From Lachnospiraceae bacterium (GTDB lineage: Bacteria > Bacillota > Clostridia > Lachnospirales > Lachnospiraceae): a DNA stretch of 37,631 bases. Shown here in pieces: positions 1-37,631 of this stretch. The translations under genes were made by a program, and so were the position numbers. The notes under the pieces were generated by a model that did not search any database, was not told where the DNA came from, and was given only the letters and a program-made list of their open reading frames with translations. How positions within the stretch are numbered: the stretch's first letter is position 1; each line of letters starts with the position of its first letter. The stretch lies in NCBI GenBank assembly GCA_017635395.1, contig JAGBLN010000021.1:1-37631 (forward strand). Direction: 5' to 3'.

Positions 1-684
1 TCTTGCAAAATCCTCTGCACAGGCGTACTCTATCAGTCCGTCATGCCTGCTCTGTATTAAAAGCATGGGAATATGGTTTTCAGACATCAATACCAAAGGT
101 TCGCCTTTTCGCCTGTCATACCCCTTCTTAAAAAGCTGGTCCAACAGAAGGCTTAGGGTAAGGCCCTGATCACTTCTGAAGCTGTACGGGCCGCCTGAAC
201 CGATATATCCGATGATCCCTGAGATATCAACATTGCACTTCTCCTGAATCTTTTTTGAATAGCACATAAGAGAGGTTAAATGTGCCCCCGCTGACGGGCC
301 TGCTACGATAAGTTTTGATGTATCGATATTTCTGCTTTCCAGATACTTAACGGCAGCATTAAATCCCCTGCATACATCCTTTATCTGACAGGGATATTTA
401 TACTTCGGTGACAGCCTGTAGCCGATGGATATCATTCTGTATCCCTCGCCGGCTATGCGCTGTCCGACATAATCAAAAAACCTCGGGGTACCGGCATTCC
501 AGCCTCCGCCATGAACCCAGATGATGACTTTATCACTTATGACTCTGTCCGGTTCATAGTAAAGAAAATACTGGTCCTTATTTTTACCGTAATTGACCTG
601 CTTAGGAGCAAAACGCTTCTTCACCCGGAACATCCAGTAATACAGTCCAAAATAACTCAGGCTCTCCCGCATATAATCATTCAT
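1..684 (-). CDS. Alpha/beta hydrolase (esterase/lipase family), 3' end cut by window edge
   Basis: The frame opens at ATG 682-684 (MNDYMRESLSYF) behind a GGGGGAGAG ribosome site and runs off the left edge, giving about 228 residues without a stop. An oxyanion-hole motif HGGGWN lies near residue 58 and a nucleophile elbow GPSAG (the GxSxG motif) near residue 130. SRHDGLIEY, where the catalytic Asp is expected, comes just before the window ends. These match the hormone-sensitive-lipase/carboxylesterase-like alpha/beta hydrolases. No signal peptide is seen, so a cytosolic enzyme is likely. The catalytic His would be outside the window. The substrate cannot be inferred. It is separated from the upstream gene by a 13-bp-stem hairpin and so is probably its own transcription unit. 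Confidence 0.8.
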   Translation of the reverse strand, partial: MNDYMRESLSYFGLYYWMFRVKKRFAPKQVNYGKNKDQYFLYYEPDRVISDKVIIWVHGGGWNAGTPRFFDYVGQRIAGEGYRMISIGYRLSPKYKYPCQIKDVCRGFNAAVKYLESRNIDTSKLIVAGPSAGAHLTSLMCYSKKIQEKCNVDISGIIGYIGSGGPYSFRSDQGLTLSLLLDQLFKKGYDRRKGEPLVLMSENHIPMLLIQSRHDGLIEYACAEDFAR

Positions 685-751
685 ACTCTCTCCCCCGTTT
701 GACGCGTTTCCTAAATTATATCATTAAACAAACTTTAATATAACGCAAACA

Positions 752-785
752 GGACAGATCACAGTTTCAGTCCTGTAATCTGCCC
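752..785 (-). terminator. Hairpin between the membrane protein gene and the hydrolase gene
   Basis: The two arms (752-764 and 773-785) form a 13-bp stem with two G-U wobbles and an 8-nt loop, 50 bases beyond the stop at 838. The following T tract is weak (TGTTTG). It is the right place for a terminator of the minus-strand gene ending at 838, but it could also be a processing hairpin. Confidence 0.45.
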
Positions 786-837
786 CGTCATCATTTGTCA
801 TATTATGCCACACTATGCATATGGCTTATACTGTTCC

Positions 838-1638
838 TCAGCCGAAGATTCCGCCTGATGCAGGAAGCGGTATGGTAAGCATATATATGAATGCGATAAG
901 CAGACATACTACACTTATTGCCATAACAACAACCTTATTTGTCTTATTCTTGAATACACCCACAATACCAAGCAGGAACAGTACAACGCTGTATATTACA
1001 GTAACAAGCGAGAATTTATCACCGTTCGCATTATCCTGCTGTCCCTGAGCCAGTACCTCTTCAGACTCAGCTAAAACATTTAATGAATCCTCATAATATG
1101 CATTTACGAAGTCCTCGTTAACAAAAGGTGATGTGACAGCCTGACCGCTTTCATCATGGAGCCAGGCAAGTATCTCCTCCTGATCATTCTCACCATCAAA
1201 GAAACCGTAGTAATCATATCCGATAACACTGCCCATTTCTTCAGTTAGGTTATCTGCACAAAGCCACTGCAGTTTCCATACATTCTCTTCAATAGCATCC
1301 TCGTCACCTATTGAATCAGCATAAAGAATTGCCACTTCATACTCAGAAATCTGATTCCAGATTTCCTGATCCTGAGCCATTCTCTGCACGGCCTCATTGT
1401 ATCTTGAGTTACCGTCGCTTGCTATATTATTACTCTTGGCATAATTTGTAGCCTGATTTCCGCCATGGATGGATCCTGCATAGCTGGCCCATGCTGTAAG
1501 CAGCGCCGTAACACCCAACAGGATTACCGTGATTATCTCAATGGCATTCTCGCTTATGAAGGATTTCTTCTCCTTGGCAGGCTTTGCCACTTCTGCTGCA
1601 GCTTCTGTTTTTACCTCTTCTTTTACTTCTTCACTCAT
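838..1638 (-). CDS. Membrane protein with one N-terminal and two C-terminal TM segments, function unknown
   Basis: The start is placed at ATG 1636-1638 (MSEEVKEEVK) because AAGGA sits at the right distance upstream. The frame extends 13 codons further to 1677 but has no good ribosome site there. The 266-residue product has a charged Glu/Lys/Ala-rich N-tail (1-27), a TM segment at about 33-52, an acidic domain of about 150 residues, and two TM segments at about 210-229 and 236-256. The layout and a motif like ITVILLGVTALLTAWASY resemble DUF4337-type membrane proteins, from memory only. It lies about 65 bases downstream of the DAHP synthase gene and may be cotranscribed. No function can be assigned. 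Confidence 0.7.
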   Translation of the reverse strand: MSEEVKEEVKTEAAAEVAKPAKEKKSFISENAIEIITVILLGVTALLTAWASYAGSIHGGNQATNYAKSNNIASDGNSRYNEAVQRMAQDQEIWNQISEYEVAILYADSIGDEDAIEENVWKLQWLCADNLTEEMGSVIGYDYYGFFDGENDQEEILAWLHDESGQAVTSPFVNEDFVNAYYEDSLNVLAESEEVLAQGQQDNANGDKFSLVTVIYSVVLFLLGIVGVFKNKTNKVVVMAISVVCLLIAFIYMLTIPLPASGGIFG

Positions 1639-1702
1639 TTTGTTCCTTTCTGCCACTATATGTGGTCTCTCCCTCATTTTTTTGTTTTTATGCCTGACAG
1701 AC

Positions 1703-2737
1703 TTACAGCAATTCTGCTATAAGCCTGATAAGACTTTCTGTTTTCTCCCAGCCAAGACAGGGATCCGTTATGGACTTGCCGTATATTCCCTCTCCTATTT
1801 TCTGGGCTCCATCCTCGATATAGCTCTCGATCATAAGCCCCTTTACGATCTTTTTCACATCATCGGAATGCCTTATGCTGTAAAGCACGTCCTTGGCTAT
1901 TCTTATCTGCTCCATATACTGCTTGCCGGAATTTGCATGATTGGTATCCACTATGACAGAAGGGTTGGCAATATCTTTATCCGCATATGAAGCCGCAAGA
2001 TTGATCAGGTCCTCATAATGATAATTTGGATGGCTTCGTCCGAATTTATCCACTGAACCCCTTAAGATTGCGTGTGCAAGCGGATTTCCGGGAGTCTGTA
2101 CCTCCCACCCTCTGTACTGGAATCTCTGGGGATTCTGTGCCGCAATTATCGAATTAAGCATTACGCTTATATCACCGCTGGTAGGATTCTTCATGCCGGC
2201 CGGTATACCCAGACCGCTGGAAACAAGCCTGTGCTCCTGATCTTCCACAGATCTTGCACCTACCGCAACATATGAAAGAAGGTCGGAAAGGTACCTGTGG
2301 TTCGACGGGTACAGCATTTCCTCAGCACAGGTAAATCCCGTCTCTTTTACTATGTTGCTATGCATCTCCCTTATTGCGATTATACCGCCCACCATATCCT
2401 CATTTCCTTCCGGATTAGGCTGGTGAAGCATCCCCTTGTAGCCCAGTCCGGTAGTCCTCGGCTTATTGGTATATACTCTCGGTATGACGAATATCTTATC
2501 GCTTACATCATCGGCCACTTTCCTCAGTCTCTGCATATAGTCAAGCACAGCCGGCTCATTATCTGCAGAACAAGGTCCGATTATCAGCAGAAACTTATCA
2601 GAACGCCCCTCAAAGATATCTGCGATCTGCCTGTCTCTCTCTTCTTTTACGGAAGCAACCCTCGCCGGTATAGGATACTTTTCCTTAAGTTCCTCCGGAG
2701 TCGGGAGCTTCTTTATAAATTCCATCTGCATGTCCAT
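1703..2737 (-). CDS. aroF: 3-deoxy-7-phosphoheptulonate (DAHP) synthase, class I AroFGH type
   Basis: It condenses phosphoenolpyruvate and erythrose 4-phosphate to DAHP, the first step of the shikimate pathway, in the cytosol. The 344 residues match the AroF/AroG/AroH family in length and motifs: IIGPCSADN near residue 52, PRVYTNKPRTTGLGYKG near 86-101, GARSVEDQEHR near 160-170 and a late DTNHANSGKQ. The start MDMQMEFIK follows GGAGGAACAGGCT. No ACT or chorismate-mutase regulatory domain is fused, so any feedback control must be within the barrel loops. A good sigma-70-type promoter lies at 2776-2804. The choice among the aroF, aroG and aroH symbols is arbitrary here. Confidence 0.93.
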   Translation of the reverse strand: MDMQMEFIKKLPTPEELKEKYPIPARVASVKEERDRQIADIFEGRSDKFLLIIGPCSADNEPAVLDYMQRLRKVADDVSDKIFVIPRVYTNKPRTTGLGYKGMLHQPNPEGNEDMVGGIIAIREMHSNIVKETGFTCAEEMLYPSNHRYLSDLLSYVAVGARSVEDQEHRLVSSGLGIPAGMKNPTSGDISVMLNSIIAAQNPQRFQYRGWEVQTPGNPLAHAILRGSVDKFGRSHPNYHYEDLINLAASYADKDIANPSVIVDTNHANSGKQYMEQIRIAKDVLYSIRHSDDVKKIVKGLMIESYIEDGAQKIGEGIYGKSITDPCLGWEKTESLIRLIAELL

Positions 2738-2775
2738 AGCCTGTTCCTCCAGCCACTGTAAAAAAAACCTTAGTA

Positions 2776-2804
2776 ATTATACCCGAGATGACCTGTCCAC
2801 ACAA
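2776..2804 (-). promoter_or_regulatory. Promoter for the DAHP synthase gene
   Basis: Read on the minus strand, a perfect -10 TATAAT (2776-2781) follows a weak -35 TTGTGT (2799-2804) with 17-bp spacing. Transcription would begin near 2769, about 32 bases ahead of the ATG. Confidence 0.55.
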
Positions 2805-2854
2805 TCAGAAAATTCAGCAAATCCCTTAATTTTTTAGCTGATCTTCTTAAGGAT

Positions 2855-4261
2855 TCATTGATATAGTTTCTGATCCGTCATAAAATTATCCATCTTAAAA
2901 TTGCGTGTTCTTCGCTTTTCATCATAGGCCACTTCTACGGTTATCTCTCCCGGTGTACCAAGCGCCAATACTGTCGGGCCCTCGAAAAGACCTTCCGGAT
3001 CATTATCATACAATTTTGTCCCCTCCTGCATATGTTCCAGCTGACTCCGCCCTTCTTTAACGCAGAAAACAGCTAAAGCAATAAGTAAAGCGATCACGGT
3101 CAGTATCCATCCCCAAAATCCCGGATGTATCACCAACGCCACTGCCGCAGTCACTGCAATAAGGCAGATTCCAAAGAGCAGACGGTTCAGCCACACCTTA
3201 GGTTTATCATGTACCTGCCCCATATTTTCGACTCTCCACTGCTCTGCAACCCCCGGAGGCTGCTGTATCATCGCTTCACCTGTCTGTCCGTTCATGCCGA
3301 AAATGTATTCCCGTCCTTTATAAGAGAATCTGCATGTCCACATAGGAAGCAGGCAATAGCTATAGCCTGCACTCTTAACCTTTGAGAATGAAAAGAGAGG
3401 CGTAACACTATTATATCTGTTTTCCTGTACAACCATGTTTCTCAGCTGATTTCCAAGCAAATGCCTGTCCACTTCTGCCTGAACGGCATCCTTTTCCTTC
3501 TCCGGTGTCAGCTCGTGAAGAATAACCTTATATCCGCTTATTAGTGCCGGATTAAAATCCGCCATTTCACCCATATAAAAAGGATACAGCTTTCTTACCG
3601 AGGTTTCCTTGAACAAGCCACTCGCCCTGGCAAGGATTCCCTCTATACGGGATGTACCTATACGGGTAACATTATATTCTGTCTCTTTGACCATTTTTAT
3701 CCCCGCATCACCGTATGTTACTTTGCTTTCCTTTCCGGAATAAACACCTACAGTCGTAACAGCGCAATCAAATATCCAATAGGGCATATATACCCCTTGT
3801 ATAGCCTGCAGCCAGCTTTCCTTTACTTTGTTTTCCGGTATTCCGGCCTTTTCCGTAGCCAGTCTGCGCATGGTAATCCTTGCGAATTCCCTGGTCTGTT
3901 TGAAAGGAATGATGCCCCTTGGCATATCCATCCCCTCAACCTTATCCGTCAGCACAAGATCTGAATCACAGTACGGACACTTAACGGTTACCGCCAGGGC
4001 ATCAGTCATTATACCTGCACCGCATCCCGGACAGGTATAGACATGAATATCAGACTTATTTATCTCCGGTCCTTTTAGTTCTTCCCAGTCCTGTTCCAAG
4101 GAGGGTTGCCATTCTTTTTCATGATCCACAAACTCATCAACACTGAATGCAGACGTACACGACTCACAGCAAAGCTTTCCCTCATCAGGCTCATAGCATA
4201 TCCTCCCGCCACATGACGGACACTTTAAACTTGTAGCATTTCTTATCTTTAAATTATCCAT
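2855..4261 (-). CDS. Zinc-ribbon membrane protein, function unknown
   Basis: The 468-residue product opens with two zinc ribbons: CPSCGG..CCESC near residues 14-35, then CPGCGAG..CPYCDS near 77-99. A large soluble middle part follows, with a GYSYCLLPMW segment. Two adjacent TM segments lie near residues 358-400 (RLLFGICLIAVTAAVALVI and the next hydrophobic stretch), ahead of a short cytosolic tail. Proteins of this layout occur widely in Firmicutes and Actinobacteria and are often misnamed as helicase or RNA polymerase zinc proteins; their role is unknown to me. The ATG follows TTTAGGAGCG. The gene starts 23 bases after the Y-family polymerase stop, so it is probably the last gene of the operon that begins at 8127. 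Confidence 0.72.
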   Translation of the reverse strand: MDNLKIRNATSLKCPSCGGRICYEPDEGKLCCESCTSAFSVDEFVDHEKEWQPSLEQDWEELKGPEINKSDIHVYTCPGCGAGIMTDALAVTVKCPYCDSDLVLTDKVEGMDMPRGIIPFKQTREFARITMRRLATEKAGIPENKVKESWLQAIQGVYMPYWIFDCAVTTVGVYSGKESKVTYGDAGIKMVKETEYNVTRIGTSRIEGILARASGLFKETSVRKLYPFYMGEMADFNPALISGYKVILHELTPEKEKDAVQAEVDRHLLGNQLRNMVVQENRYNSVTPLFSFSKVKSAGYSYCLLPMWTCRFSYKGREYIFGMNGQTGEAMIQQPPGVAEQWRVENMGQVHDKPKVWLNRLLFGICLIAVTAAVALVIHPGFWGWILTVIALLIALAVFCVKEGRSQLEHMQEGTKLYDNDPEGLFEGPTVLALGTPGEITVEVAYDEKRRTRNFKMDNFMTDQKLYQ

Positions 4262-4284
4262 TAACGCTCCTAAAATCTTTTTAT

Positions 4285-5802
4285 TTACGCCTTATGTCCC
4301 CCGATCTGCGCATTACGTTCCTTTGCAGTCGCACCTTTTTCAAGGTTCATCCCCTTAAGCACCGCATTCTTTCCATATTTTTTCTGCACGGAAAGCATTG
4401 CCTTTTGAAGCTCGTATTCTTTTTGCTCCTTTTTTCCTGCTTCTTCTAAAGCCTCCGGATCATCGAACAGAGTAAGCTGCTCATATTCTTTTTTTGCATT
4501 CAGGGCTTCATCACGATTCTTAACATGTTCCATGACTACATAAAAGCGCCGAACAAGCATTGAACCGTCCACGATCCTGTCATACAGCCTAACAGCCGCA
4601 TCAGCTATGGTACTTGCCGATGATGTGTATCTGGGCAGATTTTCAGATCCATGTGCAGGTTTTGGAGCCTGTCTTCCGTAATGATCCTTTACCACAGGTC
4701 CGGAATATTTTTTCTTTCTTTCCGAATCTGTAAGGTTCTCTATATCATATACTATGGTCAATACCACCTGATCGGTCACGAGATTTTTCTCCACAAGATC
4801 CATTGCGACCGAATCAGCCATTTCCCTTACCACAAGTCTGCCTTTTTCCGCAGTGTATGGTTCCTGCAGCACCTGCCCCGAACTTATGCTGCTGCTCTGC
4901 GGGGTATAATTCTTCGCTTCAGCCACCGTACAGGGTTCCCATCCCCAGGCATGATCTATAAGGAGTTCTGCATTTACCCCGAATAGCTTATATAAGAGAT
5001 CCTCGTTATAATAATCTTTATCATCTCCAACTGAGCACAAGGCCACATCTCCCATGGTATACATTCCATGTGCCATAAGTTTTCTGGCTGTTCCCGGTCC
5101 CACCCGCCAGAAATCCGTCAGAGGTCTGTGATTCCATAAGGTTTTCCTGTAACTTTCTTCATTAAGCTCTGCGATACGCACGCCATCCTTATCAGCCGGT
5201 ATATGCTTGGCCGTTACATCCATTGCCACCTTTGCAAGATACATATTCGAGCCTATGCCTGCAGTGGCTGTGATATTTGTAGCCGCCAGGACTTCTTTTA
5301 TCATATGCAGGGCCAGCTCATGGGCCGTCATATTATAAGTATCAAGATAATGGGTCACATCCAGAAAAACCTCATCCACCGAATATATAAGCATGTCTTC
5401 CGGTGCTACATATCTAAGATAAATAGAATTTATCTTTTCGCTGGTTTCCAGATAAAGCTTCATTCTGGGTGGAGCGACTATATAGTCCAGTTCCAGGGTC
5501 TTATCAGCCTCAAGCTCCGGAGCCTCGTATGAACGCCCCGAAAATTCGCCGCCTGCCGCCCTTAACCTTGTCGCATTCACTTCCTTTACTCTCTGGACCA
5601 CCTCAAAAAGCCTGGCACGCCCCGGTATGCCGTATGCTTTAAGTGCCGGTGAAACAGCCAGACAGATGGTTTTTTCAGTTCTTGACGGATCAGCTACAAC
5701 AAGATTGACTGCCAGCGGATCAAGCTTTCTGTCTGCTGCTTCCACTGACGCAAAGAAACTCTTTAAATCTATAGCAATGTATGTACGGTCTTCTTTTGAC
5801 AT
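4285..5802 (-). CDS. Y-family (translesion) DNA polymerase, UmuC/YqjW-like
   Basis: This is an error-prone polymerase that copies past damaged template bases. The 505 residues contain the catalytic-site motifs of the family: YIAIDLKSFFASVEA at the N-terminus (first metal-binding Asp plus steric gate region) and YSVDEVFLDVT near residue 140 (second Asp-Glu pair). Helix-hairpin-helix-like sequence follows (WRVGPGTARKL). Near the C-terminus QLTLF matches the beta-clamp binding motif. The length exceeds DinB (about 350) and fits the UmuC/YqjW/UvrX branch. The upstream site is weak (GGAAATGATAAT). It follows mnmA by 20 bases. No LexA-type (GAAC...GTTC) box was seen before it, so if it is damage-inducible the control lies elsewhere. 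Confidence 0.85.
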   Translation of the reverse strand: MSKEDRTYIAIDLKSFFASVEAADRKLDPLAVNLVVADPSRTEKTICLAVSPALKAYGIPGRARLFEVVQRVKEVNATRLRAAGGEFSGRSYEAPELEADKTLELDYIVAPPRMKLYLETSEKINSIYLRYVAPEDMLIYSVDEVFLDVTHYLDTYNMTAHELALHMIKEVLAATNITATAGIGSNMYLAKVAMDVTAKHIPADKDGVRIAELNEESYRKTLWNHRPLTDFWRVGPGTARKLMAHGMYTMGDVALCSVGDDKDYYNEDLLYKLFGVNAELLIDHAWGWEPCTVAEAKNYTPQSSSISSGQVLQEPYTAEKGRLVVREMADSVAMDLVEKNLVTDQVVLTIVYDIENLTDSERKKKYSGPVVKDHYGRQAPKPAHGSENLPRYTSSASTIADAAVRLYDRIVDGSMLVRRFYVVMEHVKNRDEALNAKKEYEQLTLFDDPEALEEAGKKEQKEYELQKAMLSVQKKYGKNAVLKGMNLEKGATAKERNAQIGGHKA

Positions 5803-5822
5803 ATTATCATTTCCGGGATATA

Positions 5823-6926
5823 TTATTCCATCCTTCCGCCTATCCTGCCGCCGCCTATGACGGTATCTCCGTCATAAAGCACAACAGCCTGTCCCTTTGT
5901 TATAGCACGCTGTGGCTCATCAAATATCACCTCTATACGGTCGCTGCCGGTCTGACGTACAATACACGGCTGCTCTTTCTGCCGGTATCTTATCTTTGCG
6001 GCGCATCGAAGCTCTCCGCTTATCTCCGGTACAGAGATAAGGTTAAGCTCACCTGCATACAGCCCTCTTGCAAACAGTCCATCCCCGTGCGAAAGCACCA
6101 CTCTGTTGCCTGCTGTATCCAGCTCTGTCACATAGTACGGGCTTTCCGCCGCGATACCCAGGCCCTTTCTCTGGCCTATGGTGTAATGAATCACGCCTTT
6201 ATGCCTTCCGAGTATATTTCCTTCGGCATCCACGAAATCACCGTCTTCATATTTCTTTCCGGTATAGTTTTCTATGAAAGACGCATAATCTCCATCAGGC
6301 ACAAAGCATATATCCTGGGACTCCCTTTTGTCTGCATTAAGAAATCCGTTCTCGGCGGCTATCTCACGCACCTGCGTCTTGGTAAGCTCTCCCAGGGGAA
6401 ACACCGTATGGGAAAGCTGGTCCTGGGTCAGGTCATAAAGGACATATGACTGGTCCTTGTCAGCATCAAGACCCTTTTTAAGGACAAACCTTTCCGAAAG
6501 GACATCGTAATCTATGCGTGCGTAATGGCCTGTTACGATTTTTTCCCTGCCCCGTTCCAGAGCCGTATCCAGCAGCTTTTCAAATTTCATGTACCTGTTG
6601 CAGTCTATACAGGGATTAGGGGTCCCGCCGTCTTCATATGTGCTTACAAAACGCTTTATTATCTTTTCATCAAATGCATCAGTAAAATTCAAGACCGAAT
6701 AAGGCATCCCCATAGACGCGGATACCCTCCTGGCATCTGCCACATCCTTATCGGAACAACAGGTCTTGAAATTGCAGGCATTTTCCTCGTTATGATAAAG
6801 GCGCATAGTCACGCCCTCGCACTCATATCCCCTCTGTATCATCAGCCATGCCGCCACGGAAGAATCGACGCCTCCGCTCATGGCTATAAGGGCTGTTCTG
6901 TTAATTTTCTTCTCCGTTGTGTTCAT
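5823..6926 (-). CDS. mnmA: tRNA-specific 2-thiouridylase MnmA
   Basis: It makes the 2-thio group of (c)mnm5s2U34 in the anticodon of Lys, Glu and Gln tRNAs, using ATP and sulfur relayed from a cysteine desulfurase. The 367 residues carry the PP-loop ATP motif SGGVDSS (residues 18-24), the first catalytic Cys in NPCIDCN near residue 105 and the second in QDICFV near 205. The C-terminal beta-barrel completes the normal length. The ATG lies inside the end of the upstream gene (26-base overlap), which points to translational coupling. The site before it is weak (GATAGCAG). Confidence 0.95.
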   Translation of the reverse strand: MNTTEKKINRTALIAMSGGVDSSVAAWLMIQRGYECEGVTMRLYHNEENACNFKTCCSDKDVADARRVSASMGMPYSVLNFTDAFDEKIIKRFVSTYEDGGTPNPCIDCNRYMKFEKLLDTALERGREKIVTGHYARIDYDVLSERFVLKKGLDADKDQSYVLYDLTQDQLSHTVFPLGELTKTQVREIAAENGFLNADKRESQDICFVPDGDYASFIENYTGKKYEDGDFVDAEGNILGRHKGVIHYTIGQRKGLGIAAESPYYVTELDTAGNRVVLSHGDGLFARGLYAGELNLISVPEISGELRCAAKIRYRQKEQPCIVRQTGSDRIEVIFDEPQRAITKGQAVVLYDGDTVIGGGRIGGRME

Positions 6927-8127
6927 CTGCTATCATTACCAGCCTTTCAGCAAGCGCACGGACCGCCATTTCACTTCCGTTCAGCCCTCCGCTTAATGTC
7001 TCCTTTCGTCTGCCTATGTTCTTAAGCTCAGACGCTTTCTGGATATCATCATTCATACCTGACACTGTCCTGAAAAAGCCCTCCATCTCTGCATCAGCCC
7101 TTGAAATATCGTCTTCCAGTTCAGCTGCCGCAGTCCCGCTCCCGGCTCCCTTTTCTATGCAGTCCCTTGTCTGGTCCTCTGAAAGCCTGAGTTCATTCCT
7201 TATCCTGATTATCATAAGGGTAAGGGCATCCGTAGTATCAAGTATCTTCTTTGTAAGGCTCTCCATCTCATCGATCGCCGCAACTGCCGCATAGGTCTCA
7301 AAGCCGTTTCTTGATATATCCATAGCCGTATTGGTCGCATAAAGGTTAAGCTGTGCCGATAGGCTCTGCAGTCCGGCCATGTCATTGTACAGGGCCTCCA
7401 CCAGCTCCGCAGACCTGCCGTTCATATCCTCCAGGCTCTCCTGGTCGGTCTTTAGCTCGCTGACGCTCTCTGCTATTCCCTTTACCTTCTTTGAAATAGC
7501 CTTAAGGCTTTCATCCAGATCTGCCCTTTCCTTCAAAAGGGCCTCCCTGTCCTTTGACACTTTATCCAGATAGGGCAATAGCTTATCCAGTTCGCCAAGC
7601 ATTTCTTCCAAGTCATCATTATTAACCATAATGCCGTTGGCTGCGGCATCCGCAATATCTATACAGTTAACCAGCTCCCGCCTGAGCTGTCCGCTTTCAT
7701 TCCTTGCCTTGCTGTTTATCCTGCGCAGGTCACTTCGCGTAGTCGTAAGCTTGCTCTCAAGAAGGCTGTTCTCCTCCCTGCGCTGCGACATATTATCACT
7801 AAGGGACTGTGCCAGTTTTTCCAGATCACCGTCCGTTGCCGCAATCTCCTTATCCCGGATCATGTTTCGCACAAACCGTTCCAAGGGCGCAAACATATTA
7901 TTTATCTTCCTGATCAGGAAAAGCACTACTATCAGATAAAGAATCAGGTAGAGCCCCAGCATGACAAAAGCATCCCATACCAGCACGCTCGTCTCTGCCC
8001 CTGTCAGATAAAGTATCTCCAGACCGGCAAGATATATCACGCCGAAAGCTATGCCGAAGCTTATGCTGATAAGCCGGTTTATCTCATATGCATGCGTTCT
8101 TTTTTTATCCTTGCCCCGTTTTTTCAT
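6901..8127 (-). CDS. Two-TM coiled-coil protein resembling a degenerate chemoreceptor signalling stalk
   Basis: The 408 residues start with a basic tail (1-17), two TM segments (about 18-40 and 50-72) and then long heptad-rich helices to the end. At residues 254-292 the sequence QSLSAQLNLYATNTAMDISR and the following VAAIDEMESLTKK mimic the methyl-accepting chemotaxis protein hairpin tip (QTNLLALNAAIEAARAGE then FAVVADEVRKLA). The key tip residues that bind CheA/CheW are not conserved. I infer an MCP-derived membrane protein that has lost chemotaxis coupling, perhaps structural. A scaffold or envelope coiled-coil protein is the alternative. It is first in an operon with mnmA. The ATG is only 7 bases past a consensus -10, and no ribosome site is present. 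Confidence 0.7.
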   Translation of the reverse strand: MKKRGKDKKRTHAYEINRLISISFGIAFGVIYLAGLEILYLTGAETSVLVWDAFVMLGLYLILYLIVVLFLIRKINNMFAPLERFVRNMIRDKEIAATDGDLEKLAQSLSDNMSQRREENSLLESKLTTTRSDLRRINSKARNESGQLRRELVNCIDIADAAANGIMVNNDDLEEMLGELDKLLPYLDKVSKDREALLKERADLDESLKAISKKVKGIAESVSELKTDQESLEDMNGRSAELVEALYNDMAGLQSLSAQLNLYATNTAMDISRNGFETYAAVAAIDEMESLTKKILDTTDALTLMIIRIRNELRLSEDQTRDCIEKGAGSGTAAAELEDDISRADAEMEGFFRTVSGMNDDIQKASELKNIGRRKETLSGGLNGSEMAVRALAERLVMIADEHNGEEN

Positions 8128-8134
8128 CTGTTAC

Positions 8135-8162
8135 ATTATATTATTTTTTTTATTGAAAACAA
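8135..8162 (-). promoter_or_regulatory. Promoter directly abutting the start codon at 8127
   Basis: On the minus strand, -35 TTGTTT (8157-8162), a 16-bp spacer and -10 TATAAT (8135-8140). Only GTAACAG separates the -10 from the ATG, so transcription would start at or next to the start codon. Confidence 0.55.
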
Positions 8163-8178
8163 AGTAGCCGGAAGCCAT

Positions 8179-8213
8179 AAAAAAGGAGCTGCCGCAAAAC
8201 ATTGCAACAGCCC
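8179..8213 (-). terminator. Rho-independent terminator after ilvC
   Basis: On the minus strand GGGCTGTTGCAA pairs with TTGCGGCAGCTCC (with G-U pairs), followed by TTTTTT. It lies about 40 bases after the ilvC stop and closes the branched-chain amino acid cluster. Confidence 0.8.
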
Positions 8214-8254
8214 TTAATTCATATCATATTTATCTTAATCTTGTAAGAAAATGA

Positions 8255-9298
<1,044 letters not shown>

Positions 9299-9364
9299 TT
9301 AATTTATATAGTCGGCTATTCCGAAACCGTCTCGTCGGTTGGGTGCAAGCTGCTACTAACAATT

Positions 9365-9904
9365 TCAGTCGTCAAACCAGACTACGTCTTCATCGCCTCT
9401 GGTAAGACCTGTGATACCTGTTCTTCCTATCTCAAGTATCTTATATCCGTTCAAAAGTTCCAGGAATGCATGTATCTTATTCTGGTTACCGGTGATCTCT
9501 ACTATCATTGAAGTCTGGCTGACATCTATGATATTTGCCCTGAACACATTGGAAACAGCTATAAGTCCCTCTCTGCTCTTTTCGGTAACCTCAACCTTTA
9601 TAAGGCAAAGCTCCCTGTAAACGGAATCATCAGGATTAAGCACCTTGATATTGCGCACATCCACAAGCTTTGCGACCTGCTTTTCGATCTGCTCAAGGAT
9701 CTCGTCGTCTCCGCTGGTAACTATGGTTATACGGGTAAAGCGGGGATCTGCTGTCACGCCCGCAGTGATACTCTCAATATTGTAGCCGCGCCTTGAAAAA
9801 AGACCTGCAATACGGCTGAGAACGCCGGATGTATTATCTACAAGAAGCTGAAAAACTTTTTTATTCATTTGAGTTTTCATCTGTGGTGCTGCCTGAGAAG
9901 CCAT
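9365..9904 (-). CDS. ilvH: Acetolactate synthase small (regulatory) subunit, second copy
   Basis: It binds the IlvB catalytic subunit, raises its activity and confers valine feedback. The 179 residues show the N-terminal ACT domain (VFQLLVDNTSGVLSRIAGLF, then RRGYNIESI) and the C-terminal small-subunit domain ending EIGRTGITGL, the normal IlvH length. It is clearly related to, but diverged from, the small subunit at 10013-10501 just upstream. It has its own strong promoter and AGGAGG site and leads into ilvC. An alternative start at Met13 (MNKKVFQ) would remove a short polar N-tail, but the AGGAGG spacing favours the first ATG. Confidence 0.92.
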   Translation of the reverse strand: MASQAAPQMKTQMNKKVFQLLVDNTSGVLSRIAGLFSRRGYNIESITAGVTADPRFTRITIVTSGDDEILEQIEKQVAKLVDVRNIKVLNPDDSVYRELCLIKVEVTEKSREGLIAVSNVFRANIIDVSQTSMIVEITGNQNKIHAFLELLNGYKILEIGRTGITGLTRGDEDVVWFDD

Positions 9905-9948
9905 TTTTGCCTCCTGAAAAACATTTTATAAAAACAAATACAGAGAAG

Positions 9949-9977
9949 AGTATACCAAAAAATATCGCTAACTGCAA
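9949..9977 (-). promoter_or_regulatory. Promoter for the second small subunit and ilvC
   Basis: On the minus strand, -35 TTGCAG (9972-9977), 17-bp spacer, -10 TATACT (9949-9954), giving a leader of about 40 bases. It separates ilvH-ilvC from ilvB and the first small subunit as an additional transcription unit. Confidence 0.65.
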
Positions 9978-10012
9978 AAAAATTTCAAAATCTTTCTTTT
10001 GGGCTTTTTTAC

Positions 10013-10501
10013 TCAGTCCTCCAGGCATTTCTGAAGCGCTAACGTTCCGGTGCGGGCCACTTCCACTATGCTGACCTGAGCCAACATGCTTATCATGAGC
10101 TGTATCTTTTCAGGCGTGCTGCAAATCTGCAGCATCATAAGATTTTCAGACATATCAACGATCTCGGCCCCCATCACCTCACAGATTTCCATTATCTCAC
10201 GCCTGTTGGTCTTATTATACTTAACCTTCATAAGCATAAGTTCCCTTGTGATAGCCCTGCTCTCATCAAAGGTCTTGACCTTTATGACATCAAGCTTTTT
10301 ATTGAGCTGCTTTTCGATCTGCTCTAATGTCTGCTCGGAACCGCTACTCAATATGGTCATCATTGACACATGGCTGTCATCTGTCTCGCCCACTGCCAAT
10401 GAGTTAATATTATATCCTCTCCTGGAAAAGAGTCCTGCCACTTTCCAGAGAACACCGCTTCTGTTTTCAACCAGTACCGAAAAAATCCTTTTCATATGCA
10501 C
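10013..10501 (-). CDS. ilvN: Acetolactate synthase small (regulatory) subunit, first copy
   Basis: The 162 residues show the ACT domain (FSVLVENRSGVLWKVAGLF, then RRGYNINSLAVG) and the second small-subunit domain (REIMEICEVMGAEIVDMSEN). GGAGG lies upstream. Either GTG at 10501 or ATG at 10495 could start it; the GTG keeps 4 bases from GGAGG, the ATG 10, so the choice is open. It begins 9 bases after the ilvB stop and is surely cotranscribed with it. Having two different small subunits next to one large subunit suggests different holoenzymes with different feedback. The ilvN symbol is used only to tell it from the second copy. Confidence 0.9.
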   Translation of the reverse strand: MHMKRIFSVLVENRSGVLWKVAGLFSRRGYNINSLAVGETDDSHVSMMTILSSGSEQTLEQIEKQLNKKLDVIKVKTFDESRAITRELMLMKVKYNKTNRREIMEICEVMGAEIVDMSENLMMLQICSTPEKIQLMISMLAQVSIVEVARTGTLALQKCLED

Positions 10502-10510
10502 TGTCCCTCC

Positions 10511-12124
10511 TTAAACCAGATCCATGGGATCTATCAGGCACTCACAAAGACATGAATCCTCATCTGCCAAAAATCCCTCTATCTGCTTTTCCGCATCTTC
10601 CATATCTGCTATCAGCATATATTTCATATCGTAAGCCTTTGCAATATGTTCAAGATCCGGCTCATTATTCAGTTCAACCATTGCATAACGGTCCTTTAGT
10701 GAAAAATGCTGGTACTGACGGACCATTCCCAGATAGCTGTTTCTCATTACGACTATCTTAACCTTTATGCCGTACTGCTTCATTGTGGCAAGCTCCATCA
10801 TGGACATCTGGAAAGAACCATCGCCGCAGACTGCAACAACCTGCCGCCCTGAAGATGCATACTTTGCTCCTATGGCTGCGGGAATGGAATATCCCATTGT
10901 TCCCATGCCGCCGCTGGTTAAGAACCTTCCGTTTCTTACGATGTGGTTCCTGCAGGACCATATCTGGTTCTGTCCCACATCAGCCACATATACGGCATCA
11001 TCTTCCATCTTCTGTGAAAGCATTCTCACAAAGGCAGCCGGATCCACATAGCCGGGATGCTCAGGCCTTATGACCTTAAGGTCTTTCTTATAGCCGTCCA
11101 GTTCCTTTATCCATGCTGCATAGTCGCCGTCTATCTCGTATTCTGCCATATCAGCAAGTATATGGCCTGCATCTCCGACGATAGGAATGGTGGCGCCTGC
11201 ATTCTTTCCTATCTCAGCAGGATCCACATCTATATGGACGAGAACTGTATTCTCCGTAAGCACCTCTGTCTGGTTGACTGCCCTGTCAGCTACCCTTGCG
11301 CCTATCATGACGATCATATCAGCCTCGCGCATAGCCCTGTTGGCTGCAGGTGAACCATTATTTCCTACCATTCCGTAATACAGATGGTGTTCCGTAGGCA
11401 GCACGCCTATTCCCATCATTGTGGAAACAACCGGTATCTGGTACTCCTCCACCAGCTCCCTTAACTTAGCTGCCGCATCTCCCAGGTGGATGCCGCCGCC
11501 TGCACAGATAAGGGGCTTCTTTGCCTTTTCAAATTCATTGATAACCTTCTTTATCTGAAGCGCATTGCCCTTAACAGTAGGCTTGTAAGTACGGAGCTTC
11601 ACCTCATCGGGATACTCGAATTTCTTGATCTCTGCCTTCTGGACATCCATGGGGAAGTCGATGAGCACAGGACCGGGACGGCCTGAATTAGCTATATAAA
11701 AAGCCTCTTTCACGATCCTGGGGATCTCATTGGGATCCTTTACCAGGTATGAATACTTTACAAAGCTTTCCACTGCGCCGGTGATATCAGCCTCCTGGAA
11801 AACATCAGAGCCGATAAGCTCTGAGCTTACCTGACCGGTTATGCAGATCATGGGGATGGAATCGGCAAAAGCCGTAGCTATGCCTGTAATAAGATTGGTC
11901 GCGCCCGGGCCGGATGTTACGGCACAGACTGCGGACCTTCCCGTCACCCTTGCCATGCCGCTTGCCATATGCGCGGCATTCTGCTCTGTCCTCACCAGAA
12001 CTGTTTCTATTTCTGAGCTGTAAAGGGCATCATAAAAAGGGCATATAGCCACGCCAGGATACCCGAATACACTCTTCACTTTTTCCTGTTCGAGACATTT
12101 TACCAGAGCCTCAGCACCGTTCAT
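10511..12124 (-). CDS. ilvB: Acetolactate synthase large (catalytic) subunit
   Basis: It decarboxylates pyruvate on thiamine diphosphate and joins it to pyruvate or 2-ketobutyrate, the first common step of branched-chain amino acid synthesis. The 537 residues hold the PYR domain with the catalytic Glu in VRTEQNAAHMASG (near residue 47), CAVTSGPGATN, the FAD-binding middle domain, and the PP domain with the ThDP motif GDGSFQMSMMEL up to VMRNSYLG. GGGAGGTGGCG precedes the ATG. The protein is slightly shorter than usual because the N-terminal leader and C-tail are trimmed. Only 126 bases separate it from the divergent lipoprotein gene, too little for a T-box leader. Confidence 0.95.
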   Translation of the reverse strand: MNGAEALVKCLEQEKVKSVFGYPGVAICPFYDALYSSEIETVLVRTEQNAAHMASGMARVTGRSAVCAVTSGPGATNLITGIATAFADSIPMICITGQVSSELIGSDVFQEADITGAVESFVKYSYLVKDPNEIPRIVKEAFYIANSGRPGPVLIDFPMDVQKAEIKKFEYPDEVKLRTYKPTVKGNALQIKKVINEFEKAKKPLICAGGGIHLGDAAAKLRELVEEYQIPVVSTMMGIGVLPTEHHLYYGMVGNNGSPAANRAMREADMIVMIGARVADRAVNQTEVLTENTVLVHIDVDPAEIGKNAGATIPIVGDAGHILADMAEYEIDGDYAAWIKELDGYKKDLKVIRPEHPGYVDPAAFVRMLSQKMEDDAVYVADVGQNQIWSCRNHIVRNGRFLTSGGMGTMGYSIPAAIGAKYASSGRQVVAVCGDGSFQMSMMELATMKQYGIKVKIVVMRNSYLGMVRQYQHFSLKDRYAMVELNNEPDLEHIAKAYDMKYMLIADMEDAEKQIEGFLADEDSCLCECLIDPMDLV

Positions 12125-12173
12125 CTCGCCACCTCCCGAATACTTGAATAATTAAATGAGTTGTGATAAATTC

Positions 12174-12220
12174 ACTTAAGTAAAACTTAACGGTATATCA
12201 AAAAACTGTTCTTAACAGTT
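12174..12220. promoter_or_regulatory. Palindromes in the divergent ilvB / lipoprotein intergenic region
   Basis: AACTGTT (12204-12210) and AACAGTT (12214-12220) form a perfect 7-bp inverted repeat around CTT. A second self-complementary word ACTTAAGT lies at 12174-12181. They sit between the start of ilvB at 12124 and the start of the lipoprotein gene at 12251, so they could be an operator for either gene. The sequence gives no clue to the regulator. Confidence 0.35.
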
Positions 12221-12250
12221 AAATTACATACATTAAAGGACTATTATATC

Positions 12251-12724
12251 ATGAAATTCAGCCTTAACCCAGAAAAAACATCAAAAAAGGGGCAAAAAAT
12301 TCTCCCCCTTATTCTTGTATTCATACTTTTAACTTTTATAACAGGCTGCTCCAACAAAAAGGATGTTGAAAACTACACTGCCAATATGACTACTTTTGTT
12401 TCCAATGTCGAAAAGCTGTCGGTTTCAATAAATGCCATTGACCCGCAGTCCGACAGCGCCACGACAGACCTGCTCTTCTACCTGGACTATATGGACCAGA
12501 CTTTCTCCCAGATGGCAGATGTAAAGCCTCCTAAAGGATATGAGAGCGTATCCGATATCTCTCGCAGCGCAGCCACATCAATGCGCAATGCTGTCCAGCT
12601 CTATCATGAGGTATATGAAGCAGAAACCTATGATGAGGAAAAAGAGGCACAGGCCAGAGCCAGCTACAATTACGCCTTCGAATGCCTCGCCCAGATAAGC
12701 GACATCCTGCAGAGTGGGCAGTAA
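12251..12724 (+). CDS. Small lipoprotein, function unknown
   Basis: This is the only plus-strand gene recognised. The 157 residues start with a basic stretch, a hydrophobic signal segment (residues 19-33) and the lipobox FITGC, so Cys-35 should be lipidated and the protein held on the outer face of the membrane. The mature part is a helical domain of about 120 residues with no motif I recognise. AAAGGAC lies upstream. The gene ends 3 bases from the stop of the convergent membrane protein gene, and no terminator separates them, so the two 3' ends probably overlap as transcripts. Confidence 0.8.
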   Translation: MKFSLNPEKTSKKGQKILPLILVFILLTFITGCSNKKDVENYTANMTTFVSNVEKLSVSINAIDPQSDSATTDLLFYLDYMDQTFSQMADVKPPKGYESVSDISRSAATSMRNAVQLYHEVYEAETYDEEKEAQARASYNYAFECLAQISDILQSGQ

Positions 12725-12727
12725 TTC

Positions 12728-13633
12728 TTAACCCGCCGATTCCTCCGACTCTTCAGTATCAGGCACTATTCCGTCATCAATATCGTCATCGGACAGTTCA
12801 TCAAATGTATCCCCTGCCTTCCTTGAAAGCACGCGGCGCATCTGGTCTATCATTCCGGGATACCTTGTGGACTGGAAGTCCTTTACCGCCATCAGGTAAT
12901 GGGCTTCGACCTCTACTATCTTCTTATTCACGCCCTTGGCCATTACCACAAGCTTCTGTCCCCTGCGTACCATACGGAACTTCTTTAATTTTCCAGCCTT
13001 TGAATTGATCTTGTCCAGCTGCTGCTCCGAATACTTGTCTATGGCATCATAGATTTCTTTACACTTCTTATTCAGATTGCACATGCTTATGGTAGTAAAC
13101 ACCGCATCGCTTAAGAACACTACCCATATGGCTATGGAGGCATAATACCGTACCTCAGGCGGTATCTGAGCCATAAACCTGACCACAGCCGGATGATACA
13201 GCTTTACCAGGAAGAGGATGGCCAGGCCGAAGAACACGCCGGAAGGTACACTTATGCGCCCGTTTATATTCAGAGGGTATGCGCTGTAGTCCCAATACCT
13301 TGCATTGAAAACCTTTTCAAGCACCCAGCTTGTTATGTACTCTACCGCACAGACCGTAAGTGATGAGACTATCATTATCTTTACCGGAGATTCTATTCCC
13401 CGCAGAAGATAAAGATTCAATATGGAGACCACCGCATAAATCGGACAGTAAGGCCCTATAAAGCAGCCCCTGTTCATGAGCTTTCCCTGCTCGGCTATTG
13501 AATATACCGTTGATTCATATATCCATCCAGTAAAGCTGTATATGAGCATCGCAATGGTAAGCTGGGGAAAATCCATACCGCATACCATAAACGGTGAGAG
13601 TGAAACACCGTCGGATAAATATCCCATTATCAT
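12728..13633 (-). CDS. PF06541-type integral membrane protein (putative ABC transporter permease family)
   Basis: The start is set at ATG 13631-13633 (MIMGYLSDGVS), because GGAGGACT lies just before it inside the end of the HD-domain gene. The open frame continues to 13684 without support. The product of about 301 residues has five or six TM segments in the first 200. It shows the family signature FTGWIYESTVYSI, GCFIGPYCPIYAV and later DYSAYPLNINGRI, then a basic coiled region and an acidic tail rich in Asp and Glu. Members are labelled ABC transporter permease (CmpB) but have no known partner; none is encoded here. It is last in the operon with the HD-domain, beta-helix and topB genes. Confidence 0.8.
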   Translation of the reverse strand: MIMGYLSDGVSLSPFMVCGMDFPQLTIAMLIYSFTGWIYESTVYSIAEQGKLMNRGCFIGPYCPIYAVVSILNLYLLRGIESPVKIMIVSSLTVCAVEYITSWVLEKVFNARYWDYSAYPLNINGRISVPSGVFFGLAILFLVKLYHPAVVRFMAQIPPEVRYYASIAIWVVFLSDAVFTTISMCNLNKKCKEIYDAIDKYSEQQLDKINSKAGKLKKFRMVRRGQKLVVMAKGVNKKIVEVEAHYLMAVKDFQSTRYPGMIDQMRRVLSRKAGDTFDELSDDDIDDGIVPDTEESEESAG

Positions 13634-13637
13634 AACC

Positions 13638-14132
13638 TTAAGTCCTCCAGGGGAACCGCCCCACAACAGTTTCTCTTGTTGCACATATCTTATCCGCCAG
13701 GCAGAGAATAAGCCCTTCCTTTGTTTCAGGAGGCATGGGTGTCAGCGGAAACATGTGATGCTTTATCATATCGGATTCGATATGGTTTAGATCAAAATCC
13801 TTATTTGCCTGCACAAACGCCTTATGTGGATGTGTAAATCCATGTATCATGTTCGCCATGGATTTCTCATGCCAGTCATAAAGAAAATAGTCATGAAGAA
13901 GAGCACCCCTGATAAGGGATCTCTCATCAACTTTCAGGCCAAACTTTACCACAAGGAAATATGCGGTATACGCCACAGTAATGCAATGTTCCTTAACCGT
14001 GGTATCACCGTGCTGAATGAAATTAGTCATATCGTCAAAGCGGGAATCCCTGCGGGTTTCTGCCAGCACGCTTTTGAATGTCTTCAGATTTTCAGGCGGA
14101 AGATGCCGTATGAAAAGATTCTTTAATTTCAT
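13638..14132 (-). CDS. HD-domain phosphohydrolase
   Basis: The 164 residues carry the HD superfamily metal ligands in order: a first His in TVKEHCITVAY near residue 48, the HD pair in LLHDYFLYDWH near 79, a His in GFTHPHKAF near 98, a His in IKHHMFPLTP near 124, and a late Asp in LCLADKICA. This fits a small cytosolic metal-dependent phosphohydrolase of unknown substrate. The ATG overlaps the stop of the beta-helix gene (ATGA), a sign of coupling, and the next gene starts 4 bases after its stop. Confidence 0.85.
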   Translation of the reverse strand: MKLKNLFIRHLPPENLKTFKSVLAETRRDSRFDDMTNFIQHGDTTVKEHCITVAYTAYFLVVKFGLKVDERSLIRGALLHDYFLYDWHEKSMANMIHGFTHPHKAFVQANKDFDLNHIESDMIKHHMFPLTPMPPETKEGLILCLADKICATRETVVGRFPWRT

Positions 14133-14800
14133 TTTTCTTCTTTCCTCACAACCTCTCCGCTCTTTTTAAATATGCTGTTCTCATGTATCACACCGCGGAC
14201 ACATGATGTGGGATAAATATTGCTGTGTCTCCCTATTACAGAGCCGGGATTCAGTACTGAATTGCAGCCCACTTCCACAAAGTCTCCCAGCATTGCGCCG
14301 AACTTCTTAAGGCCGGTCTCTATACGGTCCTCTCCGTCCTTTACAACCACCAGGGTCTTGTCGCTCTTTACATTGGATGTGATGGAGCCGGCACCCATAT
14401 GTGACTTATATCCAAGTATCGAATCACCCACATAATTGTAATGGGGCACCTGGACATTATCAAAAAGTATCACATTCTTAAGCTCTGTGGAATTACCAAC
14501 TACGCAGTTCTTTCCTACGATAGCATTGCCCCTTATGAAGGCGCAGTGCCTTACCTCAGCCTCGTCGTCTATTATAAGCGGGCCGTTAAGGTAAGCAGAC
14601 TCGAAAACCTTGGCACTTTTAGCTACCCATATGTTTTCGCCGCGCTTTTCATATTTTTCCGGATCCATGCTTTCCCCCAGCTTAACGATAAACGCGCCTA
14701 TCTCCGGCAGCACTTCCCAGGGATATTCCTTTCCTTCAAAGACATCTGCCGCTATGGTTTTAGTAAGATCATAAAGATTAGCGATCTTTGCACTTTCCAT
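14129..14800 (-). CDS. Left-handed beta-helix (GlmU C-terminal-like) protein
   Basis: The 223 residues contain hexapeptide repeats through the middle (VAKSAKVFESAYLNGPLII, then FIRGNAIVGKNCVVGNSTEL) and a second block IPGSVIG-like (NPGSVIGRHSNIYP). This is the fold of the acetyltransferase half of GlmU and related sugar-nucleotide enzymes. The nucleotidyltransferase half is absent and the protein is too short to be GlmU. It probably transfers or binds an acyl group on a sugar nucleotide; the substrate is unknown. It begins 4 bases after the topB stop and overlaps the HD-domain gene by 4 bases. Confidence 0.8.
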   Translation of the reverse strand: MESAKIANLYDLTKTIAADVFEGKEYPWEVLPEIGAFIVKLGESMDPEKYEKRGENIWVAKSAKVFESAYLNGPLIIDDEAEVRHCAFIRGNAIVGKNCVVGNSTELKNVILFDNVQVPHYNYVGDSILGYKSHMGAGSITSNVKSDKTLVVVKDGEDRIETGLKKFGAMLGDFVEVGCNSVLNPGSVIGRHSNIYPTSCVRGVIHENSIFKKSGEVVRKEEK

Positions 14801-14804
14801 CTAT

Positions 14805-16958
14805 TCATTCCTCCTGCTTTTTCTTGGCTTTTGTTTTTGACTTTCCCTTATCCTTCGTATTTCCCGCATCCTTATAAAATGATGCGGCATAATCAAAGCA
14901 TTTGTACAAGGTCGAAGTATTTGTCAGTCCTTTTACTTTCTCTGTATTATTCCTTACAAATTCATTCAGCTTTACAGTATAATCATTCTTTCCAAGCTCT
15001 CCCTCTGTCACTTGGGAAAGCCCCTTCTCCCAGCTGGCTGTAAGCGTGGGATTCAGCATTGCGCCTATGGAATACCTGACCACATCAAAGACCATTTCCC
15101 CTTTAAGCGTAGGAGTAATTATCTGAGTCTTTTTGTTAAGGGCAAGATACTCTTCTTTATTTATCAGCTTGTCCAGTATTTCAGCCCTGGTGGCACTGGT
15201 GCCGATGCCTGAGCCTTTTATCTGGGCGCGCATTTCTTCATCCTCGATAAGCTGTCCCGCATTCTCCATAGCTAAGATCAGGCTTCCGGAATTATACCTT
15301 TTAGGCGGCGAGGTCTCGCCTTCCTTTATATCGTGACCGGAGCACTCCGTCTCCGTTCCAGCCTTCAGTCCATCCAGGACCTTTAGGAACTCCGGATCAC
15401 AGCCGTACTCAGCCTCATCATTATCAGAGTTATCTGATTTCTTTCCTGCCGTGTCATCGGCTCCGCTGTTTTCATCCGCTCCCTCATTTCCTTTTTCAGT
15501 GCTGTCGGCAGCATTGTTCTTAAAGAAGCTGTACTTCATCACTGCCCCGAAGCCTTCGCTTTCCATTACCTTGAAGCTTGCGAAAAAAGTCTCGCTGCCC
15601 TGCTTAAGCGTAAGGGAGATTTTTTTATATACCTGTGGCGGATAGAAAATCGCAAGGAACCTGCGGACTATCACTTCATAAATCTTTGCACTCACCGGCG
15701 ATAATCCCTGTAGGTTCTGAAGTCCCTGGCCTGTGGGAATTATTGCATAGTGGTCAGTTATCTGCTTGTCATTCACATAACGACTCTTGGCAATATTCTT
15801 ATATGTTCCATTCTGCAGAACCTCATTAGCAATAGCAGAACATACCGGATACGAAGCAAGGCCTTTTATATTCTTGTCTATGACCTTGGCCACCGCCGTT
15901 GAAAGCACCCTCGCATCGGTGCGGGGATAGGTCGTAAGTTTCTTCTCATAGAGTTCCTGGGCGATCTTAAGGGTCTCATCCGGGGAAATCTTAAAAAACT
16001 TTGAACAGATATTCTGCAGTTCCGCTAAGTTAAAAAGCAGAGGCGCATTCTTTTTTTCTGTCTTCTTTTCTTTTCCGGCTATCAATGCGGATGTTCCGTT
16101 TTTACAGGACTCATCATCACATATCTTTTTGATCAGGCCTTCCGCATCTTCCTTCTTAAGGAAACCGTTGTCCTTATATAAAAGCGGAGATCCTGCATAT
16201 GCAGAGCCTTCTACAGCCCTCCACTGTGCCGGAATAGTCTTTTCTCCTATCACGAAGTTACCGTTAATCCTGTAAAACGGAGTCTTTTTAAACTGCCTGA
16301 TCTCACGCTCCCTAATAACAACCATTCCGAGTACGCAGGTCATTACCCTGCCCACGGAAATAGCCGCACGGTCAGCCTTCAGATAGCTTTTTACATATCC
16401 GCCGTATTTTAAAGTAAGTGCCCTGGAAAAATTAATTCCCATCAGGTAATCAGCCTGAGCCCTAAGGTATGCGGCATTAGAGAGGTTATCATAGGCACTT
16501 ATGTCCTTGGCCTCCCTTATTCCACGCTGTATCTCTTCCTCAGTCTGGGAATCAATCCACACCCTCTTCTGAACCTTTCCGCTCACATGGGCTTCCTGGG
16601 CCACAAGACGATAGATATACTCTCCCTCGCGTCCTGAGTCGGTACAGACATAGATAGTCTTTATGTCAGCCCGGTTAAGAAGGCCGCTGACTATCTTAAA
16701 CTGCGCCGCCGCAGACGGAATTATCTCATATTTGAATTCATCGGGAATAAACGGAATGGTCTCGAAGCTCCAGCGCTTAAGCTCCGGATTGTACTTATCC
16801 GGATAGCTCATGCTGACCAGATGGCCAACACACCAGGTGATAACGGCTTCCTCGCTTTCGAGGTAGCCGTTTGCACGCTTCATATTGTATTTCAATGCCT
16901 TGGCAAACTCCTGCGCGACAGAAGGTTTCTCGGCGATAAATAAAGCCTTGTCAGACAA
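14805..16958 (-). CDS. topB: DNA topoisomerase III (type IA)
   Basis: It relaxes negative supercoils and decatenates DNA by cutting one strand. The 717 residues are close to Bacillus TopB. The Toprim segment is at the N-terminus (FIAEKPSVAQEF; CTDSGREGEY at 106-114). SVGRVMT lies at 201-207, and the catalytic tyrosine is Tyr-344 in TTYPRTDAR. An acidic Asp/Asn/Glu-rich insertion near 490-520 and a Lys-rich tail are present. No C-terminal zinc fingers are present, as is normal for this branch. It starts with TTG behind GAGGTAGG, 18 bases after the ATPase gene. It appears to be a chromosomal copy, with no conjugation genes near it. Confidence 0.93.
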   Translation of the reverse strand: MSDKALFIAEKPSVAQEFAKALKYNMKRANGYLESEEAVITWCVGHLVSMSYPDKYNPELKRWSFETIPFIPDEFKYEIIPSAAAQFKIVSGLLNRADIKTIYVCTDSGREGEYIYRLVAQEAHVSGKVQKRVWIDSQTEEEIQRGIREAKDISAYDNLSNAAYLRAQADYLMGINFSRALTLKYGGYVKSYLKADRAAISVGRVMTCVLGMVVIREREIRQFKKTPFYRINGNFVIGEKTIPAQWRAVEGSAYAGSPLLYKDNGFLKKEDAEGLIKKICDDESCKNGTSALIAGKEKKTEKKNAPLLFNLAELQNICSKFFKISPDETLKIAQELYEKKLTTYPRTDARVLSTAVAKVIDKNIKGLASYPVCSAIANEVLQNGTYKNIAKSRYVNDKQITDHYAIIPTGQGLQNLQGLSPVSAKIYEVIVRRFLAIFYPPQVYKKISLTLKQGSETFFASFKVMESEGFGAVMKYSFFKNNAADSTEKGNEGADENSGADDTAGKKSDNSDNDEAEYGCDPEFLKVLDGLKAGTETECSGHDIKEGETSPPKRYNSGSLILAMENAGQLIEDEEMRAQIKGSGIGTSATRAEILDKLINKEEYLALNKKTQIITPTLKGEMVFDVVRYSIGAMLNPTLTASWEKGLSQVTEGELGKNDYTVKLNEFVRNNTEKVKGLTNTSTLYKCFDYAASFYKDAGNTKDKGKSKTKAKKKQEE

Positions 16959-16976
16959 AACTACCTACCTCACTGA

Positions 16977-18341
16977 TTACAGGTCATCTATGCCTATAAG
17001 CGTAACGCCGCCTGTTTTCTCTGCCTCTTCCCTGAGCTCATCAGTAAAACTGCCCCTGGAAAAGATATAAATATAATCAGGCGTAAGCGAGGCACTTTCT
17101 GCAATGTCAAAGGCACGGTCAAGGACATCCACATCTGTCAGTTCTTCTCCTGAGATACAGAAGGCAAGCAGATTGGTCTCATCCTGATCCTGCATGACTA
17201 TGTCTATGCTTCCCTTTTTTCCGGGCCACTCACCGGTAGTGGCGGCATCTATGGGCAGGCCGTGTTCATCGTTCATTATGCTCAGATACTCCCTGCATAC
17301 CCGTGAAAAACTCTCACCATAGAAAGCATCCAGCTCAGGCTCTACAAAATTATCATAAAATTCTTCAGCATCAACGCACTGGTACTGCGATGCGTTGCCA
17401 TAGATAAACCTGAAATAGAACAAAAGAAAATGGGGTCCTATACGGTAAAGCCCCTTCCTTGCATTCTCCAGGGACGCTCCGTCAAAAGGAAATACCTTTT
17501 TTACAAGCTCCATCTCCATAAGGTTCCTTAAATAAACGCTTATCTTTGCCCTGGAATAATTTGTATAAAGATGCAGGTCATTCAGCTTATTCATGCCGTT
17601 AGCCATGCAGTGGAGAATGGTACAGTAAACGCTTGTCTCCCTGAGTTCTTCCCCCACTAACCTCATGCCTTCCCTGCATAACATGCTGTCTTTATTCAGA
17701 ATCTTCTTTATGATGTTGTCCTTTACGCTGACTTCATCAGAAAACTGCTCCCAGTAAGCAGGAATGCCGCCGAGAATGCTGTATACTTCCATGCATTCCT
17801 TCGTGCTGTATTTTGAAAAGAAATTGACGCAGTCAAGGAAACCAAGCTCCGGAAGCTTGTAAAATCCTTTGATAGCCTGCGACAGCTTACCTATCCTGGG
17901 TACAAAATCATTTTCAACAAAAGAAATGGATGATGATATAAGAAGAACAAAGACATCTGTCTCAGCCGTCTCGACAAACTCCACCAGATCATCCATAAAT
18001 GTATCCGAGTAACGGATGATATCCTGAAACTCATCTACCATCAGAACAAATTTCTTATCCGGATCCTTTTCCATGGCATCATCATATAATGCCCTGAAAA
18101 TATCATAATATGCAGGCAGACTCTCATCAAGTCCGCCTGCTTCTCTCATCCATAAGAGTTTCTGATGCATTTCGGCACAGCTTCTTGCCTGATAGTAACT
18201 GTAATTCTTGCCCTTGGCAAACCTTAGGGCCAGTGCAGTCTTACCTATGCCCGGACAGCCGTACAATACATAAAGCCCGCTGCCCTCCTTCTGGTAAACT
18301 TCAGACAGATATGCTGACTCTTTTTTTCTACCGACATACAT
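16977..18341 (-). CDS. AAA-type ATPase (DUF234-like, archaeal-ATPase family)
   Basis: The start is ATG 18339-18341 (MYVGRKKESAYL), set by AAGGTGG five bases upstream. The open frame continues to 18470, but that part is hairpin-rich leader. The 455 residues have Walker A GCPGIGKT (28-35), Walker B FVLMVDEFQ near 100, a sensor-like LLISSSISF, a winged-helix segment (NDLHLYTNYSRAKISVYL), and a nuclease-like C-terminal domain as in DUF234 proteins (DEFYGESFSRVCREYL, later GSIDIVMQD). Such ATPases are common in anaerobes and archaea, with unknown role; some resemble transposon- or virus-linked STAND ATPases. It heads the topB operon and has an unusual structured leader. Confidence 0.82.
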   Translation of the reverse strand: MYVGRKKESAYLSEVYQKEGSGLYVLYGCPGIGKTALALRFAKGKNYSYYQARSCAEMHQKLLWMREAGGLDESLPAYYDIFRALYDDAMEKDPDKKFVLMVDEFQDIIRYSDTFMDDLVEFVETAETDVFVLLISSSISFVENDFVPRIGKLSQAIKGFYKLPELGFLDCVNFFSKYSTKECMEVYSILGGIPAYWEQFSDEVSVKDNIIKKILNKDSMLCREGMRLVGEELRETSVYCTILHCMANGMNKLNDLHLYTNYSRAKISVYLRNLMEMELVKKVFPFDGASLENARKGLYRIGPHFLLFYFRFIYGNASQYQCVDAEEFYDNFVEPELDAFYGESFSRVCREYLSIMNDEHGLPIDAATTGEWPGKKGSIDIVMQDQDETNLLAFCISGEELTDVDVLDRAFDIAESASLTPDYIYIFSRGSFTDELREEAEKTGGVTLIGIDDL

Positions 18342-18438
18342 ATGATCCACCTTGCCGAGCACTTTGTGCGAGGCACGCACGGCGAATATCAGATTCGCCG
18401 CGCGATCAGGCGATTTGGGCTCGGCACAAATCGCTGGT
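18342..18438 (-). promoter_or_regulatory. Structured leader of the ATPase-topB operon (three hairpins and an RBS-proximal complement)
   Basis: Perfect inverted repeats follow one another: GCGATTTG/CAAATCGC at 18410-18434, GGCGAAT/ATTCGCC at 18381-18399 and GTGCG/CGCAC at 18366-18380. The 18410 hairpin has the loop TGCCGAGCC on the minus strand, and TGCCGAGC is exactly complementary to GCTCGGCA directly before the AAGGTGG ribosome site. GCTCGGCA can also pair locally around GCAC-AAA-GTGC. Two exclusive folds are therefore possible near the start codon. Confidence 0.45.
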
Positions 18439-18467
18439 AAAAAATCGACTCTTTCAGAGCGATTTTT
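18439..18467 (-). terminator. Rho-independent terminator after asd
   Basis: On the minus strand AAAAATCGCTCT pairs with AGAGTCGATTTTT (one bulge) around a GAA loop, ending in TTTTTT, about 15 bases after the asd stop. Confidence 0.65.
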
Positions 18468-18481
18468 CACACTATTTCCCC

Positions 18482-19564
18482 TTATTTTGCAGTAATGTAT
18501 CCCTTTGCCTTTAAGAGCTCTGCGCAGAGTACAGCTCCGCCTGCTGCGCCCCTTAAAGTATTGTGAGCAAGGCCTACGAATTTCCAGTCATAAACACTGT
18601 CCTCACGTAGACGGCCTACGCTTACGCCCATACCGCCTTCATAGTCAACATCAAGAGCTACCTGAGGACGGTTGTCCTCCTCAAGGTACTGGATGAACTG
18701 CTTCGGTGCGCTGGGCAGCTGCAGCTTCTGGGGCTCACCTGAGAAATTAACCATCTTCTCGATAAGCTCTTCCTTTGTAGCCTTCTTCTTAAGCTTTACA
18801 AATACAGATGCCGTATGTCCGTTAAGCACAGGTACACGGATGCACTGGCTGGTGATAACAGGTGAAGTAGCGGGAACGATTACGCCGTTCTCGATCTTAC
18901 CCCACAGACGAAGGGGCTCCTTCTCTGACTTCTCTTCCTCGCCGCCGATGTAAGGGATTATATTGCCTTCCATCTCGGGCCAGTCCTTAAAGGTCTTTCC
19001 TGCACCGCTTATAGCCTGGTATGTAGATACGATAGCTTCGTAGGGCTCATACTCCATCCATGCAGTAAATACAGGCGCATAAGCCTGGATTGAACAGTTG
19101 GGCTTAACTGCGATAAAGCCTCTCTGGGTACCCAGACGCTTCTTCTGGAACTCAATTACATCCATATGCTCAGGATTGATCTCAGGCACTACCATAGGAA
19201 CATCAGGTGTCCAGCGGTGTGCGCTGTTGTTTGAAACAACAGGAGTCTCAGTCTTTGCATAAGCCTCCTCGATAGCCCTTATCTCATCCTTGGTCATGTC
19301 AACAGCTGAGAAACAGAAATCAACCTGTGATGCAACTGCCTCAACTTCGTTAACATTCATTACAACCAGCTTCTTTACAGCTTCAGGCATGGGAACATCC
19401 ATCTTCCATCTGTCGCCTACAGCCTCTTCATATGTCTTGCCTGCACTCCTGGGGCTTGCTGCTACAACAGTAACCTCAAACCAGGGGTGAGTTGATAAAA
19501 TGGTAATGAACCTCTGTCCTACCATACCCGTTGCGCCTAAAATTGCTGCTCTTAACTTTTCCAT
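18482..19564 (-). CDS. asd: Aspartate-semialdehyde dehydrogenase (archaeal/fungal-type)
   Basis: It reduces aspartyl phosphate with NADPH to aspartate semialdehyde, the branch point to lysine, diaminopimelate, threonine and methionine. The 360 residues have the Rossmann motif GATGMVGQRF (10-19) and the catalytic Cys in VKPNCSIQAY near residue 155. SGAGKTFKDWPEM and the late NGHTASVFV with its substrate-binding His are also present. The length and the NNSAHRWTPDVPMVVPEIN segment are those of the archaeal/fungal branch rather than the E. coli type. AAGGAG precedes the ATG. It lies 121 bases after argH and ends at a good terminator. Confidence 0.94.
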   Translation of the reverse strand: MEKLRAAILGATGMVGQRFITILSTHPWFEVTVVAASPRSAGKTYEEAVGDRWKMDVPMPEAVKKLVVMNVNEVEAVASQVDFCFSAVDMTKDEIRAIEEAYAKTETPVVSNNSAHRWTPDVPMVVPEINPEHMDVIEFQKKRLGTQRGFIAVKPNCSIQAYAPVFTAWMEYEPYEAIVSTYQAISGAGKTFKDWPEMEGNIIPYIGGEEEKSEKEPLRLWGKIENGVIVPATSPVITSQCIRVPVLNGHTASVFVKLKKKATKEELIEKMVNFSGEPQKLQLPSAPKQFIQYLEEDNRPQVALDVDYEGGMGVSVGRLREDSVYDWKFVGLAHNTLRGAAGGAVLCAELLKAKGYITAK

Positions 19565-19685
19565 AGTTTTTTCTCCTTATTGTTTATTTGATGATGAGAA
19601 TTTCAGATGTCATCAGCTCTGGTTACCCATCATTGTTTATCAAGTTACTTTTTTGTTATCGTTCCGCAGGAAACGGAATGTGCTG

Positions 19686-21062
19686 TTAACCGGCAAGGTA
19701 TTTTTTATATGCTTCTACCGTTTCTGCCATAACCTTATGTCCCGGTGCTCCTTTAGTAAGTCTCCGTTCCACACAGGTCTTCATGGAAACAGCTTCATAT
19801 ATATCTTCATCGAACATTGAAGAGATTTCCTTAAGTTCCTCCAAGGTCATTTCTTCTATGCTCTTGTCCTTGTCGATGCATTCCAGTACAAGCCTGCCTA
19901 TGACGGAATGTGCGTCCCTGAAAGGCATTCCCTTTCTCACCAGATAGTCAGCCGCATCAGTCGCATTGGTAAAGCCCTTCTTTGCGCTTTCTTCCATCAC
20001 ATCCCTGCGGAACTTCATAGTGACAACCATTCCTGTAAACATCTCCAGGCATTCTGACACGGTATCTATGGCATCAAATACGCCTTCCTTGTCCTCCTGC
20101 AGATCTTTATTGTATGCGAGAGGTATGCCCTTCATGGTAGTGAGCATTCCCATCAGCGCTCCGTACACCCTTCCGGTCTTTCCTCTTACAAGCTCTGCGA
20201 TATCAGGATTTTTCTTCTGCGGCATGATGGATGAGCCTGTTGAAAATCCGTCATCTATCTCCAAGAACCGGTACTCATTTGAGTTCCAGCAGATTATCTC
20301 CTCACAGAACCTTGAAAGATGCATCATTATAATGGAAAGGGCATCCAGGTATTCTATGATGTAATCCCTGTCGGAAACCGAATCCATGGAATTGCCTGTA
20401 GGTGCATCAAAGCCAAGGAATTCTGCCGTGAAATCCCTATCCAGCGGATATGTAGTGCCTGCAAGTGCTCCGGCCCCGAGAGGACAGGTGTTCATCCTCT
20501 TCCTGATGTCCGCAAGCCTGGATCTGTCCCTGATAAACATCTCGAAATATGCTCCGATATGATGAGCCAGTGTCACAGGCTGAGCCTTCTGCATATGGGT
20601 AAATCCCGGCATATATGTATCGAGATTTTCTTCCATTATCTTAAGCAGGGCTTCCTGCAGTTCCTTTACTAACACATCGGTGTTATCCACTGCATTTCTG
20701 ACATACAGCTTCATATCGAGAGCCACCTGGTCGTTACGGCTTCGTCCTGTATGAAGCTTCTTGCCTGCATCGCCTATGCGTTCCGTAAGCTTTGCCTCCA
20801 CGAAACTGTGGATATCCTCATACTCTTCGGTAATTTCAAGGGAGCCGTTTTCCAGCTCTGTCCTAATGTCATTAAGGCCCTTTACTATGGAAGCTTTTTC
20901 TTCCTCGGTAATGATGCCCTGACGGGACAGCATAGTGGCATGAGCAATGCTTCCCTCTATATCCTGCTTGTAAAGCCTTTTATCAAAATTTATGGACGCA
21001 TTAAAAAGATAAACATTCTTATCTGTCTCTTTTGTAAATCGTCCGCCCCAAAGCTGTGCCAT
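19686..21062 (-). CDS. argH: Argininosuccinate lyase
   Basis: It splits argininosuccinate into arginine and fumarate, the last step of arginine synthesis. The 458 residues carry the superfamily signature GSSIMPQKKNPD near 276-288, TGRSRNDQVALD near 105-116, and THMQKAQPVTLAHH with the catalytic His near 155. The length is normal. The ATG follows AGAGGAGAGCTAT. argG is not in this window, so arginine genes are dispersed in this genome. Confidence 0.96.
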   Translation of the reverse strand: MAQLWGGRFTKETDKNVYLFNASINFDKRLYKQDIEGSIAHATMLSRQGIITEEEKASIVKGLNDIRTELENGSLEITEEYEDIHSFVEAKLTERIGDAGKKLHTGRSRNDQVALDMKLYVRNAVDNTDVLVKELQEALLKIMEENLDTYMPGFTHMQKAQPVTLAHHIGAYFEMFIRDRSRLADIRKRMNTCPLGAGALAGTTYPLDRDFTAEFLGFDAPTGNSMDSVSDRDYIIEYLDALSIIMMHLSRFCEEIICWNSNEYRFLEIDDGFSTGSSIMPQKKNPDIAELVRGKTGRVYGALMGMLTTMKGIPLAYNKDLQEDKEGVFDAIDTVSECLEMFTGMVVTMKFRRDVMEESAKKGFTNATDAADYLVRKGMPFRDAHSVIGRLVLECIDKDKSIEEMTLEELKEISSMFDEDIYEAVSMKTCVERRLTKGAPGHKVMAETVEAYKKYLAG

Positions 21063-21142
21063 ATAGCTCTCCTCTTTGTTTAATCCTGATTTTATTGCTA
21101 CATTATTTCACATGATGATGATAATTTCAACTGTCGATTTGT

Positions 21143-22510
21143 TCAGCCCGCCTGCAGATCCTGAACATTATTTCTTGCACTTTTTAAGAACCCGGTCATC
21201 AGCACAAGCGCACCTATCATAGTTATAAGCTCGGTCACCGGCTGAGCCCATATAAGTCCGTAAAAATCAAACAGCGTATTCATCAAAAGCAATAACGGAA
21301 TATACAGTACTCCCTGCCTTACAATGGTTATTCCCAACGCATATAAGGGCTTGCCCATGGACTGGAACGTCGCCCTTGAAGAAGATGTGGCGCCTACAAA
21401 AGGCAGTATGAACATATTCGCCCTAAGCACCCTACAGCCGTACCTTATAACCACGGGATTGATCGTAAAGCGCCCTATGATGACAGGAGCAAATATACCG
21501 AAGATCACCATAACAACTATCTCCACTGCACCTGTAACAAGCACATTGGCCTTAAGAAGCTTTAGCATCCTGTCGAAATTCTTTGCCCCGCAGTTGTATC
21601 CCATAAGGGGTTGCAGCCCTGCGGCAAAGCCCTGATAGATATAGCTTCCGAAACTCATCACCTTCTGGGATATGCCCATGCCCGCTACCGCTAACTCACC
21701 GTAATCAACTGCAAGGTTGTTCAGCACAACAAAAGTCGCAGCAGAAAAAGCTGTTTCCAAAGATGCAGGTATGCCCACCCTGTATATCTCCATAATAAGC
21801 CCAAAATCGGGTCTGAAATTGACCGCATGAAATTTAAGTATCGTCTTTCTGATTATATAAAGAAATACCATTACAGCGCTGCCTGCCGCATTTCCAAATA
21901 CCGTAGCAACAGCTGCCCCTTTTACTCCCATCGACAGTCCGAATATGAATATTGGGTCAAGAACTATATTTGCCACTGCTCCCGTCATCATTCCGATCAT
22001 GGAATATTTGACGGAGCCTTCAGCACGCATAAGCTGGCCGAAAGTATAATTTCCCATTAAAAAGAAGCCGCCTGCCAGAAGCACAGACACATAGTCTGCG
22101 GTATATCCGAAAGTATTTTCAGCGGCCCCAAGCACGCTTACTAAAGGCTGTAAAAACAGCAGCCCTGCCGCGCCAAGGGCAAGAGAATTTACAAGCGTCA
22201 GCACATAGCCCATGCAAAGCGTATGCTCTGCTTTATCTGTGTCACCTGCACCTAAAAACCTGGCGATGACCGAAGACCCGCCTGTGCCTACCATGTTTCC
22301 CACCGCGATCATTATCATCATCACGGGATACCCCAGATTTACTGCTGCCATCTGGTAGTCATCATTCAGTTTTCCGATGAAAAAAGTGTCCACAAGATTG
22401 TAGAACACCATAACAAACATACCGAGGACCAGCGGAACGCCTGTTTTCAATACTGCAACAACAGGCTTTTCGCTGCTCAGTGTATATATTCTTTTGTCCG
22501 ATCTGTCCAT
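21143..22510 (-). CDS. MATE-family multidrug/Na+ antiporter
   Basis: The 455-residue integral membrane protein has about twelve TM segments in two homologous halves, starting with the typical VPLVLGMFVMVFYNLVDTFF and GTGGSSVIARFLGA. QKVMSFGSYIYQGFAAG, then PLMGYNCGA, marks the second half. These are signatures of the MATE (NorM/DinF-like) exporters in the cytoplasmic membrane. The substrate cannot be read from the sequence. It starts 67 bases after the EAL-protein gene and precedes argH by 80 bases. Confidence 0.92.
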   Translation of the reverse strand: MDRSDKRIYTLSSEKPVVAVLKTGVPLVLGMFVMVFYNLVDTFFIGKLNDDYQMAAVNLGYPVMMIMIAVGNMVGTGGSSVIARFLGAGDTDKAEHTLCMGYVLTLVNSLALGAAGLLFLQPLVSVLGAAENTFGYTADYVSVLLAGGFFLMGNYTFGQLMRAEGSVKYSMIGMMTGAVANIVLDPIFIFGLSMGVKGAAVATVFGNAAGSAVMVFLYIIRKTILKFHAVNFRPDFGLIMEIYRVGIPASLETAFSAATFVVLNNLAVDYGELAVAGMGISQKVMSFGSYIYQGFAAGLQPLMGYNCGAKNFDRMLKLLKANVLVTGAVEIVVMVIFGIFAPVIIGRFTINPVVIRYGCRVLRANMFILPFVGATSSSRATFQSMGKPLYALGITIVRQGVLYIPLLLLMNTLFDFYGLIWAQPVTELITMIGALVLMTGFLKSARNNVQDLQAG

Positions 22511-22576
22511 ATCGCTAACTCGCCAATTTCGTTATATTAAAACAGATCACTTCGTGCTTTACAGCCACCAGGATCA

Positions 22577-24241
22577 CTATATATCGAATGGCTCCTCTTT
22601 TAATTTTTTCTCGAATTCTTCCTTCGGAAGAGGCTTTGCAAAATAGAATCCCTGGGCCCTGCTACATCCGTATTCCTTAAGCAGCGCGATCTGCTCGGTA
22701 TTTTCCACGCCTTCTGCTATGCATTCCATTCCCAGCTCACCCGTAAAGGCTATGACATGCTTAAGCATAACATTCTTACGCTCGTCCCCGATTCCGATAT
22801 GATCAACAAAGCTCTTGTCAATCTTCAGCTCATCAAAGTGAATATCCTGTATAAGGGTCATGGAAGAATAACCTACTCCGAAATCATCAACTGAGGTCCT
22901 GACTCCCAGCTCGTTCAGTCTTGATATCACCTGCTCCAGCCGTCTCTGGTCAGCCACAGATTCAGTCTCGGTAAACTCTATTACTACCAGCTTATGGTCA
23001 AGTCCCTTGCTGTCCAGAACCTTTGCTATATCGTCTGCAATGGCAGGATTGGATAAATGTCTCCTGGAAAAATTGACAGACATGGGAACTGCTTCATTTC
23101 CTGCTGCCACCCAGTTGCTTATATCGGAACAAACTCTTCTCAATATTTCAAAATCCAGCTCGCAGATCAGATTCGAACGTTCAAAAACGGGAATGAACCT
23201 TGCAGGCGGCACTACCTCGCCGTTCTTTATCCACCGGCACAGTGCCTCGCCGCCGTCTATCTTGCCTGTCCCCAGATTGATCTTAGGCTGATAATAGGGC
23301 ACAAATTCTCCTGCATTTAAGTAATCATTGAAATGCAGCTCCATGCTTCTGTTTTCCTCCATCAGCATTGCCGACTTCTGGTCGAAAAATACATAGGGAA
23401 CCCTGGCCACATATCTTGCGTAGGCAAGCGCGGACTGGGCACCGTCAAGGACCTGATTATACCTTGTGATAAAACCGTCCAGCATATAGATTCCTGCAGA
23501 CGCAGACATCTTTACATTGTCCCTGTCACGGTCACCGTATGATATATGCTTTTCATTTATCAGTGAAACGAACTTTTCTACATTTTCCTTAAGAATGAGC
23601 GCACAGTAATTATCTCCGCCCAGTCTCCAGAAACATTCGTTTTTGCCGATCACTTTTTCAAACTCGGCAGCATACAGATACATTAACTGCGTTGCGGCTT
23701 CATTACCGAAACACTTATTGATGTCGGTCATATTCCTTATATTGATAAAGAATGACGCATACTGTGAGATAATGCCGCGCTCTATCTTATCGTTTATAAA
23801 ACTTATACCGTATGCCATATTATGGTTTCCGGTCTGTATATCGTGGAAAGTACAGTAATCCAGTTTCCCATGCAGACGGGTCCTGCTCTTTACGACAAAA
23901 AGGGAATTCAGGAACGCCCTTGCAGCTTTTTCATCCTCAGCAGACCACTTCACGCCTTTCTTCGGATATGCCCTGAAATAAAACTTGCCGCCGATAACAC
24001 GCTTTTCACCGATAACTATCTCATACTCATCGTAACCGTCCCCATCCTCATAATAGATCAGGTGCTGTTCAGGTATGCCGCGTTTTTCCGTCTGATCGCT
24101 CTCGTATTCAATGAATTCCACCAGACCGATGTCAAGCTTGTTTGCAACATCCTCGACAAGGCCCTTATCAGCCGGACAGAAGAACTCCTTTATCTGGCTT
24201 TCCTTAAATTGAAAATCGCTTATAGCCTCATACTTATTCAT
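22577..24241 (-). CDS. Cyclic-di-GMP phosphodiesterase: degenerate GGDEF plus intact EAL domain
   Basis: The 554-residue cytosolic protein (no TM) has an N-terminal sensor-like domain of about 120 residues that I do not recognise. The GGDEF domain's active site reads GGDNY (208-212) instead of GGDEF or GGEEF, so it should not make c-di-GMP but may still bind GTP. The EAL domain keeps every catalytic signature: EALCR (332-336), VNFSRRHL, EFTETES, DDFGVGYSS, DELKIDKSFV, AEGVE and QGFYFAKPL. It should hydrolyse c-di-GMP to pGpG. Its ATG overlaps the stop of the Nudix gene (ATGA), so the two are translationally coupled. Confidence 0.93.
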   Translation of the reverse strand: MNKYEAISDFQFKESQIKEFFCPADKGLVEDVANKLDIGLVEFIEYESDQTEKRGIPEQHLIYYEDGDGYDEYEIVIGEKRVIGGKFYFRAYPKKGVKWSAEDEKAARAFLNSLFVVKSRTRLHGKLDYCTFHDIQTGNHNMAYGISFINDKIERGIISQYASFFINIRNMTDINKCFGNEAATQLMYLYAAEFEKVIGKNECFWRLGGDNYCALILKENVEKFVSLINEKHISYGDRDRDNVKMSASAGIYMLDGFITRYNQVLDGAQSALAYARYVARVPYVFFDQKSAMLMEENRSMELHFNDYLNAGEFVPYYQPKINLGTGKIDGGEALCRWIKNGEVVPPARFIPVFERSNLICELDFEILRRVCSDISNWVAAGNEAVPMSVNFSRRHLSNPAIADDIAKVLDSKGLDHKLVVIEFTETESVADQRRLEQVISRLNELGVRTSVDDFGVGYSSMTLIQDIHFDELKIDKSFVDHIGIGDERKNVMLKHVIAFTGELGMECIAEGVENTEQIALLKEYGCSRAQGFYFAKPLPKEEFEKKLKEEPFDI

Positions 24242-25143
24242 ACCTGTTCCCCCTCTTTGAATCTGACTATCATCTCGTTTGTCAGGCTCATATTCTCGAA
24301 AGTGTCGTCTATCTCTGTACGGTCAAGCCAGACAGCTTCCGAAAGTTCCCCTTTATCCATCTTTATCTCATCACTGCCGTCAACATCACAATAGAATCCC
24401 ATCAGCAGGTCCTGGTCAAAGCCCCAGGGCTGACTCTTATAATATCTTATATTCTTTACCCTGAGTCCGGACTCCTCCATTACCTCCCTTCTTACGGTAT
24501 CCTCGGCAGTCTCGCCTATCTCACAGAATCCTGCTATAAGAGCATGTCCTTTATATGCACGTCCCTTATATCTTGTTATCAGTATCTTGTCCCCGTTCAT
24601 AACGCCGACTATAACCGCAGGCATTATCTTCGGATAAACGGTCATCCCGCACTTGCTGCATACAAGCGACCTTTCAGTCTTCCCTGGCAGCATATAATCG
24701 CTGCACCTTCCACAGAATTTATTCTCAACATACCATTTATAAAGCTGCCAGCCTGTTGCGGCCGCAAAATTATATACTCTGTCTGCAGACCTTCTGAAAA
24801 ACCTCAGCTCAACGGTCGCAAGGTTCATCGCTACAAGACTGGTATATGCAGTTAAGTACTCCTCCGCAAGAGTATAAAATGCTGTTTCACCGATCGTAAA
24901 AAGATATATCGGCTCCGGTCCGCTGCTGCCGTCGGAAAGCTTACCTCCCGTTACCAGTTCAGCCTCCTCCGCTATAGCCTTCACCACCTCTTCAAGATCC
25001 GGAAGTACTACCGCATCGTCCGTCTTCTGTTTCACGTAAACAGCCTTATCAATATAACGGTACAGTAGCACCTTTGATTCCTTTATTCCTTCCGGAACCG
25101 AATATGAAATATCAAGTTTTGACTCTAAATCTTCGTGGATCAT
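24238..25143 (-). CDS. nudC: NudC-like NAD(H) pyrophosphatase / Nudix hydrolase
   Basis: The start is ATG 25141-25143 (MIHEDLESK) after GAGGGGAAGCG; the longer frame to 25182 begins with an unsupported GTG. The 301 residues have an N-terminal domain and a zinc ribbon CGRC (144-147) with CSKC (162-165). A complete Nudix box runs from GFCEIGE to REVMEESGL (205-227). SQPWGFDQD follows, close to the SQPWPFPxS signature that marks NADH pyrophosphatases and NAD-RNA decapping enzymes. The signature is incomplete, so other dinucleotide substrates are possible. It follows the carboxypeptidase gene by 51 bases. Confidence 0.87.
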   Translation of the reverse strand: MIHEDLESKLDISYSVPEGIKESKVLLYRYIDKAVYVKQKTDDAVVLPDLEEVVKAIAEEAELVTGGKLSDGSSGPEPIYLFTIGETAFYTLAEEYLTAYTSLVAMNLATVELRFFRRSADRVYNFAAATGWQLYKWYVENKFCGRCSDYMLPGKTERSLVCSKCGMTVYPKIMPAVIVGVMNGDKILITRYKGRAYKGHALIAGFCEIGETAEDTVRREVMEESGLRVKNIRYYKSQPWGFDQDLLMGFYCDVDGSDEIKMDKGELSEAVWLDRTEIDDTFENMSLTNEMIVRFKEGEQV

Positions 25144-25194
25144 ACGCTTCCCCTCATTAAACCCTTGTATCTGTTGGAACACACGAGGTTCCTT

Positions 25195-26463
25195 CTATTG
25201 CAGTGCCGGCTTATCGGTAATCCGGTTTTCGCTCACAGCCTGATCATCACTTACTGCCTTGTTTTCACTTGCCGCCGTATCTTCGGATACAGTTTCCTCA
25301 GTTTTCTCACAGGCGCAGTACCTGTTATAAATCTCCACATGGTCATATATCGCCTGCCATGCGCTAGTTGATTTTCCGGTCACGCATATATATTCTTTTC
25401 CGTCATAAGCCTCAAAGTAGCTTACAGCACAGTTCCTTGACTGGTTCACGAAACCTGTCTTGGCAGCCACCACTTCACCGGGAGTTTCTAAATCCTCTAT
25501 CCGCCTTAAGAAACGGTTTGAAATGTTTATGCCATCCGGATGCTCTTCGGTCTCTGCAGTCTTATATTTGTGGGCAGACAGAGCCTTGAAACACATCTCG
25601 TTCTCTAACGCCGCCTTCATTATCATTGCCATATCTATGACAGTACATTTATTATCTTCTGAAAAGATGCCCACCGGATTCTCAAAATGCGCCGTATTAG
25701 CAATGCCAAGTTCCTTCGCCTTGTCATTCATTGCATCTACGAAGGCATCCTTTGAACCGCAGGCCGCATCTGCCAGCGTAAGAGCCGCATCCGCCCCGGA
25801 GGGAAGAATGGTTCCGTAGAAAAGCTCCCTGGCAGTGGCCACCTCGCCCACTTCATAATTTACTGCCGAGCAGTCATTCGTAAATACATAGTTCATGGTC
25901 TCCTGGGAAACCGCATATTCCGCATCCAGGTCCGTTATATTCTCTACAGCCACCAGCACAGTCATAACCTTGGTCATGGATGCAGGATAAATAACCGTAT
26001 CCGCATTCTTCCTGGCAACCACATGTCCGTCGCTTAAATCAATAAGGACAGCATACTCACTGATCACCTTGTCACTTGTTATAGTAGCCGTGGTATCATC
26101 CGAATATACTTTATATCCCTCGTAAAATGGTGTCAGCGGCTTACATCTGAAATCATCATCCGGATGTGTTACAGGCTCAGCTATATCCTCTGAAACCGCT
26201 TCATCCACGGAAACCGTCGGGAATATAAGGTCTACGGAAACCAAATCCTCTGATACAGCCTCCGCCATCTCATTTTCATCAGGCTTCTTGCCTCCAAGCA
26301 CTAAGCCTAATACCACTATAATAAGGATGGCAACCACCACAGCGGCTGCAACGCCTATGGCTACTTTCTTTTCCTTGTTCCTGCCATGTCCATATGAACC
26401 ATACGAGCCATATGAACTACCGTATGAACTGTAGTATCCTCTTTTTCTGTTCCTTCTGCGCAA
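25195..26463 (-). CDS. Membrane-anchored D-alanyl-D-alanine carboxypeptidase (low-molecular-weight PBP)
   Basis: It trims the terminal D-Ala of peptidoglycan pentapeptides outside the cell. In the numbering from TTG 26461-26463 (422 residues), a Ser-Tyr-Gly-rich cytosolic tail (about 10-25) precedes one TM segment (34-58). The S11 transpeptidase fold follows with SMTK (162-165) and KTG (335-337). The second motif is SGAD (222-225) where SxN is usual. Acidic AVSED/VSEN repeats flank the catalytic domain. The start is uncertain: the frame is open to 26670, with an ATG at 26634 but no good ribosome site, and the upstream part contains hairpins. The TTG has GGGGG five bases before it. Confidence 0.8.
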   Translation of the reverse strand: MRRRNRKRGYYSSYGSSYGSYGSYGHGRNKEKKVAIGVAAAVVVAILIIVVLGLVLGGKKPDENEMAEAVSEDLVSVDLIFPTVSVDEAVSEDIAEPVTHPDDDFRCKPLTPFYEGYKVYSDDTTATITSDKVISEYAVLIDLSDGHVVARKNADTVIYPASMTKVMTVLVAVENITDLDAEYAVSQETMNYVFTNDCSAVNYEVGEVATARELFYGTILPSGADAALTLADAACGSKDAFVDAMNDKAKELGIANTAHFENPVGIFSEDNKCTVIDMAMIMKAALENEMCFKALSAHKYKTAETEEHPDGINISNRFLRRIEDLETPGEVVAAKTGFVNQSRNCAVSYFEAYDGKEYICVTGKSTSAWQAIYDHVEIYNRYCACEKTEETVSEDTAASENKAVSDDQAVSENRITDKPALQ

Positions 26464-26592
26464 AACTGCCCCCGTTGCCGGTAATTCCGTCCGGGACTGT
26501 TCCTTTTCCTTAACACCGATACAGTCCTCCGGAATCCAATATTTATTCCATTGTAACTGTTCATAACCCTTCGGGTTCTTCCAGTTACGGCA

Positions 26593-26681
26593 GCCTGCAA
26601 TTAAAGGTTTGCTTCGCAAACAGCAGGCCGCCATGGCTAAATACACTCTTTTGTACGCCCTCAGCAGCAAGTGCTTCGGGC
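26593..26681 (-). promoter_or_regulatory. Paired hairpins upstream of the carboxypeptidase gene
   Basis: GCCTGC/GCAGGC (26593-26628) encloses a second stem GTTTGC/GCAAAC around a GAA loop. Next to it, GCCC/GGGC (26657-26681) and AGCA/TGCT are separated by facing GA dinucleotides, a tandem G-A internal loop. They lie in the probable leader of the carboxypeptidase mRNA. If the longer frame is translated they are inside the coding region instead. Confidence 0.35.
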
Positions 26682-26718
26682 TGTCCTGTATATTTATTCC
26701 ATTATCTTTATATGATAC

Positions 26719-26747
26719 AAAAAAAACGGCACTTTGTTCAAGTGCCG
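26719..26747 (-). terminator. Rho-independent terminator overlapping the amidase stop codon
   Basis: On the minus strand CGGCACTT pairs perfectly with AAGTGCCG across a 5-base loop, followed by eight T. The amidase TGA (26738-26740) lies at the edge of the loop, so the final codons form the 5' arm. Confidence 0.88.
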
Positions 26748-28213
26748 GGGATTTTCCTGCCGTAAGGGATTCTATAATCCCACGGACTTATCTGTTCATA
26801 TGCATGTGCCACGGCAAACACATCCTCATCCCTGAATTTCCTGCCAATTATCTGCATCCCCACGGGCAGGCCATTGGCCGTCAGTCCTGCAGGAACTGAT
26901 GCTGCAGGATTTCCCGTAAAGTTTTCAAAGAAAGTCTCACAAAAACCAATTAACGGTTCAATCCTCCTGCCGTTTAATTCTTCAGGCCCTTTTGTATTTC
27001 CGTCAGATGCATTTTTCACAGGCGGACAGATAGTAACAGGCGAAACGATAATGTCATAATTATCAAATATATCCTGCTGAGCATCCAGGATTTCCGTGCG
27101 GAGATCATTGAAACACCTGTAATCCAGAATGTTTGAATTAAGAGCCTCTTTGTTCCAATATATGAATTCCTCCGGCAGTTCATCCCTATGGTCCCTGACC
27201 AGGTCAAAACCGTCCTTCTTCCAAAGCTCCATATCAATGGCAGTATCAACGCATATGCTCCTGCACCAGAGCTCTGCAAAATCATTCTGGGAATGCTTAA
27301 GGTTAAAATGTACCTTTTCCACATCCGCCCCAGCTTCTTCCAGCCGGTGAGCTGCTGCCTCAACTATTTTTGCCACTTCATTATCAACAGTAAAGATATC
27401 AAAATCAGAAGTAAAGGCAACTTTCCATCCCTTTATGGGCTTTTTCATAAGTTCAGTAAAATCCCTCCAGCCGTGATCCAGACTTAAGGGATCCCTTGGA
27501 TCATAAACAGCCATATAATTCAGCATCACGGCACTGTCCAGAACAGTCCTCGTAATAGCTCCGTCAAAACAGTAGGGATGAGTAGCTGTCCAGCCATCCG
27601 GCCGGCAGATACTGGGTATAGTTCCCACCGAAGCTTTATAGCCGAAACAGGAACACCAGGCAGAAGGAATCCGGATAGAACCTCCTCCATCAGAACCTTC
27701 AGAAATGGGAACCAGTCCGTCAGCTACCGCTGCAGCAGAACCACCGGAAGAACCTCCGGAATTATATTCTGTATTGAAAGGATTGCAGGTGGGACCATAG
27801 AGTTTGTTGTCACAGGTGCCTCTAAAAGCAAAGGCAGGTGCATTGGTCTTGCCGACTGCAATAGCTCCGGCATTTCTTGCCGCTGTATAAAAAGCAGAAT
27901 CTGCCTCATCCTCCCTGATAAGGGATTTTACGCCGCCATGACTGTTGGTCCAGCCCTTTTTTGAAGGCAGAAAATCCTTTAGCCCCACAGGTACGCCTGA
28001 CAAAGGACCTGTATCCTCCCCGCGCGCCATCCTTTCCTCCAGGATCTTTGCTTCTGCCCTTGCCTCATCAAATTTTGTATAAACAAAGGCATTGAGGCTG
28101 GGATTACGTTTTTCAATACGCTCTGCAAAGTAATCCACCACTTCAGTTGGAGTGATATTTCCACTCCTGACTTCCGATCCCAGTTCAACACCTGACAGTT
28201 CTTCTAATTTCAT
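26738..28213 (-). CDS. Amidase-signature family amidohydrolase
   Basis: The start is put at ATG 28211-28213 (MKLEELSGVELG); the frame reaches 28282, but a hairpin lies between. The 491 residues show the Ser-cisSer-Lys triad: Lys in GVPVGLKDF near residue 82, the cis-Ser in SDGGGSIRIP and the nucleophile region NSGGSSGGSAAAVADG near 155-180. The family includes GatA, fatty-acid and peptide amidases. No gatB or gatC is adjacent and the C-terminal half lacks typical GatA spacing, so an aliphatic or peptide amidase is more likely than the tRNA amidotransferase subunit. The substrate is unknown. Confidence 0.88.
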   Translation of the reverse strand: MKLEELSGVELGSEVRSGNITPTEVVDYFAERIEKRNPSLNAFVYTKFDEARAEAKILEERMARGEDTGPLSGVPVGLKDFLPSKKGWTNSHGGVKSLIREDEADSAFYTAARNAGAIAVGKTNAPAFAFRGTCDNKLYGPTCNPFNTEYNSGGSSGGSAAAVADGLVPISEGSDGGGSIRIPSAWCSCFGYKASVGTIPSICRPDGWTATHPYCFDGAITRTVLDSAVMLNYMAVYDPRDPLSLDHGWRDFTELMKKPIKGWKVAFTSDFDIFTVDNEVAKIVEAAAHRLEEAGADVEKVHFNLKHSQNDFAELWCRSICVDTAIDMELWKKDGFDLVRDHRDELPEEFIYWNKEALNSNILDYRCFNDLRTEILDAQQDIFDNYDIIVSPVTICPPVKNASDGNTKGPEELNGRRIEPLIGFCETFFENFTGNPAASVPAGLTANGLPVGMQIIGRKFRDEDVFAVAHAYEQISPWDYRIPYGRKIPGT

Positions 28214-28252
28214 ACTATACTCATTCCGCCACAATACATGCGGCCATACAAA

Positions 28253-28276
28253 GAGAATCCGAATGGTCGGATTCTC
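28253..28276 (-). terminator. Perfect 10-bp hairpin between the VUT transporter and amidase genes
   Basis: GAGAATCCGA and TCGGATTCTC pair perfectly around a 4-base loop, 13 bases after the transporter stop. The tract after it is TTTGT, so it is a weak terminator or attenuator between the two genes. Confidence 0.6.
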
Positions 28277-28288
28277 TGACATTCATTA

Positions 28289-29035
28289 TTACGCTGCTTT
28301 CTTTGATACAAGCTTTAAGTACTCTATGCCTACGCCGTCCTTCTCCCAGCCTTTGGATATACGGTAGCCAACAGGCGAGAATATTACCTCAGCGACAAGC
28401 TCAATTATCATAGATGTGGATGAGCAGATAAGCACCTGAGTCCAGTTCCAGCCGAAGAACACATGGGAAACCAGGGCTGAGAACACGAAATTATCTACCC
28501 ACTGTCCAACCGCTGTTGATATGTAGCTACGCGTAGCAAAACCGAGGAAACCGCCCTTATCAGCTTTTTTACCGATCACTTCATTTAAAAGCGCATTGAC
28601 TATGGAAGATAAAAGCATGGCAATGGCAGAACCCAGTACAACATACCATGCGCTTCCAAATGTTGAATTCAGCCCGGCATTGATATACTCGCCAACTGCG
28701 GGATCCGAAGCACTATAATAGGCCGCCCAGCGTCCCGGCGTCATCGACAGCAGCCAAAATGTGCCCACCGTTACAACATTTACAGACATCGCAAGAAGCG
28801 AGACCTTAATGGAAGCTTTCGCCCCGAAGCGCTTGCAGATGCAGTCCATGCATAAAAAAGATATCCATGAAAGCGCAAGTCCGCAGTTTATGCAAAAATA
28901 CTTTGATGAAAACAGTTCCTTGCCTGCTACCAGATTCATGCAGACAACTGACAGGATAAAGACCGAAATGACCATGGACGGCACATTCCGCAGAAGGATC
29001 CTGTAATCCTTCAATTCAATTCTCAGATATTTCAT
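28289..29035 (-). CDS. VUT-family (queuosine precursor type) transporter
   Basis: The 248-residue membrane protein has six or seven TM segments and fits the VUT/YhhQ family (PF02592). These proteins import queuosine precursors such as preQ0, preQ1 or queuine across the cytoplasmic membrane. Recognisable parts are the conserved GQWVDNFVFSALV segment near 190, SSIVNALLNEVIGKKAD near 150 and an internal start of the last helices, TSMIIELVAEVIFSPVGY. YhhQ-type members are shorter (about 220). AAAGGAGTAGG precedes the ATG. A consensus promoter and a pseudoknot-capable leader lie directly upstream. Confidence 0.82.
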   Translation of the reverse strand: MKYLRIELKDYRILLRNVPSMVISVFILSVVCMNLVAGKELFSSKYFCINCGLALSWISFLCMDCICKRFGAKASIKVSLLAMSVNVVTVGTFWLLSMTPGRWAAYYSASDPAVGEYINAGLNSTFGSAWYVVLGSAIAMLLSSIVNALLNEVIGKKADKGGFLGFATRSYISTAVGQWVDNFVFSALVSHVFFGWNWTQVLICSSTSMIIELVAEVIFSPVGYRISKGWEKDGVGIEYLKLVSKKAA

Positions 29036-29040
29036 TTCCT

Positions 29041-29117
29041 ACTCCTTTGGTTTTAATATTTTACAAGCAGGATATCGGACCCGAACTGCTTGGCCTGCGC
29101 CCTATGCACACGCAGGC
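29041..29117 (-). promoter_or_regulatory. Structured leader of the VUT transporter, candidate preQ1-type riboswitch
   Basis: A hairpin GCCTGCG/CGCAGGC (29093-29117) is followed at once by CAAGCAG/CTGCTTG (29064-29092) with a 15-base loop containing GGGT. An A-rich strand follows, then ACC (29049-29051) adjoining the AAAGGAG ribosome site (29042-29048). GGT in the loop can pair with ACC, giving an H-type pseudoknot whose second stem abuts the ribosome site. That is the architecture of preQ1-I riboswitches. The loop does not match the published consensus well, so this is a candidate only. Confidence 0.35.
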
Positions 29118-29120
29118 TAA

Positions 29121-29148
29121 ATTATATACTATTTTAGTCAGAATACAA
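29121..29148 (-). promoter_or_regulatory. Promoter of the VUT transporter gene
   Basis: On the minus strand, -35 TTGTAT (29143-29148), 16-bp spacer, perfect -10 TATAAT (29121-29126). The predicted leader is about 78 bases. Confidence 0.7.
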
Positions 29149-29285
29149 GGGAAATCTTTTTAAACAAAGCCTTTAACAAGTCCTTGATACAACGCTCCCT
29201 GCAATTGTGTGATAAACAGGCAGCACTTCTGAAAATAAAATGCCCTCCCCTGCACACTTTACGCTGATACGCCCAATGCCGGATA

Positions 29286-29756
29286 TCATAACAAGCCTTC
29301 AGCTTGCAGATATTTCCAAAATGCATCCAGCCCTTTGGTAAAATCAGCATAGGTCGCATCAAAATTCCCCGTATACCATGGATCTGCCACCTCCCTGCCT
29401 CTGCCAATCCCGGATACAAAATCCAAAAGCTTATATATCTTATCGGAGCGGCCTCCGGCTATACGCTGCATATTGCGGATATTAGCCGTATCCATTCCGA
29501 TCAGATAATCATAATAATCATAATCTTCATTTGTCATCTGCACTGCCCTGTGCGGCACGAGAGGGATCCCGACTTCCCGCAGCTTCTGTACGGTTCCGTA
29601 ATGCGGCGTATTCCCGATTTCCTCACGGCTTGTAGCCGCTGACTCTATCTCAAAGTCATCCTTCCTGTGATTTTTTTCAGCCATATAGGAAAACATGCTC
29701 TGAGCCATCGTGCTTCTACAGATATTGCCGTGGCAGATGAAAAGAACTTTTATCAT
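29286..29756 (-). CDS. Low-molecular-weight protein-tyrosine-phosphatase
   Basis: The 156 residues are the full family length. The P-loop CHGNICRS (C8-x5-R14) gives the nucleophile and the phosphate-binding Arg, and the general-acid loop DPWYTG starts at residue 125. It dephosphorylates phosphotyrosine, or phosphoarginine in some Firmicutes, in the cytosol. GAGGAGTAGTAATCG precedes the ATG. Its first ten codons recur three more times to the right, at 29930, 37246 and 37415. I interpret the gene as the integration target of the accessory island, with its start region supplied by the last integrated element. Confidence 0.93.
   Translation of the reverse strand: MIKVLFICHGNICRSTMAQSMFSYMAEKNHRKDDFEIESAATSREEIGNTPHYGTVQKLREVGIPLVPHRAVQMTNEDYDYYDYLIGMDTANIRNMQRIAGGRSDKIYKLLDFVSGIGRGREVADPWYTGNFDATYADFTKGLDAFWKYLQAEGLL
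29726..29756 (-). repeat. ptp-start repeat, copy 1 (intact gene start)
   Basis: The 31 bases are codons 1-10 plus one base of the phosphatase gene and encode MIKVLFICHG. It is the same length as copies 2-4 and shares TGCC at one end and the start codon at the other. It matches copy 3 at 27 of 31 bases and copy 2 at 24 of 31, counted by eye. Confidence 0.85.
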
Positions 29757-29877
29757 CGATTACTACTCCTCTTTTCTCTCTTTACGGTAGTCGGTTTCAT
29801 ACCGTTCAATCCGGCATGAAATCGCTGTTTTTCATAGTAGTCACCATGGTAGTCAGATACCTTTTGCCTGCAACGTT

Positions 29878-29894
29878 TTGCCGTACAATGCCGT
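29878..29894 (+). repeat. Junction module TTGCCGTANNATGCCGT, left copy
   Basis: TTGCCGTACAATGCCGT is followed by AATACTC and GTTTACAA, then by ptp-start copy 2. It differs from the right copy (37184-37200) at two central bases only. Within the module TGCCGTA recurs as ATGCCGT, a short direct repeat such as recombinase half-sites show. Confidence 0.55.
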
Positions 29895-29929
29895 AATACT
29901 CAAGGGTTTACAACCTTGTTAGGCTTGAA

Positions 29930-29960
29930 TGCCCCAGCAGACAAAAAGAACCTTAATCAT
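29930..29960 (-). repeat. ptp-start repeat, copy 2 (displaced start)
   Basis: The 31 bases encode MIKVLFVCWG behind GAGGAGTAAAAATAA and then run IQA and stop. The copy keeps a ribosome site and start codon but no gene, as expected for a displaced 5' end. It matches copy 4 at 26 of 31 bases. Confidence 0.8.
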
Positions 29961-30087
29961 TTATTTTTACTCCTCATCATCGCCCATCAATGCCGTGTTT
30001 TCGTCACTATTTTCAATGCTTCCGGCGCACTCACTCATAACGGCAACTCGGCATATCATGGCAAACTTTAGCAAAGAATTGCGACCA

Positions 30088-30142
30088 AATCGTAGTCGAT
30101 TTCGTAGTTATTACCGCAAAACAGACTACTGTGACTACGATT
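30088..30142. repeat. Inverted GTAGTC repeats at the 3' end of the HEPN gene
   Basis: Perfect 10-base arms AATCGTAGTC (30088-30097) and GACTACGATT (30133-30142) enclose CGTAGT and ACTACT in nested inverted order. It may act as a terminator-like hairpin for the HEPN gene. The same words recur around the other junction, which favours recombinase arm sites. Confidence 0.5.
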
Positions 30143-31634
30143 ATTCGACCACAGATTCTCCGCTTGGAACTTTTATATTCTTTTCTGGAAAACCAAGTGT
30201 ACCGTAATCCACATATTTTCCAGTATATCCTAACAAGGTTAGAACAGTCCGTGCAATAATACATTCATACACTTTACTGTACTTATATAGTTCAGAGTAA
30301 TCGCCACCCATTTCTCGAAAAGATCCATGTGCAGACAGATTTCGTGCTTGTAAGGCTTTTTTCTCTGTTTCGCCTATAGGCATACCGATTTTGTCAAAGA
30401 AATGCCATAGCATCTCATTAATAGTCATTCTGTTCATCAAATCGACAGAGCGTTGCATTCGATCAACATATTCAGTATCTTTGAACTGTTCTTTTACAAG
30501 ATCTTTTATCGGCTTTATTATATTCTTGAATTCCTTCTTTTCAATCAGAATAGTCTCCGGATTCAATTCTACCTGTTCATACCACTTTTTCATCAAATAC
30601 TCTAAAGAACCTGATAGCATTGGTAAATCATAAGGTTTGGCAATATTCTTTGCGTACCAATACGATCCGAAAAGAGCATTAAAATCCAACTTGTTATATA
30701 AATTTGCAAATTGATCTATGTATTTCTGAACAAAATCAAAATATGTTTGCAGAGAATCATATTTATCGCAAATTGGAGGCATAGCAGCATTCTTACATAT
30801 TCTTTCTATCTCAAAGCTGTATGTATTGGGCGATTCCATTTCAAACCCGAGCTGGTTACCGCTATCATCAAATGTGCTATTACCGATATACAGAAGTCTC
30901 GTACCTACAATAAAACTCAAATACTCTCTGATAATCGTTCGTTCTTCAAAACTTGGTATCCGCCCATACTTTTCAAAATATGAAATGCTTAAATTTTCGC
31001 TCCATTTAGGTCCATAACCATTTCCCACATAATGTACGTCAAAAGCCGTATCTTTGAATTTAAAATGAGCAAAGTGACCGACTGTCTCTTGTTCATCTTG
31101 TGTATCCTTCACTGGAAAGTCAAAATCACCGTGTTGACCAAGTAAAGTCCCCTCTACTGTGTATTTAAACTTCTGATTCGCACATACTCGAAGCCCACTT
31201 TGACCTCCGTTCAAAATCCATTCTTTTAATACAGTAGCTGGCTTTTCGGTGTATGTGCATTCAATATGATAACATGATAAATGATATTCCGAACTATCAA
31301 GTGTACTGACACAGCCGCTGTAGTAGCAAGGTGCAAACTTAAATGAATAAGCACTTCCAAAAGGTCTGACAATCAGCTCCCCCGGAATAACTGTTTCTCC
31401 AGCCACAAACTCTCGCTCTTTCTTTTTTCTTGAAGATCCTTGATCGTTGAAACGATTTATTTTCCGTGTGCAGGATACCTTTATGTCATATCGTTCATCT
31501 CGTGAAATATACAATTCATCCAATAACTCAATTGGCAACTCCTCTAAATTTTTTTCTTCCAGTTTCGAGTGTCCTTTAAAGATTAGGTTTCCAGAAGGTA
31601 TACTCTCCCACAGCAACGCTGCTAATCTATCCAT
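30141..31634 (-). CDS. ApeA-like HEPN-domain defence protein
   Basis: The 497 residues fit the ApeA family of anti-phage abortive-infection proteins: an N-terminal beta-rich ApeA domain (about 1-280, with ELPIELLDEL and an internal LSCYHIECTY) and a C-terminal helical HEPN domain. The HEPN RNase motif Rx4H is present as ARNLSAH, with Arg-431 and His-436 and a polar Asn right after the Arg, as in active HEPN RNases. The likely role is cleavage of RNA on infection. Assignment of the N-terminal domain is from memory. AAGGAGATAGG precedes the ATG. It has its own promoter after a terminator, so it can be expressed separately from the restriction genes. Confidence 0.7.
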   Translation of the reverse strand: MDRLAALLWESIPSGNLIFKGHSKLEEKNLEELPIELLDELYISRDERYDIKVSCTRKINRFNDQGSSRKKKEREFVAGETVIPGELIVRPFGSAYSFKFAPCYYSGCVSTLDSSEYHLSCYHIECTYTEKPATVLKEWILNGGQSGLRVCANQKFKYTVEGTLLGQHGDFDFPVKDTQDEQETVGHFAHFKFKDTAFDVHYVGNGYGPKWSENLSISYFEKYGRIPSFEERTIIREYLSFIVGTRLLYIGNSTFDDSGNQLGFEMESPNTYSFEIERICKNAAMPPICDKYDSLQTYFDFVQKYIDQFANLYNKLDFNALFGSYWYAKNIAKPYDLPMLSGSLEYLMKKWYEQVELNPETILIEKKEFKNIIKPIKDLVKEQFKDTEYVDRMQRSVDLMNRMTINEMLWHFFDKIGMPIGETEKKALQARNLSAHGSFREMGGDYSELYKYSKVYECIIARTVLTLLGYTGKYVDYGTLGFPEKNIKVPSGESVVE

Positions 31635-31665
31635 TTTCCTATCTCCTTGGCTATAGTATAAGAGT

Positions 31666-31694
31666 ATTATAGTTTAAGCGTCTTTCTTAATAAA
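31666..31694 (-). promoter_or_regulatory. Promoter of the HEPN gene
   Basis: On the minus strand a perfect -10 TATAAT (31666-31671) is present; the -35 region (TTTATT, 31689-31694, 17-bp spacing) is poor. Transcription would start about 24 bases ahead of the ATG. Confidence 0.4.
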
Positions 31695-31730
31695 GTGTTT
31701 ATAGCGGTTGTTATTATATTTATATATAGG

Positions 31731-31775
31731 AAAAGGGGCTGTCGCTTTAGTTGAGTACTTTAGTGCGACTGCCCC
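31731..31775 (-). terminator. Terminator of the restriction operon
   Basis: On the minus strand GGGGCAGTCGC pairs with GCGACAGCCCC (one mismatch), followed by TTTTCC, 15 bases after the stop of the DUF6173-like gene. It separates the restriction operon from the HEPN gene. Confidence 0.75.
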
Positions 31776-31789
31776 AATCCTTGAGAAAA

Positions 31790-32170
31790 CTACTCTTCTG
31801 TAATAAATCCGATTTTTCTCTTGGGCTTGTCTGGTTCTTTTGAAACCTTTGTAAGCAAAAAGTTTAATTGGTTTATGTGTTGGATAAGAACCGACTCTTG
31901 TCCATTTACAAATCCTTTAAATATTATCAGAACTGGATCCCTATATGATATGTATGTAACCTGCATAAGAACAGATTGCCCGAAATTCGTCATCATAATT
32001 CCAACTTCATGTTCAGAATCGAGCGACTCCTCATATTCCTGTATTTGTTCTTTCAGTATTTCGAACTGCGTATCCGCCCACATGTGTTGTGACGGAACAT
32101 ACATGTTTTCAATATCCGGCATCTTTAAATCTTGTATTACTTTACTTAGATCAAGCCCATAATTCTGCAT
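31790..32170 (-). CDS. DUF6173-like small protein
   Basis: The 126-residue soluble protein has an N-terminal helical part (LKEQIQEYEESLDSEHEVG) and a compact beta part: VGIMMTNFGQSVLMQVTYIS, then DPVLIIFKGFVNGQESVLIQ and HINQLNFLLTKV. That pattern agrees with my memory of the DUF6173 family, whose function is unknown. AAAGGAACCG precedes the ATG. It starts 24 bases after the zinc-ribbon/deoxyribosyltransferase-like gene and ends the operon. It may be a partner or immunity/sensor subunit of that protein; this is inference from position alone. Confidence 0.6.
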   Translation of the reverse strand: MQNYGLDLSKVIQDLKMPDIENMYVPSQHMWADTQFEILKEQIQEYEESLDSEHEVGIMMTNFGQSVLMQVTYISYRDPVLIIFKGFVNGQESVLIQHINQLNFLLTKVSKEPDKPKRKIGFITEE

Positions 32171-32194
32171 TTTCGGTTCCTTTCTTTCAAAATA

Positions 32195-33232
32195 TCAATC
32201 TATTGTGGCTCGTATTCTATTTGTAAGCCGTTCAGAAATGTCTTCTTCAGTTTCCCACATAATTGTGTTCTTCTGAGCAATATCAAAATGAAGACTAACA
32301 TCTTTTCTGCACAACTGAATAACTTGCTTGCCCAGTCCCATTGCATATCCTTCCTCAAAATATGCGCCATTATTCTGATGCGTCAAATCTACCACAACAA
32401 ATTTGCTGTCTCTAATATGCTTCAATAATTCTGGGGTGATGAAATCATTATGCTGAACTTCATCGATAAAAACTGCGTAATAATATGCATCTGATATTCC
32501 CTTTCGTATAGCCTCTCTCAACTTGGCAGTATCATCGCCAAACTTCATCGCAACAAGAACGCTTCTACCGTATGAAGAATTTTTCTGTAACTCATCTACC
32601 CTTTGATACCCAAGAGGAGTCAGGCAGATTGTTGTCATATCCTTCGTTGTAGCAGCCTCTTGGCATTCGATCAGATTCGACTTTTTCAGATAATCTAACA
32701 TATATCGAATCTCTTCAATACACTCCTTTTCATCTCGCTCTACGGCATTATTGATCTTATTTCCGTATTTTTTATTATCAATATCATAGCGATCAACAAA
32801 TAGAACTCCCATCAAGGTCGGAAGTGATATCTGTATTTTTTGTCCCAGATGCTTGGCATGTGAATCAATGTATAAAAGAATACTGTCAACTTTTTCCGCA
32901 AGGGATCTAGGATACCATGAGTTCACAATATCGGCATCCATATGAACAGGGAGACCACAAATATTATGACCACTCTGAAATTCCTTTTTATATCTGTCGC
33001 ATTCTTCTTTATCTAATACAGTGTTATATCGGTATTCAGACCAGTCGCTCTGCTTGTATGAATGATAAACCAAATAAGCCGTCAGGTGGTTCATATTAAA
33101 CCCTTCTGTTCCACTGAATTCGTTTAATTCGAACCTACCACAAACAGGGCACTCATAGAAATTCATCATCCGATTTCCATCAAACTGATGAGACGCTTTT
33201 GACTTACATACCGGGCATTCACAATCATTCAT
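32195..33232 (-). CDS. Zinc-ribbon protein with C-terminal deoxyribosyltransferase/TIR-like domain
   Basis: The 345 residues begin with a zinc ribbon (CPVC at 6-9 and CPVC at 28-31). A mainly helical middle, with a winged-helix-like part near 150-215 (TICLTPLGYQRVDEL), follows. The C-terminal domain (about 223-310) has SVLVAMKFGDD, a central FVVVDLTHQNN and FEEGYAMGLGKQVIQL. The last segment matches the nucleoside 2-deoxyribosyltransferase/TIR-like fold, with the expected catalytic Glu at 293 or 294. Proteins of this fold serve as nucleotide- or NAD-degrading effectors in defence. No nuclease motif is seen. It follows the second methyltransferase by 37 bases in a defence operon. Confidence 0.62.
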   Translation of the reverse strand: MNDCECPVCKSKASHQFDGNRMMNFYECPVCGRFELNEFSGTEGFNMNHLTAYLVYHSYKQSDWSEYRYNTVLDKEECDRYKKEFQSGHNICGLPVHMDADIVNSWYPRSLAEKVDSILLYIDSHAKHLGQKIQISLPTLMGVLFVDRYDIDNKKYGNKINNAVERDEKECIEEIRYMLDYLKKSNLIECQEAATTKDMTTICLTPLGYQRVDELQKNSSYGRSVLVAMKFGDDTAKLREAIRKGISDAYYYAVFIDEVQHNDFITPELLKHIRDSKFVVVDLTHQNNGAYFEEGYAMGLGKQVIQLCRKDVSLHFDIAQKNTIMWETEEDISERLTNRIRATID

Positions 33233-33269
33233 AATAAGTGTTTCCTTTCAATCACCCGATATTTCGGAT

Positions 33270-34238
33270 TTATACTTCCGCCAATTCGCTACATACCGAA
33301 TTAGCAACATACCAAAACATTACTGGAGGTATTGCATTACCCAAAGCTCTATATTGAGCAGATTCGCTTCCGACCAACTTAAACTTTTCCGGAAAGCTTT
33401 GAATCCTTGCAACTTCTCTCGGAGTAAATCTTCTATAACGTTCGCCTTCCATCAACACCGGATCCGTACTGTTAAGCGATACTTTGGCCAAATGCGCACC
33501 TACAGTGTTGCAGGGCTTTGTAATATCCTGTGCGCGGCCTTTATTCATCGATTCACGATTTTTCATCATTCCTTGAACGGCTTTTTCGCTGAAAAAATAC
33601 TTTTCATCAACATTTTTTTCAAGAACCGAGCTTAAAGGCTGATACAAATCCTCCTGTGAATAAATCACATCAGGGAATGTAAAGTCGATATGCAAATCCT
33701 TCCTAAAGCCAACAATGATGACCCTTTCTCTTTTTTGTGGCACACCATACTCTGCAGAATTCAGAATCTGGTATTTCACATCATATCCACTTTTTTCAAA
33801 TTCCTCCATGATAAGAGGGAATGCGCTACGTTTATTTGCAGTTAGTAAGCCTTTAACATTTTCGGCAATAAAACACTTCGGCTGCTTATCTCTTAGTATC
33901 CTACACATTTCAAAGAACAGTTTTCCACGTTCATCCTTTACCCCCAATCTTTTAGGATTCTGGGCGATTATCGAAAAAGATTGGCATGGAAATCCGCCAG
34001 TTAGTATGTCGAAATCCGGCAATTCTTCCGAACTCACCTCTCGAATGTCACGATTATCCGGTTTAATTCCAAAGTTAGTTTCGAAGATACTGCATGCATT
34101 GTCATCAATATCATTGGCATACACTATCTCCATGTTGTTCTTTTCATATTTTTTTCCCAGAAACTCAAAGTCTCCAAGCAATCCCACATCGGTTCCACCG
34201 CATCCGCAGAATAATGATGCTACTCTTAATTTTTCCAT
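33270..34238 (-). CDS. DNA cytosine-5 methyltransferase (second of the locus)
   Basis: The 322 residues have all the key m5C methyltransferase motifs: SLFCGCGGTDVG (motif I, SAM binding), GGFPCQSFS with catalytic Cys-85 (motif IV), ENVKG (126-130, motif VI), QKRER (168-172, motif VIII) and RALGNAIPP near the C-terminus (motif X). The target-recognition region between motifs VIII and IX is short (about 90 residues). The ATG lies inside the last codons of the DUF3883 gene (13-base overlap) with GAGGAG upstream, so the two are coupled. It should protect one strand of the restriction site. Confidence 0.93.
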   Translation of the reverse strand: MEKLRVASLFCGCGGTDVGLLGDFEFLGKKYEKNNMEIVYANDIDDNACSIFETNFGIKPDNRDIREVSSEELPDFDILTGGFPCQSFSIIAQNPKRLGVKDERGKLFFEMCRILRDKQPKCFIAENVKGLLTANKRSAFPLIMEEFEKSGYDVKYQILNSAEYGVPQKRERVIIVGFRKDLHIDFTFPDVIYSQEDLYQPLSSVLEKNVDEKYFFSEKAVQGMMKNRESMNKGRAQDITKPCNTVGAHLAKVSLNSTDPVLMEGERYRRFTPREVARIQSFPEKFKLVGSESAQYRALGNAIPPVMFWYVANSVCSELAEV

Positions 34239-35689
34239 GTTAACAACTCCTCAAATGTTCCGACCTTTGTTGGATCAAATGTAATATCTGCTCCATCACT
34301 GGGAATCATTTCTATCTGATCATTCTTATACAAGCCGACCGGATCTTGAAGCAAAAACAGTTTTCGTTCATTCTTACTAAGCAGCAATCTATACACATAA
34401 TACCTATCATGCGTACTGCTCGCAGTATTCCACTCATTCTTCGTCATATGAATTCTGTTGAAATGAAGAGGCTTTGAACTAATCGTTGTTTTTACTTCAA
34501 TATATCGTTTACGTTCATCCAACTCCACAGAACTGATGTCGTATCCAACAGCAAACTGTGTAGGTATTCTCTTTATAAGATGAATAAGATCTTCACGGCC
34601 TCCAATTTTAACTCGCATACATTCATGTCCGTGAACAAGGCTCTCCCCAATATCTCCGATATCTTTCGTTGTAAAAGCATCTATATAGGTTGCAATTCGC
34701 TTTTCAAGAACATCATCTCGGTCGATAAGATCACTGATACCTCCGATACTCTCGGTGGTCGTACTCTCTTGCAGTTGTTTTAGTTCGTCCTCATCACTTG
34801 CAATATATGCAAGAATATCTGTTGAGAAATCCGTGTTCTTTATATCTCGATTAACATATGAGAACCATCCATTCGTGCAGTCCTTAACCGCCTCCATACT
34901 ACCAGAGCGGTTGGAAATCATAGTGTCATACTCGGAGAACCATTCTGCCGATTCGATAAACTTAATAATGGCTTCCTCTTCAAGAGTGTTCAAGTAATAT
35001 GTCCTGCTGTCATATGTTTTAAGAAGGTTGGCTATCTCCATATAATCGATGATATCGCCAGCATACCTTACAACATCTCCCGTTTGATCATACTCTAATC
35101 TGTTTTTTCTGTTTTCAGCGATTCTGTTCCAGGTCTTCTCAACGCCCTCGTTATCCCTTGTTACTCTTAGATCGTTAAAAACACAGTGGCATATTTCCGG
35201 TTTTGTAATACCTATAGAATTTCCGCCGTCCTTGTTTGCGTACTTTAATAATTTGAGAATAAACTGCGCAGGTTTAAAATGGACTCCTGCCTCAATCTGC
35301 TCAAGTACATTCTTGGGTTTTATATGTGCACCAGGATACTGAAAATTATAAAGAAAGACCTTAAAGCATTCTACGAGATCACTGTCTTTCGCCAATTCAA
35401 TAGCACGTCTTCCCGGCTTGTCAGTTGTATCTGTATGCTCGATAAACCCAAAAAGAGCAGAAATCTCCGTGCGCCAATTATTGATTGTCTTCAACTCACG
35501 ATGAGCATTTCCCGGATAAAGATAAATCGCATTATTTATCTCACGCACAAACTCATCAACTGGTTTTTCTCCAACACGAGTAATTTCTTCAGCCATATAG
35601 ATAAGCACATTTTCTATATCCCCCTTAAATCTCGGTCTCACATGATGTATACGGAAGTAATACTCTTCAGGAATCTTATACTCACTCAT
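34226..35689 (-). CDS. DUF3883-type PD-(D/E)XK protein, probable restriction endonuclease
   Basis: The start is ATG 35687-35689 (MSEYKIPEEYYF); the frame reaches 35755 but only through the conserved end of the methyltransferase. The 487 residues have an N-terminal part with no recognised motif. A DUF3883-like domain near 340-450 holds GYDISSVELD and YIEVKTT, giving Asp-384 and the E-V-K triad at 398-400 that marks PD-(D/E)XK nucleases. HFNRIHMTKNEWNTA follows, where DUF3883 proteins place their conserved Glu. Lying between two m5C methyltransferases, it is most likely the cognate endonuclease. Its start is 1 base after the first methyltransferase stop. Confidence 0.75.
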   Translation of the reverse strand: MSEYKIPEEYYFRIHHVRPRFKGDIENVLIYMAEEITRVGEKPVDEFVREINNAIYLYPGNAHRELKTINNWRTEISALFGFIEHTDTTDKPGRRAIELAKDSDLVECFKVFLYNFQYPGAHIKPKNVLEQIEAGVHFKPAQFILKLLKYANKDGGNSIGITKPEICHCVFNDLRVTRDNEGVEKTWNRIAENRKNRLEYDQTGDVVRYAGDIIDYMEIANLLKTYDSRTYYLNTLEEEAIIKFIESAEWFSEYDTMISNRSGSMEAVKDCTNGWFSYVNRDIKNTDFSTDILAYIASDEDELKQLQESTTTESIGGISDLIDRDDVLEKRIATYIDAFTTKDIGDIGESLVHGHECMRVKIGGREDLIHLIKRIPTQFAVGYDISSVELDERKRYIEVKTTISSKPLHFNRIHMTKNEWNTASSTHDRYYVYRLLLSKNERKLFLLQDPVGLYKNDQIEMIPSDGADITFDPTKVGTFEELLTWKN

Positions 35690-35690
35690 C

Positions 35691-36728
35691 TTAATCACCC
35701 AATTGTTCCTTAAGCGCCTTAGCAATCGCCTCTGCAAGCAGTGGGGGAACAGCATTTCCGACTTGTCTAAACTGTTGCGTCTTATTACCTAAAAAGATAA
35801 AATCATCCGGAAAAGATTGTAATCTTGCACACTCTCTTACGGTAGGCACACGGTTATACTTATAATGAAAGTGATGCCTATGCCCTGTATCAATAGTCGG
35901 GGCAGGTTTATCGCTTGCAAAACGTGTCCATGCCACATGGAAATTTCTGGAATTAATGTATTCGTCCGGCAAATCTTTATAGTTCCCACCATCTGGCACT
36001 AACGAAATAATCTTTTTTACTTTATCCGAATGAGATGCAGCCACATGATTTCTAACCTCTTTTGAGTTTGCTCTCATCAACTTTTGATACGGATTATGAG
36101 GTTTTGAAATGTAATCAGCATGTTCGGTTCCCAACTCATCTTCCAAAGCAGGTAGATCATCAAGCGCCATACTACATGTAACTTTTTCCTTCAAGGGTTC
36201 TGGGTAGGAGAATTCTCCATTTTTCATGCCCACGAAAACTACCCTTTTTCTGTTTTGAGGCACACCATAATCTGCTGCGCATAAAATCTTGTATTGGATG
36301 GTGTATCCCATAGAGGTAAACTTTTCGATTATACTGTCCTTAATCTGTCCTCCGAACAATCCTACTAAGCCGGGCACGTTTTCTATAACGAAGGCGGTCG
36401 GCTGTATTTCTTGAACTAATCTGATATATGATAAATATAATTTGTTTCGAGGATCATCAAACTTTCTGGGGCCGGATAACGACATGCCCTGGCACGGCGG
36501 TCCCCCGATAATAACATCTATTTTCTTGTCCCCGATTAAGGGCTTTATATCATTTTCATATGTAATCTTGGTAATATCCCCACATATGGATTTTGATCCC
36601 TTATGGTTCAACTCGAACGTTTCTAAAGCTTTTGCATCATTATCTATTCCAAGTAACACATCAAATCCGGCTCTTTCGAATCCGTATGATAATCCGCCTG
36701 CTCCGGAAAACAAATCAATAACATTCAT
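35691..36728 (-). CDS. DNA cytosine-5 methyltransferase (first of the locus)
   Basis: The 345 residues show DLFSGAGGLSYGF (motif I), GGPPCQGMS with catalytic Cys-79 (motif IV), ENVPG (116-120, motif VI), QNRKR (158-162, motif VIII) and QVGNAVPP near the end (motif X). The target-recognition region is clearly longer and different from that of the second methyltransferase, so the two should recognise different strands or sequences. AAGGAG precedes the ATG, which overlaps the HTH gene stop by 4 bases. Confidence 0.95.
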   Translation of the reverse strand: MNVIDLFSGAGGLSYGFERAGFDVLLGIDNDAKALETFELNHKGSKSICGDITKITYENDIKPLIGDKKIDVIIGGPPCQGMSLSGPRKFDDPRNKLYLSYIRLVQEIQPTAFVIENVPGLVGLFGGQIKDSIIEKFTSMGYTIQYKILCAADYGVPQNRKRVVFVGMKNGEFSYPEPLKEKVTCSMALDDLPALEDELGTEHADYISKPHNPYQKLMRANSKEVRNHVAASHSDKVKKIISLVPDGGNYKDLPDEYINSRNFHVAWTRFASDKPAPTIDTGHRHHFHYKYNRVPTVRECARLQSFPDDFIFLGNKTQQFRQVGNAVPPLLAEAIAKALKEQLGD

Positions 36729-36907
36729 TTAGCTTTACACTCCTTGGTCTTTCTCGGATCTTGAGGCTTTTCGGAATTTTCCGGAATAGCCCATGCATCT
36801 CCAAGCTTAAAGACCCCTTTTATTCTCTCTTCAGCGCAAAAGATCTGTACTCTTCGCTGTGAAATACCCCATTTTTTTGCCGCTTGGCTGGCTGTCATAT
36901 ATTTCAT
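36725..36907 (-). CDS. Small helix-turn-helix regulator of the restriction operon
   Basis: The 60-residue protein is almost entirely a MerR/excisionase-like HTH (residues about 4-45): MTASQAAKKWGISQRRVQ followed by a wing ending GDAWAIPEN, then a basic tail. Such proteins often precede methyltransferase genes in Firmicute islands. It may act as a controller protein or as an excisionase-like factor. GAGGAC lies 7 bases before the ATG. The promoter upstream carries a perfect inverted repeat in its spacer, a plausible binding site. It overlaps the methyltransferase gene by ATGA. Confidence 0.8.
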   Translation of the reverse strand: MKYMTASQAAKKWGISQRRVQIFCAEERIKGVFKLGDAWAIPENSEKPQDPRKTKECKAK

Positions 36908-36944
36908 TTACATGTCCTCAAAAAGCAAACAACAATACTATATA

Positions 36945-36973
36945 ATTATATTCGACGGGGCGAATACTTTCAA
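36945..36973 (-). promoter_or_regulatory. Consensus promoter of the restriction operon with operator in the spacer
   Basis: On the minus strand, -35 TTGAAA (36968-36973), 17-bp spacer and perfect -10 TATAAT (36945-36950). Inside and overlapping the -10, TATTCG and CGAATA (36949-36966 on plus) form a perfect 6-bp inverted repeat with 6-base centre. A repressor there would block RNA polymerase. Confidence 0.75.
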
Positions 36974-37063
36974 GGACTTCACAATATTATTTTTTTAATT
37001 CCTTAATTTTCCCTTTTCAATTATTCTAATTATATCACCCTATAAGTCCAAAAAAACGGACAC

Positions 37064-37094
37064 AAAAAGCCATCCTGAAATAATCCAGAATGGC
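37064..37094 (-). terminator. Terminator upstream of the restriction operon
   Basis: On the minus strand GCCATTCTG pairs with CAGGATGGC (one G-U) around an 8-base loop and is followed by TTTTT. It would stop transcripts entering from the right and insulate the operon promoter. Confidence 0.7.
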
Positions 37095-37183
37095 GAATTA
37101 TAAGCCAATTAGTAGTCTCGGTTTGCCCGGTATTAGCAAACAGAACCACATCGTAGCCTCTATCGTAGTAATGTCCGATGCTC

Positions 37184-37200
37184 TTGCCGTATTATGCCGT
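37184..37200 (+). repeat. Junction module TTGCCGTANNATGCCGT, right copy
   Basis: TTGCCGTATTATGCCGT is followed by GAATAATC and GTTTACAA and then by ptp-start copy 3, the same order as at 29878-29894. It matches the left copy at 15 of 17 bases. Confidence 0.55.
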
Positions 37201-37245
37201 GAATAATCCCTTGTTTACAAGGTTTGCCTTGTGATTAGTGTGTCC

Positions 37246-37276
37246 TGCCGTGGCAGATGAAAAGTATCTTGATCAT
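37246..37276 (-). repeat. ptp-start repeat, copy 3 (displaced start)
   Basis: The 31 bases encode MIKILFICHG behind AAGGAGCAATGATTCCA, then RTH and stop. The 18 bases at its inner end are identical to copy 1. Confidence 0.82.
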
Positions 37277-37414
37277 TGGAATCATTGCTCCTTATATGTA
37301 CTCATTTTTGCGATTTTTCAGCGTTGATGCGAAGGTGCAAACGGGGTGCAAAATCACTGCGCAAGCGCCTTCAAAGCCTGTATCTACAAGTTTTCCGACA
37401 TTTAGTCGGCGGAG

Positions 37415-37445
37415 TGCCCCAGCAGACGAAAAGAACTCTTGTCAT
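37415..37445 (-). repeat. ptp-start repeat, copy 4 (displaced start)
   Basis: The 31 bases encode MTRVLFVCWG, then continue about 14 codons to a stop with no phosphatase similarity. A GAGGAC sequence lies upstream but at long distance. It shares the TGCCCCAGCAGAC end with copy 2. Confidence 0.78.
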
Positions 37446-37540
37446 TGTAGCAGTCAAGATTATATGTCCTCATCAATTATCAGCTCGGTCCAAAATGCCT
37501 TATAATGTTTTCTTTGTTGTTATAAGCAAAACAATCATAA

Positions 37541-37578
37541 AACATCTGAATCAATATATTTTTATGTGGCCAGATGTT
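37541..37578 (-). terminator. Inverted repeat after the partial kinase gene
   Basis: AACATCTG (37541-37548) and CAGATGTT (37571-37578) pair perfectly with a 22-base AT-rich loop, directly after the TAG at 37579. On the minus strand the tract after it is TTATG, so termination is uncertain. Confidence 0.35.
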
Positions 37579-37631
37579 CTAAAACAGAACCGATATGGTC
37601 GTCCCTACTCCCGGGGCGCTATCTAATTCAA
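37579..37631 (-). CDS. C-terminal end of a probable sensor histidine kinase (cut by window edge)
   Basis: A minus-strand frame entering from the right edge gives ELDSAPGVGTTISVLF and then TAG at 37579-37581. This matches the last strand and G2-box end of HATPase_c domains (S-x-PG-x-GT-x-F/I-x-V). Only 16 residues are visible, so the call rests on this tail and on the inverted repeat that follows the stop. Confidence 0.45.
   Translation of the reverse strand, partial: ELDSAPGVGTTISVLF

Follow-up and report, generated by a model that had tools for sequence, protein, structure and literature searches.

Mobile elements in many gut bacteria appear to insert repeatedly into the start of one phosphatase gene

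Results

The window analysed here, a 37,631-nt stretch, is the entire contig of a draft genome of a Lachnospiraceae bacterium (G000; 72.6% complete, 58 contigs). A full open reading frame for an LMW protein-tyrosine-phosphatase, ptp, lies on its minus strand and opens with a 31-bp sequence that occurs four times in the window, always in the same orientation. The best reading is that the four copies served three tandem elements as attachment sites within codons 1–10 of ptp; from the outside in, the order is E3, E2, E1 and then ptp, and the features are named accordingly.

29286..29756, minus strand: ptp, LMW protein-tyrosine-phosphatase gene, the target, intact (PF01451, E=1.6e-30)
29726..29756, minus strand: copy 1, present ptp start and right junction of E1
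29757..29929, minus strand: E1, mini-element without genes, 204 bp from start to start; its left end belongs to class B (leftB match 29908–29833, E=2.8e-5)
29930..29960, minus strand: copy 2, E2/E1 junction; a start, then a stop after 13 codons
29961..37245, minus strand: E2, 7.3-kb element with restriction-modification cargo and without tyrosine integrase (domain scans and end profiles)
29979..30110, minus strand: E2 right end, with GTAGT, ACTAC and GACTACGA arm words and TTTGCC-like repeats (rightB profile, E=1.2e-8)
30141..31634, minus strand: 497-aa protein with a weak Apea-like HEPN match (PF18739, E=0.038, under the curated cut-off)
31790..32170, minus strand: DUF6173 protein (PF19670, E=6.7e-20)
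32195..33232, minus strand: protein with a C-terminus resembling a TIR effector or nucleoside deoxyribosyltransferase (PDLC00733, E=3.6e-10; PF05014, E=3.4e-4, below cut-off)
33270..34238, minus strand: C5 cytosine methyltransferase (PF00145, E=1.3e-78)
34226..35755, minus strand: restriction endonuclease, BpuJI_N and NOV_C (PF11564, E=9.4e-106; PF13020, E=1.8e-13)
35691..36728, minus strand: C5 cytosine methyltransferase (PF00145, E=3.8e-81)
36728..36907, minus strand: small helix-turn-helix protein (PF12728, E=3.2e-4, below cut-off)
37149..37232, minus strand: E2 left end, class B (leftB profile, E=2.7e-4)
37246..37276, minus strand: copy 3, E3/E2 junction; a start with a GGAG site, stop after 13 codons
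37277..37414, minus strand: E3, mini-element without genes, 169 bp from start to start; its left end, with TTTGCACC arm words, belongs to class A (leftA match 37400–37309, E=1.2e-5)
37415..37445, minus strand: copy 4, displaced start, outermost; its frame runs 24 codons

The four ptp-start copies are genuine, beyond chance. They share 21 to 27 of their 31 bases in pairwise comparison, and a 19-base pattern built from them matches the contig four times with at most one mismatch, against a mean of 0.03 and a maximum of 1 in 100 dinucleotide shuffles. The initial annotation, which had counted four same-strand copies of the first 31 ptp bases, is thus confirmed. Its statement that copies 2–4 stop within a few codons holds for copies 2 and 3 and is loose for copy 4. 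GGAG-type sites, read by eye, lie 5′ of copies 1, 2 and 3, in line with its view that copies 2 and 3 had kept their ribosome sites. The inner ends also split as it described, into ICHG (copies 1 and 3) and VCWG (copies 2 and 4), an alternation that may carry some significance. The contig ends 186 bp past copy 4, and for this outer flank the loci compared offered no match better than chance (E=0.28).

Copies 1 and 2 enclose 204 bp, and copies 3 and 4 enclose 169 bp, with no ORF of 90 aa or more wholly inside E1 or E3. As cargo, E2 carries a BpuJI-like nuclease together with two C5 methyltransferases and other genes of a defence-like kind; Pfam and PADLOC scans of its seven ORFs gave no integrase or relaxase match. 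No match to a tyrosine integrase (PF00589) was found anywhere on the contig, and E1–E3 therefore probably either depend on movement in trans or have lost their mobility. Relatives of the E2 nuclease are present in at least four other genomes of 299. The stretches around them (7.7–19.9 kb) held no site copy within four mismatches and no end-profile match at E≤0.05, so the cargo of E2 is not tied to ptp elsewhere, and the nuclease was dropped as a marker of the site.

End profiles built from other genomes, with the repeat itself excluded, match beside copies 2, 3 and 4. The left ends of all three elements and the right end of E2 were observed in this way, and the right ends of E1 and E3 are seen by position only, as no end profile recovers them. 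The unsplit profiles, which left out the array's own elements E1–E3 as well as L077 and G253, detect the E2 right end at E=3e-7 and, as the sole left end found, that of E3 at E=0.013. Classes A and B were drawn after inspection of the alignments (21 other elements: 13 in A, 4 in B and 4 in the wider leftB2 profile only); with leftB2, the E1 left end scores E=0.0019 and that of E2 weakens to E=0.54.

The initial annotation had called for alignment with related genomes, and we made this comparison. Two close relatives with upstream sequence for comparison, L056 (672 bp) and L058 (10 kb), are homologous only from codon 1 of ptp onward; a third, L057, has 23 bp upstream, too little to tell. No empty site was found: the outer flank of the G243 array (Anaerostipes MSJ-23), sought in 11 genomes of its genus, gave long matches in two other genomes, in one of which (G352) it lies about 100 kb from the nearest site-like match.

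Among the matches listed, the site pattern occurs in 153 of 299 family genomes, and the reversed pattern, used as a control, gave 11 matches in 10 genomes (about 0.04 per genome). Two or more copies are present in at least 55 of the 299, G000 included, as read from the table by eye; some of these 55 may owe one copy to chance, a paralogue or an unrelated gene. An extra copy was found in 14 of 40 named genomes picked from 80 loci (reversed pattern, 0 of 40). Where extra copies share the contig with ptp, they lie upstream on the same strand in six of six genomes, and in none of the 80 loci does the stretch examined contain a downstream or opposite-strand copy, which agrees with the outward displacement proposed in the initial annotation. 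Left and right copies differ chiefly at third codon positions (25/10/69), as would be expected of former gene starts; this comparison left out G268, G222, G189 and G253. A set of 20 stretches taken from the genome-wide pattern search was picked mostly for having several site copies.

Recombinase genes beside ptp-start fragments, which the initial annotation had proposed to collect, are frequent: a Tn916/Tn1549-type tyrosine integrase ORF, whole or partial, ends 130–321 bp before ptp in 36 of the 80 loci. These integrases match the Tn1549 Int structure 6EMY (E=4.7e-78). The Tn916 DNA-binding and catalytic domains (PF02920 and PF00589) were found in L037, L049, L098, L216 and L220, and the truncated L040 ORF has PF00589 only. 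In an integrase search blind to ptp, 11 of the 12 ORFs above 378 bits are followed by the site within 700 bp, compared with 1 of 15 below this score, among the matches listed in both cases; L177, a member of the lineage, and the truncated L040 have no site within reach. An integrase tree of 39 site rows and 17 others requires two changes, against a shuffled mean of 14.8 (integrases under 375 aa, L077, L184 and duplicates were left out, and L091 and L182 were counted as site rows); L177 falls on the site side. In a second tree, the site integrases form a single grouping with support 90 after L177 and L091 are dropped as well.

A right-end profile trained on 26 of the 36 integrase loci was tested on 46 others with at least 200 bp upstream, 10 of which have an adjoining integrase ORF. 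It reached 10 bits or more in 28 of the 46, against none of 144 control upstream regions, and in 18 of the 36 held-out loci without an adjoining integrase ORF. The score stayed under 10 bits in 18 of the 46, and the profile gave no match in AB2028 (L058), a close relative that carries a displaced start. When G000 (72.6% complete), G299, G300 and G301 were searched for integrases, identity over most of the protein reached 28–35% at best, so that a step in trans has no named donor here.

Occupants of the ptp site elsewhere include a mobilizable element and prophages. The integrase-bearing element of L087 carries a MobA/MobL relaxase, and an array element of G038 retains at its right end the final codons of an integrase frame, a C-terminal remnant. 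All ten site matches in the viral collection, which lie on nine contigs (L218 and L221 being near-identical), have a right-end profile match just upstream (E≤0.0041). Class-B ends are found on viral contigs too, together with a Tn916-type integrase that is whole in L216 and L220 and fragmentary in L219 and L222. Of these contigs, L216, L220 and L222 carry genes for a phage endolysin, portal or terminase, and the integrase-bearing relatives of class B are prophage-like. Among 11 integrase-less elements, taken as those with no integrase ORF of at least 80 aa found with integrase queries, seven match a defence or candidate-defence system at E≤1.8e-10 (20 proteins picked by eye, without a background control): Gabija, RT-Toprim, type IIG twice, Lamassu-like with PDC-S02, AbiH and PDC-S01. 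The ORFs scanned in G108, G268, G191a and G191b gave no defence match at this threshold; G189, L115, L127 and AB2028 lay outside the scan.

Discussion

We consider it highly likely that a lineage of Tn916/Tn1549-type integrases uses codons 1–10 of ptp as its attachment site and that the array consists of three stacked elements, E1–E3. The site would be the KVLF[IV]C[HW]G strand running into the active-site loop, and the lineage would be carried by a mobilizable element and by prophages of Lachnospiraceae and neighbouring families. For the recombination reaction, we infer that integration fuses the body of ptp to the right end of the element, which supplies arm sites, a ribosome site, an ATG and some ten in-frame codons. 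The gene would thus keep working with a borrowed start; the old start would stay at the left end of the element and run into a stop. Repeated integration would yield tandem arrays, whose order of insertion and any continued mobility we likewise infer. E1–E3 are probably decayed or dependent elements that have kept their ends and relied on an integrase supplied in trans. A new start for ptp and the outward shift of its predecessor, as the initial annotation had envisaged, are supported at the sequence level by the homology break, by the end profiles at three copies and by the integrases in 36 of the 80 loci.

An alternative compatible with this explanation differs in what carries E2. On this account, E2 and similar integrase-less elements would be phage satellites, which rely on a helper for packaging or transfer, borrow their ends and integrase use from class-B helper prophages and carry defence cargo that also excludes rival phages. 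The class-B ends on viral contigs with a Tn916-type integrase and phage genes argue for it, as does the match of the E2 right end to a profile of five viral ends from four contigs (E=5.9e-6). We nevertheless regard it as rather unlikely: the scanned E2 proteins have no packaging, capsid or replication match (Pfam and PADLOC, three also against NCBIfam), and common ends may merely reflect a common integrase lineage.

It is improbable that homologous recombination mainly makes and spreads the arrays, with 31-bp starts and shared flanks serving as patches where sequence is duplicated or deleted and cassettes are swapped, and integrases acting only in the distant past. In its favour, the contig of E1–E3 has no tyrosine integrase, and deletion could have produced the gene-less units. 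Against it, the flanks diverge from the same base in L056 and L058, copies that share just 21–27 of 31 bases are short for homologous exchange, and integrase ORFs adjoin ptp in 36 of the 80 loci, with arm-site ends accompanying the copies. There is very little to recommend retention of the displaced starts as short upstream reading frames or leader peptides regulating island genes or ptp: copies 2 and 3 do retain ribosome sites and open short frames, but the sequence after GGCA varies between elements, and many genomes have displaced starts upstream of ptp, with dissimilar DNA next to them. Least credible of all is a metagenome mis-assembly that joined unrelated contigs at a shared repeat. The contig does come from a draft genome, and assemblies often break off at this locus (of 80 loci, 51 have truncated upstream sequence and 19 truncated downstream sequence), but the same arrangement stands on long contigs of records labelled as isolates, namely Lachnospiraceae AB2028, Anaerostipes MSJ-23 and Gallibacter intestinalis.

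The proposed integration by a ptp-specific integrase lineage can be set beside known systems. SXT integrates at the 5′ end of prfC. Streptococcal ICEs integrate at the 5′ ends of ftsK, rbgA or ebfC, according to the cited part of the source (PMC4701971). Like these, the ptp-site lineage would place a tyrosine integrase at the 5′ end of a housekeeping gene. The target gene differs from theirs, and the cited part of the description of the streptococcal ICEs mentions no stacking at the ptp start (PMC4701971). The ptp-site integrases resemble those of Tn916 and Tn1549 in having the Tn916 DNA-binding and catalytic domains and in matching Tn1549 Int structures. Tn916-type enzymes are described in the cited excerpts as promiscuous, favouring AT-rich targets and leaving no flanking repeats (PMC5871717; PMC4701971), whereas the ptp-site lineage is found next to a single gene start, with repeats as long as 31 bp, and 11 of its 12 high-scoring members, among the matches listed, lie upstream of a ptp site. 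Nor does E2 have the integrase and conjugation genes of its own that mark a Tn916-family ICE.

Tandem islands with gene-less elements are already known: in the cited part of the Streptococcus salivarius study, composite islands contain integrase-less CIMEs with 1.2–13 kb of cargo and gene-less microCIMEs of 130–220 bp (PMC7563491). The ptp array likewise has tandem elements at one target gene, and the sizes of E2 (7.3 kb) and of E1 and E3 (204 and 169 bp) fall within those ranges. As in a CIME, E2 has att ends on both sides (left, E=2.7e-4, or 0.54 with the wider class-B set; right, E=1.2e-8) and, over its seven ORFs and a contig-wide PF00589 search, no recombination or conjugation/mobilization genes. 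E1 and E3 are gene-less and of microCIME size, with matched left ends (E=2.8e-5 and 1.2e-5) and right ends placed by position only. CIMEs derive by deletion from an ICE or IME and move by accretion and cis-mobilization; at the ptp site, one integrase-bearing element (L087) has a relaxase and one array element (G038) an integrase remnant, but the integrase-bearing relatives of class B resemble prophages. As far as the cited part describes them, the S. salivarius islands sit at the 3′ ends of rpmG, rpsI, fda and rplL, with the most decayed elements always farthest from the target (PMC7563491), whereas the ptp array lies at the 5′ end of its gene, the gene-less E1 is nearest to the target and the relatives of the class-B ends include prophages. 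Among the matches listed in a search of the open-access literature, we found no published description of the ptp-start site.

It is quite possible, although we put this forward tentatively, that the ptp start is a family-wide docking port at which an ordinarily promiscuous integrase family has turned strictly specific, and which would be used by mobilizable elements, by prophages and, in trans, by small integrase-less defence elements. If this is true, each element brings its own ribosome site and first ten codons, and the translation start of this conserved signalling phosphatase would thus itself be a horizontally exchanged module, re-set at each integration. The site would provide a simple sequence rule for locating mobile elements, prophages and defence islands, and for setting their limits, in Lachnospiraceae and their relatives, namely from the ptp start upstream to the next KVLFICHG fragment, and site-specific and promiscuous Tn916-type integrases would form a natural pair for studying the evolution of target choice. 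It also suggests that the latest element to arrive may re-set how a conserved phosphatase is expressed.

Repeats of the ptp start and the proposed elements between them

The initial annotation had reported four copies of the first 31 bp of a phosphatase gene (ptp), at 29726, 29930, 37246 and 37415 in the window, and a direct check of the sequence confirmed all four on the minus strand. The gene encodes a low-molecular-weight protein-tyrosine phosphatase, and the repeated codons 1–10 give a KVLFICHG-type sequence. Their number is beyond chance: the site pattern matches four times, whereas 100 shuffles gave 0.03 matches on average and never more than one. The phosphatase frame (PF01451) is reached from copy 1 only. 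The window corresponds to a whole contig of a draft genome, and the copies, numbered outwards from ptp, delimit three proposed tandem elements.

Proposed elements (lengths from start to start of the copies)
E3, copies 4 and 3: 169 bp
E2, copies 3 and 2: 7316 bp
E1, copies 2 and 1: 204 bp

E2 encodes two C5 methyltransferases, a nuclease (34226–35755) in which a BpuJI-type N-terminal domain (BpuJI_N) is joined to a NOV_C domain, a TIR/deoxyribosyltransferase-like protein, a DUF6173 protein, a small HTH protein and a protein with a weak Apea-like HEPN match. The genome of the window (G000) gives four tyrosine-integrase matches, one of them below the cut-off and all on other contigs; an integrase close to the lineage found at the ptp site was not found in G000 or in genomes G299–G301.

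The integrase beside ptp

In 36 of 80 named loci, a complete or partial ORF for a Tn916/Tn1549-type integrase ends 130–321 bp upstream of ptp; 14 of the 80 loci have at most 500 bp of upstream sequence. The integrase of locus L037 carries PF02920 and PF00589 domains; among structures, it has matches to the Tn1549 integrase (6EMY, E = 4.7e-78) and to the DNA-binding domain of Tn916 (1B69, E = 1.3e-17). Since most loci were fetched via ptp, the fair count comes from an integrase search blind to ptp, which in 80 family genomes gave 27 ORFs of at least 200 amino acids in 30 loci. The site lies within 700 bp downstream in 11 of the 12 ORFs scoring above 378 bits, compared with one of the 15 below, two of which have less than 300 bp downstream to inspect. 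In L182, the sixteenth-best case, the site has drifted (18 of 21 positions), and the Tn1545-type plasmid integrases L196 and L197 have no site. On the integrase tree, two changes account for the distribution of 39 site rows and 17 others, versus a shuffled mean of 14.8, and a single grouping of the site integrases is not rejected (p-AU 0.70). With integrases from viral contigs added and L177 and L091 left out, 43 site rows are set apart from the rest by a branch with a support of 90.

In Mediterraneibacter glycyrrhizinilyticus (L091, 9317–10477), a match to the C-terminal part of the integrase (residues 2–160) and a phosphatase match (231–354) share one open frame of 386 amino acids, and could therefore be translated as a fusion. 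In L077 (4079–5326), one frame directly past a displaced start holds overlapping matches to a short integrase-like stretch (33–78) and an IS66-type transposase (53–387).

Element ends

Read by eye, the interval between integrase and ptp contains repeats of arm-type words, which differ among elements, ATGCC/TTGCC repeats, a CTTG..CAAG-like palindrome, and a ribosome site with ATG; much of this layout is present in E1, E2 and E3. End profiles were made from other genomes only, leaving out the 31 bp repeat.

Best profile matches in the window (minus strand; end classes A and B were drawn up after inspecting the alignments)
37400–37309, class-A left end after copy 4, E = 1.2e-5
37232–37149, class-B left end after copy 3, E = 2.7e-4
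30110–29979, class-B right end before copy 2, E = 1.2e-8
29908–29833, class-B left end after copy 2, E = 2.8e-5

Unsplit, the left profile finds the E3 end only (E = 0.013) and the right profile recovers the right end of E2 (E = 3e-7). A wider class-B set gives E = 0.0019 at 29908–29833 and 0.54 at 37232–37149, and the right ends of E1 and E3 match no end profile.

Trained on 26 integrase loci, a right-end profile reaches at least 10 bits in 28 of the 46 others tested, including 18 of the 36 that lack an adjoining integrase ORF, and in none of 144 control upstream regions; Lachnospiraceae AB2028 gives no score. In viral contigs, all ten site matches (nine contigs, two near-identical) have a right-end match directly upstream (E ≤ 0.0041), and a profile from five viral-contig right ends recovers that of E2 (E = 5.9e-6).

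Site use and carriers across the family

The site pattern is present in 153 of 299 family genomes, 55 of which, including that of the window, hold at least two copies. The reversed pattern matches 11 times in ten of the 299 genomes, so a small number of the 55 may be due to chance, and some to paralogues or unrelated genes. With a stricter pattern, 34 of 40 genomes selected from the 80 loci have the site and 14 an extra copy, and the reversed pattern has no match. The extra copy, when on the ptp contig, is upstream and on the same strand (six of six genomes); within the sequence fetched for the 80 loci, none has a copy downstream of ptp or on the opposite strand. At least one displaced copy, conserved to GGCA and divergent beyond, occurs in 17 of 20 fetched stretches, picked mostly because they held several copies. 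Left and right copies differ mostly at the third position of codons (25/10/69; p = 6e-12 in a one-sided binomial test, the pairs not being fully independent), and the copies therefore look like former working gene starts.

In Gallibacter intestinalis (L141), the site copies at 2263 and 17567 are also preceded by the same 20 bases, as though one type of element had integrated twice in succession. In L118 (3557–3700), where ptp itself has a drifted start, a site copy sits 112 bp upstream of the gene and may mark another gene-less mini-element. Upstream of ptp, the contig breaks within 9.5 kb in 51 of the 80 loci, versus 19 with a downstream break; this locus may systematically interrupt assemblies.

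In Blautia (L087), a MobA/MobL relaxase gene near the integrase marks the element as mobilizable. In viral contigs L216 and L220, the sequence upstream of the site includes an endolysin gene together with an intact integrase of the Tn916 type; L218 and L221 have a portal gene and an integrase, and L222 has terminase and portal genes with the integrase in fragments. In IMGVR_UViG_2910649936_000001 (L219/L223; IMG/VR, 49.7 kb), ptp and a displaced start lie close to opposite ends, separated by about 47.6 kb. Elements of 1.6–7.3 kb lacking an integrase ORF are common among the fetched arrays; defence-type cargo occurs in seven of 11 examined, a count that has no background control. One such element (G038) retains the last integrase codons at its right end, a sign of decay.

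Close relatives

Three loci (L056, L057 and L058, the last being AB2028) encode ptp proteins 92–97% identical to that of the window and align to it across ptp and the downstream genes. L057 cannot inform on the breakpoint because it holds only 23 bp upstream, 15 of which align. In the other two (672 bp and 10 kb upstream, respectively), the alignment begins at ptp codon 1, and of the upstream sequence only the repeat itself matches the window. In AB2028, a displaced start lies 5.6 kb upstream. No empty site was found on comparing the outer flank of the G243 array with 11 Anaerostipes genomes, or the 186 bp outer flank of the window with the fetched loci.

A proposed mechanism

Published work describes integrases of the Tn916 type as promiscuous (PMC5871717; PMC4701971). 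Tandem islands in Streptococcus salivarius are described as comprising gene-less 130–220 bp 'microCIMEs' and 1.2–13 kb CIMEs, at the 3′ ends of four genes (PMC7563491). The matches listed in the open-access literature include no report of integration at the ptp start.

We propose that integration would fuse ptp to the right end of an element, which supplies a ribosome site and the first ten codons, and would leave the displaced start at the left end of the element; the outermost element would probably be the oldest. Codons 1–10 of ptp are very probably the attachment site of a Tn916/Tn1549-type integrase lineage, with E1, E2 and E3 stacked there and probably needing an integrase in trans for any further movement.
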